Assembly: GCF_020991275.1 (NCBI RefSeq)
Contig: NZ_JAJLQY010000004.1
Location: forward strand, 248,001-312,000
DNA from: Actinocorallia sp. API 0066
Lineage (GTDB): Bacteria > Actinomycetota > Actinomycetes > Streptosporangiales > Streptosporangiaceae
Direction of reading: 5' to 3'
DNA length: 64,000 nucleotides
Shown: positions 1-64,000 of the stretch, one piece after another
Numbering within the stretch: the stretch's first letter is position 1
Layout: each line of letters opens with the position of its first letter
Notes under the pieces: model-generated
The model's input: the letters and a program-made list of their open reading frames with translations, nothing else
What the model was told of the DNA's origin: nothing
Database searches by the model: none
Made by a program: the position numbers and the translations under genes

Positions 1-957
1 CTCGAAGGCGGCGGTGCTGTCGGGGTTCACCAGGCGGTCGGCGACGACCTCCGCCATCGAGAAGCAGGGGCCGACCAGGCCGTAGACCATGCCGCCGATC
101 AGGGCGCACTCGCCGATCGCGTAGATCGCGGGGTCGTCGGTGCGGCACGCGGAGTCCACCGTGATGCCGCCGCGCTCGCCGACGGTGAGGCCGCTGCTCC
201 TGGCCAGCTCGTCGCGCGGCCTGATGCCCGCGGAGAACACGACGAGCTCGGCGGGGACCTCCTTGCCGTCCTGGAGGACGACCTTGCTGACGGCGCCGTC
301 AGGCCCGGCCTCCAGGCGGGTGATGGGGGTTCCCGCGTGCACGTCCATGCCGAGGTTCTCGATGTGGCGCCTCAGCATGGCGCCGCCGCCCTCGTCGAGC
401 TGGCGCGGCATCAGCCACGGCGCGACCTCGACGACACCGCTGTCCAGGCCGAGCCCCTGGAGCGCGCGGGCTGCCTCAAGACCGAGCAGGCCGCCTCCGA
501 TGACCGCGCCGGACGCCTTGTCGGCGGCGTAGTCGCGCATCGCGTCCAGGTCGTCGATGGTGCGGTAGACGAAGACGCCGGGCAGGTCCTTGCCCTCGAT
601 CGGCGGGACGAACGGCGACGAGCCCGTGGCCAGCACCAGCGCGTCGTAGCCGAAGCGGCGGCCCGAGGCGGTGACGGCCTCCCGGGCGGCGCGGTCGATC
701 TCCACGACCCGCTCCGCGCAGTGCACGTCCACGTCCGCACCGGGGGACGGGTAGGCCAGGTCGGCGCCTTCGAGGTGGGTGGTCAGCGCGACGCGGTCGT
801 AGGCGGGGCGGGTCTCCTCACCGATGACGGTGATCTTCCAGTGCGGGCCGGTGGCGGCGCCGTCCCGTTCGCGCAGCGCCTCGACGAGCCGGTGCGCGGC
901 AGGGCCGTAGCCCACCACCACCAGCCTCTTGCGGGAAACGACTCCTCCGTGATCCAT
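1..957 (-). CDS. nirB: Nitrite reductase NAD(P)H large subunit, N-terminal part (cut by window edge)
   Basis: Only the first 319 residues are inside the window; the gene continues beyond base 1. NirB is the cytoplasmic assimilatory nitrite reductase subunit that passes electrons from NADH through FAD and an Fe-S/siroheme centre to reduce nitrite to ammonium. Visible are an N-terminal Rossmann motif (VVVGYGPAAHRLVEAL, about 13-28), the ATGSSPFVPP segment, a second nucleotide-binding motif (GAVIGGGLLGLEAARALQ, about 144-161) and the IYAIGECA...YGLVGPC stretch typical of NirB rather than of other pyridine-nucleotide reductases. Start ATG at 955-957. It lies 199 bp downstream of the nasA-like gene on the same strand, consistent with a nitrate-assimilation locus. 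The siroheme half cannot be judged. Confidence 0.88.
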   Translation of the reverse strand, partial: MDHGGVVSRKRLVVVGYGPAAHRLVEALRERDGAATGPHWKITVIGEETRPAYDRVALTTHLEGADLAYPSPGADVDVHCAERVVEIDRAAREAVTASGRRFGYDALVLATGSSPFVPPIEGKDLPGVFVYRTIDDLDAMRDYAADKASGAVIGGGLLGLEAARALQGLGLDSGVVEVAPWLMPRQLDEGGGAMLRRHIENLGMDVHAGTPITRLEAGPDGAVSKVVLQDGKEVPAELVVFSAGIRPRDELARSSGLTVGERGGITVDSACRTDDPAIYAIGECALIGGMVYGLVGPCFSMAEVVADRLVNPDSTAAFE

Positions 958-1010
958 GGACAGATATTCGGAACGGCGCGTTTCGCGTCAGGGTCCCCAT
1001 TGTCACCCCT

Positions 1011-1022
1011 GTGTTAAAACAC
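1011..1022. promoter_or_regulatory. Inverted repeat upstream of nirB
   Basis: GTGTTAAAACAC (arms GTGTT/AACAC) lies 54 bp before the nirB start in the nasA-nirB gap. A close relative (GGTGTTAACACC) sits 53 bp upstream of the nasA-like start. Shared position and sequence suggest a common nitrogen-related operator, but I cannot match either convincingly to a GlnR box. Confidence 0.35.
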
Positions 1023-1156
1023 GCTCACGTCGAGACATCGCTGTTGTCATGACGTGACCAAGAATCGGACTTTTTCCGCATTCGTCAACAAAAACCGGAA
1101 ACCCGCCGTGACGAGGGGTCACAGCGGGTCCGCGGAGTTGAACCGTTTCAGCGGCC

Positions 1157-3118
1157 TCAGGGGCCGTCGAGCATCAGCGGCAGCAACGGATCGGGCAGAC
1201 CGGTCGGCTCCACCCGTACCGCCCACACCGCCGGGGCGGGCTCCTGGCCGTCGCCGGCGAGCGGATGCGCCGGGCCCGCGCCGCCCCACGGGAACGGCAG
1301 GCACACCGTGTCCTCACGGAGCGTGTCGCTCAGCCGGGCCCGCGCGATCACCACGCCGCGCCGCCCCGACACCCGGACCGTCGCGCCGGGACCGATCCCC
1401 AACCGCTCGGCCAGCTCCGGATGCAGCTCAAGGTAAGGCGTGTCCTCAAAGGGGGCGTGCGTGCCTCCGGGCTGCCGCTCGGCCGTCAGATACAGCGGAT
1501 AGCGCGCGTCCACCTCTTCGGCGGCGCCAGGCTGGTCCACCGCTGTGAACCGTGCCCTCCCGTCCGGGGTGGCGAACCCGTCAAGGAAGGGCCGGGGCGT
1601 GCCCGGATGCGCCGGATCGGGGCACGGCCTGAAGACGCCGCCCTCCACGTCGATCCGCGCGTAGGTGATGCCCGCGTAGTCCGCGCTCCCCCCTGACGAC
1701 GCCCTGCCCAGCTCGGCCAGGACCTCCTCCGGATCCGCGCTCCACTCCCCCGGGCCGTCCAGGCGGGAGGCGAGATCGCGCAGCACCTCCAGCTCGGTGC
1801 GCACACCCTCCGGCGGCGCCATCACCCGCTCACGCCGCAGCACCCTGCCTTCCAGCGTCGTGACGGTCCCGGACACCTCGTTCCAGTGCGCGGTCGGCAG
1901 CACCACGTCAGCGCGGCGCGCCGTCTCCGACAGCGTGTGGTCGGCCACGACGAGCAGATCCAGGCCGTTCAGCCGCTCCTCCACCGCCGCCGGACGGGGC
2001 GAGGACGCCACCGGGTCCGAGCCGAACAGCAGCAGCGCGCGCGGCTTACGCGGCCCGTACAGGAGCCGTTCGGCGGCGACCGTCGAGGCGGGCAGCAGCG
2101 TCGGGTCCATGCCCCAGACGGCGGCGACGGCGGCGCGGGCGGCCGCGTCGTCCAGGGGGCGGTCGCCGGGCAGCAGGTCGGCCCGCTGGCCGTGCCCCTC
2201 GCCCGGATCGGTCGCGCACGCGAACCCCGACCCGTCGTGTCCCGGCAGGCCGAGGGCGAGCGCCAGGTTCACGAACGCGGCGACGGTGTCCCTGTCGCGC
2301 GGCCGCTCGGCCACCACGTACGCCCGGCCCGCCGACGACAGCAGCCGCACCGCCTCACGCATCAGCGCGACCGGCACGCCGGTGATCCGCTCGGCCCGTT
2401 CCGGCCAGTATCCGCTCAGCGCGGTGCGCAGCCGGGCGAACCCCGTCGTGCGCGCCGCCACGTACCCGGCGTCCACAAGGCCGTCGGCGTCCGCGAGCCG
2501 CAGCATGCCGTGCGCCAGCGCCAGATCCGTGCCCGGCGTCAGCTGGAGGTGCAGATCGGCCATACGCGCCGTCTCCGAGCGGCGCGGATCGGCGACGACG
2601 AGGATGCCGCCCGCCGCGCGCATCCGCCGCAGCTCGCGCGGGAACGACGGCGACGCCTCGGCCGCGTCCCCGACCAGGAGCAGCACGTCCGCGTCGCCGA
2701 AGTCCGCCAGCGGGCCCGGCAGCGGCCGGTCGACGCCGAACGCGCGGGCCAGCGCCTCGGCCGCGCCCGGCGCGACCCGCGGCCCGCCGCTGAACGCCAC
2801 CCGCGGCGTGCGCAGCACCGACCTGGCGAACCTGCCGAGCCGGTAGGCGGTCTCGCCCGTCATGGCGCACCCCCCGAGCACCGCCACGGCGTCGTGCCCG
2901 TAGGATGCGCGCAGGCCGCGGACCTTACCGGCGACCGCGTCGAGCGCCGCGTCCCACGAGACGGGTTCGAGCGGCGCGCCGGGATGCACCCGCATCAGCG
3001 GCGTCGTGACACGATCGGGGACCCCGGACGGCACAGCGCCCGAACCGCCCGCGCGCGCGCACCGCGCGGCGTGGCACGGGCAGCGGGACGACGTACTTGC
3101 CGGTTCGCTTACGGCCAT
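1157..3118 (-). CDS. Molybdopterin oxidoreductase, NasA-like, with cofactor residues missing
   Basis: A 653-residue protein of the assimilatory nitrate reductase/NapA molybdopterin superfamily. Family landmarks are clear: TTPLMR...PVSWDAALD near 40-60, PLADFGDADVLLLVGD, VVADPRRSETARMADLHLQLTPGTDLALAHG, DLLVVADHTLSETARRADVVLP, DYAGITYARI and DGFATPDGRARF. Several hallmarks are absent. The N-terminal Fe4S4 segment is compressed to CPCHAARC with no fourth Cys-Lys-Gly. The place of the NapA-type Mo-ligand motif (CMxS) reads PRVAPGAA, without Cys. The C-terminal TGR...HYQSGAQ-type stretch is replaced by a short TAERQPGGTHAPF. It may be a degenerate or divergent enzyme. ATG at 3116-3118 was preferred; a GTG at 3179-3181 is in frame but lies inside the palindrome. 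It precedes nirB, so a nitrate role is inferred from context. Confidence 0.75.
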   Translation of the reverse strand: MAVSEPASTSSRCPCHAARCARAGGSGAVPSGVPDRVTTPLMRVHPGAPLEPVSWDAALDAVAGKVRGLRASYGHDAVAVLGGCAMTGETAYRLGRFARSVLRTPRVAFSGGPRVAPGAAEALARAFGVDRPLPGPLADFGDADVLLLVGDAAEASPSFPRELRRMRAAGGILVVADPRRSETARMADLHLQLTPGTDLALAHGMLRLADADGLVDAGYVAARTTGFARLRTALSGYWPERAERITGVPVALMREAVRLLSSAGRAYVVAERPRDRDTVAAFVNLALALGLPGHDGSGFACATDPGEGHGQRADLLPGDRPLDDAAARAAVAAVWGMDPTLLPASTVAAERLLYGPRKPRALLLFGSDPVASSPRPAAVEERLNGLDLLVVADHTLSETARRADVVLPTAHWNEVSGTVTTLEGRVLRRERVMAPPEGVRTELEVLRDLASRLDGPGEWSADPEEVLAELGRASSGGSADYAGITYARIDVEGGVFRPCPDPAHPGTPRPFLDGFATPDGRARFTAVDQPGAAEEVDARYPLYLTAERQPGGTHAPFEDTPYLELHPELAERLGIGPGATVRVSGRRGVVIARARLSDTLREDTVCLPFPWGGAGPAHPLAGDGQEPAPAVWAVRVEPTGLPDPLLPLMLDGP

Positions 3119-3170
3119 GTCCCGATCGTGATCGGAGGCCGTTTCACATGCGCGTCCCGTGCATGTCCCG

Positions 3171-3182
3171 GGTGTTAACACC
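3171..3182. promoter_or_regulatory. Perfect 12-bp palindrome upstream of the nasA-like gene
   Basis: GGTGTTAACACC is a perfect palindrome 53 bp before the chosen nasA-like start and 80 bp before the divergent NUDIX gene. It could serve either promoter. Its likeness to the repeat before nirB favours the nitrogen genes. Confidence 0.4.
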
Positions 3183-3262
3183 CCCTCACCCGGTCCGCCA
3201 CGCGGTCGTGCGTTTACCGCCTACACCGGCGCTTCCGCGCCCGTTCGGCTTACGCTCGAAGC

Positions 3263-3766
3263 ATGGCCGACGCCGCTTACCTCGCCACGCTCCCGCGCAC
3301 CCGGGGGGCCGCCTCAGCGCTGCTCACCGACGACCGCGGCCGCATCCTGCTGGTGAAGCCCACCTACCGGCCGGGATGGCTGCTGCCGGGCGGCGTGATC
3401 GAGGCCGGAGAGTCGCCCCTGGCCGCCTGCCTGCGCGAATGCCAGGAGGAACTCGGCCTCCGGCCCCGCATCGACGGCATGGTCTGCTTCGACTGGGCGC
3501 CGCCCGCAGGGGAGATCGACGCCACCAACGTCTGGGTGTTCGCCGGAAGGCTCGACGGCGAGGAGATCGCGCGGATCACACTGCCGCCCGACGAACTGTC
3601 CGAACACGTCCTGGCCGCGCCCGAGGACGTCCCGGCGTTCACACCCCCGCACATCGCGCGGCGCGTCGCGGAGATCCTCGCGGCCGAGGGGCACCCGGTC
3701 TACCTGGAGGACGGCGTGCACCCGGCGGCCGTCCGGCTCGGCGCGTTCCCGCTGCCGCGCCGCTGA
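3263..3766 (+). CDS. NUDIX hydrolase
   Basis: A 167-residue cytoplasmic protein with a textbook NUDIX box (GVIEAGESPLAACLRE then CQEELGL, about 44-66), matching Gx5Ex7REUxEExGU with all catalytic acidic residues. Such enzymes hydrolyse nucleoside diphosphates linked to another group, but the substrate cannot be told from the box. The flanking PTYRPGWLLPGG is typical of the general actinobacterial NUDIX group. Start ATG at 3263. It is divergent from the nasA-like gene and convergent with the small Cys-rich gene, with 4 bp between stops, so it is probably monocistronic. Confidence 0.9.
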   Translation: MADAAYLATLPRTRGAASALLTDDRGRILLVKPTYRPGWLLPGGVIEAGESPLAACLRECQEELGLRPRIDGMVCFDWAPPAGEIDATNVWVFAGRLDGEEIARITLPPDELSEHVLAAPEDVPAFTPPHIARRVAEILAAEGHPVYLEDGVHPAAVRLGAFPLPRR

Positions 3767-3770
3767 GCGC

Positions 3771-4019
3771 TCAGGCGGGCGCCCGGTCCGCGATCTTCCC
3801 GGCCGCCGCGCCCTCCTTGGCGCGGGCGCAGTGCGCGCAGCAGTACCAGTGCCGGTTCACCTCGACGCCGTGGCCGATCACCCGGCACCCGCAGTGCTCG
3901 CAGATCGGCGCGAGCTTGTTGATCGCGCACTCGAAACTGTCGAAGACGTGCACCGCGCCCTGCGCGCGCACCTCGAACGCCAGGTCGTAGTCGTTGCCGC
4001 AGACCTCGCACGTGGCCAT
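3771..4019 (-). CDS. Small Cys-rich (prokaryotic metallothionein-like) protein
   Basis: An 82-residue protein starting MATCEVCGNDYD, with nine Cys (4, 7, 31, 40, 43, 45, 60, 61, 64) and several His in CxxC, CxxCxC and CCxxC arrangements. The N-terminal CEVCGNDY, the middle FDSFECAINKLAPICEHCG and the C-terminal YCCAHCAR resemble small actinobacterial proteins that databases label prokaryotic metallothionein. Metal (zinc) binding is inferred from the ligand pattern, and no enzymatic domain is visible. The ATG at 4017-4019 follows a G-rich ribosome-binding site (GGGGGG, 6 nt away). An upstream in-frame extension reads into the repeat copies and was rejected. Confidence 0.72.
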   Translation of the reverse strand: MATCEVCGNDYDLAFEVRAQGAVHVFDSFECAINKLAPICEHCGCRVIGHGVEVNRHWYCCAHCARAKEGAAAGKIADRAPA

Positions 4020-4047
4020 CGGAATCCCCCCCGCGATCCGGCCCGGC

Positions 4048-4185
4048 GGCGGCCGCTCCCGACGAAGTCGGGGTCGCGAAGCGGCCATCCTCCGGGCCCA
4101 TCGAACATGTCCCGGGGGCGGCCGCTCCCGACGAAGTCGGGGTCGCGAAGCGGCCGTCCTCCGGGTCCATCGAACACGTCCCGGC
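4048..4185 (-). repeat. Hairpin repeat family, locus A: two tandem 69-bp copies
   Basis: Two nearly identical 69-bp units (4048-4116 and 4117-4185), differing at only a few positions. Each holds an inner stem CCCGAC-TTC-GTCGGG and an outer stem GGCCGCT/AGCGGCC (copy 1 arms at 4051-4057 and 4080-4086), preceded on the minus strand by GTTCGATGG. Relatives lie at 4995-5023, 10171-10236 and 36498-36803. Function unknown. It sits in the gap between two minus-strand genes. Confidence 0.8.
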
Positions 4186-4272
4186 CTCCCCCGAGACCGG
4201 CGATGACGGACCTACCCGGCGCAACCGCCCGTCATGCGCGGTACCGGCCGTGTTCGTGTGCCGCGCGGGCCG

Positions 4273-4926
4273 TCAGCGCCGCCTGCGGGCCCGCACCGGG
4301 CGGTCGCGCCGCCACTCCTGGGAGCGGCCGGACGAGCGCAGCACCCGGATCCAGGGGTCGGCCTCCCGGCTCAGCGGCAGATGCGGGACGCCCCACGCCC
4401 ACGCCGCCACGAGCAGCTCGGGATCGGCGGGCCGGTAGTCCTCGCCGACGGCGCGGGCCAGATCCCACGCGTGCAGATGCCACTCCACACAGGCCGAACC
4501 CGCGTGGTCCCCGACCGTGTACTTCGTCCCCCGGAAGATGAAGTGGGTCTTCTCCCACGCGTCGGCCATGAGGTCCAGATACGCGTCGGCCGAGACGGTG
4601 AACGACATGATCCGCTCCCGTCCCGACTCCGGCGGCAGCACCGCGAGTTCCGCCGCGTTCTGCCTCGCCTGCTGGCGGATCAGCACCGCCGTCGCGATGT
4701 CCTGCGCGAACAGCTTCGCGAGCCTGCTGTCGGGCGCGTCCTGCAGGTACTCCAGGTGGTTCTCCGCGACGCAGCGCAGGTGCCCGGCGAGGTCGATCGC
4801 CTGCCACTCGGCGCACGGCGTCGGCGCCTCCCAGTCGTCGCAGCGGGCCGCGAACTGCCGAATGGCCGCCACCCCGGCCCGGTAGGACTCCAGCAAGCGA
4901 TGCCGGTCAGGCGGCCTGCGATCCAA
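4273..4926 (-). CDS. Maleylpyruvate isomerase-type mycothiol-dependent (DinB-superfamily) protein
   Basis: A 217-residue cytoplasmic protein. Its N-terminal half carries the MDMPI/DinB-like signature: a CDDWEAPTPCAEWQ stretch followed by DLAGHLRCVAENHLEYL (about 25-60), where the His after the Trp segment is a usual metal ligand. The later ACVEWHLHAWDLARAVG carries two further His. Family members use mycothiol as a cofactor or transfer thiols; the substrate here is unknown. Start: TTG at 4924-4926, with GGGGG about 6 nt upstream. The open frame extends further upstream but runs through repeat copy B, so the longer form was rejected. It is followed by the repeat pair of locus A. Confidence 0.7.
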   Translation of the reverse strand: MDRRPPDRHRLLESYRAGVAAIRQFAARCDDWEAPTPCAEWQAIDLAGHLRCVAENHLEYLQDAPDSRLAKLFAQDIATAVLIRQQARQNAAELAVLPPESGRERIMSFTVSADAYLDLMADAWEKTHFIFRGTKYTVGDHAGSACVEWHLHAWDLARAVGEDYRPADPELLVAAWAWGVPHLPLSREADPWIRVLRSSGRSQEWRRDRPVRARRRR

Positions 4927-4994
4927 CTTCGAACCCCCACGATTTCCCCCGCCGAGCCTTGCCCCGGCCCGTGCCTGCCTGGGGCCGGAACGGA

Positions 4995-5023
4995 CGCTTC
5001 GCGACCCCGACTTCGTCGGGAGC
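4995..5023 (+). repeat. Hairpin repeat family, locus B: single copy core
   Basis: GCTTCGCGACCCCGACTTCG continuing to GTCGGGAGCG matches the core of locus A, in the opposite orientation. Inner stem CCCGAC/GTCGGG is intact with loop TTC; the outer stem keeps CGCT/AGCG. It lies upstream of the minus-strand MDMPI gene. Confidence 0.7.
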
Positions 5024-5184
5024 GCCCGCCCCCGGCCCTGGTGCCCCCTCACTCGCGGTGACCCTCCGCGAACGCGCAGGCAAGGTTCTCAGAGTTCCGG
5101 CCGCTGTGCCACCTGAGGCGGCAAGCGCGCCGGAAACCCCCGACATCGTCCCCGTCAGACCCCTTCAGGGTGTCCTGCGGGGAG

Positions 5185-5565
5185 TCACACCCTTTCGAGC
5201 GACCGGTAGGACAGCTTGTGCGCCTCGCGCGCCGTCCGCAGCCGGTCGAGTTCCTCACTGTAGGGGCGCACGGACGCCTTCGCCCGCGCCTTGCGCCGGG
5301 AGATCTCGGCGGCCCGGCTGGTGCCGTACGTCCGGGGGCCCATCGCGACCCGCTCGGCCGCCGCGGCGGACTCGACCGCCGCCGTCAGCGCCTTCTCCAG
5401 GACGCCCGCGAGCGCCCGCCGCTCGGCCGTGTCGGGCGCGCCCGCCCGCTGGGCCGCGCGCGCCTCCTCGACGTCCGCCAGGCGGGCCCGGTACTCGCCG
5501 GCGAGCGTCTTGTCGGCGGCGTACTGGGCCGCGACCTCGGGGCTGATCCGCCGTCCGAAGAGCAT
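5185..5565 (-). CDS. Hypothetical helical protein, 126 aa
   Basis: Not recognised. It starts MLFGRRISPEVAAQYAADK and is rich in Ala, Arg and Glu throughout, predicting an almost entirely helical, probably coiled-coil soluble protein. It has no Cys, no membrane segment and no signal peptide. The ATG at 5563-5565 has a clear ribosome-binding site (AAAGGA, 7-8 nt upstream). It is divergent from the TetR gene across a 191-bp gap, so the two could share a control region, but nothing ties them functionally. Codon use is normal for the window. Confidence 0.65.
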   Translation of the reverse strand: MLFGRRISPEVAAQYAADKTLAGEYRARLADVEEARAAQRAGAPDTAERRALAGVLEKALTAAVESAAAAERVAMGPRTYGTSRAAEISRRKARAKASVRPYSEELDRLRTAREAHKLSYRSLERV

Positions 5566-5756
5566 GAGTCGATCCTTTCCGCACAGGTACTCGCGGCAGC
5601 CTACGCCGCCTCGTGACGGCAGGCACATCCCCGCCGGGGGATTTTCCCGCGCGCCCGCGTTTTCCCGCGCGGCGCGCCCCGGCCGGGGCCTTTACGCAGT
5701 AAGGTCGCTGGTGGTCGCCGCGGCGGCGGCCACCGCAGGAGAGGAGACCACCGCAC

Positions 5757-6314
5757 GTGAGCCCCCGTGAGCCGCTGACCCGCGACCGCATCATCGAGGC
5801 GGCCCTGCACATCGTCGACGGCCAGGGCCTCGGCCGGCTGACCATGCGCCGGCTCGGCGACGCCCTCGAAGTCGAGGCGATGGCGATCTACCACCACCTG
5901 CCGCGCGGCAAGGAGGAGCTCCTCGACGGGCTCATCTCCCACGTGGGCGTCCTACACGCCGACACACGGCCCCTGGGCGCCGACGACTGGCGCGACCGCA
6001 TCCGCTCCTGGGCCGAGGCGTACCGGGCGCTGCTCGTGGACCACGCGGGCGTCCTGCCCCTCCTGGTGACCCGCCGCAACCCCGCCGCGCTCGCCACCAC
6101 CACCCGGTCCGTCGCCGAGGTGCTGCGCCTCGCCGGGTTCCTGGAGTCCGCCGCGCACAGCGCCGCCCGCACCCTCATCGCCTTCCTCATCGGCCACGCC
6201 GCCCTGGAGGTGCGCGGCCGCGAGGCGCAGGGGGCCGAGACCGTCGACTGGGACCGGCAGTTCGACGAGGGCCTCGACGTCATGCTCTCCGGGATGCTCA
6301 CCGCGCCCCTGTGA
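5757..6314 (+). CDS. TetR-family transcriptional regulator
   Basis: A 185-residue repressor-type protein. N-terminal HTH: RDRIIEAALHIVDGQGLGRLTMRRLGDALEVEAMAIYHHLP, about 9-49, with the AIYHHL recognition-helix end common to TetR class regulators. The C-terminal half (EAYRALLVDHAGVLPLLVTR) resembles the tetracycline-repressor-like ligand domain. The GTG start follows GGAGAGGAGA about 10 nt upstream. TTACGCAGTAA (5692-5702) is an imperfect palindrome 55 bp upstream and is a candidate autoregulatory operator. Target genes are unknown; the divergent helical protein is the only adjacent candidate. Confidence 0.88.
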   Translation: MSPREPLTRDRIIEAALHIVDGQGLGRLTMRRLGDALEVEAMAIYHHLPRGKEELLDGLISHVGVLHADTRPLGADDWRDRIRSWAEAYRALLVDHAGVLPLLVTRRNPAALATTTRSVAEVLRLAGFLESAAHSAARTLIAFLIGHAALEVRGREAQGAETVDWDRQFDEGLDVMLSGMLTAPL

Positions 6315-6368
6315 CGGGTTATCACCAAGAGGACATGATCTTCTGTCCAGCACGCCCACCCGACCGTT

Positions 6369-6393
6369 TCCTTCCCGATACGCGCGGGAAGGA
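6369..6393 (+). terminator. Hairpin downstream of the TetR gene
   Basis: A 9-bp perfect stem TCCTTCCCG/CGGGAAGGA with a 7-nt loop, 55 bp past the TetR stop. No U-tract follows, as is usual for actinobacterial terminators. Confidence 0.5.
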
Positions 6394-6566
6394 TCGGTCC
6401 ACGTAGATCAGCCGGAGCCGCCGCAACGAAGCGACGGCCTCGGTAGCGATGCCACAACAGTCCCATCGGGCTATGTCCCGGCGGACACGAACCGATGCAC
6501 ACTGGTACGCGTCCAACGTGACAGAACACACACGCCCATTCGAGAGTGAGAACCGGAGGCACGCCG

Positions 6567-6770
6567 ATGTGCCCGCACCAGCCGCCCTGTCCCTCTTCCG
6601 ACGGAACGGACCGCGACGCCGCGCGGACCCTGGCCAGCCACCCCGAGCAGGGGTGGAGCCTGCTGTGCAACGGCGTCGTCGTGTTCGAAGACACCGGTGA
6701 GCTGCTGCCCGACGGGGGTATCGTCGCACCGCACCGTCCGACCGACCTGCACGCCCCCACCGCGGCCTGA
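6567..6770 (+). CDS. DUF5999 family small protein
   Basis: A 67-residue protein starting MCPHQPPCPSSDGTDRDAAR and carrying HPEQGWSLLCNGVVVFEDTG then ELLPDG...APHRP. This closely matches a small family I know from Streptomyces and relatives (DUF5999), of unknown function. Two N-terminal Cys and a third inside SLLCNG could bind a metal or redox partner; that is inference. The ATG at 6567 follows an excellent ribosome-binding site (CCGGAGGC, 7 nt). A 252-bp gap separates it from TetR, so it probably has its own promoter. Confidence 0.85.
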   Translation: MCPHQPPCPSSDGTDRDAARTLASHPEQGWSLLCNGVVVFEDTGELLPDGGIVAPHRPTDLHAPTAA

Positions 6771-6839
6771 GTCCCGCCCGGGACTAGTCCGATCGGGTGA
6801 TCACCGCGCTTCGGGGACCCCTACCCCGGAGCCACCGCC

Positions 6840-7457
6840 TCACGGCCCCGCCACCGGCGCCACCGTGCTCCGCCACCGCCGGAGCCACGGCTCCACCGCC
6901 GCACCCACCCGGGCGGGGTCCTTGCGCAGCTCGTGGTTCTCGCCGGGCAGCACGACGACCTCGGCGGCGTCCGCCGCGTCGGGTATCCCGAACGGGTCGC
7001 GATCCCCGTTGACGACGACCACGGGAGCGCCCGCGCCGCGCAGCTCGGCCGCCCGGCTCTTCTCCGGCTTCCCCGGCGGATGCAGCGGAAACGCCAGCGC
7101 CACCACCCCGACGGCCCCGACGACACCGGCCGTCCGGCACGCCACCCGTGCCCCGTTGCTCCGCCCGCCCTGCACCAGCGGCACCCCGGGCCAGCGCTCC
7201 CGGACCGCGCCCACCAGCTCCACCCACGCGGCGTCCTGCTTCAACGCGCTCCCCGGCGCCCTGCGCCCCGCCAGCCTGAACGGCTGAGTGACCCGCGCGA
7301 CGGCGGCCCCCAGATCGAGCGCCACCTCCCGCACCGCCAGCAGATCCGGCGCGTCCACGCTCCCGTTCGACCCGTGCGTCAACACGACGACGAGCCCGGC
7401 GTCCCCCTCCCCCTCAAGAAGAACCTCCCCTTCCCCCACCCCGGTGACGATCCGCAC
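6840..7457 (-). CDS. Alpha/beta hydrolase (KANL3/Tex30-like, dienelactone hydrolase-type)
   Basis: A 205-residue cytoplasmic hydrolase. VVVLTHGSNGSVD near 23-35 is the oxyanion-hole strand. GGRSNGAR near 97-104 is the nucleophile elbow (G-x-S-x-G with Ser). VVVNGDRDPFG near 149 supplies the acidic residue and PGENHELRKDP near 171 the catalytic His. The overall pattern fits the Tex30/KANL3-like group rather than lipases. Substrate unknown. It lies 61 bp downstream of the DUF6082 gene on the same strand and may be co-transcribed with it. Confidence 0.8.
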   Translation of the reverse strand: MRIVTGVGEGEVLLEGEGDAGLVVVLTHGSNGSVDAPDLLAVREVALDLGAAVARVTQPFRLAGRRAPGSALKQDAAWVELVGAVRERWPGVPLVQGGRSNGARVACRTAGVVGAVGVVALAFPLHPPGKPEKSRAAELRGAGAPVVVVNGDRDPFGIPDAADAAEVVVLPGENHELRKDPARVGAAVEPWLRRWRSTVAPVAGP

Positions 7458-7518
7458 CCGCCCATTGTCCCATGATCACTCCGGCCCCCGGACCCGCCCC
7501 GCCGGACGCGTCAGGACC

Positions 7519-8268
7519 CTAACGGGGGTTTCTCGTGCGTCGGCGGAGGACCGAGATCAGGGCGCCCGCCGCGCACGCGCCGATCCCGGCGCCGACGTAG
7601 GCGAGCCTCCGGTACGGGACGGCGGATCTGGGGGCGGCGGGCTCGGACGCGTCCGCCGGCGGCCCGTTCTCGACCGCGTCGAGGTAGGCCCGCTCGACGA
7701 TGTTGATGAACCGGCGATCCCTGCCGCGCGGATGCCGCGCCAGCCACGCCGCGCGCGCCCCCGCCCAGTACTCGCGGCCGGACTCCGTCGCGAACAGCCC
7801 ACGGCAGTTCCCCGCCAGCGCCCCGTTGGTCAGCCTGTCCACCCGGTACCGGGAGATCCAGTACGACATCCACAGGTTCGCGTAGTACGTACGCTTCTCC
7901 TCACGCAGCCCGCGCGGCGAGTCGTCGGGCAGCGGCCGCATCACCCCGAGCAGATCCGGGTCGCCCATCCCCAACGCCGTCAGCTCGTTGTGCGTCGCCC
8001 GTAGCGCCTGCTCCCGGGCCACCCGCACCTCCCGCGCCTGCACCACCAGCGAAACCGCGAGCACGGGCAACGTCACCGCCGTGAGCAACGCCGCCACCCC
8101 GCCATAAGCCTGCCCGATGTCACTCAGCCCCTTCCAGTCCGCCCCCACCCGCTCCCCCACCACCCCGAACCCCAACGGCGAAACCACAACCACCACCAAC
8201 CCCCCAACAACCCCAAAACCCACAACCAACCCCCACCCCCACTTCCGCCACCAAGCCCTCAAGACCAA
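7519..8268 (-). CDS. DUF6082 membrane protein
   Basis: A 249-residue membrane protein. A hydrophobic segment (about 10-32) and a second (about 58-76) lead into a basic helix REVRVAREQALRATHNEL, a central soluble domain containing RTYYANLWMSYWISRYR and EYWAGARAAWL, then a C-terminal membrane segment (about 224-240) ending in RRRTRNPR. This layout matches the DUF6082 family, whose role is unknown. TTG at 8266-8268 sits directly behind a run of Gs that serves as ribosome-binding site and is also part of a G-quadruplex-capable tract. Another TTG two codons later is possible. Confidence 0.72.
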   Translation of the reverse strand: MVLRAWWRKWGWGLVVGFGVVGGLVVVVVSPLGFGVVGERVGADWKGLSDIGQAYGGVAALLTAVTLPVLAVSLVVQAREVRVAREQALRATHNELTALGMGDPDLLGVMRPLPDDSPRGLREEKRTYYANLWMSYWISRYRVDRLTNGALAGNCRGLFATESGREYWAGARAAWLARHPRGRDRRFINIVERAYLDAVENGPPADASEPAAPRSAVPYRRLAYVGAGIGACAAGALISVLRRRTRNPR

Positions 8269-8345
8269 CCCCCTCCCCTAACCCCACCCCCAAAGGCTAA
8301 CCAACCCCCACCCCCCAGAAAACCCCCACCCAGAAACTCTCCCCC
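8269..8345 (-). other. G-tract cluster (G-quadruplex candidate) before the DUF6082 gene
   Basis: On the minus strand this stretch has at least eight runs of 3-6 Gs separated by short loops; four of them (5, 4, 4 and 5 Gs) lie within 8269-8291, immediately before the TTG start. The plus strand here is almost free of G. It overlaps the ribosome-binding site, so folding could affect translation; that is inference. Confidence 0.5.
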
Positions 8346-8481
8346 AGCCCCCCTTCCGGACAGAGGCGGTCTGGGATCTTTTGCCATGGGCATCCGGGAT
8401 GTGGATGTTCGGGGGTTTGTGGGGTTGATGCGGGCGCCGTTTTCGGCTGGCTTCGGTACGGTTTGTCGGGTGTGCGTCTCG

Positions 8482-9282
8482 ATGGGGCCCGCTGCGTTCT
8501 CGGGCACGATCCTTTACTGCGGCCGTAGGCTGCATCCGGAGCACGGCAGGATCGAGGTGCTCGGGTACCAGAACACGGCGGTGAACCTCGCGGCCGGACC
8601 GAACGCCCTGCTGCTGCACCTCCCGGCCCGGTCGATCGACGCGCGGCACTTCCTCCCGGTGAGCCGGGCCGAGTCGGTGCTCCAGAACATGGTGGACGCC
8701 GTCGCCCCGGTCGCCGCGGGGTCCACGATCGACTGGATGGGGGGCGACGCGCCCCGTGGCGCCGTCCAGGTCTTCCGCCACGACATCTACACGGTCGTCC
8801 TCGCCGAGAACGCCGCGGACATCACCGCCGCGCTGGGCCGGGTGGAGCCGTCGCGGCGGCCCGCGCTCAACCCCGAGCTCTTCGACTTCTACGCCGCCGC
8901 CTTCCCCGACCACGCGGTCGCGCTGTGCTGCTTCGACAACGCCGAGGCCGCCGCCGCCAAACCGCTGCTGCTCTGGTACCGGCCGCTGGACGACGACAGG
9001 CTCGTGCTCCCGGCGATCGACTGCCACACCGGCGCCGTCCCCGACCTCGACGCCGTCGTCCACACCGACCACTGGGTGCTCTTCGGCTCCGACGAGACCG
9101 ACCCGGACTGGGGCACACCCGTCACCTACCGGGACAGGCTACGAAGCCGCCTCCGCGCCTTCCTCCCGGACCGCGTCGTCGGCCGCCGGTTCCAGGAGCC
9201 CCTCCCTAATGGCGACTTCGCCATCACCCACACCGACCTCCGCCAAGCCGACCTCACCCGGATCCACCGCCTCCGCCCCTAG
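8482..9282 (+). CDS. Conserved hypothetical protein
   Basis: About 266 residues. The N-terminal ILYCGRRLHPEHGRIEVLGYQNTA followed by GPNALLLHLPA recalls a conserved bacterial family of unknown function with an RIQVLxYQNTA...GPNAMxLPLP pattern. A middle GAVQVFRHDIYTVVLAENAADI segment and a later FAITHTDLRQAD follow. No catalytic motif, membrane segment or signal peptide is apparent. The start is uncertain: ATG 8482 was chosen because the family core begins soon after. An in-frame GTG at 8470 and an ATG at 8386 are possible, and none has a good ribosome-binding site. It is convergent with the TPR gene, with 3 bp between stops. Confidence 0.65.
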   Translation: MGPAAFSGTILYCGRRLHPEHGRIEVLGYQNTAVNLAAGPNALLLHLPARSIDARHFLPVSRAESVLQNMVDAVAPVAAGSTIDWMGGDAPRGAVQVFRHDIYTVVLAENAADITAALGRVEPSRRPALNPELFDFYAAAFPDHAVALCCFDNAEAAAAKPLLLWYRPLDDDRLVLPAIDCHTGAVPDLDAVVHTDHWVLFGSDETDPDWGTPVTYRDRLRSRLRAFLPDRVVGRRFQEPLPNGDFAITHTDLRQADLTRIHRLRP

Positions 9283-9285
9283 GGG

Positions 9286-10062
9286 TCAGGGGGCGGGACG
9301 CTGGAGGCGGGCGGTCACCTGGGCGTGGAGGGCCGGGTCGGAGAGCGCCCGGCTCCAGACGGCCTCGGCCTCGGTGTCCCGGGCGCGGAGCCGCAACGTC
9401 CGCGCCAGGAGCTCGACGGCCAGCGGGGTGACGTCGGGGGCGGTGGTGGCGTCCACGGCGGCGGTGAAGGCGCCGATGGCCTGGTCCAGGTGGGCGAGGC
9501 CCATCAGGGTGGCCAGGCGGGCGTAGGCGTAGGTGTCGGGGGTGAGCGTGCGGAGGGTCTCGGCGAGCACGCGCTGGGCGGCGGCGGTGCGGCCCGCGTC
9601 GAGGAGGTGCTGCGCCAGGTCGTGCGCGGCGACGGGGGCGTACTCGGGGTCGCCCGTCTCGATCACCCGCTCCCACCAGGTGACGGCCGCCTCCGGGTCG
9701 GCGGCGTCGTCGGCGAGCTGGGCCAGGGCGAGGCACGCGGCGGGGGTGTAGGCGGCGTGTCCTGAGGAGGCGACGATGTGCCACGCCTCGGACGCCTCGG
9801 CGGGCTCGCCCGCGCGCTCGTGAGAGAGGGCCAGGTGGTAGGCCGCGCGTGGCGCGTACTCCGGGTCGCCGGTCTCGATGGCCGTCCAGTCGGCGCGGCG
9901 GGCGCCCTCGGTGTCGCCCAGGTCCTCCAGGACGACGGCGAGGCCCAGGGCCGCTTCGGCCCGCTCCGCCGGGACGTCCGAGGCGAGCGCCTCGCTGAAC
10001 AGGCCGGCGGCGCCGGTGAGGTCGCCGGTCTCGGCCATCTGCCGTGCCTGCGCCAGGGACAA
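9286..10062 (-). CDS. TPR-repeat protein
   Basis: About 258 residues made almost entirely of 34-residue helical repeats. The recurring GDPEYAPRAAYHLALSHERAG, GDPEYAPVAAHDLAQHLLDAG and similar units mark at least five to six TPRs, with the GDPEYAP motif repeated at 34- to 70-residue spacing. Such proteins are scaffolds, and partners cannot be inferred. Start: TTG at 10060-10062 has a perfect AGGAGG ribosome-binding site 6 nt upstream. The GTG five codons earlier (10075-10077) has only an overlapping GGAG, so the TTG is preferred. It lies downstream of gcvP, separated by 187 bp holding a hairpin repeat. Confidence 0.8.
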   Translation of the reverse strand: MSLAQARQMAETGDLTGAAGLFSEALASDVPAERAEAALGLAVVLEDLGDTEGARRADWTAIETGDPEYAPRAAYHLALSHERAGEPAEASEAWHIVASSGHAAYTPAACLALAQLADDAADPEAAVTWWERVIETGDPEYAPVAAHDLAQHLLDAGRTAAAQRVLAETLRTLTPDTYAYARLATLMGLAHLDQAIGAFTAAVDATTAPDVTPLAVELLARTLRLRARDTEAEAVWSRALSDPALHAQVTARLQRPAP

Positions 10063-10170
10063 CCGGGGCCTCCTCACCTCCGCGGACGCACCCCGACCCT
10101 ACCGATCCGGCGACGCCGCCGGGGCGGGACACGACCGGATCGCCGAAGATCTCCCGATCGGTCCCACCCG

Positions 10171-10236
10171 GGGGCGGGCGCTCCCGACCCGGTCGGAACT
10201 CGCCAAGCGCCCGCCCTCGGGCAGATCGAACACAGC
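10171..10236 (-). repeat. Hairpin repeat family, locus C: single diverged copy after gcvP
   Basis: Aligns to the 69-bp unit of locus A in the same orientation, including GTTCGATC at the minus-strand 5' side. Outer stem arms GGGCGGGCGCT (10172-10182) and AGCGCCCGCCC (10206-10216) pair perfectly over 11 bp although their sequence differs from locus A. The inner stem is CCGAC/GTCGG with loop CCG. It begins 14 bp after the gcvP stop, so it could act in the mRNA 3' end. Confidence 0.7.
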
Positions 10237-10249
10237 GGCGCGGGAGGCG

Positions 10250-13108
10250 TCAGTCCTCGAAGGCTTCGGGCGGGGGGCAGGAGCAGACGAGGTTGCGGTC
10301 GCCGTAGGCGCCGTCGATGCGGCCGACCGGGGCCCAGTACTTGTGCGCGCGCAGCGACGCCACCGGGTAGGCGGCCTCCTCGCGGGTGTACCCGTGCTTC
10401 CACTCCTCGACGAGCAGGGTCTCGGCGGTGTGCGGCGCGTTGTGCAGCGGGTTGTCGGCGGCGTCCCACTCGCCGGACGCGACCCTGTCGATCTCCGCGC
10501 GGACGGCGATCATCGCGTCGCAGAAGCGGTCGAGTTCGGCGAGGTCCTCGGACTCGGTCGGCTCGATCATCAGCGTGCCCGCGACCGGGAAGGAGAGGGT
10601 CGGCGCGTGGAAGCCGTAGTCGATGAGCCGCTTGGCGACGTCCTCGGCGGTGACGCCGGTGTCCTTGGTGAGCTTGCGCAGGTCGGCGATGCACTCGTGC
10701 GCGACGAGCCCGCCCTGCCCGGTGTAGAGGATCGGGTAGTGCGGGGCGAGGCGGCGCGCCACGTAGTTGGCGGCGAGCACGGCGACCTCGGTCGCGCGGC
10801 GCAGGCCGGTGGGGCCCATCATCGCGATGTAGGCCCACGGGATCGGCAGGATGCCCGCCGAGCCCCACGGCGCCGCCGAGATCGGCCCGACGCCCGTCTC
10901 GGGGCCGGCCTCGGGCCGCAGCGGGTGGCTGGGCAGGAACGGCGCGAGGTGCGCGCCGACGGCGACCGGGCCGACGCCGGGGCCGCCGCCGCCGTGCGGG
11001 ATGCAGAACGTCTTGTGCAGGTTGAGGTGGGAGACGTCGGCGCCGAACTCGCCGGGACGGGCGAGGCCGACGAGCGCGTTGAGGTTGGCGCCGTCCACGT
11101 AGACCTGGCCGCCCGCCGCGTGCACGGCCGCACAGATCTCGGTGATGCCCTCCTCGTACACGCCGTGCGTGGACGGGTACGTCACCATGATCACGGACAG
11201 TTCCTCGGCGTGCCTGTCGAGCTTGCCGCGCAGGTCGTCGAGGTCGACGTTGCCGTTGTCGTCGCACTTGACGACGACGACGCGCATCCCGGCCATGACG
11301 GCGCTGGCCGCGTTGGTGCCGTGCGCGGAGGACGGGATGAGGCAGACGTTCCGGTGCGCTTCGCCGCGCGAGGCGTGGTAGGCGCGGACGGCGAGGAGCC
11401 CGGCCAGTTCGCCCTGCGATCCGGCGTTCGGCTGCACGGACACCTTCGCGTAGCCGGTGATCTCGGCGAGCCACTCCTCCAGCTCGGTGATCAGCTCGAC
11501 GTACCCCGCGGCCTGCTCGATCGGCGCGAACGGGTGCAGGTTCGCGAACTCGGGCCAGGTGATGGGCTCCATCTCGGTCGTCGCGTTGAGTTTCATGGTG
11601 CAGGAGCCCAGCGGGATCATGGAGCGGTCGAGCGCGATGTCCCGGTCCTGGAGGCGGCGCAGGTAGCGCAGCATCGAGGTCTCGGACCGGTGGGTGTGGA
11701 ACACCGGGTGGGTGAGGAAGTCGCTCGTGCGCAGCACCTCGGTGGGCAGCGCCTCGCCCTCGGCCTCGACGACGGCGACGGCACGCCGGAACGACCGCTG
11801 CTCCATCGCCTCAAGGAGGTTCTGGAGGTCGTCCTCGGTGGTGGTCTCGTCGAAGGCGACGGCGACGGTCTCGGCGTCCACGAGCCGGATGTTGTACCCG
11901 GCGCGGCGCGCGGCCGCGACGGTGTTCGGCCCCGTGGTGGGGACGCGGATCGTCAGCGTGTCGAAGTACGTGGTGTTGACGACCTCGTAGCCCTCGACCT
12001 CCTGCGCGGCGATCGACGCGGCGAAGGACGCGGCGCGCCGGTGCACGCGCCCGGCGATCTCCCGCAGCCCGTCGGGCCCGTGGTAGACGGCGTACATGGA
12101 CGCCATGACGGCGAGCAGCACCTGGGCGGTGCAGATGTTCGAGGTGGCCTTCTCGCGCCGGATGTGCTGTTCGCGGGTCTGGAGCGCGAGCCGGTAGGCG
12201 GGCCTGCCCGCGGCGTCCACGGAGACGCCGACGAGACGGCCGGGGAGCTGCCGCTGGAGTTCGGCGCGCACGGCCATGTAGCCCGCGTGCGGTCCGCCGA
12301 ACCCGAACGGCACACCGAACCGCTGGGCCGAGCCCACGACGATGTCGGCGCCGCTCTCGCCGGGCGACTTCAGCAGGGTCAGCGCGAGCAGGTCGGCGGC
12401 GACGACGAGCTGGGCGCCGCGCGCGTGCACCGCCTCGGCCAGCGGCGCGAGGTCGCGGACGGCCCCGGACGCGCCGGGGTACTGGGCGAGCACGCCGAAG
12501 ACCTCGCCCTCGGGCAGCGGCCCGTCCAGGTCGGCGACGACGACGGGGATGCCGAGCGGCAGCGCGCGGGCGCGGATGACCTCGACGGTCTGGGGCAGCG
12601 CGTCGGCGTCCACGACGAACGCGCCGGGCTCCTTGCGGCGGGTCGCGCGCAGCGCCAGGGCCATCGCCTCGGCGGCGGCGGTGCCCTCGTCCAGCATGGA
12701 CGCGTTCGCGACGGGCACGCCGGTGAGGTCGGCGATCATGGTCTGGAAGTTGAGCAGCGCCTCAAGGCGGCCCTGGGAGATCTCCGGCTGGTACGGGGTG
12801 TAGGCGGTGTACCAGCCCGGGTTCTCCAGGACGTTGCGCAGGATCACGCCGGGGGTCGTCGTGCCGTGGTAGCCGAGGCCGATGTAGGAGGTGAGCACGC
12901 GGTTGCGGGAGGCGAAGCCGCGCAGCTTGGCCAGCGCCTCGGTCTCGCTCAGCGGAGCGGGCAGGTCGAGCGGCCGGGTGGTGCGGATCGAGGCCGGGAC
13001 CGCGGCGTCGATGAGCGCGCCGAGATCGGCGAACCCGACGACGGCGAGCATCCGTTGGAGGTCGGCGGCCGACGGGCCGATGTGACGGTCGGTGAAGTTG
13101 GCGGTCAT
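10250..13108 (-). CDS. gcvP: Glycine dehydrogenase (decarboxylating), P-protein
   Basis: A 952-residue homodimer-type P-protein of the glycine cleavage system. It decarboxylates glycine with PLP and hands the aminomethyl group to lipoyl-GcvH. N-terminal FTDRHIGPS and [16 protein letters not shown], the mid-protein [12 protein letters not shown], and the PLP-lysine site [18 protein letters not shown] near residue 700 are canonical, and length is normal for the single-chain form. It is preceded by a tandem glycine aptamer riboswitch, which explains its regulation by glycine. gcvT and gcvH are not in this window. ATG at 13106-13108. Confidence 0.97.
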
Positions 13109-13159
13109 CCCGGAGCCTCCCGAAGGCGCGGTGCAGAGGTTGAGGGGTCGTTGGACCCG

Positions 13160-13345
13160 CGCTCCCCCTCTGTTTCGGAACCTGAGAGCTTCGCCCTGGC
13201 ATCAGGGCTTTCACCTTCGGTGGGGCACATGCCCGCTTTCCAGAGGCGCCTCACCCGACGGTCCGTTTGCCTGAGAGGTTCCGGGGACGTTGCTCCTTCG
13301 GCGCTCCGCACCGGATTGCACGGAGTCTCTCCCGCCTGGGGTCGA
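13160..13345 (-). promoter_or_regulatory. Tandem glycine riboswitch controlling gcvP
   Basis: Two consecutive glycine aptamers read on the minus strand. The first (about 13335 down to 13265) contains CGGGAGAGACTCC, CGCCGAAGGAGCAA and AACCTCTCAGGCAAACGGACC. The second (about 13258 down to 13163) contains CACCGAAGGTGAAAGCC and CTCTCAGGTTCCGAAACAGAGG. The doubled CTCTCAGG core and CGAAGG loops are the family hallmark. The gcvP start lies about 50 nt further on, so glycine binding probably turns gcvP on; whether it acts on termination or translation is not clear. Confidence 0.92.
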
Positions 13346-13517
13346 CAGCGTGGCCAGTGTACCTTGTGCACGATCTCCCCTGCGCGGGCGCCCCGGACGG
13401 GGGATCGTACCTGGGTAGGACAACGCGGTGCGGACGGCTCGTCCGTCGAGGTGATCACGTCTGGGCAGGGGCCGACTAATCTTGGGCGATACCGGGAACC
13501 GGGAGGACGGTGGCGAG

Positions 13518-15926
13518 GTGACGAAGACGCAGGGCGCGACAGCCCTGGAGCCGCCGCTCAGCCTTCCCGACGGCGCCGAGGTGGACGAGGCGCCCTTTCC
13601 GGCACGGATCCGCAGCCAGGGCGATCTCATCAAGACGCTCGCCTGCCTGGCGGGCCTCGGCCTGCTCCTGCTGCTGCCGACCTTCGCGACGCAGACCACG
13701 ACCGGCCTGGAGAGCGACGTCACCCGGGGCACCGAGCAGGCGCCGCACTTCCTGCTGAGCCTGGCCAGCCTCACCGCCGGGTTCGGCGTGCTGGCCGTGC
13801 CGATGGCGTTCGCGGTGGACCGGGTGGTGCGCCGCGACCTCACCCGGATCGCGGTCGGCCTCGTCGCCGCGATCGCCGCGCTGGGCGCCGTCGTCGCGTT
13901 GGACGCGTGGATCGAGCACGCCTCCCCCACGATCATCGTCAACGCGCTCGGCTGGACCAAGACGGGCCAGACGCCCGTCCCGGCCGACCTCACCCCCGTC
14001 ATCGCCTACGTGACGGCGGTGCGCCTGGCCGGGCGGCCGCGCTGGCAGGCGGTCATGTGGGGCACGATCGCGCTGGCGGGCCTCGCCTCGCTGGTGGCGG
14101 GCCACACGACGGCCCTCGGCCTCGTCGCGACGTATCTGATCGGCCGTCTCGTGGGTTATCTCACGCTCTACGGGCTCGGCACCCCCAACCCCCGGCCGCC
14201 GGGGGCGGCCGTCGTGGCGGCGCTGGACCGGCTGGGCCTCCAGCCGCTCAAGGCCACCCGGGTGGACGACGGCACCCTCGACCACCGCAGCTACCTCGTT
14301 CACGGCCGCACCCGCGACCTCGACGTCACCGTCCTGGACCGCGACCAGCAGACCGCCGGCCTGTTCTACCGGGCCTGGCGCGGGGTGCGGCTGCGCGCCC
14401 ACCAGCCCCGGCGGACGGTGCGCTCGCTGCGCAGGTCGCTGGAGCAGGAGTCGCTGATGGCCTACGCGGCGACGGCGGCGGGCGTGCAGACGCCACGGCT
14501 CGTCGCCACCTCCGAGGTCGGCACCGAAGCGGCCCTGCTCGCCTACACGCACGTCGAGGGCACCACCCTGCTCGACCTGCCCGACGAGGAGATCACCGAC
14601 GACCTTCTGAAGGGCATCTGGCTGCAGCTCGGCCTGCTGCACCGGCAGCGGATCGCGCACCGCAGCCTGGACGGCTCCGCGGTCCTCGTCTGCGAGGGGC
14701 GGCCCTGGCTGGTCGGCCTGGGCCGGGGCGAGATCGCGGTCGGCGACCTCCTGCTCCGGCTCGACCAGGCCCAACTGCTCACCACGCTGGGCCTGCGGGT
14801 CGGCGCGGGGCGGGCGGTGCACACGGCGTCGGCGATGCTGGGCGCGGACGCGCTCGGCGCGCTGGTGCCGCTGCTCCAGAAGGTCGCGCTGTCCCGGGAG
14901 ACGCGGGCGGCGCTGCGCAAGGACGGCAAGCTGCTCGGGGCGCTGCGGGAGGAGATCCTGCGCTTCTACCCCGAGACCGAGGTCGCGACCGTCAAGCTGG
15001 AGCGGTTCCGGCCCCGGACGATCTTCAGCATCGTCGGCGCCGCGATCGCCGCCTACTTCCTGCTCACCACGCTCGGCGGCCAGGACCTCGGAAAGCTCGT
15101 CACCGAAGCCGACTGGCGGTGGGCGGTGCTCGCCCTGTTCGCCTCCGGCGTGTCGTTCGTGGCCGCCGCGATGATGGTCATCGGGTTCGTGCCGGAGCGG
15201 CTGCCGATGTGGCGGACGGTCGCCGTGCAGTTCGCCGCCTCGTTCGTCAAGCTGGTCGCGCCCGCCGCGGTCAGCGGCATCGCGATCAACACCCGCTACC
15301 TCCAGCGGATGGGGGTGCGGCCGGGGCCCGCGGTGGCCAGCGTCGGCGCCTCCCAGCTCACCGGCCTCGTCGTGCACATCATGCTGCTGTTCGTGATGGG
15401 CTTCCTGACCGGTTCCGGGCAGCCCGACCGCGACTTCGCCCCGTCCAAGACGGTGATGCTGGTCCTGCTGGCCGTCGGGGCGGTGGCGGGGCTGGGCGCG
15501 GCCGTCGGCCCGGTGCGGCGGCTCGTGGTGCGCCGGCTGAAGCTGATGTTCTCCGGTGTCGTGCCCCGGCTCGTGGACGTGCTCCAGGACCCCCGCAAGA
15601 TCGTGACGGGCCTCGGCGGCACCCTGCTGCTGACCGTCGCCTTTGTGGTCTGCCTCGACGCGTCCATCCGCGCCTTCGGCGGCTCGCTGGGCTGGACGGC
15701 CGTGGCGGTGGTGTTCCTCACCGGCAACGCGCTCGGCTCGGCCGCGCCCACGCCGGGCGGTCTCGGCGCCGTCGAGGGCGCGCTGGTCCTGGGCCTGACG
15801 GTCGCGGGCCTGCCGGTCGAGACGGCCACCTCGGCGGTGCTGCTCTTCCGGCTCCTGACGTTCTGGCTGCCGGTCCTGCCCGGCTGGGCCTCCTTCCACT
15901 ACCTGCAACGCACCGAATCGCTCTGA
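13518..15926 (+). CDS. Membrane protein: N-terminal TM bundle, kinase-like core, LPG-synthase-type flippase domain
   Basis: About 802 residues. The N-terminal half-dozen membrane segments (about 35-240) are followed by a soluble region (about 255-500). That region contains a degenerate protein-kinase/aminoglycoside-kinase-like stretch: LEQESLMAYAATAAGV, LLHRQRIAHRSLDGSAVLV and LVGLGRGEIAVGDLLLRL, in which the usual catalytic HxD...N is replaced by HRSLDGSAV. The C-terminal 300 residues are the lysylphosphatidylglycerol synthase TM/UPF0104 domain (KLVAPAAVSGIAINTRYLQR, TPGGLGAVEGALVLGL). This architecture is known in actinobacteria but its substrate is not. The GTG at 13518 has GGAGG 11 nt upstream; an in-frame TTG at 13482 lacks one. 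Confidence 0.8.
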   Translation: MTKTQGATALEPPLSLPDGAEVDEAPFPARIRSQGDLIKTLACLAGLGLLLLLPTFATQTTTGLESDVTRGTEQAPHFLLSLASLTAGFGVLAVPMAFAVDRVVRRDLTRIAVGLVAAIAALGAVVALDAWIEHASPTIIVNALGWTKTGQTPVPADLTPVIAYVTAVRLAGRPRWQAVMWGTIALAGLASLVAGHTTALGLVATYLIGRLVGYLTLYGLGTPNPRPPGAAVVAALDRLGLQPLKATRVDDGTLDHRSYLVHGRTRDLDVTVLDRDQQTAGLFYRAWRGVRLRAHQPRRTVRSLRRSLEQESLMAYAATAAGVQTPRLVATSEVGTEAALLAYTHVEGTTLLDLPDEEITDDLLKGIWLQLGLLHRQRIAHRSLDGSAVLVCEGRPWLVGLGRGEIAVGDLLLRLDQAQLLTTLGLRVGAGRAVHTASAMLGADALGALVPLLQKVALSRETRAALRKDGKLLGALREEILRFYPETEVATVKLERFRPRTIFSIVGAAIAAYFLLTTLGGQDLGKLVTEADWRWAVLALFASGVSFVAAAMMVIGFVPERLPMWRTVAVQFAASFVKLVAPAAVSGIAINTRYLQRMGVRPGPAVASVGASQLTGLVVHIMLLFVMGFLTGSGQPDRDFAPSKTVMLVLLAVGAVAGLGAAVGPVRRLVVRRLKLMFSGVVPRLVDVLQDPRKIVTGLGGTLLLTVAFVVCLDASIRAFGGSLGWTAVAVVFLTGNALGSAAPTPGGLGAVEGALVLGLTVAGLPVETATSAVLLFRLLTFWLPVLPGWASFHYLQRTESL

Positions 15927-15980
15927 CGGGCCGCTCAGCGCCGTCCAGGGCCGAAGAATCCGGCGGGGTCGGCGGGCGGG

Positions 15981-16577
15981 TCAGCCCGTCTTGCGGGCGC
16001 GGCGCCGGGACAGCTCGTCGCCCGCGCCGGTGCTCGGCGCGGCGCTCTCGGCGGGCATCCGGGCGAGGCTGCCCTCGACCTCCTGCCAGACCCGGCCCAG
16101 CGCGATGCCGAACACGCCCTGCCCGCCCTGGAGCAGATCGACGACCTCGTCGGGGCTGGTGCACTCGTAGACGCTGACGCCGTCGCTCATCAGGGTGATC
16201 TGCGCCAGGTGCGCCACGCCCCTGTCCCGCAGGTGGCTGACGGCGGCCCTGATCTGCTGGAGCGACACGCCGGTGTCCAGCAGCCGCTTGACGACCTTGA
16301 GCACGAGGATGTCGCGGAACCCGTAGAGCCGCTGGCTGCCGGAGCCGTGCGCGGGCCGCACGCTCGGCTCGACCAGGCCCGTGCGCGCCCAGTAGTCGAG
16401 CTGGCGGTAGGTGATCCCCGCCGCGGCGCAGGCCGCCGGGCCACGGAACCCCACCTCGTCGGAGAGCCGGGACGGCACGGTGATGCCGCCTTCGAACAGC
16501 AGACCCTGCTCGCCGGCCCGCTGGGAGGCGAGCTCACGATCGCGATCCACCTTGTCCTCGCCGCTGCTCACCGCCAC
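15981..16577 (-). CDS. MerR-family regulator (Rv1830/ResR-type)
   Basis: A 198-residue regulator. The DNA-binding half is GFRGPAACAAAGITYRQLDYWARTGLVEPSVRPAHGSGSQRLYGFRDILVLKVVKRLL (about 43-100), the typical MerR winged helix with R-LY-F-R-D. The tail contains VVDLLQGGQGVFGIALGRVWQEVEGSLARMP, conserved in the mycobacterial Rv1830 group. Gene order with the bifunctional nuclease, FtsR and GarA genes upstream matches the M. tuberculosis Rv1827-Rv1830 block. Rv1830 is reported to influence growth and division timing; a similar role here is inference. The GTG at 16575-16577 has GGAGG 6 nt upstream. Confidence 0.9.
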   Translation of the reverse strand: MAVSSGEDKVDRDRELASQRAGEQGLLFEGGITVPSRLSDEVGFRGPAACAAAGITYRQLDYWARTGLVEPSVRPAHGSGSQRLYGFRDILVLKVVKRLLDTGVSLQQIRAAVSHLRDRGVAHLAQITLMSDGVSVYECTSPDEVVDLLQGGQGVFGIALGRVWQEVEGSLARMPAESAAPSTGAGDELSRRRARKTG

Positions 16578-16864
16578 GCGGACCTCCGGCTTCTGTCATC
16601 CCCGGGTCATCCCGGCAAGGGGGTTTGCCGGAAATTCACCGCGGGTGCTCCACCAGCACGGTAGGTGCCGGTCAGGGCATGGTCAACGTTCAACGTCGGC
16701 GCGTCGCAAGGCGGATGTATCCGCCTTCACGTGCGCAAACGGCTCGCTTTCCGCTCCCCCTCCTCCCCTACCCTGCGCGACGGGTGTGGGAAACGGTCAT
16801 GACTCCTGTCACGTCCGGTGAAAGGTCACGGAGCGCGGCGCGGGTGCGCCACACCGTACGGCGC

Positions 16865-17341
16865 CTAAGCGCCGCCCTTCTTGAAGTCCTCGGGGGAGAC
16901 GCTGTCCAGGAACTCCCGGAACTGCTCCACCTCGTCCTCCTGCTCGTCGGGCATGGACACGCCCGCCGCCTCCAGCACGTCCTCGCTGGCGAAGATCGAC
17001 GAACCCGTGCGCAGCGCGAGCGCGATCGAGTCCGAGGGCCGCGCGCTGACCTCGGTGCCGTTGGAGAACACGAGGTCGGCGAAGAAGATCCCGTCCCGCA
17101 GAGCCGTGATGTTCACCGTCGCCAGCGTCACGCCCAGCGCCTCGATCACGTTCTTGAACAGATCGTGGGTGAGCGGCCGCGCCGGCGGCTGTCCCTCCTG
17201 CTGCGCGACGGCGATGGCGGTGGCCTCCACCGCCCCGATCCAGATGGGCAGGTAGCGGTCTCCGCCGATCTCCTTCAGCAGCACGATCGGCTGGTTGGTG
17301 GGCACCTCGACCCGTACGCCGATGACCTCCATCTGCTTCAC
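16865..17341 (-). CDS. Bifunctional nuclease domain protein (BFN/DUF151, Rv1829-type)
   Basis: A 158-residue cytoplasmic protein. MEVIGVRVEVPTNQPIVLLKE, RYLPIWIGAVEATAIAVAQQ, PLTHDLFKNVIEALG and VSARPSDSIALALRTGSSIF define the BFN domain across residues 4-130; the acidic tail DEVEQFREFLDSVSPEDF matches Rv1829. Plant BFN homologues have DNase/RNase activity; the bacterial role is unproven. The GTG at 17339-17341 has GGGAG 6 nt upstream and aligns with the family start; an in-frame GTG 11 codons earlier is less likely. It lies between the two MerR-type genes. Confidence 0.92.
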   Translation of the reverse strand: MKQMEVIGVRVEVPTNQPIVLLKEIGGDRYLPIWIGAVEATAIAVAQQEGQPPARPLTHDLFKNVIEALGVTLATVNITALRDGIFFADLVFSNGTEVSARPSDSIALALRTGSSIFASEDVLEAAGVSMPDEQEDEVEQFREFLDSVSPEDFKKGGA

Positions 17342-17448
17342 GGCGGCTCCCTGCGTCACGCGGTCCTTCTTCACAAACTACACCTTCCGGAGCGCGATCA
17401 CCGGTTCCGGTACGGCCCGGAGCAGGCCATGGCGGAACCAACTCCGAT

Positions 17449-18111
17449 CTAGCGACCGAGGCTGTCGCGCAGCCCGGCGGCGACGAGCGCGGTGTGCAGT
17501 TCGACGACGAGGGCGGCGAGCGCGTCGGCGGTGCGGCCCGCCTCCTCGTGCGCGCCGGGGGCGCGGCGGCGCAGCAGGGGGGCGACCATCTGCTCGATGA
17601 GGTCGAGTTCGCGTTCGGCGGCGGCCCTGATCACCCGCAGATGCCGGGCCTCGATCCCGTAGGGGGCCAGGCGCGCCGCGGTCCTGGCGACGGTCAGCGC
17701 CTCGGAGCCGAAGTGCCCGTTCGTCCGGCGGACCAGCCCGTACGCCTCAAGCTCGTCCAGCGTCGACTCGGTCAGGCCGGAGGCGTCCAGGAGCTGTCTG
17801 CGGGTCAGCGCGACCTCGGCGGCGGGCGCGGAGTCGGCGGCGACGAGGGTGCGCGGCACCCTCGCCGCGAGCTGCTCCTTGATGACCCGCAGCGGCAGGT
17901 AGCTGTCACGCTGCGCGGCGAGGATGTAGCGCAGCCGCTCGACGTCGGCGTGTGTGAACTTCCGGTAGCCCGCGGGGGTGCGGTCCGGCTCGATCAGCCC
18001 CTCGGACTCGAGGAAGCGGATCTTGGACGGCGTGATGTCGGGGAACTCGCCCTGCAGCAGGGCGAGGACGTCCCCGATGGTCATGTACGCCCGCGCGGCG
18101 CTGCTGCTCAC
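17449..18111 (-). CDS. ftsR: MerR-like regulator FtsR (Rv1828/Cg1631-type)
   Basis: A 220-residue regulator. The N-terminal MTIGDVLALLQGEFPDITPSKIRFLESEGL then YRKFTHADVERLRYIL (about 10-66) is the MerR winged helix with the unusual LxxEFPDITxSKIR helix seen in Rv1828 and Corynebacterium FtsR, an activator of ftsZ expression. A second helical segment (TRRQLLDASGLTESTLDELEAYGLV) is also conserved. Its GTG start overlaps the garA stop (GTGA, 18108-18111), so it is translationally coupled to garA. The same gene order in mycobacteria and corynebacteria supports the call. Confidence 0.9.
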   Translation of the reverse strand: MSSSAARAYMTIGDVLALLQGEFPDITPSKIRFLESEGLIEPDRTPAGYRKFTHADVERLRYILAAQRDSYLPLRVIKEQLAARVPRTLVAADSAPAAEVALTRRQLLDASGLTESTLDELEAYGLVRRTNGHFGSEALTVARTAARLAPYGIEARHLRVIRAAAERELDLIEQMVAPLLRRRAPGAHEEAGRTADALAALVVELHTALVAAGLRDSLGR

Positions 18112-18641
18112 CCGTGCTGTGGATTGGTGAGGAACACGAGCCGGAACTTCCCGATCTGCACCTCGTCTCCGCCGTGCAGCGCCACGCTGTCGATCCGCTC
18201 GCGGTTGACGTAGGTGCCGTTGAGGCTGCCGACGTCGCGGACGGAGAAGCCGCCGCCGTGGCGGGTGAACTCGGCGTGCCGGCGCGAGACCGTGACGTCG
18301 TCGAGGAAGATGTCGCTCTCGGGGTGCCGGCCCGCCGACGTGCGCTCCTTGTCGAGCAGGAAGCGGCTTCCGGCGTTGGGGCCGCGGCGCACCACGAGCA
18401 GCGCCATGCCGAACGGCAGCGCGTCGACGTTGAGCTGGTCGGAGCCGGACTCCTCGGCGGGGGCCTCGGTGGGGATCTCCAGCCCGTCGGTCAGTCCGCT
18501 GATCGAGATCGTCGAGGTCGACTCACCGGGCGTCTCGGGAGGAGGGTACGCCCCGCGCACCAGTGGAGTGCCGCAGTTGGAGCAGAAGCGGGCGCCTTCA
18601 GGATTGGCGTGACCGCACTGCGTGCAGTAGACGCTCGGCAT
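18108..18641 (-). CDS. garA: FHA-domain signalling protein GarA/OdhI-like with N-terminal zinc ribbon
   Basis: A 177-residue protein starting MPSVYCTQCGHANPEGARFC. The two CxxC pairs (6/9 and 20/23) form a zinc ribbon that mycobacterial GarA lacks. A linker with ETPGESTSTISISGL carries clustered Thr/Ser, the likely site for Ser/Thr-kinase phosphorylation. The FHA domain (about 105-170) shows GRHPESD, VSRRHAEF and GSLNGTYVN with all phosphothreonine-binding residues. GarA/OdhI inhibits 2-oxoglutarate dehydrogenase and steers glutamate metabolism when unphosphorylated. The ATG at 18639-18641 has AGGAGG 12 nt upstream. gcvH, the usual upstream neighbour, is missing here. Confidence 0.9.
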   Translation of the reverse strand: MPSVYCTQCGHANPEGARFCSNCGTPLVRGAYPPPETPGESTSTISISGLTDGLEIPTEAPAEESGSDQLNVDALPFGMALLVVRRGPNAGSRFLLDKERTSAGRHPESDIFLDDVTVSRRHAEFTRHGGGFSVRDVGSLNGTYVNRERIDSVALHGGDEVQIGKFRLVFLTNPQHG

Positions 18642-18851
18642 CGATCGGCTCGGCCTCCTACCCTCGGCGGGTCCCCCTGGACCGCGCCCCCGCAAAGAAC
18701 ACTTCCGGACAACGCTACCGGCAGCCATGATCGGCGGTCTACGCCGCCGCGCGGTAGGGCCCTCCGGAAAGCCTGTCAGGAAGACCGTACCGCGCGGACG
18801 GCTGTCCCTGCGCCCCCCGTGATCGATTAGTGGGCGCGGGCACCGCGATTT

Positions 18852-21350
18852 TCACGTCCCGGCGGCCTCGACCACGGCGACCCACTCGGCCATGAGCTCG
18901 CGCGCTCCCCCCTCGTCGGGCCCTTCGGCCCACAGGTGGGTGACGGCCTCGGCCGGGTCGGGGAGGACGAGAGCCCACCGCCCGTCCTTCTCGACCACAC
19001 GAACGCCGTCGGTGGTGTCCACCGTGCGGTCGCCCGCCGCCTCGACCACGTGCCGCATGACGCTGCCCTTGGCCGCCCAGGGCGTCGGCACGGACGCGCG
19101 CAGCAGGTGCGCGTCCGGGATGCGCGCGTCGATCTGGGAGAGCGTCATGCGGGTGCGCGCGACGAGGCCGATCAGCCTGACGAACGCGGCGATGCCGTCG
19201 ACGGTGTGGCTGAACTCGGGGAAGACGAACCCGCCGCGCCCGTCGCCCGCGAAGACGACGTCCGGGTCGGCGGCGGCCTTGGTGAGGACGTCCTGGTGGG
19301 TGGAGGTCCACCGCACCTTGACCCCGTGCGCCGCGCAGACGCGCTCGGCGACCCTCGTGGTGGTGACGGGTAGGGCGACCTCGCCCCCGCGCCGTTCGGC
19401 CGCCACGAGGTCCAGGAGGACCAGCAGGGCCCTGTCGTCGGAGATGGGGGTGCCGCGTTCGTCCACGAGGGAGATCCGCTCGCCCACGGGGTCGAACCTG
19501 ACGCCGAAGGCGGCCCGCGAGGAGGAGACGATGGCGCCCATCGCGGCGAGCGCCGTCTCGCGGATCGCGGGGGTCTCGGTGGGGTGCAGCTCGTCCAGCC
19601 GGTTGTTGAGGGTGAGGACCTCGACGCCGACCTTGGTGAGCAGGCCCGGCAGGACGTTGGCCGAGACGCCGCCCGCGCAGTCCACGACGATCTTCAGGCC
19701 CGCCTCGTCGATGCCGGACATGTCCATCTGGCGGACGAGGTCGCGGCTGTAGGTCTCCACCACGCGGGTGGGGTAGCTGAGCTCGGCGATCTCGCCGGGG
19801 AAGGCGCGGCGGAACTCCTGCCTGCCGAAGACGCGCTCCAGCTTGCGCTGGGCGGCCTGGGACAGGTCGGCGCCGGTCTCGTCCAGGAAGATGATGTCCA
19901 CGCCCTGCGGGTCGCCGGGGGTGGTCCGGACGACGATGCCGCCCGCGCAGTCGCCGTTGGCGGTCTCGAAGCGGGCCATGGGCAGCGCGCACGCCTCCAG
20001 GTCCTCGACGTTGATGGCGCCGGCCGTCAGCGCGGCGATGACGGCGCGTTTCAGGGTCCGGGCGGCACGGGAGGCGTCGCGTGCCGTCGTGACCGTCGCG
20101 CCCTTCTTCAGGGTCGTGGCGTAGGCGCTGGTGAGCCGGACGACCAGTTCCGGGGTGATCTCGACGTTGATGAGCCCGGAGACGCCGCGCGGCCCGAACA
20201 GGTTGCGCTGGCCGCGCGACTCCCAGATGACCGAGGTGTTGACGACAGCCCCGGCCTCGACCGTCTTGAACGGGTAGACCTTGACGCCGTTGGAGACGTA
20301 AGCCTCGGCCTCGATGACGCACTCGTCACCGACGATGGCGTTCTCCTCGATCCGGGCCCCGGCCATGACGTCGGTGTTCTTGCCGATGACGCAGCCGCGC
20401 AGGTTCGTGGACGGCCCGACGAACACGTTGTCGTGGACGACGGCCCGGTGCAGGAACGCGCCCTCCTTGACGACGACGTTGCTGCCGAGCACGGTGTACT
20501 CGCGCAGCTCGGCGCCCGCCTCCACCTTGGCGTAGTCGCCGACGTACAGGGGGCCCTTGAGGACGGCGCCGGGATCGACCTCGGCGCCCTCGGCGATCCA
20601 GACGCCGGGCGACACCTCAAAACCGGGGATCTCGACGTCGACCTTGCCGGAGAGCATGTCGGCCTGGGCCTTCAGGTAGCTCTCGTGGGTGCCGACGTCC
20701 TCCCAGTAGCAGTCGGCGACGTACCCGAACAGGGGTGCGCCCTCGGCCAGGAGCTGGGGGAACACGTCGGAGGACCAGTCGACGCTCTCGCCGGGCGCGA
20801 CCCGTTCCAGCACCTCGGGTTCCATCACGTAGATGCCGGTGTTGACGGTGTCGGAGAACACCTGGCCCCAGGTGGGCTTCTCCAGGAACCGCTGGATGCG
20901 GCCCTCGTCGTCCACGATGATGATGCCGAACTCCAGCGGGTTGGGCACCCGCTTGAGGCCGATCGTCACCAGGGCGCCGTTCTCCTTGTGGAACCTCACC
21001 ATGTCGGTGAGGTCGATGTCGGTGAGGGCGTCGCCGGAGATGACCAGGAAGCGGTCGTCCTTCAGGGCGTCCTCGGCGTTCTTGACGCTGCCCGCGGTGC
21101 CGAGCGGCACCTCCTCGGTGGCGTACTGGAGGCTCATGCCGAGCTCCTCGCCGTCGCCGAAGTAGTTGCGGATCAGCGCGGCCAGGAACTGGACGGTGAC
21201 GACTGTCTCGCTGAAGCCGTGTTTCTTCAGCAGCCGGAGCACGTGCTCCATGATCGGACGGTTGATGACGGGCAGCAGAGGCTTGGGCTGGTTGGCGGTC
21301 ATGGGACGCAGACGCGTCCCCTCGCCTCCGGCCATCACTACGGCCTTCAT
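18852..21350 (-). CDS. Mannose-1-phosphate guanylyltransferase fused to phosphomannomutase-like domain
   Basis: An 832-residue three-part protein. Residues 1-235 are a nucleotidyltransferase (MKAVVMAGGEGTRLRPMT with the GxGxRLxP loop; PKPLLPV; DCYWEDVGTHESY). About 250-375 is a left-handed beta-helix of hexapeptide repeats (VGDYAKV, VIGKNTDVMAGARI). About 380-832 is a phosphohexomutase-like half. The mutase half lacks the TASHNP phosphoserine loop, having RDASRAARTLKRA instead, as in the actinobacterial ManC-type fusion, so mutase activity is doubtful. It makes GDP-mannose for glycoconjugates. Its ATG overlaps the upstream stop (21347-21350); an upstream in-frame extension was rejected. Confidence 0.9.
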   Translation of the reverse strand: MKAVVMAGGEGTRLRPMTANQPKPLLPVINRPIMEHVLRLLKKHGFSETVVTVQFLAALIRNYFGDGEELGMSLQYATEEVPLGTAGSVKNAEDALKDDRFLVISGDALTDIDLTDMVRFHKENGALVTIGLKRVPNPLEFGIIIVDDEGRIQRFLEKPTWGQVFSDTVNTGIYVMEPEVLERVAPGESVDWSSDVFPQLLAEGAPLFGYVADCYWEDVGTHESYLKAQADMLSGKVDVEIPGFEVSPGVWIAEGAEVDPGAVLKGPLYVGDYAKVEAGAELREYTVLGSNVVVKEGAFLHRAVVHDNVFVGPSTNLRGCVIGKNTDVMAGARIEENAIVGDECVIEAEAYVSNGVKVYPFKTVEAGAVVNTSVIWESRGQRNLFGPRGVSGLINVEITPELVVRLTSAYATTLKKGATVTTARDASRAARTLKRAVIAALTAGAINVEDLEACALPMARFETANGDCAGGIVVRTTPGDPQGVDIIFLDETGADLSQAAQRKLERVFGRQEFRRAFPGEIAELSYPTRVVETYSRDLVRQMDMSGIDEAGLKIVVDCAGGVSANVLPGLLTKVGVEVLTLNNRLDELHPTETPAIRETALAAMGAIVSSSRAAFGVRFDPVGERISLVDERGTPISDDRALLVLLDLVAAERRGGEVALPVTTTRVAERVCAAHGVKVRWTSTHQDVLTKAAADPDVVFAGDGRGGFVFPEFSHTVDGIAAFVRLIGLVARTRMTLSQIDARIPDAHLLRASVPTPWAAKGSVMRHVVEAAGDRTVDTTDGVRVVEKDGRWALVLPDPAEAVTHLWAEGPDEGGARELMAEWVAVVEAAGT

Positions 21351-21961
21351 GGCGCTGGTGCGACTCCCTCGTTCTCGGCGCCCGCTCGGGGGGGCAGCGC
21401 TCGGATGAGTTGTCGTGCCTGTCTTGTGTAGAGGACGGCGGCCCACCAGTAGAGGGCCGTGCCCCAGATCGCGAACGCCCAGCCGACGATCCGGGCGAGC
21501 GTCGCGGCGAGGCCGTCGTGGGCCCCCCACAGCAGCAGGGGGAAGGCGTAGAGGAGGCACATGGTGGCGGCCTTGCCGACCAGGTGGACGGGCAGGCCCG
21601 TCCAGCCGTAGCGGCGCAGGACGGCGAGGACGACGGCCATGTAGACCTCGCGGGCGGCGAGCCCGGCGGTCAGCCACCACGGGATGATCTCGCGGACGGT
21701 GAGCCCGACGAGGGTGGCGAGGATGTAGAGCCGGTCGGCGGCCGGGTCGAGCAGGGTGCCGAGCCGGCTGGTCTGGTCGAGGGCGCGGGCGAGTTTGCCG
21801 TCCGCCCAGTCCGAGAGCCCCGCGAAGACGAGCAGTCCGATCGCCCAGGCGTCGTGTTCGGCCAGGACGAGCCAGAAGAAGAGCGGGACTCCGAGGAGGC
21901 GGGCGAGGCTCAGCGCGTTCGGCACCGTGAAGATCCGGTCCCTCGTCTCCAAGCGTCCCAC
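21347..21961 (-). CDS. CDP-alcohol phosphatidyltransferase family protein
   Basis: A 204-residue membrane enzyme. DWADGKLARALDQTSRLG followed by TLLDPAAD (about 51-76) matches the CDP-alcohol motif DxxDGxxARx8Gx3Dx3D exactly, so the active site is intact. Around it are four to six membrane helices. The family makes phosphatidylglycerophosphate, cardiolipin or phosphatidylinositol phosphate; which product cannot be told. It overlaps the GDP-mannose gene by 4 bp, suggesting coupling to lipid-linked mannosylation. GTG at 21959-21961 abuts GGGAG; a TTG three codons later has better spacing. Confidence 0.88.
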   Translation of the reverse strand: MGRLETRDRIFTVPNALSLARLLGVPLFFWLVLAEHDAWAIGLLVFAGLSDWADGKLARALDQTSRLGTLLDPAADRLYILATLVGLTVREIIPWWLTAGLAAREVYMAVVLAVLRRYGWTGLPVHLVGKAATMCLLYAFPLLLWGAHDGLAATLARIVGWAFAIWGTALYWWAAVLYTRQARQLIRALPPRAGAENEGVAPAP

Positions 21962-22112
21962 CTCCCTGAACCGACCTTACCGGGCGGTTGATCGAAGCCC
22001 CCTGGCTGGATCGCTCCAGCGTTCCGATCATGGCAGGTATGACGCACTTCACACCCACCGGCCCGTCAACCCGCGGGTCAGCGCCGTGTCGCGCGCCCCG
22101 TCGCGCGCCCCG

Positions 22113-22586
22113 TCATTCCTCGCGCCGGGCGGTGGCGCGCCGCTGGGCGCGCAGGCACAGCGCGACGAGGGCCGCGAGCCCGGCGTAGACGCCGAGCTGG
22201 ACGAGCGCGGAGACGGCCGAGCTGGGCCGGATGGCGGTGGTGCCGGAGACGGCGACGATCGCGGCGACGAGGCAGATGGCGGCGCCCGCCGCGCAGCACT
22301 GCAGGACGCGCCGCTGACTGCGCCGCCAGGCGGCGGCGTCGCGGTGCACGGCGGTGGCGCGCAGGCCGAGGATCACCATGACGGCGGCGTTGAGCGTGCC
22401 CGCGGTGAGGAGGGTGAGGTAGGCGAGCATCCCGGAGGCGAAGTCCACGTCGGCGTGCGCGGTGCCCTCCCCGACGGGGCGGGTGGCCTCCTCCAGCGGG
22501 AGCACGACCCGGCTCAGGCAGATGGCCAGGACCTCGGCGCCGACGCCGACCGCGGCGAGGCTGACCACCAGGCGAATAGTGCGCAT
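22113..22586 (-). CDS. Hypothetical four-helix membrane protein
   Basis: A 157-residue protein starting MRTIRLVVSLAAVGVGAEVL. Hydrophobic stretches near 3-25, 50-76, 92-112 and 121-146 predict four membrane segments; a short loop after the first carries EEATRPVGEGTAHADVDF. The C-terminus is basic (RAQRRATARREE), so it probably faces the cytoplasm. Not recognised. The ATG at 22584-22586 has GGGGGAAGG just upstream, which fixes the start; the open frame continues upstream for hundreds of codons antisense to PPK2 and was rejected. It is divergent from ppk2. Confidence 0.7.
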   Translation of the reverse strand: MRTIRLVVSLAAVGVGAEVLAICLSRVVLPLEEATRPVGEGTAHADVDFASGMLAYLTLLTAGTLNAAVMVILGLRATAVHRDAAAWRRSQRRVLQCCAAGAAICLVAAIVAVSGTTAIRPSSAVSALVQLGVYAGLAALVALCLRAQRRATARREE

Positions 22587-22703
22587 CGTCCTTCCCCCGG
22601 GCTCGGCCTCCTTCAGCAAAGCGTAGTCAGGCGGGGGCAAATCACGCCGAAGTAGTCGATCAAGACGGGGCAAAGACGATGATCGCGGCAGATAATGGGG
22701 ACC

Positions 22704-23510
22704 ATGGCGAAGACGGCGAAAACGGCGAAGCTCCCCCGCAAGGTGTACAACGACGAGATCCTCCGGCTCCAGGCGGAGCTGGTGAAGCTCCAGGAGTGGG
22801 TGAAGGCCGAAGGGCAGCGCCTCGTCGTGGTCTTCGAGGGCCGTGACGCGGCGGGCAAGGGCGGGTCGATCAAGCGGATCACCGAGTACCTGAGCCCGCG
22901 TGTCGCCAGGATCGCGGCGCTGCCCACGCCGACCGAGCGGCAGCGCACCCAGTGGTACTTCCAGCGGTACGCGGAGCAGCTCCCGGCGGCCGGGGAGATC
23001 GTGCTGTTCGACCGGAGCTGGTACAACCGGGCGGGTGTGGAGCATGTCATGGGGTTCTGCACGCACGAGGAGTACTCGCGGTTCCTGCACCAGTGCCCGA
23101 TCTTCGAGCGGCTGCTGGTGGAGGACGGGATCCTGCTGCGCAAGTACTGGTTCTCGGTGAGCGACGCCGAGCAGCAGCGCAGGTTCGAGGCGCGCTTGGA
23201 CGACCCGATGCGGCGCTGGAAGCTGTCGCCGATGGACCTGGAGTCCATCAGCAGGTGGGAGCAGTACTCGCAGGCCAAGGACCAGATGATGGTCTACACC
23301 GACATCCCCGAGGCGCCCTGGTACGAGGTCGAGAGCGACGACAAGCGGCGCGCCCGGATCAACATGATCTCGCATCTGCTTTCGACCGTCCCCTACTACG
23401 AGGTGCCTCCGCCGAAGATCGAGATGCCGCACCGTCCGGCACCCAGCGGATACGTCCGACCACCCCGCCAGACGACACTCGTCCCCGACGTCGCCTCCGA
23501 CCTGTTCTAG
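22704..23510 (+). CDS. ppk2: Polyphosphate kinase 2 family
   Basis: A 268-residue cytoplasmic kinase using polyphosphate to phosphorylate nucleoside mono- or diphosphates. Walker A FEGRDAAGKGGSIKRI (about 47-62), Walker B VLFDRSWYNRAGVE (about 98-111) and the lid module with KYWFSVSDAEQQRRFEAR and DPMRRWKLSPMD are all present, fitting PPK2 class I (about 270-300 aa). ATG at 22704 (MAKTAKTAK) is chosen because GGGGA lies just before it; an in-frame ATG three codons earlier has no better site. It stands alone, divergent from a membrane protein. Confidence 0.93.
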   Translation: MAKTAKTAKLPRKVYNDEILRLQAELVKLQEWVKAEGQRLVVVFEGRDAAGKGGSIKRITEYLSPRVARIAALPTPTERQRTQWYFQRYAEQLPAAGEIVLFDRSWYNRAGVEHVMGFCTHEEYSRFLHQCPIFERLLVEDGILLRKYWFSVSDAEQQRRFEARLDDPMRRWKLSPMDLESISRWEQYSQAKDQMMVYTDIPEAPWYEVESDDKRRARINMISHLLSTVPYYEVPPPKIEMPHRPAPSGYVRPPRQTTLVPDVASDLF

Positions 23511-23597
23511 GCGCTGCGCGCGTTGCCTGGTTTTCGCGGGCGGGCATCGGGCAGTGTCCTGCTGCAAACGATCTTCGCCGCGTTCGGGGGACTGCGC

Positions 23598-24440
23598 ATG
23601 AAGAAGCTGGCGGTGGCGTTGATGGCGGCGCTCGCGCTGGTGACGGTGGTGGCGCTCGGGGCGGGGCTGGCGATCGGCATGGCGGGCCTGGGCGTGGTCG
23701 CGGTCGTCGATGACGTGCACCTGCTCCCGGAGGGCCCGGCCGAGGGCGTCCAGGGGCGGCCGTGGGCGGCGCCGGTCGCGGCGGACGCCGAGGCGCGGCG
23801 CGGCCTGCGGGCGGACGCCTACCCGCACGACTGCTCGGTCGAGAAGTGCGTGGCGCTCACGTTCGACGACGGCCCGGGGCCGCACACCGACGCCCTGCTG
23901 AAGACGCTCGCGGCGGAGAAGGTGCGGGCGACGTTCTTCGTGCTGGGCGAGATGGTGGCCGAGCGGCCCGAGGTGCTGCGCCGGACGGCGGAGGCGGGCC
24001 ACCAGATCGGGAACCACACGTGGGACCACAAGGACCTGACCGGGCTCACCCCGGCGCAGGTCAGGTCGCAGCTCACCAGGACGTCGGATCTGGTCGAGCG
24101 GGTGACGGGGCGGCGTCCGGCGGTGATGCGGCCGCCGTACGGGGCGAGCGACAGGAAGGTGGCCAAGGAGGTGGCCGCGCTCGGCATGCCCGAGGTGATC
24201 TGGGGGGTGGACCCGCAGGACTGGCGGGGCATGGGCGCGGACGAGGTGGCGCGCAAGGTGCTGAAGGAGGTGCAGCCGGGGGAGATCGTGCTCCTGCACG
24301 ACATCCGCAAGCCGAGCGTCGCGGCGATGCCCCGGGTGATCAGGACGCTGAAGAAGCGCGGCTACGTGTTCGCGACCGTCTCCGAGCTGCTGGCCTCCGC
24401 CGTCGTCCAGCCGGGGGCGCAGTACCGCCGCCTGGTCTGA
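23598..24440 (+). CDS. Polysaccharide deacetylase (NodB-type, exported)
   Basis: A 280-residue carbohydrate esterase family 4 protein. The N-terminal MKKLAVALMAALALVTVVAL continues hydrophobic to about residue 40, a signal peptide or membrane anchor. The NodB domain carries TFDDGPGPHTD (metal Asp and catalytic base), GNHTWDHKDLTG (two His metal ligands), RPPYGAS and the C-terminal LLHDI His. All are intact, so it should remove acetyl groups from a cell-envelope polysaccharide or peptidoglycan. ATG at 23598 follows GGGGGA 7 nt upstream. Probably monocistronic. Confidence 0.92.
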   Translation: MKKLAVALMAALALVTVVALGAGLAIGMAGLGVVAVVDDVHLLPEGPAEGVQGRPWAAPVAADAEARRGLRADAYPHDCSVEKCVALTFDDGPGPHTDALLKTLAAEKVRATFFVLGEMVAERPEVLRRTAEAGHQIGNHTWDHKDLTGLTPAQVRSQLTRTSDLVERVTGRRPAVMRPPYGASDRKVAKEVAALGMPEVIWGVDPQDWRGMGADEVARKVLKEVQPGEIVLLHDIRKPSVAAMPRVIRTLKKRGYVFATVSELLASAVVQPGAQYRRLV

Positions 24441-24541
24441 CTCCCGGATTCTCGCGGCGCGCTGACCTGCGGCGATGCCGAAGAGACACAGCTCACCGGG
24501 CATTTTCCGGGACAGCGGGGTGAACATGCGTTTACTCTGGC

Positions 24542-25966
24542 GTGGTGAACGGACGTACACCCCCCATCACGGCAGTGCTCGCGTCCTCCGGCACGGTGGT
24601 CGCGCTCATGCAGACGATCACCGTGCCCATGCTCCCCCTGTTCCCCGAGATCACCGGAAGCGCGCCCGCCGACGTCAGCTGGGTCGTCACCGCCACGCTG
24701 CTCAGCGGCGCCGTCGCCACGCCCCTTCTCGGCCGGGCGGGCGACATGTACGGCAAACGCCGCGTCCTGCTGTGGTCGCTCGTGCTCGTGGCGCTCGGCT
24801 CGGTGCTGTGCGCGCTGACCACCGCCCTCCCTCTGCTCATCGCCGGGAGAACGCTCCAGGGCGTCGGCATGGCCGCGACCCCGCTCGGCATCAGCATCCT
24901 GCGCGACGTGCTGCCGCCCGAGCGGGTCGCGGGCGGCGTCGCGGTGATGAGCGCCACCATCGGCATCGGCGCGGCGGTCGGCCTGCCCGTCGCCGCCGTC
25001 GTCATCGAGTACGCCGACTGGCGCGCGATGTTCTGGGTCTGCGCCGTCGCGTCCGTCGCGATCCTCGTCGCGGTGCGGCTGCTCGTGCCCGAGTCGACCG
25101 TCACCACGCCCGGCAAGTTCGACTACCTCGGCGGCGTCGGCCTGACGGCCATCCTCGTGTTCCTCCTCCTCGCCGTCACCAAGAGCGCGGACTGGGGCCT
25201 GGGCTCCCCCGTCGTGCTCGGGCTCGGCGCGGCGACGCTGGTCCTGGTGCCGGTGTGGGTCTGGCACGAGCTGCGGCGGCCCGACCCGCTGGTGGACCTG
25301 CGCGTCGCCGTCCGTCCCCCGGTGCTGCTCGCCAACATCGCGGCGCTCGTCATCGGGTTCGCCTTCTACGCCAACTCGCTGTCCACCGCCCAGCTCGTCC
25401 AGGAGCCGACCAGCACCGGCTACGGCCTCGGCCTGTCGGTCATGGCGGGCGGCCTGTGCATGCTGCCCGGCGGCGTGTCGATGGCGCTGCTCGCCCCGGT
25501 GTCGGCAAGGCTGACCAACCGGCGCGGCCCCAAGATGACGGTCGCGCTGGGGGCCCTCGTGATGGCACTCGGCTACGCGGTCCGTTACTCTGCGAGCCAC
25601 GTCCTGTGGTCGATCATCCTGGGAGCCACCGTTGTCGCCGTCGGCACCGCCCTGGCCTACTCCGCGCTGCCGGTCCTGATCATGGGCGCGATCCCCGTCA
25701 CCGAGACAGCGGCGGCGACCGGCCTCAACACGCTCATGCGGATGGTCGGGCAGGCCGGGTCGAGCGCGATGTGCGCGGCGGCGCTCAGCCACCTCGTCAT
25801 CAACGGCGCCGCCAGCTTCGACGCCTACCTGCTCATCTTCCTCGTCTCCGGCGCGGCCGCCGTGTGCGCGCTGCCGCTCGCGCTGATCGTGCCGCGCCCC
25901 CGCGCCGCCGACAAGCCGACCGACAAGCCCGCCGACCTCCTCCCCGCGCGGAGCGTCGCGGCGTGA
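24542..25966 (+). CDS. MFS drug efflux transporter (DHA2/EmrB-QacA type)
   Basis: A 474-residue permease with about 14 hydrophobic segments. Motif A-like LGRAGDMYGKRRVLLW after TM2, the AGRTLQGVGMAATPLGISI segment in TM4 and GIGAAVGLPVAAVV in TM5 (antiporter motif C type) point to a proton-driven exporter of the 14-TM family. Two adjacent GTG codons (24542 and 24545) begin it with no obvious ribosome-binding site; a TACTCT-like -10 box just upstream suggests a leaderless transcript. Its stop overlaps the next TetR start (GTGA), so it is probably a pump with its own regulator. Confidence 0.88.
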   Translation: MVNGRTPPITAVLASSGTVVALMQTITVPMLPLFPEITGSAPADVSWVVTATLLSGAVATPLLGRAGDMYGKRRVLLWSLVLVALGSVLCALTTALPLLIAGRTLQGVGMAATPLGISILRDVLPPERVAGGVAVMSATIGIGAAVGLPVAAVVIEYADWRAMFWVCAVASVAILVAVRLLVPESTVTTPGKFDYLGGVGLTAILVFLLLAVTKSADWGLGSPVVLGLGAATLVLVPVWVWHELRRPDPLVDLRVAVRPPVLLANIAALVIGFAFYANSLSTAQLVQEPTSTGYGLGLSVMAGGLCMLPGGVSMALLAPVSARLTNRRGPKMTVALGALVMALGYAVRYSASHVLWSIILGATVVAVGTALAYSALPVLIMGAIPVTETAAATGLNTLMRMVGQAGSSAMCAAALSHLVINGAASFDAYLLIFLVSGAAAVCALPLALIVPRPRAADKPTDKPADLLPARSVAA

Positions 25967-26502
25967 GCACCGACTCGGGACGGACGGCGATCCTGCGCGC
26001 CGCGCGGCGGGCGTTCGCGTCCCGGTCCTACGCCACCGTGACGCTGCGCGGGATCGCCGCGGACGCCGGGGTGAGCGCCGCCCTCATCGTCAAGCACTTC
26101 GGCGGCAAGGAGCAGCTCTTCGAGGCCGTCGCAGACTTCACCGCCGACCTCGACACGCTGCTCGCCGCGCCGCTGCCCGACCTGGGCAGGCACCTGGTGG
26201 AGACGGCGGTGATGGTGCGGCACCGCGAGGAGCCGCCGCCGCTGCTGCGAGTGATCTTCGGCATCGCGGCGGGCGACGAGCGGGCGCTGCTCGTCGGCAG
26301 GTTCCGCGACCAGGCCCTCGCGCGGCTCACCGCCCTCCTGCCGGGTCCGGACGCGGCGCTGCGGGCGGAACTGGTGTGGGCGCACTTCCTGGGCCTGAGC
26401 ACGATGCTGGCGATCCAGAAGGACGGCGCCGCGATGGCCGCGGACCCGGCCGTGGTCGTCGCCAGGTACGCGCCCTCACTCCAGACACTGATCGACGGCT
26501 GA
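25963..26502 (+). CDS. TetR-family regulator coupled to the MFS pump
   Basis: A 179-residue regulator. HTH: RTAILRAARRAFASRSYATVTLRGIAADAGVSAALIVKHFGGKEQLFEAVADF (about 7-59), where VKHFGGKEQLF replaces the commoner YYHFxSKExL. The C-terminal domain includes AELVWAHFLGLSTMLAIQKDG. The GTG overlaps the transporter stop by 4 bp, giving translational coupling and implying that it controls pump expression in response to the exported compound; the ligand is unknown. Confidence 0.88.
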   Translation: MSTDSGRTAILRAARRAFASRSYATVTLRGIAADAGVSAALIVKHFGGKEQLFEAVADFTADLDTLLAAPLPDLGRHLVETAVMVRHREEPPPLLRVIFGIAAGDERALLVGRFRDQALARLTALLPGPDAALRAELVWAHFLGLSTMLAIQKDGAAMAADPAVVVARYAPSLQTLIDG

Positions 26503-26547
26503 CGGGCGGGGCGCCCGCCAGCACGTCACTGCCGGGTGGGTCCGGGA

Positions 26548-27822
26548 TCAGACGGAGACGAGTTTGCGGGCCCGCAGCAACGACTGGACGATCTCGCCCG
26601 CGCGGACCGCGGTGTTGGACAGCAAGGTCGAGCTGAGGCCGTGGGTGCGCTCGGTGGCGCCCTGCAGGTAGACGCCGCAGCGGACCTCGGGGGCGGTGGC
26701 GACGCGGTAGTCGCGGCCGAGGTCCACGCCGCCGTCCGGGCGGCGCGCGCAGTGCTCGGCGAGGCCGTCGAGCAGGGCGAGCGGGTCGCGGCTGCGGTAG
26801 CCGGTGGCGCACACCAGGGCGTCGGCCTCCAGCACGGTGCGCTCGCCCGTCGGCAGGAACTCCACAACGGCGCTCACGCCGTCGCCGTGCTCGGTCAGCT
26901 CGGTGATCCGGGAGACGTTGAGGACGCGCAGGCGCTCCTTGCCCTGCACCTTCTCCTGGTAGACGCGCCGGTACAGCTCGTCGATGAGGTCGAGGTCCAC
27001 GACCGAGTAGTTCGTGGAGCCGTGGTAGTCCAGCAGCATCCGCTTGACGTCCTCGGGCGCGTAGTGGAAGTGGTCCACCGCGGCCGGGTCGAAGATGCGG
27101 TTGGCGAAGCTGCTGTCGTCGGCGGGGGTGTAGCCGTACTTGGCGAAGACGGCGCACACCTCGCTCTCGGGGAAGCGCTGGTGCAGGTGGTCCACCACCT
27201 CGGCGCCGCTCTGGCCCGCGCCGAGCACCAGCAGGCGGCGCGGCGCGGTCAGCTCCGGCAGCCGCCGCAGCAGCTCGTGGCTGTGCCAGACCCGCTCGCC
27301 CAGCGCGACGCCCTCGGGCACCACGGCCTCCAGGCCGGTCGCGACGACAAGGTTGCGGGCGCGGCGGGTGACCGTCACGCCGTCCCGTCTCGCCACCACC
27401 TCGCAGGCCGTCACCACACCGTCCTCGACGACGGGACGGACGGCCACCACCTCGGTGCCGTACTCGACCTCGTCGGCGAACCGGGCGGCGGCCCACTCCA
27501 GGTAGTCGTGGAACTCGACGCGCGAGGGGAACATCGTCTTGTGGTTGATGAAGTCCACAAGCCGGTCGCGCTCCTTCAGGTAGGTGAGGAAGCTGAAGGA
27601 GCTCGACGGGTTCCGCATCGTCGCGAGGTCCTTGAGGAACGACACCTGCATCGTGGTGCCCTCGATGAGCATCCCCCGGTGCCATCCGAACGCCCGCTGC
27701 CTCTCCAGGAAGACCGCGTCGAGCCCCTCGCCCTCTTCCCGCAACGCGATGGCGAGGGCGAGGTTGGAGGGACCGAAACCGATCCCCACCAGGTCGTGGA
27801 CATGCTCTGCGGCGCCGCTCAT
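26548..27822 (-). CDS. L-lysine/L-ornithine N-hydroxylase (siderophore biosynthesis)
   Basis: A 424-residue flavoprotein monooxygenase of the SidA/IucD/PvdA family, which hydroxylates a side-chain amine with NADPH and O2 as the first step to hydroxamate siderophores. Present are the FAD motif GIGFGPSNLALA (14-25), MQVSFLKDLATMRNPSSSFSF with the substrate-side Lys/Asn, the NADPH motif GAGQSGAEV (about 202-210) and ATGYRSRDPLALL. Two palindromic iron boxes lie just upstream, so DmdR/IdeR-type repression by Fe2+ is expected. No NRPS or NIS synthetase is in the window, so it is an orphan here. ATG at 27820-27822 with GAGGGGA upstream. Confidence 0.9.
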   Translation of the reverse strand: MSGAAEHVHDLVGIGFGPSNLALAIALREEGEGLDAVFLERQRAFGWHRGMLIEGTTMQVSFLKDLATMRNPSSSFSFLTYLKERDRLVDFINHKTMFPSRVEFHDYLEWAAARFADEVEYGTEVVAVRPVVEDGVVTACEVVARRDGVTVTRRARNLVVATGLEAVVPEGVALGERVWHSHELLRRLPELTAPRRLLVLGAGQSGAEVVDHLHQRFPESEVCAVFAKYGYTPADDSSFANRIFDPAAVDHFHYAPEDVKRMLLDYHGSTNYSVVDLDLIDELYRRVYQEKVQGKERLRVLNVSRITELTEHGDGVSAVVEFLPTGERTVLEADALVCATGYRSRDPLALLDGLAEHCARRPDGGVDLGRDYRVATAPEVRCGVYLQGATERTHGLSSTLLSNTAVRAGEIVQSLLRARKLVSV

Positions 27823-27855
27823 GGGGGTCCCCTCACTACAGGTCTGTTAACGAAC

Positions 27856-27887
27856 TTAGGCAAGCCTAATGAAGGTAAGCCTTACCT
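27856..27887 (-). promoter_or_regulatory. Two tandem DmdR/IdeR iron boxes
   Basis: Box 1, TTAGGCAAGCCTAA (27856-27869), and box 2, AGGTAAGCCTTACCT (27873-27887, 7-bp arms around one base), are close to the TTAGGTTAGGCTAACCTAA consensus. They lie 34-65 bp before the N-hydroxylase start, covering the expected promoter. Confidence 0.85.
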
Positions 27888-27960
27888 ATGATCGCCGTCC
27901 ATACCGGGGCACCCCTAGCGGGCGTGACGCGGGCCCCTCCACGCGACCCGCGCCGCCGCG

Positions 27961-28824
27961 TCAGCCCCGCTTCTCGTCGGCCGCGCCGCCCGCGCCGACA
28001 AGCCCGATCTTCCCGCCGGCCTGCGCCCACCGCTCGTCGAACCCGGCGAGCATCTTGCCCGCCCGGCCGGTGATGATGCCGGGCAGCAGCGGCCGCAGGT
28101 AGCGCAGTCCGGGCAGCCACCACTGGCCGTACACCTGCGGCTTGCGGCGCACGATGCCCGCGACGAGGCGGTCCACCGTCGGCTCCAGCGGGTAGGTCTT
28201 CCCGGCGGGCCACGGCATCTTGGCGCGCAGGTCGCGCATCACCGCGTCCTGGTCGGCGCCGCGCACCATGTCGGTGTCGGTCCAGCTCAGGTAGCCGACG
28301 CCGACGCCCACGCCGTACCGGGCGACCTCGGCGCGCAGGCAGTGCGCGAACGCCTCGACGCCGGACTTGCTGGCGCAGTAGGCGGCCATCATCGGCGCGG
28401 CGGTGAGCGCGGCCAGCGAGGCGACCTGGAAGTAGTAGCCGCGCGAGGCGCGCAGCGCGGGCAGGAACGCGCGCGCGGTGGTGGCGCTGCCCAGGAGGTT
28501 CACCTGGATCACCCGGTTGAAGGTGACGGCGTCGGACAGCTCGACCGGGCCGCCGGTCGCGACGCCCGCGTTGGCCACCACGACGTCCACGCGGCCGAAC
28601 TTCTCCTTGATCCGCGCGGCGACCTCGGCCATCGAGGCGTCGTCGGTGACGTCGGCCTTCCAGGACTCCGAGCCGTTCCCGCACGCCGCGGCGACCCGCG
28701 CCATCTCGTCCGGCTCAAGGCCGACGAGCGCCAGCCGGTAGCCGCGCGCGGCGAGCCTGCGCGCGATCAGCTCGCCCAGGCCGCGGGCCGCGCCCGTGAC
28801 CACCGCCACCTTGACGTCGCTCAT
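27961..28824 (-). CDS. Short-chain dehydrogenase/reductase
   Basis: A 287-residue classical SDR. NAD(P)-binding TGAARGLG (10-17), NAGVA (about 85-89), catalytic Ser in QVASLAALTAAP and YCASKSG (Tyr and Lys three residues apart). Acidic EPDEM after the second strand hints at NAD rather than NADP preference, but this is weak. Substrate unknown. ATG at 28822-28824 follows GGAGGCGGT. The iron boxes lie between it and the downstream hydroxylase, so the two are probably separate transcripts. Confidence 0.88.
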   Translation of the reverse strand: MSDVKVAVVTGAARGLGELIARRLAARGYRLALVGLEPDEMARVAAACGNGSESWKADVTDDASMAEVAARIKEKFGRVDVVVANAGVATGGPVELSDAVTFNRVIQVNLLGSATTARAFLPALRASRGYYFQVASLAALTAAPMMAAYCASKSGVEAFAHCLRAEVARYGVGVGVGYLSWTDTDMVRGADQDAVMRDLRAKMPWPAGKTYPLEPTVDRLVAGIVRRKPQVYGQWWLPGLRYLRPLLPGIITGRAGKMLAGFDERWAQAGGKIGLVGAGGAADEKRG

Positions 28825-28992
28825 ACCGCCTCCATCTTTCCAGTTGTGGCTGGGACAGTCGGGAGCGTAGACGATTTGTCTAGTAAGCGCCAGAGCCCGG
28901 TTCGGCGGAGCCGCGTTTCCCCCCGGCTAAACCCGCGTTGCCATGCCGTAACCGGCCTTCCCACCCGGCGCGATCGGCGCTATTCAGGGCAG

Positions 28993-29955
28993 ATGAGCAC
29001 CCGTGTCCCCATCATCGACCTGACCCCCTGGTTCCAGGGCTCCCCCGACGGACGGGCCGCCGTCGCCCGCGCGGTGGACGCCGCGCTGCGCGAGACGGGC
29101 TTCCTCCTCGTCACCGGGCACGGTGTGCCCGAGGCGCTGCGGGCCGACATCCGGGCGGCGGCCAAGCGGTTCTTCGCGCTGCCCCGCGACGTCAAGGACG
29201 CCTACGCCACGACGGTCGGCGGCCGGGGCTGGCTGCCGCCGGGCGTCGAGGCCAACGGGTACGCCGAGGGCACCGCGACACCGCCCGACCTCAAGGAGAG
29301 CTTCGCGGTGGGCGCGCGGGAGACGACGGGCGACGCTGCCGTCGACGGGTTCTGGTTCCCGCCGAACGTGTTCCCCGGCGAGGTGCCCGAACTGCGCGCC
29401 CTGCTGGAGGACTACCTGGCCCGGATGCGGGCGCTCGGCGACGAACTGCTCAGGATCTGCGCGGCCGCGCTCGACCTTCCGCTCGACTTCTTCACCGCCA
29501 AGACAAGCCACCCGTCCTACACGCTGAACCTCAACTGGTACCCGCCGCTCGCCGTGACCGGCGCGCCCGAGCCCGGCCAGTTCCGGATCGGCCCGCACAC
29601 CGACTTCGGCACGGTGACGATCCTGGACCGGGAGCCCGGCACCGGCGGCCTCCAGGTGTGGGGCGAGGAGGACGGCTGGGTGGACGCCCCGTTCGTCCCG
29701 GACTCCTTCACCATCAACACCGGCGACCTGCTCTCCCGCTGGACGGGCGAGCGCTGGAAGTCCAACCGGCACCGGGTCCTGGCCCCCGACGCGTCGGCGC
29801 CGGAGGAGGAGCTGATGTCGCTCATCTTCTTCTACGAGACGGATCCGGGCGCCGTCATCGAGTCGATCCCCGCGCCGCTCGGGAGGGTCGCGCACCCGCC
29901 CGTGCGGGCCGCCGACTACCTCGGGGCCAAGCTCGCCGCGATCACCGTGGGGTAG
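28993..29955 (+). CDS. 2-oxoglutarate/Fe(II)-dependent oxygenase (isopenicillin N synthase-like)
   Basis: A 320-residue protein. The N-terminal DIOX domain (VPIIDLTPWFQG; ETGFLLVTGHGVPEALRADI) is followed by the catalytic jelly roll with GPHTDFGTVTIL (HxD iron ligands) and SNRHRVLAP (third His and the R-type 2OG contact). All three iron ligands are visible, so it should be an active hydroxylase or desaturase. The bacterial IPNS-like family covers small-molecule and plant-hormone-like substrates; the actual one is unknown. ATG at 28993 with CAGGGCAG upstream. It is convergent with the NTF2-like gene, with 9 bp between stops. Confidence 0.9.
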   Translation: MSTRVPIIDLTPWFQGSPDGRAAVARAVDAALRETGFLLVTGHGVPEALRADIRAAAKRFFALPRDVKDAYATTVGGRGWLPPGVEANGYAEGTATPPDLKESFAVGARETTGDAAVDGFWFPPNVFPGEVPELRALLEDYLARMRALGDELLRICAAALDLPLDFFTAKTSHPSYTLNLNWYPPLAVTGAPEPGQFRIGPHTDFGTVTILDREPGTGGLQVWGEEDGWVDAPFVPDSFTINTGDLLSRWTGERWKSNRHRVLAPDASAPEEELMSLIFFYETDPGAVIESIPAPLGRVAHPPVRAADYLGAKLAAITVG

Positions 29956-29964
29956 CCGCGCCGG

Positions 29965-30408
29965 TCAGTGGAAGACCCGCCACGACTGCTCCACCACGAG
30001 CTCCCGGCTACGCCAGCCGACGGGTGTGCGCTCCATCCGGTGGTGGTAGTAGCCGCCGCCCTGGACGAGGCCGGGAGCGGCGGCGCCGAGCGGCTCGCGG
30101 GAGGGCGCGAGCGTGTCGGTGAACGCCACGGTGACGCCCGCGTGGTCGCCGTCGAAGGCGATCGCGGGCGGGCCCAGCAGGTGCAGCCGCCCCGGGAACG
30201 CCGGAAGCACCTCGCTCAGCCACGCGCGCACCTCGCGGAGCCCGCCTTTCGCGCCGCCCGTCGCCGTGTAGTCGAGGATCGCGTCGGGCGTGAACACCGT
30301 GTCCAGCAGCGACCAGCGCCCGCTGTCCACGGCGAGCCCGTAGCGGGCGAGCAGGTCCGCGATCTCCAGCCGGTCGAGAACAGCCTGTGAGCTGGCCGGT
30401 TCGGTCAC
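29965..30408 (-). CDS. SnoaL/NTF2-like protein
   Basis: A 147-residue small alpha+beta protein. LDRLEIADLLARYGLAVDSGRWSLLDTVFTPDAILDYT (about 11-48) is the signature of the SnoaL-like_4 family, and GGGYYHHRMERTPVGWRSREL is the usual closing strand pair. Members act as polyketide cyclases, small dehydratases or ring hydroxylase partners, and many have unknown roles. GTG at 30406-30408 has a strong GGAGGTGA ribosome-binding site. A Tyr/Asp/His pocket is plausible but not verifiable here. Confidence 0.85.
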   Translation of the reverse strand: MTEPASSQAVLDRLEIADLLARYGLAVDSGRWSLLDTVFTPDAILDYTATGGAKGGLREVRAWLSEVLPAFPGRLHLLGPPAIAFDGDHAGVTVAFTDTLAPSREPLGAAAPGLVQGGGYYHHRMERTPVGWRSRELVVEQSWRVFH

Positions 30409-30663
30409 CGGGGGTCACCTCCGTACGCCGGGAGCAACCGCGATCGTGCCACGACAACCCGCCACCCGGTAGCCCCTTGCCCCAAAAACGGACGCCCTCA
30501 GCACTCGAGCGCCCCGGCCCCCGACGTGGCTCCGGTGAGGAGTGCTCTTCTGCTGATCGGCATGAAACCCCCTGTTCCGGCGGCAGGGGACAGAGCGTTT
30601 CACACGCTGATCATCTCGGGTAGGCCAGGATCATCCCCCCTCGTCGCCGGAGAAGGGGGCACG

Positions 30664-31740
30664 GTGAAGAGCTGGAGCACGGCGGTGCCGGTCCTGGCCA
30701 TGGTCGGGCTGCTCATCTCGCTCTTCACCGGGCCGTCGGGGGCCGTCGCGGTGATCGCGGCGCTGCTGCTCGCCGGGGCCGTGCTCGCCGCCGTGCACCA
30801 CGCCGAGGTCATCGCGCACCGGGTCGGCGAGCCGTTCGGGTCGCTCGTGCTCGCCGTCGCCGTCACCGTCATCGAGGTCGCGCTCATCGTCAGCGTCATG
30901 CTGTCCAGCGGGCCGAAGGGCGCCTACCTCGCGCGCGACACCGTGTTCGCCGCGGTCATGATCACCTGCAACGGGATCGTCGGGGTGTCGCTGTGGCTGA
31001 CCGCGCACCGGCGGCGGATGGCGCACTTCCAGCCGGGCGGCACCGGCGGCATGCTCGCCATCGTGGCGTCCCTGGTCACCCTGACGATGGTGCTCCCCTC
31101 GTTCACCACCACAGCGGCAGGGCCGCGGTTCGCCACGATCCAGCTCGTGTTCGCCGCGCTCATCGCGTGCTTCCTGTACGGGCTGCACGTGTTCACCCAG
31201 ACGGTCCGGCACCGCGACTACTTCCTGCCCGTCACCAAGGAGGGTGAGGTGCTGGAGGACGACGAGCACGCCGCGCCCCCGACGAACGCGGCGACGTTCT
31301 ACAGCCTGGGGCTGCTCATGGTGGCGCTCGTCGCGGTCGTGGGGCTGGCCAAGGTGGAGTCACCCGTCATCGAGCGGGGGGTGGAACAGTTGGGGATGCC
31401 GCACGCCGTCGTCGGGGTCGTCATCGCGCTGCTCGTGCTGCTGCCGGAGACACTCGCGGCGCTGCGCGCGGCCGGGCGCGGGCGGCCGCAGACCAGCCTG
31501 AACCTCGCGCTCGGCTCGGCCAACGCGAGCATCGGCCTGACCATTCCGGTCATCTCGATCGCGTCGTTCATCGTGCCGGGCGACCTCGTTCTCGGGCTCG
31601 GGCCCACACAGCTCGTGCTGCTCACGCTCACCATGGTGGTGTCGATCCTCACGATCGTGCCCGGCAAGGCGACGGTGCTGCAGGGCGGCGTCCACCTGGC
31701 CATCTTCGCGTCGTTCCTCTTCCTGACGGCGGTGCCCTAG
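30664..31740 (+). CDS. chaA: Ca2+:H+ antiporter (ChaA/CaCA family)
   Basis: A 358-residue membrane protein with about 10-11 hydrophobic segments. The duplicated alpha motifs of cation/proton exchangers are present: GEPFGSLVLAVAVTVIEVAL (about 58-77) and the second-half PETLAALRAAG...TSLNLALGSANASIGLTIP. Both Glu residues of the ion site are intact. An acidic loop EGEVLEDDEH separates the two halves. GTG at 30664 follows GGAGAAGGGGG; the open frame extends upstream without a better site. It probably exports Ca2+ or Na+/K+ under alkaline or salt stress. Confidence 0.88.
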   Translation: MKSWSTAVPVLAMVGLLISLFTGPSGAVAVIAALLLAGAVLAAVHHAEVIAHRVGEPFGSLVLAVAVTVIEVALIVSVMLSSGPKGAYLARDTVFAAVMITCNGIVGVSLWLTAHRRRMAHFQPGGTGGMLAIVASLVTLTMVLPSFTTTAAGPRFATIQLVFAALIACFLYGLHVFTQTVRHRDYFLPVTKEGEVLEDDEHAAPPTNAATFYSLGLLMVALVAVVGLAKVESPVIERGVEQLGMPHAVVGVVIALLVLLPETLAALRAAGRGRPQTSLNLALGSANASIGLTIPVISIASFIVPGDLVLGLGPTQLVLLTLTMVVSILTIVPGKATVLQGGVHLAIFASFLFLTAVP

Positions 31741-31771
31741 ACGTCAGCGAACACTTGCTCTATAAAAAGTA

Positions 31772-31790
31772 GTACTACACGTTGTAGTAC
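31772..31790. promoter_or_regulatory. Perfect palindrome upstream of the FAD monooxygenase
   Basis: GTACTACACGTTGTAGTAC has 8-bp perfect arms around CGT, 25 bp before the GTG start, overlapping the probable promoter (TTGCTC at 31755-31760). It is typical of a TetR- or MarR-family operator, but no such regulator gene is adjacent. Confidence 0.6.
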
Positions 31791-31814
31791 ATACGAGGGG
31801 CAAGGTGGTCGCCG

Positions 31815-32945
31815 GTGCGCGTACTCGTCGCGGGCGCGGGAATCTGCGGGCTCGCCACCACCCTCGGACTGCTCCGCGCGGGCCACGAGGTGCGGGTGCT
31901 GGAGGAGGCCGAGGCGCCGCGCCTGGGCGGCGGCGCGATCAACCTGTGGCCGCACGGCACCTACGCGCTCCGGGCGCTCGGCGTCGAGACCGCGAAGCTG
32001 GGGCAGCGGTTCTCGCGCCTCGCGCTGCGCACCGCGACCGGACACCGCGTCCTGGAACTCGACCTCGACACGATGACCACGCCGATGGGCTCCGAGACCC
32101 GCGCCACCCCGCGCGGCACACTCATCACCGCGCTCGCGTCCCTGCTGCCCGCCGAGGCCGTCGGCTACGGCGACGGCGTGGTGGACGCCGGAACCGACCG
32201 CGACGGCGCCTGGGCCCGGACGGCCTCCGGCCGCGCCCACCGGGCCGACCTCCTCGTCGGCGCCGACGGGGTCCGCTCCCGAGTCCGCCAGGCCGTGCTG
32301 GGCGGCCCGCCCGCCGTCGCGACAGGCGTGGCGACGTGGCAGGGCCTCACCCCCGCGCCGTTCGACACCGGCGCCACCACCACACTGACCCTCGGACGGC
32401 AGGGCGACTGCGGCTACATGGGCGCGGGCGACGGGCTCACGCAGTGGTTCTTCGACCTGCCGAGCACGATCGACGTCCCACCGTCCGCGCGGCTCGACGT
32501 GCTGCGCCGCAGGTACGGCGGATGGGCCTCGCCCATCCCCGAACTCCTCGACGCGCTGTCCCCCGCCGACATCGAGATCTTCCCGCACACCCGGCACCGG
32601 GTGCCCGTCCGGTGGGGCGCGGGCCGGTGCGTCCTGCTCGGCGACGCCGCGCACGCGATGCCGCCCGTGATGGCGCACGGCGCGAACCAGGGCCTGGAGG
32701 ACGTCTCGGTGCTCCTGGAGTGCCTGGAGAGCGTCGCCCTCGACGAGGTCGTGGACGTCTACTCCGCGCGGCGCAGGAGGGCGGCGAAGGTCGCGTCGGC
32801 CATCGCCAGCCGGAGCCTCGCCATCTCCGGGCCGCGCACGCTCGCGCAGAGCGGGCCGCTGCTACGACCCCTCGCCCTCGCCCCGCGCAGGGTCGTCACC
32901 GCCGGTTTTGCGGGGATGCTGAAGGCGGTCAGCGCGCGGCGCTGA
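31815..32945 (+). CDS. FAD-dependent aromatic monooxygenase
   Basis: A 376-residue group A flavin monooxygenase. GAGICGLATTLGLLRAGHEV (7-26) is the dinucleotide fold, LLVGADGVRSRVR (about 148-160) the DG motif, and GRCVLLGDAAHAMPPVMAHGANQGLEDV (about 273-300) the GD motif with the flavin contacts. It should hydroxylate an aromatic or polyketide-like substrate using NAD(P)H. A perfect palindrome just upstream implies regulation by a ligand-responsive repressor encoded elsewhere. GTG at 31815. Confidence 0.9.
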   Translation: MRVLVAGAGICGLATTLGLLRAGHEVRVLEEAEAPRLGGGAINLWPHGTYALRALGVETAKLGQRFSRLALRTATGHRVLELDLDTMTTPMGSETRATPRGTLITALASLLPAEAVGYGDGVVDAGTDRDGAWARTASGRAHRADLLVGADGVRSRVRQAVLGGPPAVATGVATWQGLTPAPFDTGATTTLTLGRQGDCGYMGAGDGLTQWFFDLPSTIDVPPSARLDVLRRRYGGWASPIPELLDALSPADIEIFPHTRHRVPVRWGAGRCVLLGDAAHAMPPVMAHGANQGLEDVSVLLECLESVALDEVVDVYSARRRRAAKVASAIASRSLAISGPRTLAQSGPLLRPLALAPRRVVTAGFAGMLKAVSARR

Positions 32946-33059
32946 GCACGCCCGGTGGCGCCCGGTTCGTGGCGCGGAGTCCGAGAAGATCCAGTAGGCT
33001 CGGCCTGTTCCCCGGACCGGCCGCCCTCGCGGCCCGACAGGCGCGAAGGGCCCCCATCG

Positions 33060-33908
33060 ATGCGCGCACGCTCCGCGGCGCTCCTGCTGTGCGTCGGCGC
33101 CACCGCCATCATCCCGGCGGTGCCCGCGCCCGCGGCGCCCGGCGACGCCGCCCTCGTCGTGCACACGACCGTGACCACCGCCCAGCCCCGGCGCGGCGCC
33201 GACGTCACCGGCCAGGTGTGGGTCGCCGCGACGGGCGAGGGCGCGCGGAACGCGACGCTGTCGTTCTCCGCCGAGCCGAACGCGGGGGTCGTGCTGGAGG
33301 CGGTGTGCACCAGGACCGCGCAGGGCTACTGCAAGCTCGGCGACGTTGACGCGGCGGGCACCTCCGTGCCGTTCACGATCCGCGTCAAGGCGGGGGCCGA
33401 GCCACTGACCGTCACCCTCGGGGCCTTCACCCGAGGCGACGACGTCGAGTCGGCGTGGGAGTACACCAAGGTCACCTTCCGGCCCGCCAAGCGGCCCAGA
33501 CCGACCGAACCGGAGCCGAGCGGGCCCGCGCCGCCCGATCCCGCCTCGCCGAGCGCCACGCCCGCGACGCCGTCCGGGCCCGCCGTGCCCGCGCCCGTCG
33601 CCACCCCGCCCGTCGTGCCGCCGCCCGACACCGCGCAGCCGTCCGCCACGCCCGACCCCGGCATGGGGCTGCCGCAGGTCGCCGACTCCACCGGGGCCAC
33701 ACCGGGGCCCGGCTACGTCATCCCCGCGCCGACCGGCCAGACCCTGCCCGCGACCGAGCTGACCGGCGCCCGCGAGGTCTCCCCCGTGCTCGCGCTCAGC
33801 CAGAGCGTCTGGCTCGGCTTCCTCCTCGCTGCCTGCACACTCGCCGCCGCCGTGGCGTTCCGGCGCGGCGCGCGGATCCGGCGCGGCCCGGCCGGACGCG
33901 GCAAGTAA
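33060..33908 (+). CDS. Secreted Pro-rich protein with C-terminal membrane anchor
   Basis: A 282-residue protein. It has a signal peptide (MRARSAALLLCVGATAIIPA, cleavage near APAAPG), then a beta-sandwich-like domain of about 110 residues (VVHTTVTTAQPRRGADVTGQ to VTLGAFTRGDDVESAWEYTK) resembling DUF11/CARDB-type surface domains. A Pro/Thr/Ser/Ala linker of about 100 residues follows, then a single membrane helix (VWLGFLLAACTLAAAVAF) and a basic tail. Two Cys (about 81 and 88) could form a disulfide. It is probably a wall-spanning surface protein of unknown function. ATG at 33060. Confidence 0.75.
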   Translation: MRARSAALLLCVGATAIIPAVPAPAAPGDAALVVHTTVTTAQPRRGADVTGQVWVAATGEGARNATLSFSAEPNAGVVLEAVCTRTAQGYCKLGDVDAAGTSVPFTIRVKAGAEPLTVTLGAFTRGDDVESAWEYTKVTFRPAKRPRPTEPEPSGPAPPDPASPSATPATPSGPAVPAPVATPPVVPPPDTAQPSATPDPGMGLPQVADSTGATPGPGYVIPAPTGQTLPATELTGAREVSPVLALSQSVWLGFLLAACTLAAAVAFRRGARIRRGPAGRGK

Positions 33909-34232
33909 GCACAGCCCCCGGCCGATGCCCGACATCTGAGCAGGACGGCATATCGGAAGGTATGACCATCCCGAAGGAGAAGCAACGAGGCGGAAGGTCG
34001 CCGATCCTGCGCCATCTTCGCAGCACGCCTCGAAAAACAGATAACGCAGGATAAAAGCAAGCACATGAGGGAAAGATACCCATACCCGAGGAGTGGGTAG
34101 AAGAACAGCTCAAGAGCGCGCCCGAAAGATCCCAAAGAATGGTCTTATGCCGTCGCCAGTATTGTGCAGCATGAAAAATAACGGAAGAGGAATAATTCCC
34201 CGCCGCCCATCTCGATCGTGAGGCTTGGAGAA
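33909..34232. other. 324-bp AT-richer spacer without a convincing gene
   Basis: Composition falls visibly from about base 33950 onward. Two micro-frames start with ATG: one at 33962-34054 (30 aa, MTIPKEKQRGGRSPILRHLR..., preceded by GGAAGG) and one at 34171-34221 (16 aa). Neither has family support. No strong terminator hairpin was seen. Confidence 0.4.
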
Positions 34233-35357
34233 CTATGTCAGCAGCGTCCGCAACTGCTGGCGCATAATTCTCACCTCAGGCACTTCACGATAGGGGCTAG
34301 AAAGTGCCATAATTTCGCCTAGATATCCATCCAGGCGGGCCGAGGACACAAGAGGCGCCACGCAACTCAAGGTGTTCATCAACTCCGCGGCCACATAAGG
34401 AAGGCCCGCATTTAGCGCTGCCTGCACCTGGCGGGCCATGTAGTTCGCTCCGAGCAAGGGGGAAGTTGGGATGATAAGCCTGACCGCCTCCTGGAACGCG
34501 GCAATTGACTTTCCCCAGTCCCCTTGATCGTAAAACGCCACACCAACGTTTCCAGTCAACCTGGCCCGCTCGAACTCGGGTAGCTCCGAACCGATTTCCT
34601 GAGCCTTTTCTAGCGCTGCATAAGAATGCCTTTTCTCGCGAAGTAGACCTAGGGCTCGGCCGAGGCTCACAAACCCTTGCGCCTCTTGCCAAGGAGATAT
34701 TCCTGGAACTGACAAAGCTTGGCGTGCCCAGCGTTCGCCATGATACCCGTCTTGCCCATAACTGTAGAAAGATGACAGCTCGTTAAGCGCATCGCTCTGC
34801 CCACTGTCGTCCTTGGCCTGACGAGCAAGGATCGCAGAAATCTTCCCGGACTCCTGCGCCTGTGGCAATTTTCTAGCGTCATACTGGACGCGAGAAACTT
34901 GCCGGGCGAGCTGTGATGCGGCCCCGAGGAGACGCACATCTTTAGTGTCCGCGACAGAATCACGAACACGGCGAAGGTGCCTGGCAGACTCTTCTAGAGT
35001 ACTAATCCCTCCTGATCCGTAGAGGCCCATTTCCACCCTATCGGAGAGCAGCATCACATACTCAGGATTAGAGTAAGGATTCCCGTTGGAGGCGGGGACA
35101 AAAGTAGCAGTTGCCACACTGGCGATGAATTCGCGTCGCTTCACTTCGACCTCATCGATTTTACGCCTTATGACCAGTTCGTAGCCTACTCGTCCCAACA
35201 GCGCAATAGCGTTGCCAACCGGGGTGTCCCGCTGTCCCGTGACCACCCTGGACACCCAGGTGGTTTGTACTCCCATCTCCCTTGCCAGGCGTGCTTGATG
35301 CCACCCTTCCTCCTTCATGATCATTTTAAGCGCGCCTGGCAGGGTCTTGGCTTCCAT
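34233..35357 (-). CDS. HTH (Cro/CI-type) plus TPR regulator in a low-GC island
   Basis: A 374-residue protein. The N-terminal HTH is ALKMIMKEEGWHQARLAREMGVQTTWVSRVVTGQRDTPV (about 9-47). A KRREFIASVATATFVP segment (about 73-88) looks like a twin-arginine motif but is internal and common in actinobacterial HTH-TPR regulators. The rest is TPR-like helical repeats (YAALEKAQEIGSELPEFERA; AFYDQGDWGKSIAAFQEAVRLI). Base and codon use are clearly AT-richer than every other gene in the window, a sign of recent transfer. ATG at 35355-35357 with a weak ribosome-binding site. Targets unknown. Confidence 0.8.
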   Translation of the reverse strand: MEAKTLPGALKMIMKEEGWHQARLAREMGVQTTWVSRVVTGQRDTPVGNAIALLGRVGYELVIRRKIDEVEVKRREFIASVATATFVPASNGNPYSNPEYVMLLSDRVEMGLYGSGGISTLEESARHLRRVRDSVADTKDVRLLGAASQLARQVSRVQYDARKLPQAQESGKISAILARQAKDDSGQSDALNELSSFYSYGQDGYHGERWARQALSVPGISPWQEAQGFVSLGRALGLLREKRHSYAALEKAQEIGSELPEFERARLTGNVGVAFYDQGDWGKSIAAFQEAVRLIIPTSPLLGANYMARQVQAALNAGLPYVAAELMNTLSCVAPLVSSARLDGYLGEIMALSSPYREVPEVRIMRQQLRTLLT

Positions 35358-35581
35358 AAGATGAGACTACTGCTTTCAGGAGCACAGCCCACCACCATAT
35401 TCCCGCAGAGGAAATATTGTCGATACGTCATGATCACGACACAAGCGATCATAATACGCGCGACGTGCCACATCTTCGGGGCTGAGATCACATCCTCAGC
35501 GGATGTTACTTTCTGTAGTCTTCCCAGTTCAGGGCCTATGTGCAAGCCGAGGTAGAAGACCGGCCCTTTACTTGGCGCGGC

Positions 35582-35637
35582 CCCGCCGCCGCGCAGGCGT
35601 CGAGGATCGCGAAGGACGTCGCCTCGTCGGCCGTCCA
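35582..35637 (-). pseudogene. 56-bp copy of an internal piece of the aldo/keto reductase gene
   Basis: Matches 37666-37721 inside the aldo/keto reductase gene with about 3 mismatches in 56 bases, in the same orientation. It reads WTADEATSFAILDACAAAG versus WTADEATSFAILDAYAAAG. It has no start and no continuation on either side. It marks a recombination junction between the AT-rich island and the truncated TPR gene. Confidence 0.85.
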
Positions 35638-36493
35638 GGAGGTTCCGGCGCTCGGCCTGCGGCTGGTGTCCGCGCTGTCCGGGTACTGGTGGCTGCGCGG
35701 CATGCGCCGGGAGGGCGCGGCGGCGGCCCGGTCCCTGCTCGCGATGTGGGCGGTCGCGGCCGGGCCGCCCACCGACCACGCCGAACAGATACGGCAGATG
35801 CGCGCCAGCTCGATCGGCGACGGCAGGCCGTGGTCACGCGCGCTCGTCGAACTCGGCCACGGCATGCTCCACCTGTTCGAGGGCACGCCCGGCACCGCGC
35901 GCCGCCACCTGGAAGCCGCGCTCGCCGGCTTCGAGGCGATCGGCGAACGCTGGGGCATGGCGACGGCGCGGGACACCCTGTCGGTGACGGCCGAACTCGC
36001 GGGCGACCTGCCGGGGGCGCTCGACCTCCTGGACGGGGCGCTGCGGCTCATGCGGGAGCTCGACTCCTACGGGGAGAGCGCCGACGTGCTGCTGCGCCGC
36101 GCCGACATCCTGCTGCGGATGGGCCGCACCGGCGCCGCCGCCGAGGCGTACGCCGAGGCCGAGGCGCTCGCGGCGCGCGCGGGCACCAGGGCCGCCCGCA
36201 CCCAGGCCCGGCGCGGCAGGGGCGACCTGGCCGCCGCGCGCGGCCACTGGGACGAGGCCGAGGCGCACTACACCGCGGCCCTCGCCGAGTGCACCGACCA
36301 CTGGTACGCCCAGCACCTACGCGCCGAATGCCTGTTCGGCATGGCCCGCGTCGCCGCCGCCCGCGACGACCGCCCCCTGGCCCGCCACCACGCCGCCGAG
36401 ACCATCACCACCGCCACGGGCCACCCCCTGGCCCGCTACCTCGCCGCCGAAGCAGCCGCCCTCCTCCACGAACTCGACGGCCCCGACAGCTGA
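35638..36493 (+). pseudogene. 5'-truncated AfsR/LuxR-type ATPase regulator remnant (TPR region only)
   Basis: The recognisable part begins at ALGLRLVSALSGYWWLRGMRREG, which in large AfsR/SARP- or LAL-type regulators follows the NB-ARC ATPase domain. About 285 residues of TPR-like helices follow (RRHLEAALAGFEAIGERWG, AAEAYAEAEALAARAG, HWDEAEAHYTAALAEC). The N-terminal HTH and ATPase (normally several hundred residues) are absent. Instead the frame runs backwards through the aldo/keto reductase fragment. A peptide could still be made from ATG 35540, but the regulator is clearly broken. GC content is normal here. Confidence 0.75.
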
Positions 36494-36497
36494 CGGG

Positions 36498-36803
36498 CGT
36501 GTCCGCTCGGACCCAGGGGCGACCCCCGACCTCGTCGGAAACCCCCTCGGGCATGTTCGCTCGGGCCTGGCCCGACCTCGTCGGAAGCCCTCTCGGGCGT
36601 GTTCGCTCGGGCCTGGGGGCGCTTTGGGCGACCTCGACTTTGTCGGGAGCACCCCCGGCGTGTTCGCTCGGACCCAGGGGCGCTCGGCCGACCCCGACCT
36701 TGTCAGGAGCGTGTTCGCTTGGGCTCGGGGGGCTTTGCGCGACCCCGACTTCGTCGGAAGCGCCCCCAGGTGTGTTCGTTCGGACCCGGGGGCGCTTGGG
36801 CGG
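36498..36803 (+). repeat. Hairpin repeat family, locus D: tandem array of 5-6 diverged copies
   Basis: Units begin with GTGTTCGCTCGG or close variants at about 36498, 36552, 36599, 36660, 36711 and 36772 (last partial), each 46-61 bp. Most contain a form of GACCCCGACTTCGTCGGAAGC. Unit 5 keeps GGGGG-GCTT paired with AAGC-CCCCC outside the inner CCGAC/GTCGG stem. The array starts 5 bp after the truncated TPR gene's stop and fills the gap to the convergent aldo/keto reductase gene. Confidence 0.8.
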
Positions 36804-36845
36804 GTGTTCGGCGTCCCGGACGGCGTGCCGGGGTGTGCGGTGGGC

Positions 36846-37793
36846 TCAGGGGGTCGAGGCGGCGGTGAGCGCGGCCAGGTCCTCGTCCGAGAGTTTTACG
36901 TCGGGGAAGGCCAGGAGTGGCGTGAGCTGCCGCAGGGTGCGGGCGCTCGCGATCGGGGCGAGGACCGTGGGCTGGGCGGCGAGCCAGGCGAGGGAGACCT
37001 CGACGGGCGAGACGCCGTGTGTTCCGGCGATCTCCTCGACCTGCGTCAGGACGCGCACCGCGCGCGGATCCTGGAGCAGCTTCTCCGCTCCGGCGGCGCG
37101 CGGGCTGTCGACGGCGGGGCCGCCCGGACGGTACTTGCCGGTGAGGAATCCGGCGGCGAGCGCGAAGTACGGCAGCGCGGACAGGCCGTGCTCGGCGGCG
37201 AGCGCCGCCCGCTCGCCCTCGTAGGTGTCGCGGCTCACCAGGTTGTAGTGCGGCTGGATCGCGACGTACTTGGCGAGGCCCGCGCGGTCGGAGAACTCCA
37301 GCGAGGCGCGCAGCCGTTCGGGTGAGATGTTCGAGACGGCGATCTGCCGGACCTTGCCCTCGCGGACCAGCTCGTCCAGGGCGGTGATGATGTCCTCGAC
37401 CGGGACTGTCTCGTCGTCGTAGTGCGTGTAGTACAGGTCGATGCGGTCGGTGCCGAGCCGGGTCAGCGACGCTTCGGCGGCGGCCCTGATCGTCTGCGGC
37501 CGGAGGCCGGTGAACTGCGGGTGGCGGCCGACCTTGGTGGCGATGACGATGTCGTCGCGGTTGCCGCGCGCGGCGGTCCAGCGGCCGATGATCCCCTCGG
37601 ACTCGCCGCCGGAGTGGCCGGGCAGCCACGCCGAGTACGAGTCGGCGGTGTCGATGAAGTTGCCGCCCGCCGCGGCGTAGGCGTCGAGGATCGCGAAGGA
37701 CGTCGCTTCGTCGGCCGTCCAGCCGAAGACGTTGCCACCGAGGTTCAGCGGGGACACCAGCAGGTCGGAGATGCCGATGGGCTTGAGACTCAT
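36846..37793 (-). CDS. Aldo/keto reductase
   Basis: A 315-residue NADPH-dependent oxidoreductase with a TIM-barrel fold. GGNFIDTADSYS (catalytic Asp and Tyr, about 45-56), IATKVG (Lys), and YYTHYDD in place of the usual LHxxD (His retained) give the tetrad; the later NLVSRDTYE and PIASARTLRQL are typical of the YajO/AKR11-12-like group. Substrate unknown. ATG at 37791-37793 is preferred to one 11 codons upstream, as the family begins MSLKPIGIS. A 56-bp piece of this gene is duplicated 2.1 kb away. Confidence 0.9.
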   Translation of the reverse strand: MSLKPIGISDLLVSPLNLGGNVFGWTADEATSFAILDAYAAAGGNFIDTADSYSAWLPGHSGGESEGIIGRWTAARGNRDDIVIATKVGRHPQFTGLRPQTIRAAAEASLTRLGTDRIDLYYTHYDDETVPVEDIITALDELVREGKVRQIAVSNISPERLRASLEFSDRAGLAKYVAIQPHYNLVSRDTYEGERAALAAEHGLSALPYFALAAGFLTGKYRPGGPAVDSPRAAGAEKLLQDPRAVRVLTQVEEIAGTHGVSPVEVSLAWLAAQPTVLAPIASARTLRQLTPLLAFPDVKLSDEDLAALTAASTP

Positions 37794-37839
37794 GATCTGG
37801 CAGAACCCACTCGGGGCCGCCGTCATTCCCGCGGCGCGC

Positions 37840-38238
37840 TCAAGTTTCGGTCAGCGTGATCCTGATGCCGACGGTGCCCTGGTCGCCGCGGCGCAGCCTG
37901 CTGCCGAGCAGCGTCAACGACCCGAGGATCCCGTACTTGCTGCGCAGCAGGGTCCGGTAGGCCGCCGTGTCCTCCGGCGAGCACAGCTCCGCCGTCCCCG
38001 GCACCGGATCCCCCGTCGGGTTGCCCCGCACGTCACACGGCCCGACGAGCACGTCGGCCCGGTTCCGGATCCGCTTCACCTTGCCGGAGTCCGCCACCGT
38101 CCAGATCCCCAGCGCGTTCCCGTCCCGCACCACCCAGACCGGCGTCGGCACACCCGTCCCGTCCTTCCGGAACGTCGTCACCAGCACATACTTCTCCGCC
38201 GCCAGCAACCCCAACGCCGACTCATCCATGATCACCAT
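37840..38238 (-). CDS. PPOX-class F420-dependent oxidoreductase
   Basis: A 132-residue split-barrel protein. LAAEKYVLVTTFRKDGTGVPTPVWVVRDGNALGIWT and KVKRIRNRADVLVGPCDVRGNP are diagnostic of the flavin/deazaflavin FDOR-B group, which uses F420 or flavin to reduce small substrates. Start ATG at 38236-38238 has GGAGG 6 nt upstream; an ATG three codons later is less well placed. A run of G-tracts on the minus strand at about 38250-38282 precedes the ribosome-binding site. It lies 46 bp before the aldo/keto reductase gene on the same strand. Confidence 0.87.
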   Translation of the reverse strand: MVIMDESALGLLAAEKYVLVTTFRKDGTGVPTPVWVVRDGNALGIWTVADSGKVKRIRNRADVLVGPCDVRGNPTGDPVPGTAELCSPEDTAAYRTLLRSKYGILGSLTLLGSRLRRGDQGTVGIRITLTET

Positions 38239-38372
38239 CCTACGCCTCCGCCCGCCCCCCACAACCCCACTTCCCGCCCTTTCCGTCCCTCGCCACACAC
38301 TGCTACAAACAATCAGCGCCATAACCCCCTTTCCCGCCGACCAGAACCCCATCACAGAAGCCGGTACCACCG

Positions 38373-38552
38373 ATGCCCCCACGCCGCCGCCTCCGCACCA
38401 CCCTCCTCCGCACCGCAGCCCCCCTCTTCTTCCTCCTCCTGACCGCCGCCTCCCTCGACAACGGCTCCCCTCTCACCACCCTGATCTTCTTCATCCTCTT
38501 CTGCTGCTCCGTCCCCGCCGCCCTCCGCCGCCCCCACCCGAACCGACCCTGA
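38373..38552 (+). CDS. Possible small membrane protein, 59 aa
   Basis: The frame reads MPPRRRLRTTLLRTAAPLFF and continues LLLTAASLDNG, then a second hydrophobic stretch TTLIFFILFCCSVPAAL and a basic end RRPHPNRP. Third codon positions are overwhelmingly C or G, which supports coding. Two membrane helices with a positive N-terminus are predicted. No ribosome-binding site and no family are recognised. Confidence 0.4.
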   Translation: MPPRRRLRTTLLRTAAPLFFLLLTAASLDNGSPLTTLIFFILFCCSVPAALRRPHPNRP

Positions 38553-38620
38553 GGCCACCCGCACCCCCGCCCACCCGAACCCTCAACACCATCCGTGCGC
38601 ATCCGGGGTGGGCGGGCAGG

Positions 38621-39109
38621 TCAGGGGGTGTGGAGGTGGGTGTGGGTTGTGGGGGTTTGGGTGGTTAGGGGGTAGGTGGAGGTGGTGGCCAGGTGGCAGG
38701 TGGTGGTGTCGGGGGTGGGGTGGGTGAGGGTGAGGGTGGGGAGGTTGAGGATGGCGGTGGACCAGGAGGTGAGGCAGCGTAGGGCGGTGGTGGCGGCGCC
38801 TCGGCGGCGGGCCCAGGGGGAGACGCGGCAACAGATGTGTGGGGTCGGGGTGTTGAGGGCGGAGAGGGTGATGTGGCCGGCCCAGCGTTCGGTGGTGGAC
38901 TCCAGGATCGAGAAGGTGAGCTGGGTGTCCCAGGTCGCGTGGGCGCGGAGCCAGGCTTTGGCCTCGGGCTCGGTGGTGGGCAGGTCCTTCGAGAGGGCGG
39001 CTGTTGTCGGGTCGGCGGCCAGCGCCAGGAGGTCGGCGGCTTCGCTTTCGCGGGGCGGGCGGAGGTGCCAGAGGCCGGCGGTGATCTCGGTGTGCTCGAT
39101 CGGATCCAC
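38621..39109 (-). CDS. GNAT-family N-acetyltransferase
   Basis: A 162-residue protein. The N-terminal LWHLRPPRESEAADLLALAADPTTAAL is a typical RimJ/RimL-like opening; RWAGHITLSALN forms the central beta strands, and RVSPWARRRGAATTALRCLTSW (about 95-116) is the acetyl-CoA loop, R/Q-x-x-G-x-A in form. The last 40 residues are extraordinarily rich in Thr, Pro and His, where relatives have a PDN-x-A-S-x-R-V-A pattern of which CHLATTS and YPLT remain. Substrate unknown. GTG at 39107-39109. Confidence 0.78.
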   Translation of the reverse strand: MDPIEHTEITAGLWHLRPPRESEAADLLALAADPTTAALSKDLPTTEPEAKAWLRAHATWDTQLTFSILESTTERWAGHITLSALNTPTPHICCRVSPWARRRGAATTALRCLTSWSTAILNLPTLTLTHPTPDTTTCHLATTSTYPLTTQTPTTHTHLHTP

Positions 39110-39176
39110 CCCGGCATCCTGCCAGGCCCGGCGCGGCCCCTCGCGCGCCGCCCGGTGCCGAGGGCGATCAGGACGG

Positions 39177-42100
39177 TCAGACGTTGCGGCGGTACTGGCC
39201 GCCCACTTCGAAGAAGGCGTCGGTGATTTGGCGGAGAGAGCAGACTCGGGCCGCCGACATCAGTTCGGCGAAGGCGTTGCCGCCGGAACGGACGGTGTCC
39301 TTCAGTGCGGCGAGGGCGTGTTCGGCCTCGGCGCGGTGGCGGTCCTGGAAGGTGTGGACGCGGGTGAGCTGGGAGCGCTTCTCCTCCTCGGTGGCGCGGG
39401 CCAGCTCCAGTGGTCCGTGCGCGGTCTCGGCGTGCGGGGAGCGGAAGGTGTTGACGCCGATGATGGGTAGCGTCCCGTCGTGCTTGCGCTGCTCGTAGAG
39501 CATCGACTCGTCCTGGATGCGGCCGCGCTGGTAGCCGGTCTCCATCGCGCCCAGCACGCCGCCGCGCTCGCTGATCCGCTCGAACTCGACGAGCACCGCC
39601 TCCTCGACGAGGTCGGTCAGCTCGTCGATGACGAACGAGCCCTGGAGCGGGTTCTCGTTCATCGCCAGGCCCCACTCGCGGTTGATGATGAGCTGGATGG
39701 CCAGGGCCCGCCGCACCGACTCCTCGGTCGGGGTGGTGACGGCCTCGTCGTAGGCGTTGGTGTGGAGGCTGTTGCAGTTGTCGTAGAGCGCGATGAGGGC
39801 CTGGAGCGTGGTGCGGATGTCGTTGAAGTCCATCTCCTGCGCGTGCAGCGACCGGCCGGAGGTCTGCACGTGGTACTTGAGCTTCTGCGACCGCTCCCCC
39901 GCCCCGTACCGCTCCCGCATCGCGACGGCCCAGATCCGCCGGGCGACGCGCCCGAGGACGCTGTACTCCGGGTCCATCCCGTTGGAGAAGAAGAACGACA
40001 GGTTCGGCGCGAAGGCGTCCACGTCCATGCCGCGCGCCAGGTACGCCTCGACGTAGGTGAAGCCGTTGGAGAGGGTGAACGCGAGTTGTGAGATGGGGTT
40101 CGCTCCGGCTTCGGCGATGTGGTAGCCGGAGATCGAGACGGAGTAGAAGTTCCGGACGCCCTGCTCGATGAACCACTGCTGGATGTCGCCCATCATCCGC
40201 AGGGAGAACTCGGTGGAGAAGATGCAGGTGTTCTGCCCCTGGTCCTCCTTGAGGATGTCGGCCTGCACGGTGCCCCGTACCGTCTGGAGCACCTCGGACC
40301 GGACGTGGGCCGCCTCCTCCTGTGCCGGCTCCCTTCCGTGCTCCTCGCGGAACCGGGCGAGGCCCTGGTCGATCGCGGTGTTGAGGAAGAACGCGAGGAT
40401 CGTCGGCGCGGGGCCGTTGATCGTCATCGACACCGACGTCGTGGGGGACGCGAGGTCGAACCCGCCGTAGAGGACCCGCATGTCCTCAAGCGTCGCCACC
40501 GACACCCCCGACGTCCCGACTTTTCCGTAGATGTCGGGACGCTCGTCGGGGTCGCGGCCGTACAGCGTCACCGAGTCGAAGGCGGTGGACAGGCGGGTCG
40601 CCTCCGCGTCGGCGGAGAGCAGCTTGAACCTCCGGTTGGTCCGGAACGGGTCGCCCTCGCCCGCGAACATCCGGGCCGGGTCCTCGCCGTCCCGCTTGAA
40701 CGGGAACACCCCGGCGGTGAACGGGAAGGAGCCGGGCAGGTTCTCGGCCCGCAGCCACCGCAGCAGGTCTCCGGCGTCGGAGTAGCGCGGCAGCGCCACC
40801 CGGGGGATCTTGCTGCCGGACAGGGACTCGCGGGTGAGCGGCACCCGCACCTCGCGGTCCCGGACCCGGAACACGTGCTCGTCGCCGGTGTAGGAGGCGG
40901 CGACGGCGGGCCACCGCGCCAGCAGCGCCGCGCACTCCTCGGTCAGGGCGGCCCGCGCGGCGTCCAGCCGTTCGGCCACGGCGGAGGCGGCCGCCGCCGC
41001 GCCCGTCGCGGCGAGTTCGGCCCGGACGGCGTCGAGCCGCTGGGCCCGGCGCGCCGCCTCGGCCTGCCGCTCGGTCTCGGCGTGGTAGTCCCGGACGGTC
41101 TCGGCGATCTCCGCGAGGTACCTGACCCGCGCGGGCGGGATGATGCTGGCGATCTTCGTGCTCGCCCTGACCGCGACGCGTGGCAGCGTCCCCTCCTCGA
41201 CCGCGAGCCCGTGTTCGCGCAGCAGCCCGAGCAGGTGCTGGTAGAGCGCGGTGACGCCGTCGTCGTCGAAGGTGGCGGCGCTGGTGCCGAACACGGGCAT
41301 GTCCTCGGGCCGCGCGCCGAACGCCTCGCGGTTGCGCACGAGCTGCCGGGCGACGTCGCGCAGCGCGTCGGCGCCGCCGCGCCGCTCGAACTTGTTCACC
41401 GCGACGACGTCCGCGAAGTCCAGCATGTCGATCTTCTCCAGCTGGGACGCCGCGCCGAACTCCGGAGTCATGACGTACAGGGACACGTCCACGTGGTCGG
41501 TGATCGCCGCGTCGCCCTGCCCGATGCCGGGTGTCTCCAGGATGACGAGGTCGTGCGTCGCCCTGCACGACGCGAGGATCCCGTCGATACCGTCGGGCAG
41601 CTCCCGGCCGCCTCGGGTGGCCAGGGAGCGGAAGAAGATCCTGTCGCCGTCCAGGGCGTTCATCCGGATGCGGTCGCCCAGCAGCGCGCCGCCTCCGCGT
41701 CGCCGTGTCGGGTCCACGGCGAGGACGGCTACCCGCAGCTTGTCCTGTTGGTCCACCCGCAGGCGTCGTAGCAGCTCGTCGGTGAGCGAGGACTTGCCTG
41801 ACCCGCCGGTGCCGGTGATGCCCAGGACGGGCGCGCGCCCCCCGGCGAGCGCGGGGTCGAGTTCCGCGCCGCCCTGGAGGCAGGTGATCACCCGTGCCAG
41901 CGCCGCGCGGTCGCCGGACAGGACCGCCTCGACGGGCGCGGGCTCGGCCGTCAGGTCGACGTCACAGGCCCGGACCAGCTCGTTGATCATGCCGGGCAGG
42001 CCGAGCCGCTGGCCGTCCTCCGGCGAGTAGATCCGCACGCCGAGCGACGCGAGCCGCTCGATCTCCTCCGGGACGATCACGCCGCCCCCGCCCCCGAAGA

Positions 42101-42380
42101 TCCGGACGTCGCCCGCCCCGGCCTCGCGCAGCGCCTCGGCGAGGTAGGCGAAGTACTCAAGGTGCCCGCCCTGGTAGGAGCTGACCGCGACGCCCTGCGC
42201 GTCCTCCTCCACCACGGCGGCGACCACCTCGGCGACCGACCTGTCGTGCCCGAGGTGCACCACCTCCGCGCCCTGTGACTGCAGGATCCGGCGCATGATG
42301 TTGATCGCCGCGTCGTGGCCGTCGAACAGCGCGGCGGCGGTGACGAAGCGCACCGGGTGTACCGGCTTGTACAGACCCAT
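39177..42380 (-). CDS. icmF: Fused isobutyryl-CoA mutase IcmF
   Basis: A 1067-residue adenosylcobalamin enzyme interconverting isobutyryl- and n-butyryl-CoA. An N-terminal B12 domain (FDGHDAAINIMRRILQSQG with the cobalt-ligating His near residue 22; SSYQGGHLEYF) is followed by a MeaI-type G-protein chaperone with Walker A GITGTGGSGKSSLTDEL (about 200-216) and LVILETPGIGQGD, then a C-terminal mutase half (YGKVGTSGVSVATLEDM, SISGYHIAEAGANP, HAQEMDFNDIRTTLQALIAL). ATG at 42378-42380 has GGAGG 5 nt upstream and is preferred to the ATG nine codons earlier. It is divergent from a MarR regulator, suggesting control by an acyl-CoA-related ligand. Confidence 0.96.
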   Translation of the reverse strand: MGLYKPVHPVRFVTAAALFDGHDAAINIMRRILQSQGAEVVHLGHDRSVAEVVAAVVEEDAQGVAVSSYQGGHLEYFAYLAEALREAGAGDVRIFGGGGGVIVPEEIERLASLGVRIYSPEDGQRLGLPGMINELVRACDVDLTAEPAPVEAVLSGDRAALARVITCLQGGAELDPALAGGRAPVLGITGTGGSGKSSLTDELLRRLRVDQQDKLRVAVLAVDPTRRRGGGALLGDRIRMNALDGDRIFFRSLATRGGRELPDGIDGILASCRATHDLVILETPGIGQGDAAITDHVDVSLYVMTPEFGAASQLEKIDMLDFADVVAVNKFERRGGADALRDVARQLVRNREAFGARPEDMPVFGTSAATFDDDGVTALYQHLLGLLREHGLAVEEGTLPRVAVRASTKIASIIPPARVRYLAEIAETVRDYHAETERQAEAARRAQRLDAVRAELAATGAAAAASAVAERLDAARAALTEECAALLARWPAVAASYTGDEHVFRVRDREVRVPLTRESLSGSKIPRVALPRYSDAGDLLRWLRAENLPGSFPFTAGVFPFKRDGEDPARMFAGEGDPFRTNRRFKLLSADAEATRLSTAFDSVTLYGRDPDERPDIYGKVGTSGVSVATLEDMRVLYGGFDLASPTTSVSMTINGPAPTILAFFLNTAIDQGLARFREEHGREPAQEEAAHVRSEVLQTVRGTVQADILKEDQGQNTCIFSTEFSLRMMGDIQQWFIEQGVRNFYSVSISGYHIAEAGANPISQLAFTLSNGFTYVEAYLARGMDVDAFAPNLSFFFSNGMDPEYSVLGRVARRIWAVAMRERYGAGERSQKLKYHVQTSGRSLHAQEMDFNDIRTTLQALIALYDNCNSLHTNAYDEAVTTPTEESVRRALAIQLIINREWGLAMNENPLQGSFVIDELTDLVEEAVLVEFERISERGGVLGAMETGYQRGRIQDESMLYEQRKHDGTLPIIGVNTFRSPHAETAHGPLELARATEEEKRSQLTRVHTFQDRHRAEAEHALAALKDTVRSGGNAFAELMSAARVCSLRQITDAFFEVGGQYRRNV

Positions 42381-42408
42381 CCCGACCTCCAACGCGACGC
42401 GAGCCATC

Positions 42409-42449
42409 TTATTTTGAAGTCTAATATTTGGAAGTTAAAGTAAATCCCA
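42409..42449. promoter_or_regulatory. AT-rich control region between icmF and the MarR gene with direct repeats
   Basis: A 40-bp AT-rich island in a high-GC setting carries two related units, TTTTGAAGTCTAA and TTTGGAAGTTAAA, in direct orientation. It lies between the divergent icmF and MarR starts and is the likely operator-promoter region for both. Confidence 0.5.
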
Positions 42450-42485
42450 ACGCGGCGGCCGTCAAGATTCCCGTACGGTGGTGAC

Positions 42486-42971
42486 GTGTCGTTCGATCCG
42501 CTCGCCGAGGCCCACCGCCAGTGGAGCGCGCGCTGGCCCGAACACGCCGACCACATGGCGGCGGTCACCGCCGTCATGCGTGTGCAGCAGCTGCTGCTGA
42601 GCCGGATCGAGACGCTGCTCAAGCCCTACGGGATCACCTTCGCCGCCTACGAGGCGCTGCGGCTGCTCGCCTTCAGCCGGGAGGGGCGGCTGCCGATGGG
42701 CAAGATGGGCGAACGCCTCATGGTGCACCCGGCGAGCGTCACCAACGTGATCTCCCGCCTGGAAGGGCGCGGCCTGGTCACCCGCGCGCCGAGCCCGCAC
42801 GACCGCAGGGTGGTCCTCGCCACGATCACCCCCGCCGGACGCGCCCTCATCGAGGAGGCGACGGCCGCCATGCACGACGCCGAGTTCGCCCTCGACGGCC
42901 TCAGCCCCGCCCAGGCCCGGACGGTGACGGAGGTCCTGCACATGATCCGCGCCTCGGTCGGCGACGCCTGA
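42486..42971 (+). CDS. MarR-family regulator
   Basis: A 161-residue winged-helix regulator. LLKPYGITFAAYEALRLLAFSREGRLPMGKMGERLMVHPASVTNVISRLEGRGLVTRAPSPHDRRVVLATITPAGRAL (about 44-122) is a canonical MarR domain with the DxR wing (HDRR). It is divergent from icmF across about 105 bp that includes the AT-rich direct repeats, so it probably controls icmF and itself. The effector may be an acyl-CoA or fatty acid; this is inference. GTG at 42486 without a strong ribosome-binding site. Confidence 0.9.
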   Translation: MSFDPLAEAHRQWSARWPEHADHMAAVTAVMRVQQLLLSRIETLLKPYGITFAAYEALRLLAFSREGRLPMGKMGERLMVHPASVTNVISRLEGRGLVTRAPSPHDRRVVLATITPAGRALIEEATAAMHDAEFALDGLSPAQARTVTEVLHMIRASVGDA

Positions 42972-43078
42972 CCGGACCCGGCATCCGGGGACGTCCCCCG
43001 GCGAACGTGACGCATCGGGCGCCGCCGCGCGGGGAATCGTCGTACCCGGCGGGTACAGTCGGCGGCAGGGAGGACGTC

Positions 43079-43435
43079 ATGCCCGACGGTTGGTGGCCCT
43101 GGGCCGTGCTGGTGGCCGTGCTCGTGGTGCTCGGCACGCTGTTCTTTGTGGTGCGCGCGCTGATCCGGCTGCGCTCGCTGCGCGGCTTCGTACACGAGCG
43201 GAACTCCCCGGCGACGGCGAAGGCCGCGTACTACGGCGCGTGGATCTACGCGCTGAGCCCGATCGACCTGCTCCCGGACCCGATCCTCCTGGACGACGTC
43301 GGCATCGTGCTCGCCGCGATCGCGACGCTGGAGTACATGGTCCGCAAACGCCGCCCGGACGGGCTCATCCAACGGCCGGAAGGACCCGGCCCGCTACCTC
43401 TCCCAGATACCGCCCGTCCGCGAGGGAAGCGCTGA
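43079..43435 (+). CDS. DUF1232 (YkvA-type) membrane protein
   Basis: A 118-residue protein. An N-terminal membrane helix (WAVLVAVLVVLGTLFFVVRAL) is followed by the DUF1232 core KAAYYGAWIYALSPIDLLPDPILLDDVGIVLAAIATLEYMV, whose SPIDLLPD...LDD motif is the family hallmark; function is unknown. ATG at 43079 follows AGGGAGGAC. Its last 71 bases overlap the 3' end of the convergent fahA gene, an unusually long tail-to-tail overlap. Confidence 0.88.
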   Translation: MPDGWWPWAVLVAVLVVLGTLFFVVRALIRLRSLRGFVHERNSPATAKAAYYGAWIYALSPIDLLPDPILLDDVGIVLAAIATLEYMVRKRRPDGLIQRPEGPGPLPLPDTARPRGKR

Positions 43436-44498
43436 CCGTCACCTCGTCGTAGTCCTCGAGCCAGGCGCGCGAGGCACCGCCCGGCAGCTCCAGCGGCTTC
43501 TCCCCGCCGTGCGTCAGCTCGATCAGGGAGCCCTCCTCGCCGTCGCCGGGCCCGCTGACCGTCCCGGACGCCAGCAGGTCGCCGGTGCGCAGCGCGGCGC
43601 CGTTCACGGTGAGGTGCGCCACCATCTGCGCCGGGCTCCAGTGTGTGGTCCGGTAGGGCGGCCGGGAGACCGTCTCCCCGTTGAGCCGCACCTCAAGGCC
43701 GATGTCGAGGCCCCAGTCGGCCGTCTCGCGCAGGTAGGCGGCCAGCGGCCCGGACGACGACGGGACGGGCACCCGCACGTCCTGGAGCGCGGCGAGCGGC
43801 ACCACCCACGGGCTGACGGACGTGGCGAACGACTTGCTGAGGAACGGCCCGAGCGGGATGTACTCCCACGCCTGGAGGTCGCGCGCCGACCAGTCGTTGA
43901 CGAGGCAGACCCCGAACACGTGGTCGGCGAAGAACGCGGTGGACACCGGGGTGCCGAGCGCGCTGGGCACCCCGACGACAAAGCCGAGTTCGGCCTCGAA
44001 GTCGAGCCGCTCCGACGGGCCGAACACCGGCGTGTGCGCGCCGTGCGGCACGTACTGCCCGGACGGCCGGACGACCGTCGAGCCCGACACCACGACGCCG
44101 CCCGCGCGCCCGTGGTAGGCGAGCGGCTGATGCCGCCAGTTCGGGGTGAGCGGATCGCCGCCGGGGCGGAACAGCCTGCCGAGGTTGGCCGCGTGGTACT
44201 CCGAGGCGTAGAAGTCGACGTAGTCCGCGACGGTGAACGGCACGTGCATCGTCGCCTCGGACATCGGGAGGTAGGGCCCGCCGACGCCTTCGAGGAGGGC
44301 GTCGCGCACCCTGTCCCACACCTCGGGTCCCGCGACGAGGAACGGGTCGAGCGTCCCGTAGGCGAACAGGGCTGGGTGCGGGATCCGGGCCTGTGAAAGG
44401 TCGAGGATCCGGTCCTCCACCGCGACGCCGACCCGGCGCACACCGGGCTGGTCGAGGGCGGTGAACACACCGAACGGCAGCGTCTCAGCGTCGAACAT
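43365..44498 (-). CDS. fahA: Fumarylacetoacetase
   Basis: A 377-residue hydrolase that splits 4-fumarylacetoacetate in the last step of tyrosine degradation. The N-terminal SH3-like domain begins LPFGVFTALDQPGVRRVGVA. The catalytic domain has VDFYASEYHAANLGRLFRP (catalytic His), DFEAELGFVVG (metal Asp/Glu pair), FGVCLVNDWSARDLQAWEY (metal Asp and nearby residues) and GTVSGPGDGEEGSLIE. Length is about 40 residues shorter than many FahA proteins. hppD, an earlier pathway gene, lies 5 kb away; homogentisate dioxygenase is not in the window. ATG at 44496-44498. Confidence 0.94.
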   Translation of the reverse strand: MFDAETLPFGVFTALDQPGVRRVGVAVEDRILDLSQARIPHPALFAYGTLDPFLVAGPEVWDRVRDALLEGVGGPYLPMSEATMHVPFTVADYVDFYASEYHAANLGRLFRPGGDPLTPNWRHQPLAYHGRAGGVVVSGSTVVRPSGQYVPHGAHTPVFGPSERLDFEAELGFVVGVPSALGTPVSTAFFADHVFGVCLVNDWSARDLQAWEYIPLGPFLSKSFATSVSPWVVPLAALQDVRVPVPSSSGPLAAYLRETADWGLDIGLEVRLNGETVSRPPYRTTHWSPAQMVAHLTVNGAALRTGDLLASGTVSGPGDGEEGSLIELTHGGEKPLELPGGASRAWLEDYDEVTVSASLADGRYLGEVAGRVLPAVG

Positions 44499-44731
44499 TC
44501 CACGTCCAGGCTCAAGGGATTGTTTGATCTTGTGGTTCCCGGCGGCGGCCGGAACCATGCGGGCGGGCGCGCGGCGATATGGATTCCCTGCAGCGCGGCG
44601 CCGTCCACCGGCGTGGTCTCCGGTGCGGCGCGGACGGGGTGGAAGGGTTTCCCGTGCACCCCGTCGTGGATCGCGATGACCCGGGGCATGGTGACCGGCG
44701 CCCGCGCCGTTTAAAGTCCCATATGTAAGTA

Positions 44732-44748
44732 GGAATTACCTGAATTCC
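44732..44748. promoter_or_regulatory. Inverted repeat upstream of ssuE
   Basis: GGAATT-ACCTG-AATTCC has perfect 6-bp arms and lies 22 bp before the ssuE start in an AT-richer patch. It is a candidate operator for sulfur-source control. Confidence 0.4.
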
Positions 44749-44769
44749 GCGCGCGAGGGGGAGACACGG

Positions 44770-45318
44770 TTGTCCACGATCCACGTCCTTTCCGGGAGTC
44801 CCTCGGCGGTGTCCAAGACGGCCGCGCTCGCGGGGCACCTCGCCGCGCGGCTGCGCGCCGACGGGCACACCGTCGGGGAGACGGCGGTGCGGGACCTGCC
44901 CGCCGAGGCGCTGCTGCACGCCGACGCCAAGCACCCGCGCATCGCGGCGGTGGTCCGGACGATCGAGGAGGCCGACGCGCTCGTCGTCGCCTCGCCCGTG
45001 TACAAGGCTGCCTACAGCGGGCTGCTGAAGACGCTGCTGGACCTGCTGCCGCAGTTCGCGTTCGCGGGCAAGACGGTGCTGCCCGTCGTCACCGGCGGCA
45101 GCCCCGCGCACGTGCTGGCCCTGGACTACGCGCTGCGGCCCGTGCTGACGTCGCTCGGGGCCGACCACATCGTGCAGGGCTGGTTCGTGCTCGACCGGCA
45201 CATCGAGGTCGGCCCGGACGGCGTCCGCCTCGACCCGGCGAGCGGCGACCCGCTGATCCGGGTCGTCGACGGGTTCTCCGCGACCCTCGGACGTCCGCTC
45301 CTCAAGGAAGTGTCATGA
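44770..45318 (+). CDS. ssuE: NAD(P)H-dependent FMN reductase for sulfonate use (SsuE/MsuE-type)
   Basis: A 182-residue flavodoxin-fold reductase. LSGSPSAVSKTAALAGHLAARL (7-28) binds the FMN phosphate; VVASPVYKAAYSGLLKTLLDLLPQ (about 75-98) is the SsuE/MsuE signature, with PVYKAxYSGxLK. It supplies reduced FMN to the partner monooxygenase SsuD, whose ATG overlaps this stop by 4 bp. The start is TTG at 44770, with GAGGGGGAG upstream. The ABC transporter genes ssuABC, often adjacent, are not here. Confidence 0.92.
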   Translation: MSTIHVLSGSPSAVSKTAALAGHLAARLRADGHTVGETAVRDLPAEALLHADAKHPRIAAVVRTIEEADALVVASPVYKAAYSGLLKTLLDLLPQFAFAGKTVLPVVTGGSPAHVLALDYALRPVLTSLGADHIVQGWFVLDRHIEVGPDGVRLDPASGDPLIRVVDGFSATLGRPLLKEVS

Positions 45319-46466
45319 CCCTGAAGTTCCACTGGTTCCTGCCCACCTACGGCGACAGCCGACAGCTCGTGGGCGGCGGACACGGCACCGCCACGACGGC
45401 GTCGGGAGGCGACCGGCCCGCCACGATCGGGTACCTTTCGCAGCTCGCACGGGCGGCGGAACGGCTCGGGTTCGAGGCCGCCCTGACGCCGACGGGCGCG
45501 TGGTGCGAGGACGCGTGGCTGACCACCGCGATGCTGGCCCGCGAGTCCGAGCGGCTGAGGTTCCTCGTCGCGTTCCGGCCCGGCCTGGTCTCGCCGACGC
45601 TGGCCGCGCAGATGGCCGCGACGTTCCAGCGGCACTCGGAGGGACGGCTGCTGCTCAACGTCGTCACCGGCGGCGAGGACCACGAGCAGCGCGCCTACGG
45701 CGATTTCCTCGGCAAGGACGCCCGGTACGAGCGGACCGGCGAGTTCCTCGAGGTCGTGCGCGGCCTGTGGCGGGGCGAGCGGGTGACGCTCGACGGCGCC
45801 CACGTCCGGGTCGCCGACGCCGAGCTGACGCGGGTGCCGGACCCGGTGCCGGAGGTGTACTTCGGCGGGTCGTCGCCGATCGCGGGACGGATCGCGGCGC
45901 GGCACGCCGACGTGTACCTGACCTGGGGCGAGCCGCCCGCGCAGGTCGCCGAGAAGATCGCCTGGATCCGCGAGGAGTACCGGGCGGTCGGACGGACCCC
46001 GCGCTTCGGCATCCGGCTGCACGTCATCAGCCGGGACACGGCCGAGGCCGCGTGGGCGCAGGCCGACGCGCTGCTTTCCGCGCTCGACCCGGCGCTCATC
46101 GCGCGTGTCCAGGAGGGCCTGGCCCGTAGCGCGTCCGAGGGGCAGAAACGGATGCTCGCCCTGCACGGAGGCAGCACCGCGAACCTGGAGATCTACCCGA
46201 ACCTGTGGGCCGGGTTCGGGCTTGTGCGCGGCGGCGCGGGCACCGCCCTCGTGGGCGGCCACACCGAGGTCGCCGACCGGATCGCCGAGTACCACGCCCT
46301 CGGCATCGACGAGTTCGTGCTGTCCGGCCACCCGCACCTGGAGGAGGCGTACTGGTTCGGCGAAGGGGTCCTGCCCGTCCTTGAGGCACGCGGCCTCTGG
46401 ACGCATCCGGGCCGCGAGCCCTCGGCCGTCCCCAACGCCGTCCCCTTCGCGGGCGCGTCACGCTGA
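45315..46466 (+). CDS. ssuD: FMNH2-dependent alkanesulfonate monooxygenase (SsuD-type)
   Basis: A 383-residue luciferase-like monooxygenase that releases sulfite from alkanesulfonates to supply sulfur. FHWFLPTYGDSRQLVGGG (5-22), TPTGAWCEDAW with the substrate-side Cys, NVVTGGEDHEQRAYGDFL and YFGGSSPIAGRIAARHADVYLTWGEP are diagnostic of SsuD rather than other bacterial luciferases. The length is normal. The ATGA overlap with ssuE indicates coupled translation. A strong terminator hairpin follows the gene. Confidence 0.95.
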   Translation: MTLKFHWFLPTYGDSRQLVGGGHGTATTASGGDRPATIGYLSQLARAAERLGFEAALTPTGAWCEDAWLTTAMLARESERLRFLVAFRPGLVSPTLAAQMAATFQRHSEGRLLLNVVTGGEDHEQRAYGDFLGKDARYERTGEFLEVVRGLWRGERVTLDGAHVRVADAELTRVPDPVPEVYFGGSSPIAGRIAARHADVYLTWGEPPAQVAEKIAWIREEYRAVGRTPRFGIRLHVISRDTAEAAWAQADALLSALDPALIARVQEGLARSASEGQKRMLALHGGSTANLEIYPNLWAGFGLVRGGAGTALVGGHTEVADRIAEYHALGIDEFVLSGHPHLEEAYWFGEGVLPVLEARGLWTHPGREPSAVPNAVPFAGASR

Positions 46467-46473
46467 GCCCCGC

Positions 46474-46503
46474 ACGGCCCGCCCTCCGACGAGGGCGGGC
46501 CGT
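46474..46503. terminator. Strong bidirectional terminator hairpin
   Basis: ACGGCCCGCCCT / AGGGCGGGCCGT forms a perfect 12-bp GC-rich stem with a 6-nt loop, placed between the convergent ssuD and VWA-protein genes, so it can stop transcription from both sides. Confidence 0.85.
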
Positions 46504-46512
46504 CGTGGCCGA

Positions 46513-49305
46513 TCAGCGGCCCCGGCCGTCGCGCGTCCAGGGCTTCCCGTAGTCCCATGGCCTGCCCCAGGCCGCCGCTTCCGGGGCTCGGGGCTTGCCC
46601 TGCTGCCAGGGCTTGCCGTGTGGCTTGCCGGGTTTGCCGGGCCTACCCCGAGTTGTCACCATGACGCAGGCGGTGTCCGGGCAGTCCGCGCCGGGCGCCG
46701 TGACCGTGTTGCAGAGTTTCGCGCGGTCGGGCGCGTCGGGGTCGACCGTCACCGAGTATCTGACGGTCGCGGATTCGCCCGGCCCGAGCGGGCCGCTCCA
46801 CGACAGGACCGGCTCGTCGTAGGTGAGCGTGCCGGAGGAGGCGGTGGCGTCGTTGTTGTAGGCGGCGTGTCGTAGGACCTCCGTCAGGTCGTCCCGGAAG
46901 GTCGCCCCGGCGTCCGGTGTGGCGGTCGTACCGGAGTTGGTGATGGTCACCGTGTAGGTGACGGTCTGGCCTGGCGCGGCCTCCCTACGGTCGGACTCCT
47001 TGGACACCCCGAGGTCGGGCGCGTCCCCGCAGTCCACGGTGTTGGTGACGACGAACGCGGCGGTCAGGCCCGTCACCGTCGCGGTGTGCGGCAGCGGCAG
47101 GTCCACCGGTGTGCCCTGGGCGGCGGTGAGCCGTGACGACACGAGCGCGCAGCTCTGGTCGTCGAACGGCGCGACGGTCTCCGCGATCGTCACGGAGCCG
47201 CCGACGGGGTAGCCGGGCCGTGGCACGTCCCACGCCTGGTCGGTCGCGGCCGCGTCGCCCGGCCCGGTGAGGGTGAGCTGGGCGCCGAACCCGCCGGGCT
47301 GGTGGCCGTCGGCGTAGTGCGCGCCGTCAATGACCCACTGCTTGTCCACCACGACCGCGCCGGTCTCGGGGCAGTCCACGGTGTTGGTGATCCGGAAGGT
47401 GGTGTCGTCGCGCAGCACCGAGGCGGTGTGCGGCAGGTCCTCCTCGGAGTCCGCCCCGTCGATCAGCGTGATCTGCCGGGAGACGACGGCGCAGGCTTCC
47501 GGCACCGTGACCGTCTCGTCCACGGTGACCTCGTCGCCGACCGTGTAGCCGTCGCGCGGGTCGTCCCAGCCCTGGACCGACGCGGGCAGGCTGCCGGGGC
47601 CGGTGAGCGTGGCCCGCGCGGTGAACCCGGCGGGCTGCTCGCCGTCGGCGTAGACCTCGCCGTCGATGGACCACAGCTTGCTCACGGTGACGTCAGCCGT
47701 CCCGACGGGCTTGTTGTAGACGGTGCAGGTGAGGGCGGCGCCCTGCGGGACGGGAAGGCCGAACCCCGTCTCCCCCACGTTCTCCGCCGTCACCGAGGCG
47801 CCCGTGCCGACCTCCGCGCACACCGCGTTGACCCCGCCCTGCTGGACGAGGGTGTGCCCGTCGTGCTGGCCCTCGGTGACCTGGAGGTCGGTGATGTCCG
47901 CGTCACCGCCGAGGTCGAACACCACGGTGCCGGTGCCGTCGTCGGTCGTGGTGGCGCTGGACGGCGTCACGGTGGCGCCCCCGGTCGTGGTGGCGGCGTC
48001 GAACCGCCAGCCCGCCCCGGCCGGTTCCGCGCCCGTGACGTCCTCGCCGAGGTTCTCGCTCGGGACGAGCATCTTGGTCACCGACACCGAGCCCGCGCAC
48101 TGCTGGATCACAAGCCGGTGCAGCGCCTCGCCCGCCGCCGCGTAGTCCGTGGTCTGGAAGTAGTCGGCTGTCGTGGCGTTGGCGCCGTCGTAGGCGGTGG
48201 GCCCGGAGAGCGCGCGCAGGTTGAGCGCGGTGACGCCCTCCACCCCGCTGCCGACGCCGAGCGCGACGACGCGGCTGCCGCGTGCCTTCACCGCGTTGGC
48301 GGAGAAGACGCCGCCCTCGACCTCGGCGACGCGGGTGTTGGCGCCGTCGCCGGTGAGGTCGGCGAAGTAGGTGGGGTTGCCGTCGGTGAGGACCACCACG
48401 AGGTCGTACCGCTGCTCGGCCCGCGCGACCTTCCACAGGCCCTGGTCCCAGTTGGTGCCGCTGCCGAGCGTCCAGTCGGCGTACAGCTCCTTGAACGCGT
48501 CGGCGCCCGCCTGGCTCGACACCGACATCAGCTCGGGATGGTTCGCGGTGCCGGTGCTGGGCGAGCGACGGTCGAAGGTGAACAGCGCCATCCGCGACGG
48601 GGTGCCGACGAGCGCGTCGGTGAACCTGTCGGCCGCCTGCTTGAGATCGGGCAGCGCGCTCCCGACGGACGCCGACAGGTCGAGCACCACGGCGACGTCC
48701 AGGCCGCACCGGTCGGGCAGCACGGGATTGTTCCGCGACTGCTGCCACACCCCGCTGGAGGCGAGCGGCTCGCGCACCGTCAGGTCGAACATGAAGTCTC
48801 CGGTGGACCGGTAGACCTCGCCGCCCTGGAGCGCGGGTGTGGGGAAGACGTAGGCGGTGGCCGCCGAGTCGGCGCCGGAGCCGTGCCCGGTGCGCAGCTC
48901 GGGGTTGGTGTACCAGCCGGGCGGGGCGTCGATCTGCTTGACGTGGTAGACGTCGTCGCGGCGGCTCCCGCCCGTGCCGGTGTCGGGGATGACGAAGGCG
49001 CAGTCCCCGTCGGCGTCGGAGACGCACTCGCCCCAGGGGTCGGCGGTGACCGGCGTGGTGCCCGCCGCGTCGGTGAACAGGCCGAGCCTGACCCCGGCGA
49101 GCGGGCCGACCGCCGCGTCGCCGGTGCGGTCGCCGCCCGTCCGCACCGTCACCACCGACGTGGTCGGCGTGGCCGCCGGCACCTCGGCCGGCGCGGCGAG
49201 GGCGGTCGGCGCGGCCGTCTGGCCGACGAGGGCGGCGGCCAGGAGTACCGCGGCCGTGCTGCGGCGCGCCCGTGCGGGCGCGGGCAGGCCACGCGAAAGC
49301 TGCAT
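46513..49305 (-). CDS. Secreted VWA/SpaA-like/DUF11 multidomain surface protein
   Basis: A 930-residue exported protein. The signal peptide (RRSTAAVLLAAALVGQTAAPTALA) is followed by a SpaA/CNA-B-like N-terminal domain (LAGVRLGLFTDAAGTTPV) and a von Willebrand A domain with MIDAS DLSASVGS (about 208-215) and the later VVLTDGNPT. Two repeated SpaA-like domains begin VTVSKLWSIDGEVYADGEQP and VVVDKQWVIDGAHYADGHQP, and a DUF11-like domain (VTYTVTITNSGTTATPDAGA) follows. The end is a basic Gly-Lys-Pro-Trp tail (GRPGKPGKPHGKPW) with neither LPxTG nor a membrane helix. It is an adhesin-like protein that may be wall-associated by charge. ATG at 49303-49305 with GGGGGAG upstream. Confidence 0.88.
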   Translation of the reverse strand: MQLSRGLPAPARARRSTAAVLLAAALVGQTAAPTALAAPAEVPAATPTTSVVTVRTGGDRTGDAAVGPLAGVRLGLFTDAAGTTPVTADPWGECVSDADGDCAFVIPDTGTGGSRRDDVYHVKQIDAPPGWYTNPELRTGHGSGADSAATAYVFPTPALQGGEVYRSTGDFMFDLTVREPLASSGVWQQSRNNPVLPDRCGLDVAVVLDLSASVGSALPDLKQAADRFTDALVGTPSRMALFTFDRRSPSTGTANHPELMSVSSQAGADAFKELYADWTLGSGTNWDQGLWKVARAEQRYDLVVVLTDGNPTYFADLTGDGANTRVAEVEGGVFSANAVKARGSRVVALGVGSGVEGVTALNLRALSGPTAYDGANATTADYFQTTDYAAAGEALHRLVIQQCAGSVSVTKMLVPSENLGEDVTGAEPAGAGWRFDAATTTGGATVTPSSATTTDDGTGTVVFDLGGDADITDLQVTEGQHDGHTLVQQGGVNAVCAEVGTGASVTAENVGETGFGLPVPQGAALTCTVYNKPVGTADVTVSKLWSIDGEVYADGEQPAGFTARATLTGPGSLPASVQGWDDPRDGYTVGDEVTVDETVTVPEACAVVSRQITLIDGADSEEDLPHTASVLRDDTTFRITNTVDCPETGAVVVDKQWVIDGAHYADGHQPGGFGAQLTLTGPGDAAATDQAWDVPRPGYPVGGSVTIAETVAPFDDQSCALVSSRLTAAQGTPVDLPLPHTATVTGLTAAFVVTNTVDCGDAPDLGVSKESDRREAAPGQTVTYTVTITNSGTTATPDAGATFRDDLTEVLRHAAYNNDATASSGTLTYDEPVLSWSGPLGPGESATVRYSVTVDPDAPDRAKLCNTVTAPGADCPDTACVMVTTRGRPGKPGKPHGKPWQQGKPRAPEAAAWGRPWDYGKPWTRDGRGR

Positions 49306-49380
49306 GCGGGTCTCCCCCGAGACGATCACCAGAAGTGGTGATCACCTACCCGGGGTGACGGCGCGGTAACGCCCGGCCGG

Positions 49381-50622
<1,242 letters not shown>

Positions 50623-50682
50623 TCAGCGGAATGTCAAGGAAAAGCCGGTTCAGGTGGCTATCGACTCTCAGGTGGCGGTGCG

Positions 50683-51207
50683 ATGACCGAGGAGCACACG
50701 CGGCTCGACCAACTCGACCTGTGGCTGCTGCGGGCGCTCACCGAGCACCCGCGCGCGGGCCACCTCGAGCTGTCCCGGCTGACGGGGACGTCGCGGATGA
50801 CCGTCCAGGCCCGGCTGGAGCGGCTGGAGAGGGCAGGGGTGATCCGCGGCTACGGGCCCGAGGTGGATCTGCCCGCGGCCGGGTTCCCGGTATTGGCGTT
50901 CGTCACCGTCCAGATCGCCCAGGGGGCGCTGGAGGAGGTCGCCGAGGGGCTGCGGGCCATCCCGGCCGTCCTGGAGGCGCACGCGACGACCGGCGGCGAT
51001 GACCTGCACCTGCGGATCGCGGCCGCCTCGCACGCGGACCTCCAGCGGGCGCTGCTCGAGGTCAACCGGGTGCCGTCGGTCGTCAGGTCCACCTCGGTGA
51101 TCGCGCTGACCGAGGTCGTCCCGGCGCGGACCCTGCCGCTGCTGGAGTCGGTGGAGCGGCCCGCGCCGTCACGTGTCCCCGGCTTCCGCGTCACCCCGCC
51201 CCGCTGA
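50683..51207 (+). CDS. Lrp/AsnC-family regulator
   Basis: A 174-residue regulator. The N-terminal HTH (LDQLDLWLLRALTEHPRAGHLELSRLTGTSRMTVQARLERLERAGVIRGY, about 8-57) and the RAM effector fold (VLAFVTVQIAQGALEEVAEGLRAIPAVLEAHATTGGDDLHLRI) are complete. It is divergent from hppD. The 132-bp gap contains the palindrome GAGATCTC (50612-50619) within GCTCAGAGATCTCAACTC and a TTGACA -35 box facing hppD (50632-50637). By position it should regulate tyrosine or phenylalanine breakdown; amino-acid binding is expected of the family. Confidence 0.9.
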   Translation: MTEEHTRLDQLDLWLLRALTEHPRAGHLELSRLTGTSRMTVQARLERLERAGVIRGYGPEVDLPAAGFPVLAFVTVQIAQGALEEVAEGLRAIPAVLEAHATTGGDDLHLRIAAASHADLQRALLEVNRVPSVVRSTSVIALTEVVPARTLPLLESVERPAPSRVPGFRVTPPR

Positions 51208-51217
51208 CCCGAGGGGG

Positions 51218-51910
51218 TCACCAGGAGAACGGGCCCTGGCGTCGCTCGTCGGGCGGGAGGAGCGCCGTCTCCAGGGCGCGGGCGCAGATGCGGGCCCGGT
51301 AGAGCAGCCATTGGCCACGGGAGGCCATGAGCGCCTCGGCGGGCCGCAGCGCGACGGCGTACCGGGCGACGCCGGTGTGGTCGAGGACGGGCACGGCCAG
51401 CGCCCCGCGTCCGGAGGAGGGGTCGTCGGCGTACGCGGCGTGGCCGCGCGCGCGGATGTCGGCCAGGTCCGGCGAGGAGGGCGCGGGCAGCGAGAACGCG
51501 GCGAGGACGCGGCCCTGGGCCGTGGCGCGCAGCGGGTTGCGGACGCGGTGACCGCTGCCGGACGGCCCGCCGAGCAGGATGAGGGCGTCGTCGCCGTCCC
51601 GCATGGCGAGATCCGCCGGGCAGCCCGTCTCCTTGGCCAGGTGGGCGAGTTCGGGCGCCGCCCGGTGCAGCCCGCGCTGGTGGAAGGACTGGCGGCCGAG
51701 TTCGGCGACGGCGGGGCCGAGCCGGTAGCGGGACGTGCGGGGGTCCTGCTCCAGGAATCCCTCCGCGACCAGTGCCCTGGCCAGCCGGAACGCCGTCGAG
51801 GTGGGCAGCGCGAGGCGCCGTGCCAGGTCCGAGGCGCCCAGCGGGCCCTCGTCCGCGAAGCACCGAAGCACCCCGAGCGCCCTGCCGACCGCCTGTGCTC
51901 CCTCCGCCAC
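51218..51910 (-). CDS. IclR-family regulator
   Basis: A 230-residue regulator. AVGRALGVLRCFADEGPLGASDLARRLALPTSTAFRLARALVAEGFLEQDPRTSRYRLG (about 7-65) is the IclR winged helix; the effector half includes ELAHLAKETGCPADLAM, NPLRATAQGRVLAAF and GALAVPVLDHTGVARYAVALR. The GTG at 51908-51910 has an excellent AAGGAGGTG site; an upstream open frame was rejected. Its stop nearly meets that of the Lrp gene. A role in aromatic catabolism is common for the family and fits hppD nearby, but this is inference. Confidence 0.9.
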   Translation of the reverse strand: MAEGAQAVGRALGVLRCFADEGPLGASDLARRLALPTSTAFRLARALVAEGFLEQDPRTSRYRLGPAVAELGRQSFHQRGLHRAAPELAHLAKETGCPADLAMRDGDDALILLGGPSGSGHRVRNPLRATAQGRVLAAFSLPAPSSPDLADIRARGHAAYADDPSSGRGALAVPVLDHTGVARYAVALRPAEALMASRGQWLLYRARICARALETALLPPDERRQGPFSW

Positions 51911-52110
51911 GGCGCACCTCCTTCTTTCCCACGGTACGGCAATGATGGGATACCCTACCAAAAAAGTCGTGATTGACCGAGTCCCGGGGTGTGACGGAGA
52001 TCCACTTCTTGTCGCGGGGGACGTCGCGCATGTAACGTCTAGGGGGTCGCGAATGTCACGCTCCATTCACAACCGGGCTATACGGTTGTTAGGCAGTTAG
52101 CGATCATGTA

Positions 52111-52127
52111 GGAATGCATCGCATTCC
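52111..52127. promoter_or_regulatory. Perfect palindrome just before the DUF5753 regulator
   Basis: GGAATGC-ATC-GCATTCC has 7-bp perfect arms and ends 6 bp before the ATG. A second, weaker inverted repeat (AACCG/CGGTT, 52070-52086) lies upstream. It is a likely autoregulatory operator. Confidence 0.55.
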
Positions 52128-52133
52128 CCCGAT

Positions 52134-53054
52134 ATGGTCAGGTCGCGAGTGAATCTTTCTACAAGTCCTTCAAAGGGCCCAGGGGACGATCCGTCCGGCT
52201 TCACGGGCGGTCCCACGGTCCTGCGGATGATGCTCGGCGCCCAGCTGCGCAAGCTGCGCGAGGACAAGGGCATCTCCGCCGAGCACGCCGGCTACACGAT
52301 CCGCGCCTCGCACTCGAAGATCTCCCGGATGGAGACCGGCAGGGTCGGGTTCAAGGAGCGCGACGTCGCCGACCTGCTCACCCTCTACGGGGTCACCGAC
52401 CCCGACGAGCGCGCGACGATGCTGGAGCTGGTGGCACGGGCCAACGAGCCCGGCTGGTGGCACCACTACAGCGACCTGCTGCCGAACTGGTTCGAGATCT
52501 ACATGGGCCTGGAGGGCGCCGCGTCGCTCATCCGGACCTACGAGCTCCAGTTCGTGCCCGGCCTGCTCCAGACCGAGGCGTACGCGCGGGCGCTGATCCC
52601 CCTGGGCTTCCCCGAGATCACCGAGGAGGAGCTGGAGCGGCGCGTCCAGCTCCGGATGAGGCGGCAGACCCGCCTGCACGCGGGCGAGCTGCGGGTCTGG
52701 GCGGTGGTGGACGAGAACGCGCTGCGGCGGCCGATCGGCGGCAAGTCCGTGATGCGCGCCCAGGTGGAGCACCTCATCGAGCTGAGCTCCCGGCAGAACG
52801 TGACGATCCAGGTGCTTCCGTTCAACGCGGGCGGGCACGCGGGCGTCTCGGGCGCGTTCAGCCTGCTGCGCTTCCCGGAGGAGACCCTCCCCGACATCGT
52901 CTACCTGGAGCAGCTCACCAGCGCGCTCTACCTGGACAAGCCCGCCGACATCGACAAGTACCTCCAGGTGATGAACCGGCTCGCGCTGGAGGCGGCGCAG
53001 CCCGAGGCCTCGCGGGACATGCTGGCGGGGGTGCTCACGCACCGCACCGCCTGA
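52134..53054 (+). CDS. HTH (XRE) regulator with DUF5753 domain
   Basis: A 306-residue protein. The HTH is LGAQLRKLREDKGISAEHAGYTIRASHSKISRMETGRVGF (about 34-73). The DUF5753 domain has YMGLEGAASLIRTYELQFVPGLLQTEAYARAL and NVTIQVLPFNAGGHAGVSGAFSLLRF, as in the Streptomyces developmental WhiJ/AbaA-ORFA type regulators. Those are usually next to a small DUF397 gene; none is here. ATG at 52134 lies just beyond a perfect palindrome, and an in-frame GTG at 52149 is an alternative. It is convergent with the Usp gene, with 6 bp between stops. Confidence 0.9.
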   Translation: MVRSRVNLSTSPSKGPGDDPSGFTGGPTVLRMMLGAQLRKLREDKGISAEHAGYTIRASHSKISRMETGRVGFKERDVADLLTLYGVTDPDERATMLELVARANEPGWWHHYSDLLPNWFEIYMGLEGAASLIRTYELQFVPGLLQTEAYARALIPLGFPEITEEELERRVQLRMRRQTRLHAGELRVWAVVDENALRRPIGGKSVMRAQVEHLIELSSRQNVTIQVLPFNAGGHAGVSGAFSLLRFPEETLPDIVYLEQLTSALYLDKPADIDKYLQVMNRLALEAAQPEASRDMLAGVLTHRTA

Positions 53055-53060
53055 CGGCCC

Positions 53061-53867
53061 CTACTCCTCCTCGTCCCCGACGACCATCACCGGGCACGCG
53101 GCCTTGCGGATGAGGCCGTGCGTGGTGGCGCCGAGGGCACGGATCCGGCGGCCCGGCTTCTCGTGCCGGCCCACCACGACGAGCGCCGCGTCCCCGGACG
53201 CGGCGATCAGCACGTCCTTGGGATGGCCGGGCGCGACCGTCACCCTGGCCTCGGGACGGCCCAGCCAGGGCGCCAGCTCGCCCGTCAGCCGCTCCCGCAG
53301 CGCCCCCACGACGGGCCCCGGATCGGTCGGCGGCATCGGGGCGGGCGCGCCGAAGCTCTCCACCGGCGGTTCGAACCAGGCGTGCGTGAGGCGCAGTTCG
53401 CCGCCGCGCAGCGTGGCCTCCCTGTCGGCGGCGTCCAGGACGCGGCGCGACGGCTGGTCGGCGACCCCCACGACGACGGGCCCCGCCTCCCGCTGCGGGT
53501 CGTGGTCCTTCACCAGCACCACCGGGACGGGCGAGGCACCGGCGACGGCGAGCGCCACCGAGCCGACGACGAGGCTCGCGACCGGGCCGTGCCCGTGCGT
53601 GCCGAGCACCACGAGGTCGGCGGCCGACGCGCGCTTCAGGAGTTCCTCGGCCGCCTTGCCGGTGACGAACTCCGTCTCCACCTCGACGGCGGGCGCGGTG
53701 GAGCGGACGACCTCCCCGGCGAGCACCGCCGTGCTGTCGTCGCCCAGCGGCCCGCCCACGTGCGTGAGGCGCACCCGGACGCCCCGCCGCACCGCCTCGC
53801 GCGCCGCCCACGCCACCGCGGCGTCGGCCGGCGCGGATCCGTCAACCCCGACCAGGATCTCGCTCAT
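53061..53867 (-). CDS. Tandem universal stress protein
   Basis: A 268-residue protein made of two Usp domains. Domain 1: ILVGVDGSAPADAAVAWAAREA (Asp near residue 9) with GTHGHGPVASLVVGSVALAVAGASPVPVVLV, whose G-x2-G-x9-GS ATP-binding motif is intact. Domain 2: VVVGVADQPSRRVLDAA with VVVGRHEKPGRRIRALGATTHGLIRKAACPVMVV, degenerate in the GS step. Mycobacterial and streptomycete relatives bind ATP and act in hypoxia or dormancy. ATG at 53865-53867 with GGGGGA upstream. Confidence 0.93.
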   Translation of the reverse strand: MSEILVGVDGSAPADAAVAWAAREAVRRGVRVRLTHVGGPLGDDSTAVLAGEVVRSTAPAVEVETEFVTGKAAEELLKRASAADLVVLGTHGHGPVASLVVGSVALAVAGASPVPVVLVKDHDPQREAGPVVVGVADQPSRRVLDAADREATLRGGELRLTHAWFEPPVESFGAPAPMPPTDPGPVVGALRERLTGELAPWLGRPEARVTVAPGHPKDVLIAASGDAALVVVGRHEKPGRRIRALGATTHGLIRKAACPVMVVGDEEE

Positions 53868-53934
53868 CCGTCCCCCGTTCCCCGATCCGTCCCCTACCCC
53901 GGGGGCGGGACGGACGAACAGGGGACGAAGACGA

Positions 53935-55038
53935 TCAACCGGCCGCGTCGGCGATGACCTCGTCGACCTCGGCGCGGCGCTCGGCCTCCTCGGCGGCGAA
54001 GCGCCGGGCGTCCATCTGGTCGGCGTACTCCTCGTCGGCGGCCATGAGGATCTCCAGGTCGTGCTTGGAGAAGTCCAGGACTCCCATGTCGTCGTAGGCG
54101 CGCTGGATGTTCTCGCTCCACAGGCCGATGTCCTTGACGCACGGCACGATCCGGCTGAACAGCAGGCTCTGGAACATCCGCATGTACTCGGAGTTGCGCA
54201 CCAGCTCGATCGCCTCGGCCCGGGGGATGCCGAAGTTCTCCCACACCTCCAGGGCCTGGAAGCGGTCGCGCATCCGGTAGCAGCCCTCGATGACGAACTC
54301 CTCGCGCTCACGGCGCTCGGCGTCGGTGATGTTCCGGTAGAAGTCGCGCAGGGCGAGCCTGCCGAAGGCGACGTGCCTCGCCTCGTCCTGCATGACGTAG
54401 GTGAGCATCTGCTTGGGCAGCTCGCGGGTCGTCATGTCGCGGACCAGCCCGAACGCGGCGAGGGCGAGCCCCTCGATGAGCACCTGCATGCCGAGGTAGG
54501 GCATGTCCCAACGGTTGTCCCGGAGCGTGTCGTTGAGGAGGCTCTGGAGGTTGTCGTTGATGGGGTAGACGAGTTCGAGCTTGTCCTGGAGGAAGCGGGT
54601 GAACAGTTCGACGTGGCGTGCCTCGTCCATGGTCTGGGTGGCCGAGTAGAACTTGGCGTCGAGGTCGGGGACGGTCTCGACGATCCGGGCGCCGGTGATC
54701 ATCGCGCCCTGCTCACCGTGCATGAACTGGGAGAACTGCCAGGACGCGGAGTGCAGCTTGAGCCTGCCGCGCTCCTTGACGCTCATCTTCGCCCAGTACG
54801 GGGTGTTGTAGAGCATGTTGGCGGCGTCGGGCAGGCCGAGCGGGTCGGCGGGGTCGATGTCGAGGGACCAGTCGATGCGCTTGACCGCGTCCCACTGCTT
54901 GTCCTTGCCCTTCTGGTAAAGGCTGAGCAGCTTCTCGCGGCCGTCGTCGTACTCCCAGGTGAACCGGGAGTCCCCGGCGAGGGGGACGGCCCAGGTGTCC
55001 TCCTGGACGGGATGGGTGTAGAGCTCATGGGTCGACAC
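53935..55038 (-). CDS. Ferritin-like di-iron protein (putative oxygenase)
   Basis: A 367-residue protein with the metal-ligand pattern of a di-iron carboxylate enzyme: FMHGEQGAM (Glu, about 113), TMDEARHVELF (ExxH, about 142), VLIEGLALAAFG (Glu) and MQDEARHVAFG (ExxH). The flanking MPYLGMQVLIEG and SRIVPCVKDIGLW recall an actinobacterial ferritin-like family of unproven function; R2-like or AurF-like oxidase activity is possible. GTG at 55036-55038 has AAGGGGG 6 nt upstream; a TTG six codons earlier was rejected. It is divergent from a TetR gene with a palindromic operator in the 86-bp gap. Confidence 0.82.
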   Translation of the reverse strand: MSTHELYTHPVQEDTWAVPLAGDSRFTWEYDDGREKLLSLYQKGKDKQWDAVKRIDWSLDIDPADPLGLPDAANMLYNTPYWAKMSVKERGRLKLHSASWQFSQFMHGEQGAMITGARIVETVPDLDAKFYSATQTMDEARHVELFTRFLQDKLELVYPINDNLQSLLNDTLRDNRWDMPYLGMQVLIEGLALAAFGLVRDMTTRELPKQMLTYVMQDEARHVAFGRLALRDFYRNITDAERREREEFVIEGCYRMRDRFQALEVWENFGIPRAEAIELVRNSEYMRMFQSLLFSRIVPCVKDIGLWSENIQRAYDDMGVLDFSKHDLEILMAADEEYADQMDARRFAAEEAERRAEVDEVIADAAG

Positions 55039-55061
55039 GTGAACCCCCTTGTCCAAATGAC

Positions 55062-55090
55062 GTACACCGTACGGTCAACGTACGATGTAC
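55062..55090. promoter_or_regulatory. TetR-type operator between the di-iron protein and its divergent regulator
   Basis: GTACACCGTACG and CGTACGATGTAC form 12-bp arms with one mismatch around a 5-bp spacer. The 29-bp site lies centrally in the divergent gap, as expected for a repressor controlling both genes. Confidence 0.8.
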
Positions 55091-55124
55091 GTAAGGTGTC
55101 ACGAGGTCGGAAGGGTGTCAACGG

Positions 55125-55745
55125 TTGCTGACGCGGGAGCGGATCGTGGGCGCGGCCGTCGCGCTGGTCGAGCGGGACGGCGCGGACGCCCTGTCCATGC
55201 GGGCGGTGGCCGGGGAGCTGGGCGTCGCGGTGATGTCCCTGTACAACCACGTGCCGAACAAGGCGGCGCTGCTGCGCGGCATCGCCGAGAACACCATGGA
55301 GTCGCTCGACCTGCCGGACGACGGGCGGCTGGACTGGCGGCAGCGGGCCCGCGAGCTGATCCGGGCGTTCCGCAGGGTGGCGCGCGAGTACCCGCACTGC
55401 ACGAACCTCATCGTGACGCACAGCGTCGAGGTGCCGTTCGGGCTCAAACCGGTCGAGCACGGCCTGGCGATCGCGCACGACGCCGGGTTCGACGGGCCGA
55501 CGTCCGTCCGGCTGATGCGCGCGATCATCGCCTACGCGCTCGGCGCCCAGCTACGCGAGACCGACATGGTGAAGATGCTCGACTCGCTGCCCGCCGACGC
55601 CGCCGGGGCCTTCGCCGAACTCGACCCCGCCCGCTTCCCCCGCGTGACGGCCCTCGCCAAGGAACTCACCGAGCACGACCCGGACACCGACTTCGAGTTC
55701 GGCCTCGACCTGTTCATCAACGCCCTCGACGCCCTCCCCCGCTGA
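55125..55745 (+). CDS. TetR-family regulator
   Basis: A 206-residue regulator. HTH: TRERIVGAAVALVERDGADALSMRAVAGELGVAVMSLYNHVPNKAALLRGIAE (about 3-55), followed by a TetR_C-like helical domain (LIRAFRRVAREYPHCTNLIV; LMRAIIAYALGAQLRETDM). It starts with TTG at 55125 with GGAAGGGTG upstream. It is divergent from the ferritin-like gene with a near-perfect 29-bp palindrome between, so it very probably represses that gene and itself. Ligand unknown. Confidence 0.9.
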   Translation: MLTRERIVGAAVALVERDGADALSMRAVAGELGVAVMSLYNHVPNKAALLRGIAENTMESLDLPDDGRLDWRQRARELIRAFRRVAREYPHCTNLIVTHSVEVPFGLKPVEHGLAIAHDAGFDGPTSVRLMRAIIAYALGAQLRETDMVKMLDSLPADAAGAFAELDPARFPRVTALAKELTEHDPDTDFEFGLDLFINALDALPR

Positions 55746-55828
55746 CCCTTCCGGGACCGCGCCCGGGACAGCCGTCCCTGTCGGCCGGGTCACGGCCCGT
55801 CCTAGGCTCCGCCGCTGAGGAGGAAGCC

Positions 55829-56452
55829 ATGGCGGAGGTGCGGGAGCCGGTCGGCCGGAGGCGGTCGGCTATCGACGTCGGGGTAGCGCTGCTCATCGGG
55901 GTGGCGGCGACCTACGGCTCGGCGGTCGTGATGTGCCTGTTCACCCCCTACGCGGCAGTGCCCTACGCGGGGGTCATGTGCGTCGTAGGGCTGTACTTCG
56001 TTCTCGGGCGGCTCGACGACGGACGTTCCCTGCCGCTGATGCTCACCTGTGTCTTCGCGCTCTTCCTCGCGGTCAGCGCGGCGCTCGTCAGCGCGCCGCA
56101 CCTGTACCTGTCGGCGGTCGGCAGGCCGGTGCCCGCCATCCACGTCTGGGAGTGGCGGGAGCTGCCGAACCCCGGCGGCGGCGAGCCGCTGCGGCTGCCC
56201 GAGATGCGCACCGAGCTTCCCGACGGGACCCTCGTGGACGACGAGGACCTCACCTGGGCGTCCGACGGGGACACCGTCACCGCCTACGCCGACCCGAACG
56301 GCTGGCTGACGCCGTCCACGCTCACCGGGCGGTCCGAGCGGCAGGCGGCGACGTCGACGCACGTCCTGTTCGGGCTGTACGGGGTGACCGCCTTCTGGCT
56401 GGCCCGGCGGCGGGCCAGGGGCGCCGAGCCGGTTCAGAGCGCCGTGACGTAG
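55829..56452 (+). CDS. Hypothetical four-helix membrane protein
   Basis: A 207-residue protein. Hydrophobic segments near 16-38, 42-60 and 68-89 are followed by an acidic outside-type domain of about 90 residues (RELPNPGGGEPLRLPEMRTE; DDEDLTWASDGDTVTAYADP) and a final helix (HVLFGLYGVTAFWLARRR). Not recognised. ATG at 55829 has an ideal GAGGAGGAAG site. Its 3' end overlaps the convergent YchJ-like gene by 19 bp. Confidence 0.75.
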   Translation: MAEVREPVGRRRSAIDVGVALLIGVAATYGSAVVMCLFTPYAAVPYAGVMCVVGLYFVLGRLDDGRSLPLMLTCVFALFLAVSAALVSAPHLYLSAVGRPVPAIHVWEWRELPNPGGGEPLRLPEMRTELPDGTLVDDEDLTWASDGDTVTAYADPNGWLTPSTLTGRSERQAATSTHVLFGLYGVTAFWLARRRARGAEPVQSAVT

Positions 56453-56802
56453 ACCCAGGCGTTGTCGAGCACCACGAACCGGCTGTTCTCCTCCAGATGC
56501 CGGTTTCTGCCGCGTTCGGTGTAGTGGGCGCGGAAGTGGACGGTGCCTTCGGTGTCGAGCGCGCTCCCCGCTGTTCTGCCCAGGATCTCCAGGCCCGTCC
56601 AGCGGGTCGCGCCGTCCACACCGACGTCGTCGGGGCGGGTCGAGGGGTGCCAGGTGCGGGCCAGGTAGGCGGCGTCGCCGACAGCGAAGGCGCTGTAGCG
56701 GGAGCGCATCAGCCGTTCGGCGGTGGGGGCCTGGGCGTCGCCCCGGTGGTAGCGGCCGCAGCAGGCGTCGTAGTCGGCGTCCAGGCCGCACGGGCACCTC
56801 AT
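56434..56802 (-). CDS. YchJ/UPF0225 family protein (SEC-C and NTF2-like)
   Basis: A 122-residue protein. The N-terminal MRCPCGLDADYDACCGRYHRG is a SEC-C-type zinc motif (CxCx8-9CCxxxH). The rest is the NTF2-like YchJ domain (APTAERLMRSRYSAFAVGDAAYLARTWHPSTRP; VHFRAHYTERGRNRHLEENSRFV). Function unknown, and short relatives occur across actinobacteria. Its ATG overlaps the stop of the upstream cupin gene by 4 bp (56799-56802), so the two are translated together. Confidence 0.9.
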   Translation of the reverse strand: MRCPCGLDADYDACCGRYHRGDAQAPTAERLMRSRYSAFAVGDAAYLARTWHPSTRPDDVGVDGATRWTGLEILGRTAGSALDTEGTVHFRAHYTERGRNRHLEENSRFVVLDNAWVYVTAL

Positions 56803-57176
56803 GACGCCTCCCCGGCCCCGACCTTGTAGCCGGGGACCGACGGCCAGCGCACGGTCAGCACCACCGACTCCTCCTCGGCGACCCACGAGTGGTCCACGCC
56901 GTGGCCCCACACCACGTAGTCGCCCTGCTCCTTCAGCAGGACGCTGCGGCCGGGCACCTCGACCCGGAACCTGCCCGAGATGAGGACGAGCAGGGCGGTG
57001 CGGCGCTCGCCGCGCACCCACTCGGCGCGCTCGTCGCCGGGCCGGTGCACCCCCCACTTGATCTCCACGTCGGCGCTGTGCCGGGCGTCGCCGTCGGGCA
57101 TGAAGTGGCCGAGCAGCCAGCCCTGCTCGGCGAGCGCGTCGACGTTGGCGTTGCCCACATAGATGTCGTCGGCCAT
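56799..57176 (-). CDS. Cupin-like small protein
   Basis: A 125-residue protein. Predicted all-beta: EIKWGVHRPGDERAEWVRGE, ALLVLISGRFRVEVPGRSVLLKEQGDYVVWGHGVDHSWVAEEESVVLTVRWP. The GRFRVEVPG...GDYVVWGHGVDHSW pattern fits an RmlC-type cupin, with two His near 91 and 94 as possible metal ligands. Function unknown. ATG at 57174-57176 is fixed by the family-like start MADDIYVGN. It sits 11 bp downstream of the glutaminase gene and overlaps YchJ by 4 bp, making a likely three-gene operon. Confidence 0.72.
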   Translation of the reverse strand: MADDIYVGNANVDALAEQGWLLGHFMPDGDARHSADVEIKWGVHRPGDERAEWVRGERRTALLVLISGRFRVEVPGRSVLLKEQGDYVVWGHGVDHSWVAEEESVVLTVRWPSVPGYKVGAGEAS

Positions 57177-57187
57177 GTCTCTTGCTT

Positions 57188-58972
57188 CTAGTGGATGAGT
57201 GCGTGGTTCTCGGCGTCGGTGCGGCGCAGCCGCTCGGCGACGGCGTTGGCGATGGACCAGCGCAGCGCGTCGGCCAGCCGGGGCGAATCCCGTTCCAGCC
57301 GGGCGAGGGACTGCGTGGTGAGCACCCGGCACGTCGTCGGGCACTCCGCGACGATCCGGTGCGCGTGCTCGGCGTCGTCGATGAGGGCGAGACGGCCGAC
57401 GGCGGTGCCGGGGCCCATCGACGTCTCACGCACCGCGCGCTCTCCGATGATCACCTGCCGGGCGAGGCCGCCGGAGATGATGAAGCACAGCGCCGCGACG
57501 TCCTGGATGAGGCGTTCGCCCGTCTCGTACTCGCGGGTCTCCAGGTACGCCTCCAGGGCCGTCACCATGAACGGGTCGAGGCCGCGCAGCAGGTCCTGTT
57601 CGGCGAGCGGGACCGTCGGACGGGCCGCGCCCGCCTCGGCCAGCAGCGCGTCCTCGCACAGCTCCATCCCGGCGTCACGGGTGTCCACGATGATCGCGGA
57701 CGGCACCCGCACCCGCTTCTCCGGGTCCACGATGACGGTGGTGATGCCGCGCTCCTTCAGCTTGGCCGCGAGGCCCTCCAGGAGGGTCGCGGCGACGGGC
57801 GCGACCCGGCCCGCGCGCTTGAGGTCGAGCACGACCCAGCGGACCGAGTCGGTGTCCTCGCTGATCGTCCGGACGACGGCCTCGGCGTTGCCGAACGCGA
57901 GGTCGCCGCGCAGCGCGTAGACCCGGAGGGCGCCGCCGAGCCGGGCCAGCGCGGTGCGCTCGTCGTGCGCGCGGACCCGGGAGGAGTGCGCGGTGTCGCC
58001 GCGCAGCGTCCGGTGGAAGACCGGGCCCGAGCGCTCGGTGGGGCGCATCACGTGCAGGCCGAACCGGGCGGACAGCTCCTCGCAGGCGGCGACGGCGCGG
58101 ACGCTGTTGCCGCGCGCGTCCAGACGGGGGCTGAACGCGCCGAGGCCGAGCTGGGACGGCAGCGCGGCGATGAGGCCGCCGGACACGCCGCTCTTGGCGG
58201 GCAGCCCCGCCCGCACCAGCCATTCGCCCGCGTAGTCGTAGGTGCCGCACGTCGCCATCACGGTGAGGGCGTTGGCGGCGGCTTCTACTGACACGACCGT
58301 CTCGCCGGTGAGCGGGTTGACGCCGCCGCCCGCGAGGGTCGCGGTCATGACGGCGAGGTCCCGGGTCGTCACGAGGGCGGCGCACTGCTCGAAGTACAGG
58401 GCGAGCGCCTCCTCGACGGGGCAGGTGAGGATGCCCGCGCCGTGCATGAGGTAGGCCAGTGCCCTGTTGCGGTCGCCTGTGGCGGACTCGGACGTCATCA
58501 CCTTGGCGTCCACTTCGAGGTCGCGCCCCGCGAAGGCGGACAGGCCGCGCAGGACGCGGTCCCTGCGCTCGTCGTGGGTGTCGCCGCCGACGAGGGTGCT
58601 GGCGACGATGGCCCCGGAGTTCACCATCGGGTTGTAGGGGCGGCCGGTGGACGGTTCCAGGCGGACCGCGTTGAACGCGTCGCCGGTGGGCTCCACCCCG
58701 ACGCTCTTCAGGACGTCCTCAAGCCCCCGGTCCTGGAGGGCGAGCGCGTACACGAAGGGCTTGGAGACGGACTGGATGGTGAACGGGACCTGGGTGTCGC
58801 CCGCCTCGTACAGGGTGCCGTCGAGGGTGGCGACGGCGATGCCGAACCACTCGGGGTCGGCCTTGCCGAGTTCGGGGATGTAGGTGGCGACCTCGCCGTC
58901 GCGCCGGTCGGTGAGCCGGGCGTGCAGGTCGTCGAGAAGCTCCTTGATGGGGCTGACGAAAGGTGCGTTCAC
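57188..58972 (-). CDS. glsA: Glutaminase A fused to STAS and cyclic-nucleotide-binding-like domains
   Basis: A 594-residue protein. Residues 1-310 are a serine-dependent beta-lactamase-fold glutaminase (glutamine to glutamate and ammonia): IQSVSKPFVYALAL holds the SxxK pair, and YNPMVNSGAI, SATGDRNRALAYLM and AKSGVSGG complete the site. About 340-440 is a STAS domain (LRVYALRGDLAFGNAEAVV; RWVVLDLKRAG). About 465-580 is a cNMP-binding fold whose phosphate cassette reads VGRLALIDDAEHAHRI, lacking the usual Glu, so true cAMP binding is doubtful. GTG at 58970-58972 lacks a strong ribosome-binding site. The cupin and YchJ genes follow. Confidence 0.92.
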   Translation of the reverse strand: MNAPFVSPIKELLDDLHARLTDRRDGEVATYIPELGKADPEWFGIAVATLDGTLYEAGDTQVPFTIQSVSKPFVYALALQDRGLEDVLKSVGVEPTGDAFNAVRLEPSTGRPYNPMVNSGAIVASTLVGGDTHDERRDRVLRGLSAFAGRDLEVDAKVMTSESATGDRNRALAYLMHGAGILTCPVEEALALYFEQCAALVTTRDLAVMTATLAGGGVNPLTGETVVSVEAAANALTVMATCGTYDYAGEWLVRAGLPAKSGVSGGLIAALPSQLGLGAFSPRLDARGNSVRAVAACEELSARFGLHVMRPTERSGPVFHRTLRGDTAHSSRVRAHDERTALARLGGALRVYALRGDLAFGNAEAVVRTISEDTDSVRWVVLDLKRAGRVAPVAATLLEGLAAKLKERGITTVIVDPEKRVRVPSAIIVDTRDAGMELCEDALLAEAGAARPTVPLAEQDLLRGLDPFMVTALEAYLETREYETGERLIQDVAALCFIISGGLARQVIIGERAVRETSMGPGTAVGRLALIDDAEHAHRIVAECPTTCRVLTTQSLARLERDSPRLADALRWSIANAVAERLRRTDAENHALIH

Positions 58973-59003
58973 AACCGCAAGGGTAGTCCTGTCGATCAGT
59001 GGG

Positions 59004-59570
59004 TCAGATCCGGCGCGGGGTAGCGAGCAGCGCGGCGCGCGCCATCGTGTGCAGCAGCGCGGCCATCGCGGAGCGTTCCAGCCCGCCCGCGCTGTGCGGG
59101 GTCGAGTTGATGAGCCCGATGACGGCGTGGACGGCGGCGCGGGTCTCGGCCTCGGGGCGCGGCACGCGGGCGCCGACGACGGTGACCCACTCCTCGACGT
59201 AGGCGCGCTGGATGCGGCGGATCTCACGGCGCGGCGCCTCGGGCACGTGCGGGAGTTCGCGTTCGTGCACGGTGATGAGGGCGGGGTGGTCGAGCGCGAA
59301 GGAGATCTGCCAGGTCAGCAGGGCGTCGAGCGGGTCGGCGGCGGCGGCGACCCGCTCGCGGCCGCCCTCGTAGAGGCGGGTGCTGATGTCGAGGAGGATC
59401 TCGGCCAAGAGCGCCTCCTTGCCCTTGAAGTGCCGGTACAGGGCGGGCCCGGTGAGGCCGACGGCGGCGCCGAGCTCGTGGATCGACACGCCGTGGAAGC
59501 CGCGCCCGGCGAACAGGTCGGTGGCGGCCGTCAAGATCTGGGCGCGGCGTTCCCGGGTACCGATGTCCAT
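59004..59570 (-). CDS. TetR-family regulator of the leucine-degradation operon
   Basis: A 188-residue regulator. HTH: RERRAQILTAATDLFAGRGFHGVSIHELGAAVGLTGPALYRHFKGKEALLAEIL (about 6-59), a canonical TetR domain of the group that often controls fatty-acid and branched-chain acyl-CoA genes. It is divergent from the methylcrotonyl-CoA carboxylase operon across about 100 bp containing TTAATGACCGATAACATTCC and a further GCGAGCATTAAC; the mirrored TTAATG/CATTAA elements (59601-59640) are a plausible operator. The C-terminal domain has a VIGLINSTPHSAG segment. ATG at 59568-59570. Confidence 0.9.
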   Translation of the reverse strand: MDIGTRERRAQILTAATDLFAGRGFHGVSIHELGAAVGLTGPALYRHFKGKEALLAEILLDISTRLYEGGRERVAAAADPLDALLTWQISFALDHPALITVHERELPHVPEAPRREIRRIQRAYVEEWVTVVGARVPRPEAETRAAVHAVIGLINSTPHSAGGLERSAMAALLHTMARAALLATPRRI

Positions 59571-59676
59571 GGGGTCTGAGTCTAGACGCTGGACGGGCGT
59601 GTTAATGACCGATAACATTCCCCTTGTTAGCGAGCATTAACAGTGGTTCGACACGATTCTTGGAGGAGCGTTGGGC

Positions 59677-61230
59677 GTGCTGCCGGGGCGGGTCGACCTC
59701 ACCGACGACCAGCGCGACCGCAACGCCGCCGCGAACCGGCGGCTCGTGGCGGAGCTGCGCGGGCATCTGGCGCGGGCCGCGCTCGGCGGCCCCGAGCGCT
59801 CCCGCGCGCGCCACGTGGGGCGCGGCAAGCTGCTCCCGCGCGACAGGGTGGACCGGCTGCTCGACCCCGGCTCCCCCTTCCTCGAACTGTCGCCGCTCGC
59901 CGCGCACGGCCTCTACGGCGGGGAGGCGCCCGGCGCGGGCCTGATCGCCGGGATAGGCAGGGTGTCGGGGCGCGAGTGCGTGGTCATCGCCAACGACGCG
60001 ACGGTCAAGGGAGGCACCTACTTCCCCCTGACGGTGAAGAAGCACCTGCGCGCCCAGGAGGTGGCCCTCCACAACCGGCTCCCGTCGATCGCCCTCGTCG
60101 ACTCCGGAGGCGCCTTCCTCCCGATGCAGGACGAGGTGTTCCCCGACCGCGAGCACTTCGGGCGGATCTTCTACAACCAGGCGAACCTCTCCAAGCTGGG
60201 CGTGGCGCAGATCTCGGCCGTCATGGGGTCCTGCACGGCGGGCGGCGCCTACGTCCCGGCGATGAGCGACGAGACCGTCATCGTGCGCGACCAGGGCACG
60301 ATCTTCCTGGGCGGGCCGCCGCTGGTGAAGGCGGCGACGGGCGAGGTCGTCACGGCCGAGGAGCTGGGCGGCGGCGACCTGCACGCGCGCGTCTCCGGCG
60401 TCACCGACCACCTCGCCGACGACGACGAGGACGCGCTCCGGATCGTCCGCGAGATCGTCGCGACGCTCGGGCCCCGGCGGGCCGTCCCGTGGGAGACGGT
60501 CAAGGCCGCCGAGCCGCTCTACGATCCGGCCGAGCTGTACGGGATCGTGCCGCCCGATCCGCGCACCCCCTACGACGTGCGCTCGGTGATCGCCAGGATC
60601 GTGGACGGCAGCGCGTTCACCGAGTTCAAGAAGGAGTACGGCACGACCCTCGTCACCGGGTTCGCGCACCTGCACGGGCACCCGGTCGGGATCGTCGCCA
60701 ACAACGGCATCCTTTTCGCCGAGTCGGCGATGAAGGGCGCGCACTTCATCGAGCTGTGCGACAGGCGCTCGATCCCGCTGGTGTTCCTCCAGAACATCTC
60801 GGGGTTCATGGTCGGGCGCGACTACGAGGCGGGCGGCATCGCCAAGCACGGCGCGAAGATGGTCACCGCGGTCTCGTGCGCGCGGGTGCCGAAGTTCACG
60901 GTGATCATCGGCGGCTCGTACGGGGCCGGGAACTACGCGATGTGCGGACGTGCCTATTCGCCCCGGTTCCTGTGGATGTGGCCGAACGCGCGGATCTCCG
61001 TCATGGGCGGCGAGCAGGCGGCGTCCGTGCTGACGACCGTCGGAGACACCGACCCGGAGGCCGTGCGCGCGCAGTACGAGACCCAGGGCAGCCCCTACCA
61101 CTCGACGGCGAGGCTGTGGGACGACGGCGTCATCGACCCGGTGGACACCCGCCGCGTCCTCGGCCTCGCCCTGTCCGCGGCCGCCAACGCCCCCCTCGAC
61201 GACGTCGGCTACGGCGTCTTCCGGATGTGA
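59677..61230 (+). CDS. Methylcrotonyl-CoA carboxylase carboxyltransferase (beta) subunit
   Basis: A 517-residue acyl-CoA carboxylase beta chain. [95 protein letters not shown] and [16 protein letters not shown] match methylcrotonyl-CoA rather than propionyl-CoA subunits, notably the GAFLPxQxEVFPD segment. It transfers CO2 from biotin to 3-methylcrotonyl-CoA in leucine breakdown. GTG at 59677 has GGAGGAG 8 nt upstream; the TTG two codons earlier is too close. The biotin carboxylase gene follows 5 bp later. Confidence 0.93.
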
Positions 61231-61235
61231 GGCCC

Positions 61236-63160
<1,925 letters not shown>

Positions 63161-63164
<4 letters not shown>

Positions 63165-64000
63165 ACCTGCCCGAGAGCGTCACCATCTACGAGGTCGGCC
63201 CGCGCGACGGCCTCCAGAACGAGAAGACGGCGGTGCCCGTCGCGGTGAAGGCCGAGTTCCTGGCCCGGCTCGCGGACGCGGGCCTGCGCGTCATCGAGAC
63301 GACGAGCTTCGTGCACCCGAAGTGGGTGCCGCAGCTCGCGGACGCGGGCGAACTCCTCGCCGTCATGGACCGGCGCGACGGGGTCAGCTACCCCGTCCTG
63401 GTGCCCAACGAGCGCGGCCTTGACCGGGCGCTGGAGGCGGGCGTCACGGACATCGCGGTGTTCGGCAGCGCCACCGAGACGTTCGCGCGCAAGAACCTCA
63501 ACCGCTCGATGGCCGAGCAGTACACGATGTTCGAACCGGTCGTCGCGCGCGCGCTGGACGCGGGCCTCAGGGTGCGGGGCTACCTGTCGATGTGCTTCGG
63601 CGACCCGTGGGAGGGGTCCGTCCCGATCCCGCAGGTGGTCGAGGCGGGGCGGCGGCTGCTGGACATGGGCTGCTACCAGCTCAGCCTGGGCGACACCATC
63701 GGCGTCGGCACCCCCGGACACGTCCAGGACCTCGTCGCCGCCTTCGGCGCGCCCGACCCGCTCGCCGTGCACTTCCACGACACCTACGGGCAGGCGCTCG
63801 CCAACACCCTCGCGGCCCTCCAGGTCGGCGTCACCACCGTGGACTCCTCGGCGGGCGGCCTGGGCGGCTGCCCCTACGCCGAGTCCGCCACCGGCAACCT
63901 CGCCACCGAGGACCTCGTGTGGATGCTCGACGGCCTCGGCGTCGCGCACGGCGTCTCGCTGGACGCGCTTGTGGAAACCAGCGTCTGGATGGCCGAAAGG
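63161..64000 (+). CDS. Hydroxymethylglutaryl-CoA lyase (cut by window end)
   Basis: 280 residues lie within the window, and the C-terminus is beyond it. YEVGPRDGLQNEKTAVPV (10-27) carries the metal Asp and catalytic Arg of the DRE-TIM barrel, IETTSFVHPKWVPQLADA follows, then VHFHDTYGQALAN (metal His pair) and the signature GGLGGCPYAESATGNLATED with catalytic Cys. It cleaves HMG-CoA to acetoacetate and acetyl-CoA, the last step of leucine breakdown. GTG at 63161 overlaps the previous stop by 4 bp. Confidence 0.96.

Follow-up and report, generated by a model that had tools for sequence, protein, structure and literature searches.

The tandem array at positions 36499-36803 of the analysed window, a 64,000-nt stretch of the Actinocorallia sp. 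API 0066 genome, is best explained, at a probability of about 0.78, as an old and by now decayed cluster of a mobile hairpin repeat peculiar to the genus, comparable in character to the REP sequences and the palindromic elements of Rickettsia. The hairpin family comprises 120 copies at 87 sites in the 7.0-Mb genome, and the array is a decayed outlier of it.

The first-pass annotation had described the array as five to six copies of a hairpin repeat measuring 46 to 61 bp, and this description held. The region contains six GTGTTCGCTCGG-like heads and five hairpin cores, the latter recognised by eye, with the sixth unit consisting of a truncated head; head-to-head spacings are 54, 46, 61, 51 and 61 bp. 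With at most one mismatch allowed, a head starts at the first position of each of the six units in Table 1. The opening sequence ascribed to every copy, the exact 12-mer GTGTTCGCTCGG, is present in two of the six heads, whereas the other four carry one mismatch. Six head matches were reached in none of 100 dinucleotide shuffles of the window (mean, 0.87; maximum, 3), and Tandem Repeats Finder reported a period of 46 bp at 36525-36616 (93% matches) and a period of 61 bp at 36596-36802 (3.6 copies, 68% matches). The site was also rightly singled out as the one with the most copies, since a looser head pattern gave six heads here, five at the runner-up and then four. The hairpins themselves are mostly lost: the four of the six units that were folded gave z scores of −0.7, −1.4, +0.9 and −0.2, and the covariance model of the family picked up two of the five cores, both of which the clustering entered as single copies. 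At gathering scores, the only Rfam matches in the window were two glycine riboswitches, and none fell at the array. The array lies between the 3′ ends of an ORF for a tetratricopeptide repeat (TPR) protein and a convergent aldo/keto reductase gene.

Table 1. Positions of the array units, of their neighbours and of other family members in the window, and of the long-form copies (locus:positions)
Feature	Position	Strand	Remarks
Array unit 1 (54 bp)	36499-36552	+	One-mismatch head; core decayed (near 36524-36539)
Array unit 2 (46 bp)	36553-36598	+	One-mismatch head; core at 36571-36586; 46-bp tandem pair (93%) spanning 36525-36616
Array unit 3 (61 bp)	36599-36659	+	Exact head; covariance-model match, 36.9 bits
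Array unit 4 (51 bp)	36660-36710	+	Exact head; core at 36690-36710, after which the usual 3′ arm would not fit
Array unit 5 (61 bp)	36711-36771	+	One-mismatch head; covariance-model match, 40.2 bits
Array unit 6 (truncated)	36772-36803	+	Head and start of 5′ arm only
TPR ORF	35540-36493	+	Residues 55-312 match the C-terminal part of the 975-aa BTAD/TPR regulator open in G002 (57% identity)
Aldo/keto reductase gene	36846-37826	−	Convergent with TPR ORF
Reductase-gene fragment (57 bp)	35582-35638		94.7% identical to 37666-37722; at edge of low-GC stretch
Family member, canonical 69-bp unit	4040-4108	−	Second of tandem pair; 90.4 bits
Family member, canonical 69-bp unit	4109-4177	−	First of tandem pair; 94.8 bits
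Family member, single copy	4971-5038	+	64.1 bits
Family member, single copy	10165-10233	−	52.2 bits; 17 bp from 3′ end of ORF 10250-13108
Long-form copies	L156:3042-3143, L134:2961-3064, L143:2954-3054		Extra apical stem
Long-form copies	L155:2971-3074, L193:3007-3108, L176:6094-6183		Extra apical stem

The family was delineated with a covariance model of the hairpin built from 20 copies, which found at least 109 matches in the API 0066 genome at E ≤ 0.001, a lower bound because only 150 candidates were scored. At E ≤ 0.05, 129 matches in 80 stretches were obtained and reduced to 120 copies by dropping eight opposite-strand overlaps and one match judged to be due to chance. These copies form 63 single, 16 double, 7 triple and 1 quadruple clusters, and all 24 multi-copy clusters run head-to-tail on one strand. 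Further members lie within the window (Table 1); beyond the ORF that one of them nearly abuts, a putative glycine-cleavage gene by its context, tandem glycine riboswitch aptamers (Rfam, 71 and 46.9 bits) occupy 13163-13344 on the minus strand, just upstream of that ORF. For 27 of the 120 copies a relative of at least 95% identity exists elsewhere in the genome, and the spread is therefore not all ancient; the two array copies included reach 80%. The exact apical-stem 19-mer CCCGACTTCGTCGGGAGCG occurs 74 times in this genome and is absent from 40 relatives, and a reversed control yielded no occurrence. The GC content of the window (72%) would be the ground for regarding the repeats as an accident of composition, with GC-rich DNA between genes taking on a repetitive look; the 19-mer counts and the shuffled windows refute this explanation, and we give it practically no credence.

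The commonest unit is 69 bp long (48/120 copies; range, 50-104 bp; five copies above 100 bp) and consists of a 10-nt head followed by a 59-nt hairpin with a 7-nt bulge. The unpaired head, GTGTTCGATG, precedes an outer stem of about 18 pairs, the bulge TCGCGAC on the 5′ side only, the apical stem CCCGAC/GTCGGG and a TTC loop; the consensus begins with GTGTTCGATG, ends with CCGGGCC and is devoid of a T run. A long form, perhaps the older or complete form of the hairpin, is represented by six copies of 90-104 nt, which have an additional apical stem and an arm reading CCCGGC instead of the CCCGAC of the short form. Folded as single-stranded DNA, all four canonical copies analysed were more stable than their shuffled counterparts (z, −3.7 to −6.3). 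Compensatory changes keep the hairpin paired. Counted over all 129 rows, including the nine discarded later, in an alignment that had been fitted to the structure, double-sided changes occurred somewhere in 21 of 24 pairs (11.2 after shuffling) and affected 179 cells (53 after shuffling), neither value being equalled in 500 shuffles, and 91.7% of cells were paired against 84.5% after shuffling, although these counts lean towards the hand-set structure because the model was given it. When the partners were slid by one to three columns, paired cells fell from 92% to 40-44%; consensus folding of the raw MAFFT alignment recovered the apical stem only. Among stem mismatches, A.C outnumbered G.U (109 versus 88, or 108 versus 57 without the outermost pair), which gives no support for folding of the head-first strand as RNA and points weakly to the other strand or to a mutation bias.

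The hairpin is restricted in its distribution. At E ≤ 0.001, the covariance model matched two of 150 genomes of the taxonomic family, drawn from a larger group with strict filters, namely the API 0066 genome itself and a genome of the same genus, G002; it had no match in the same-genus genome G001 or in the 147 others. The G002 repeats are a sister family of those in API 0066. The apical pair of the 120 API 0066 copies was A-T in 94, A.C in 3, G.T in 3 and G-C in none, with 20 untyped, among them the six long-form copies, and it was G-C in 29 of the 31 distinct G002 copies, with two untyped; thus, in the short forms, both sides of one pair differ between the two species. A recount that placed the long form gave 108 A-U, 6 G-C, 4 G-U and 2 other pairs in the rows with letters. 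The G002 copies listed start with GTGTTC, GTACTC, GTACCC or variants. A search for the head and apical-stem pattern in contigs of 84,980 species, a collection from which the API 0066 genome may be left out, returned 57 stretches with one match each, in which the model scored 31 matches at E ≤ 1; inspection by eye revealed no convincing family member among the 57. The best match, in Actinomadura sp. CNU-125 (33.5 bits), was rejected as a plain hairpin without the bulge, and the second best, in Oligosphaera ethanolica (31.5 bits), was rejected for its incomplete outer stem. Actinomadura sp. CNU-125 carries two similar hairpins after TTCTTCGGGTGTTCCGG (L236:5792-5845 and L263:1916-1984), possibly a small repeat family of its own, and two uncultured-bacterium bins contain an unrelated dispersed AT-rich repeat, GTGTTCCGTAAAACAAAAAA...CCCGACTTCGTCGGGATTCCGCAATTTTGATTTTTAAT (L218, L241, L261 and L266). 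Viral contigs contained the 19-mer core once, with no other part of the unit, and plasmids yielded no match. Among the papers listed in searches of the open-access literature, none dealt with such elements in actinomycetes, which is weak evidence of absence.

Most of the sites (64/87) lie outside called genes, many of the copies only a few bases past a called gene end. Convergent gaps were enriched among the gaps that bear an element (23/62, compared with 42/258 of the others; odds ratio, 3.0; P = 0.0007). This preference for 3′ ends, together with the strong hairpins of the canonical copies, would fit intrinsic terminators or mRNA-end hairpins selected at gene ends, the intragenic copies then being accidents. 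We nevertheless consider this explanation very unlikely, as copies that lie in frame within conserved domains cannot terminate transcription there, the head and the apical stem are conserved beyond what a terminator needs, the consensus lacks a T run, four folded array units have lost the hairpin, and G001 and the 147 other genomes of the taxonomic family have no match.

Genes are avoided by the repeat but not closed to it, as 23 of the 87 sites fall inside ORFs although coding sequence makes up 84% of the DNA surveyed; genes beyond the Pfam scans were called with a home-made codon caller. Seven of these 23 sites, located at ORF ends or resting on weak matches, were set aside, and at each of the 16 clear sites the copy is in frame, flanked on either side by a coding signal that drops at the element itself. 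Pfam domains run across the insert in a MOSC N-terminal domain (L130), an aminotransferase of class IV (L142) and AMP-binding enzymes (L178 and L172), three tandem units split the KR domain of a polyketide synthase (L181), and another in-frame insert is found in an ABC transporter gene. The peptide that the inserts frequently encode resembles GPGAAAPDEVGVAKRPPSGPIEH. At L114, L132, L147, L180, L181 and L190, the copies lie in genes for polyketide or peptide synthetases, in many cases between two domains, with L147 and L190 being weak candidates. In-frame copies of the G002 family occur, for example, in genes for a pyridine-nucleotide oxidoreductase, a condensation domain, a CobB/CobQ-like protein and a sigma factor. 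The total insert length is divisible by three for 22 of 23 intragenic units and for 41 of 97 others, a difference that arises partly by construction since calling a copy intragenic requires an open frame. Similarly, 62 of the 120 copies are open in all six frames, compared with 82 of 621 intergenic windows, an excess due in part to composition.

Orthologues without the insert were found in both G001 and G002 for all three genes compared, encoding the ABC transporter, MOSC and aminotransferase proteins (66-89% protein identity). DNA alignment showed that the MOSC gene had gained a net 69 bp relative to G002, and the aminotransferase gene a net 69 bp relative to both G002 and G001, and BLAST rows showed 84 bp gained at the ABC transporter site, which by eye read as one unit plus a 15-bp foot-and-head remnant, although those sequences align poorly. 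All three insertions are clean gains without rearrangement, yet the empty sites could in principle represent losses, because G001 and G002 are other species and not strains. Three further genes gave no clean empty site: the LysE-like gene had no row in the relatives, the acetyl-CoA-synthetase-like gene had rows of at most 46% identity only, and the rows for the VIT-VWA gene were not clean. Remnants of about 15 bp consisting of foot plus head stand beside full units at L119 (about 3036-3130) and L148 (just beyond 3103), looking as if the hairpin had been precisely deleted.

The inserts are bounded by GGCCC in the MOSC gene and by GACCCG in the aminotransferase gene, each present singly in the empty G002 site; GGGYC stands on both sides of the insert at the two resolved junctions. 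We examined the left flank at the 80 of 87 sites where the first copy starts like a head. The flank ends with GGGCY at 25 of the 80 sites, where 0.4 would be expected, and equals the element end over 5 bp at 16 (mean of 6.7 after shuffling, with 1 of 5,000 shuffles as high). Given this agreement, which is imperfect at most sites, the hairpin foot looks like a second copy of the target; since no more than 16 of the 80 sites show the exact repeat, target duplication of a fixed kind is not the rule.

The suggestion that such arrays may expand locally was supported. Of the 57 copies in multi-copy arrays, 22 have their best match within their own array (shuffled mean, 1.0; maximum, 9), and local duplication thus contributes to arrays; in the array studied here, the 46-bp pair is 93% alike. 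The annotation was also correct in calling the neighbourhood scarred and in noting a duplicated gene fragment. The TPR gene is truncated at its 5′ end, a low-GC stretch at about 34.0-35.6 kb (34001-35600; GC, 0.50-0.59 against about 0.75 around it) lies there, and the 57-bp reductase fragment at its edge is reminiscent of the filler DNA left where a break has been repaired. In G002, an open 975-residue regulator with BTAD and TPR domains follows the reductase gene; in API 0066, the low-GC stretch with a helix-turn-helix (HTH)/TPR gene occupies the place of the 5′ part of that regulator. The regulator had no match in the 19.5 kb of G001 examined, and neither the G002 nor the G001 stretch contains an array at the corresponding place. 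A search of the contig collection for relatives of the TPR protein gave 182 pattern stretches, none of which was confirmed.

That the region differs in all three species, and that the low-GC stretch and the reductase fragment are nearby, would be in keeping with the array being the product of a local rearrangement at a recombination hot spot. However, while the array indeed starts directly after the truncated gene, 5 bp past the TPR stop codon, the truncation is at the other end of this gene, so the breakpoint, with its low-GC stretch and reductase fragment, is separated from the array by about 0.9 kb that includes an intact 3′ gene end. This weakens the proposal that the array promotes or marks rearrangement, as do the three clean insertions elsewhere, and we consider an origin of the array by rearrangement highly improbable.

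Among known systems, the closest in behaviour are the palindromic elements of Rickettsia and Wolbachia, short palindromes that have entered unrelated genes without disturbing the frame; the rickettsial elements (RPEs) measure about 100-150 bp (PMC10969869, PMC3767692). Like these, copies in both API 0066 and G002 are palindromic repeats in frame inside conserved genes. In contrast to RPEs as described in these sources, the hairpin family is most often 69 bp long, with five of 120 copies exceeding 100 bp, is GC-rich, has a 5′ bulge and an unpaired head, forms head-to-tail arrays and resides in a high-GC actinomycete genus, and relatives lack the insert at the three genes compared. The G+C content and the AftD and mycothiol-type domains encountered likewise point to an actinomycete.

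REPs are small dispersed hairpins with an unpaired tag at one end and a preference for gene ends, and some are intragenic (PMC3733652). The present repeats are likewise dispersed palindromes, mostly intergenic and enriched in convergent gaps. They would then be an ordinary REP family moved by a RAYT (a Y1 HUH transposase) that was lost or missed, since the unpaired 5′ end, the dispersal, the 3′-end preference and the intragenic copies have all been described for REPs (PMC3733652), and two Y1_Tnp (PF01797) fragments, one with an internal TGA, are retained in G002. Yet REPs carry GTAG or CGTC tags (PMC3733652), whereas neither tag is present in the API 0066 consensus or in the G002 copies listed, and the repeat is a 59-nt two-part hairpin arranged head-to-tail only. 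Y1_Tnp, the domain expected of the RAYTs that accompany GTAG-type REPs, was absent from the API 0066 and G001 genomes in a scan that was positive in 5 of 14 named control genomes. Nor would Y1 enzymes be expected to produce the apparent GGGYC duplication. A RAYT-driven family appears unlikely. CGTC-type REPs have no known transposase, and REPs were reported from other phyla, those named in the passages of PMC3733652 consulted excluding Actinobacteria, with words in "actino" absent from its main text. In sum, the family behaves like REPs and RPEs but lacks the tags and RAYT of the former and the length of the latter.

The repeat resembles MITEs in being short, multi-copy and flanked by an apparent target duplication at two junctions, but the ends of the insert have no terminal inverted repeats, the palindrome being internal, and no parent transposon was found. 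Integron attC sites are likewise folded single-strand hairpins with a variable apex in head-to-tail order; in contrast, no gene cassettes separate the array copies, and attC core boxes were not seen in the consensus by eye. Reverse transcriptase (RVT_1, PF00078), as would be sought for a repeat moved by a retroelement, was found in none of the three same-genus genomes and in 3 of 14 control genomes. In API 0066, neither of these two enzymes was found that might act as the mover. No transposase or recombinase was found among nine proteins encoded between or beside closely spaced elements, a scan that left out the genes of L150 and two of L141, or in the HTH protein of the low-GC stretch.

For the decayed mobile repeat that we favour, the flanks and the pairing suggest the following course. 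Single copies would insert beside GGGYC, with the hairpin foot representing the second target copy and pairing with the RGCCC after the head. After insertion, arrays would grow by head-to-tail tandem duplication. Intragenic copies would survive only where length and frame permit, and copies between gene ends may drift and lose the hairpin, as in the array at 36499-36803. The mover would recognise a folded single strand, either DNA or, less likely, RNA. Going further, we raise with considerable reserve the idea of a new class of actinomycete mobile hairpins that insert by base pairing, the RGCCC beside the head pairing with a GGGYC target, in which the folded strand might be copied or joined in by an enzyme of the host or a cryptic one, of a kind other than Y1 transposases and reverse transcriptases. 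The 69-bp unit, equal to 23 codons and often open in six frames, could then pass through protein genes such as polyketide synthase modules, adding a 23-residue peptide.

Palindromes that code for protein are familiar above all from Rickettsia and Wolbachia. Apparently the same phenomenon is now seen in a large-genome, high-GC genus, in three genomes that differ in having the hairpin. The fixed compensatory difference between two species, the clean empty sites and the readable junctions make the choice of target, the strand and the mover testable, and the insertions in polyketide and peptide synthetases constitute a natural test of enzymes bearing added segments.
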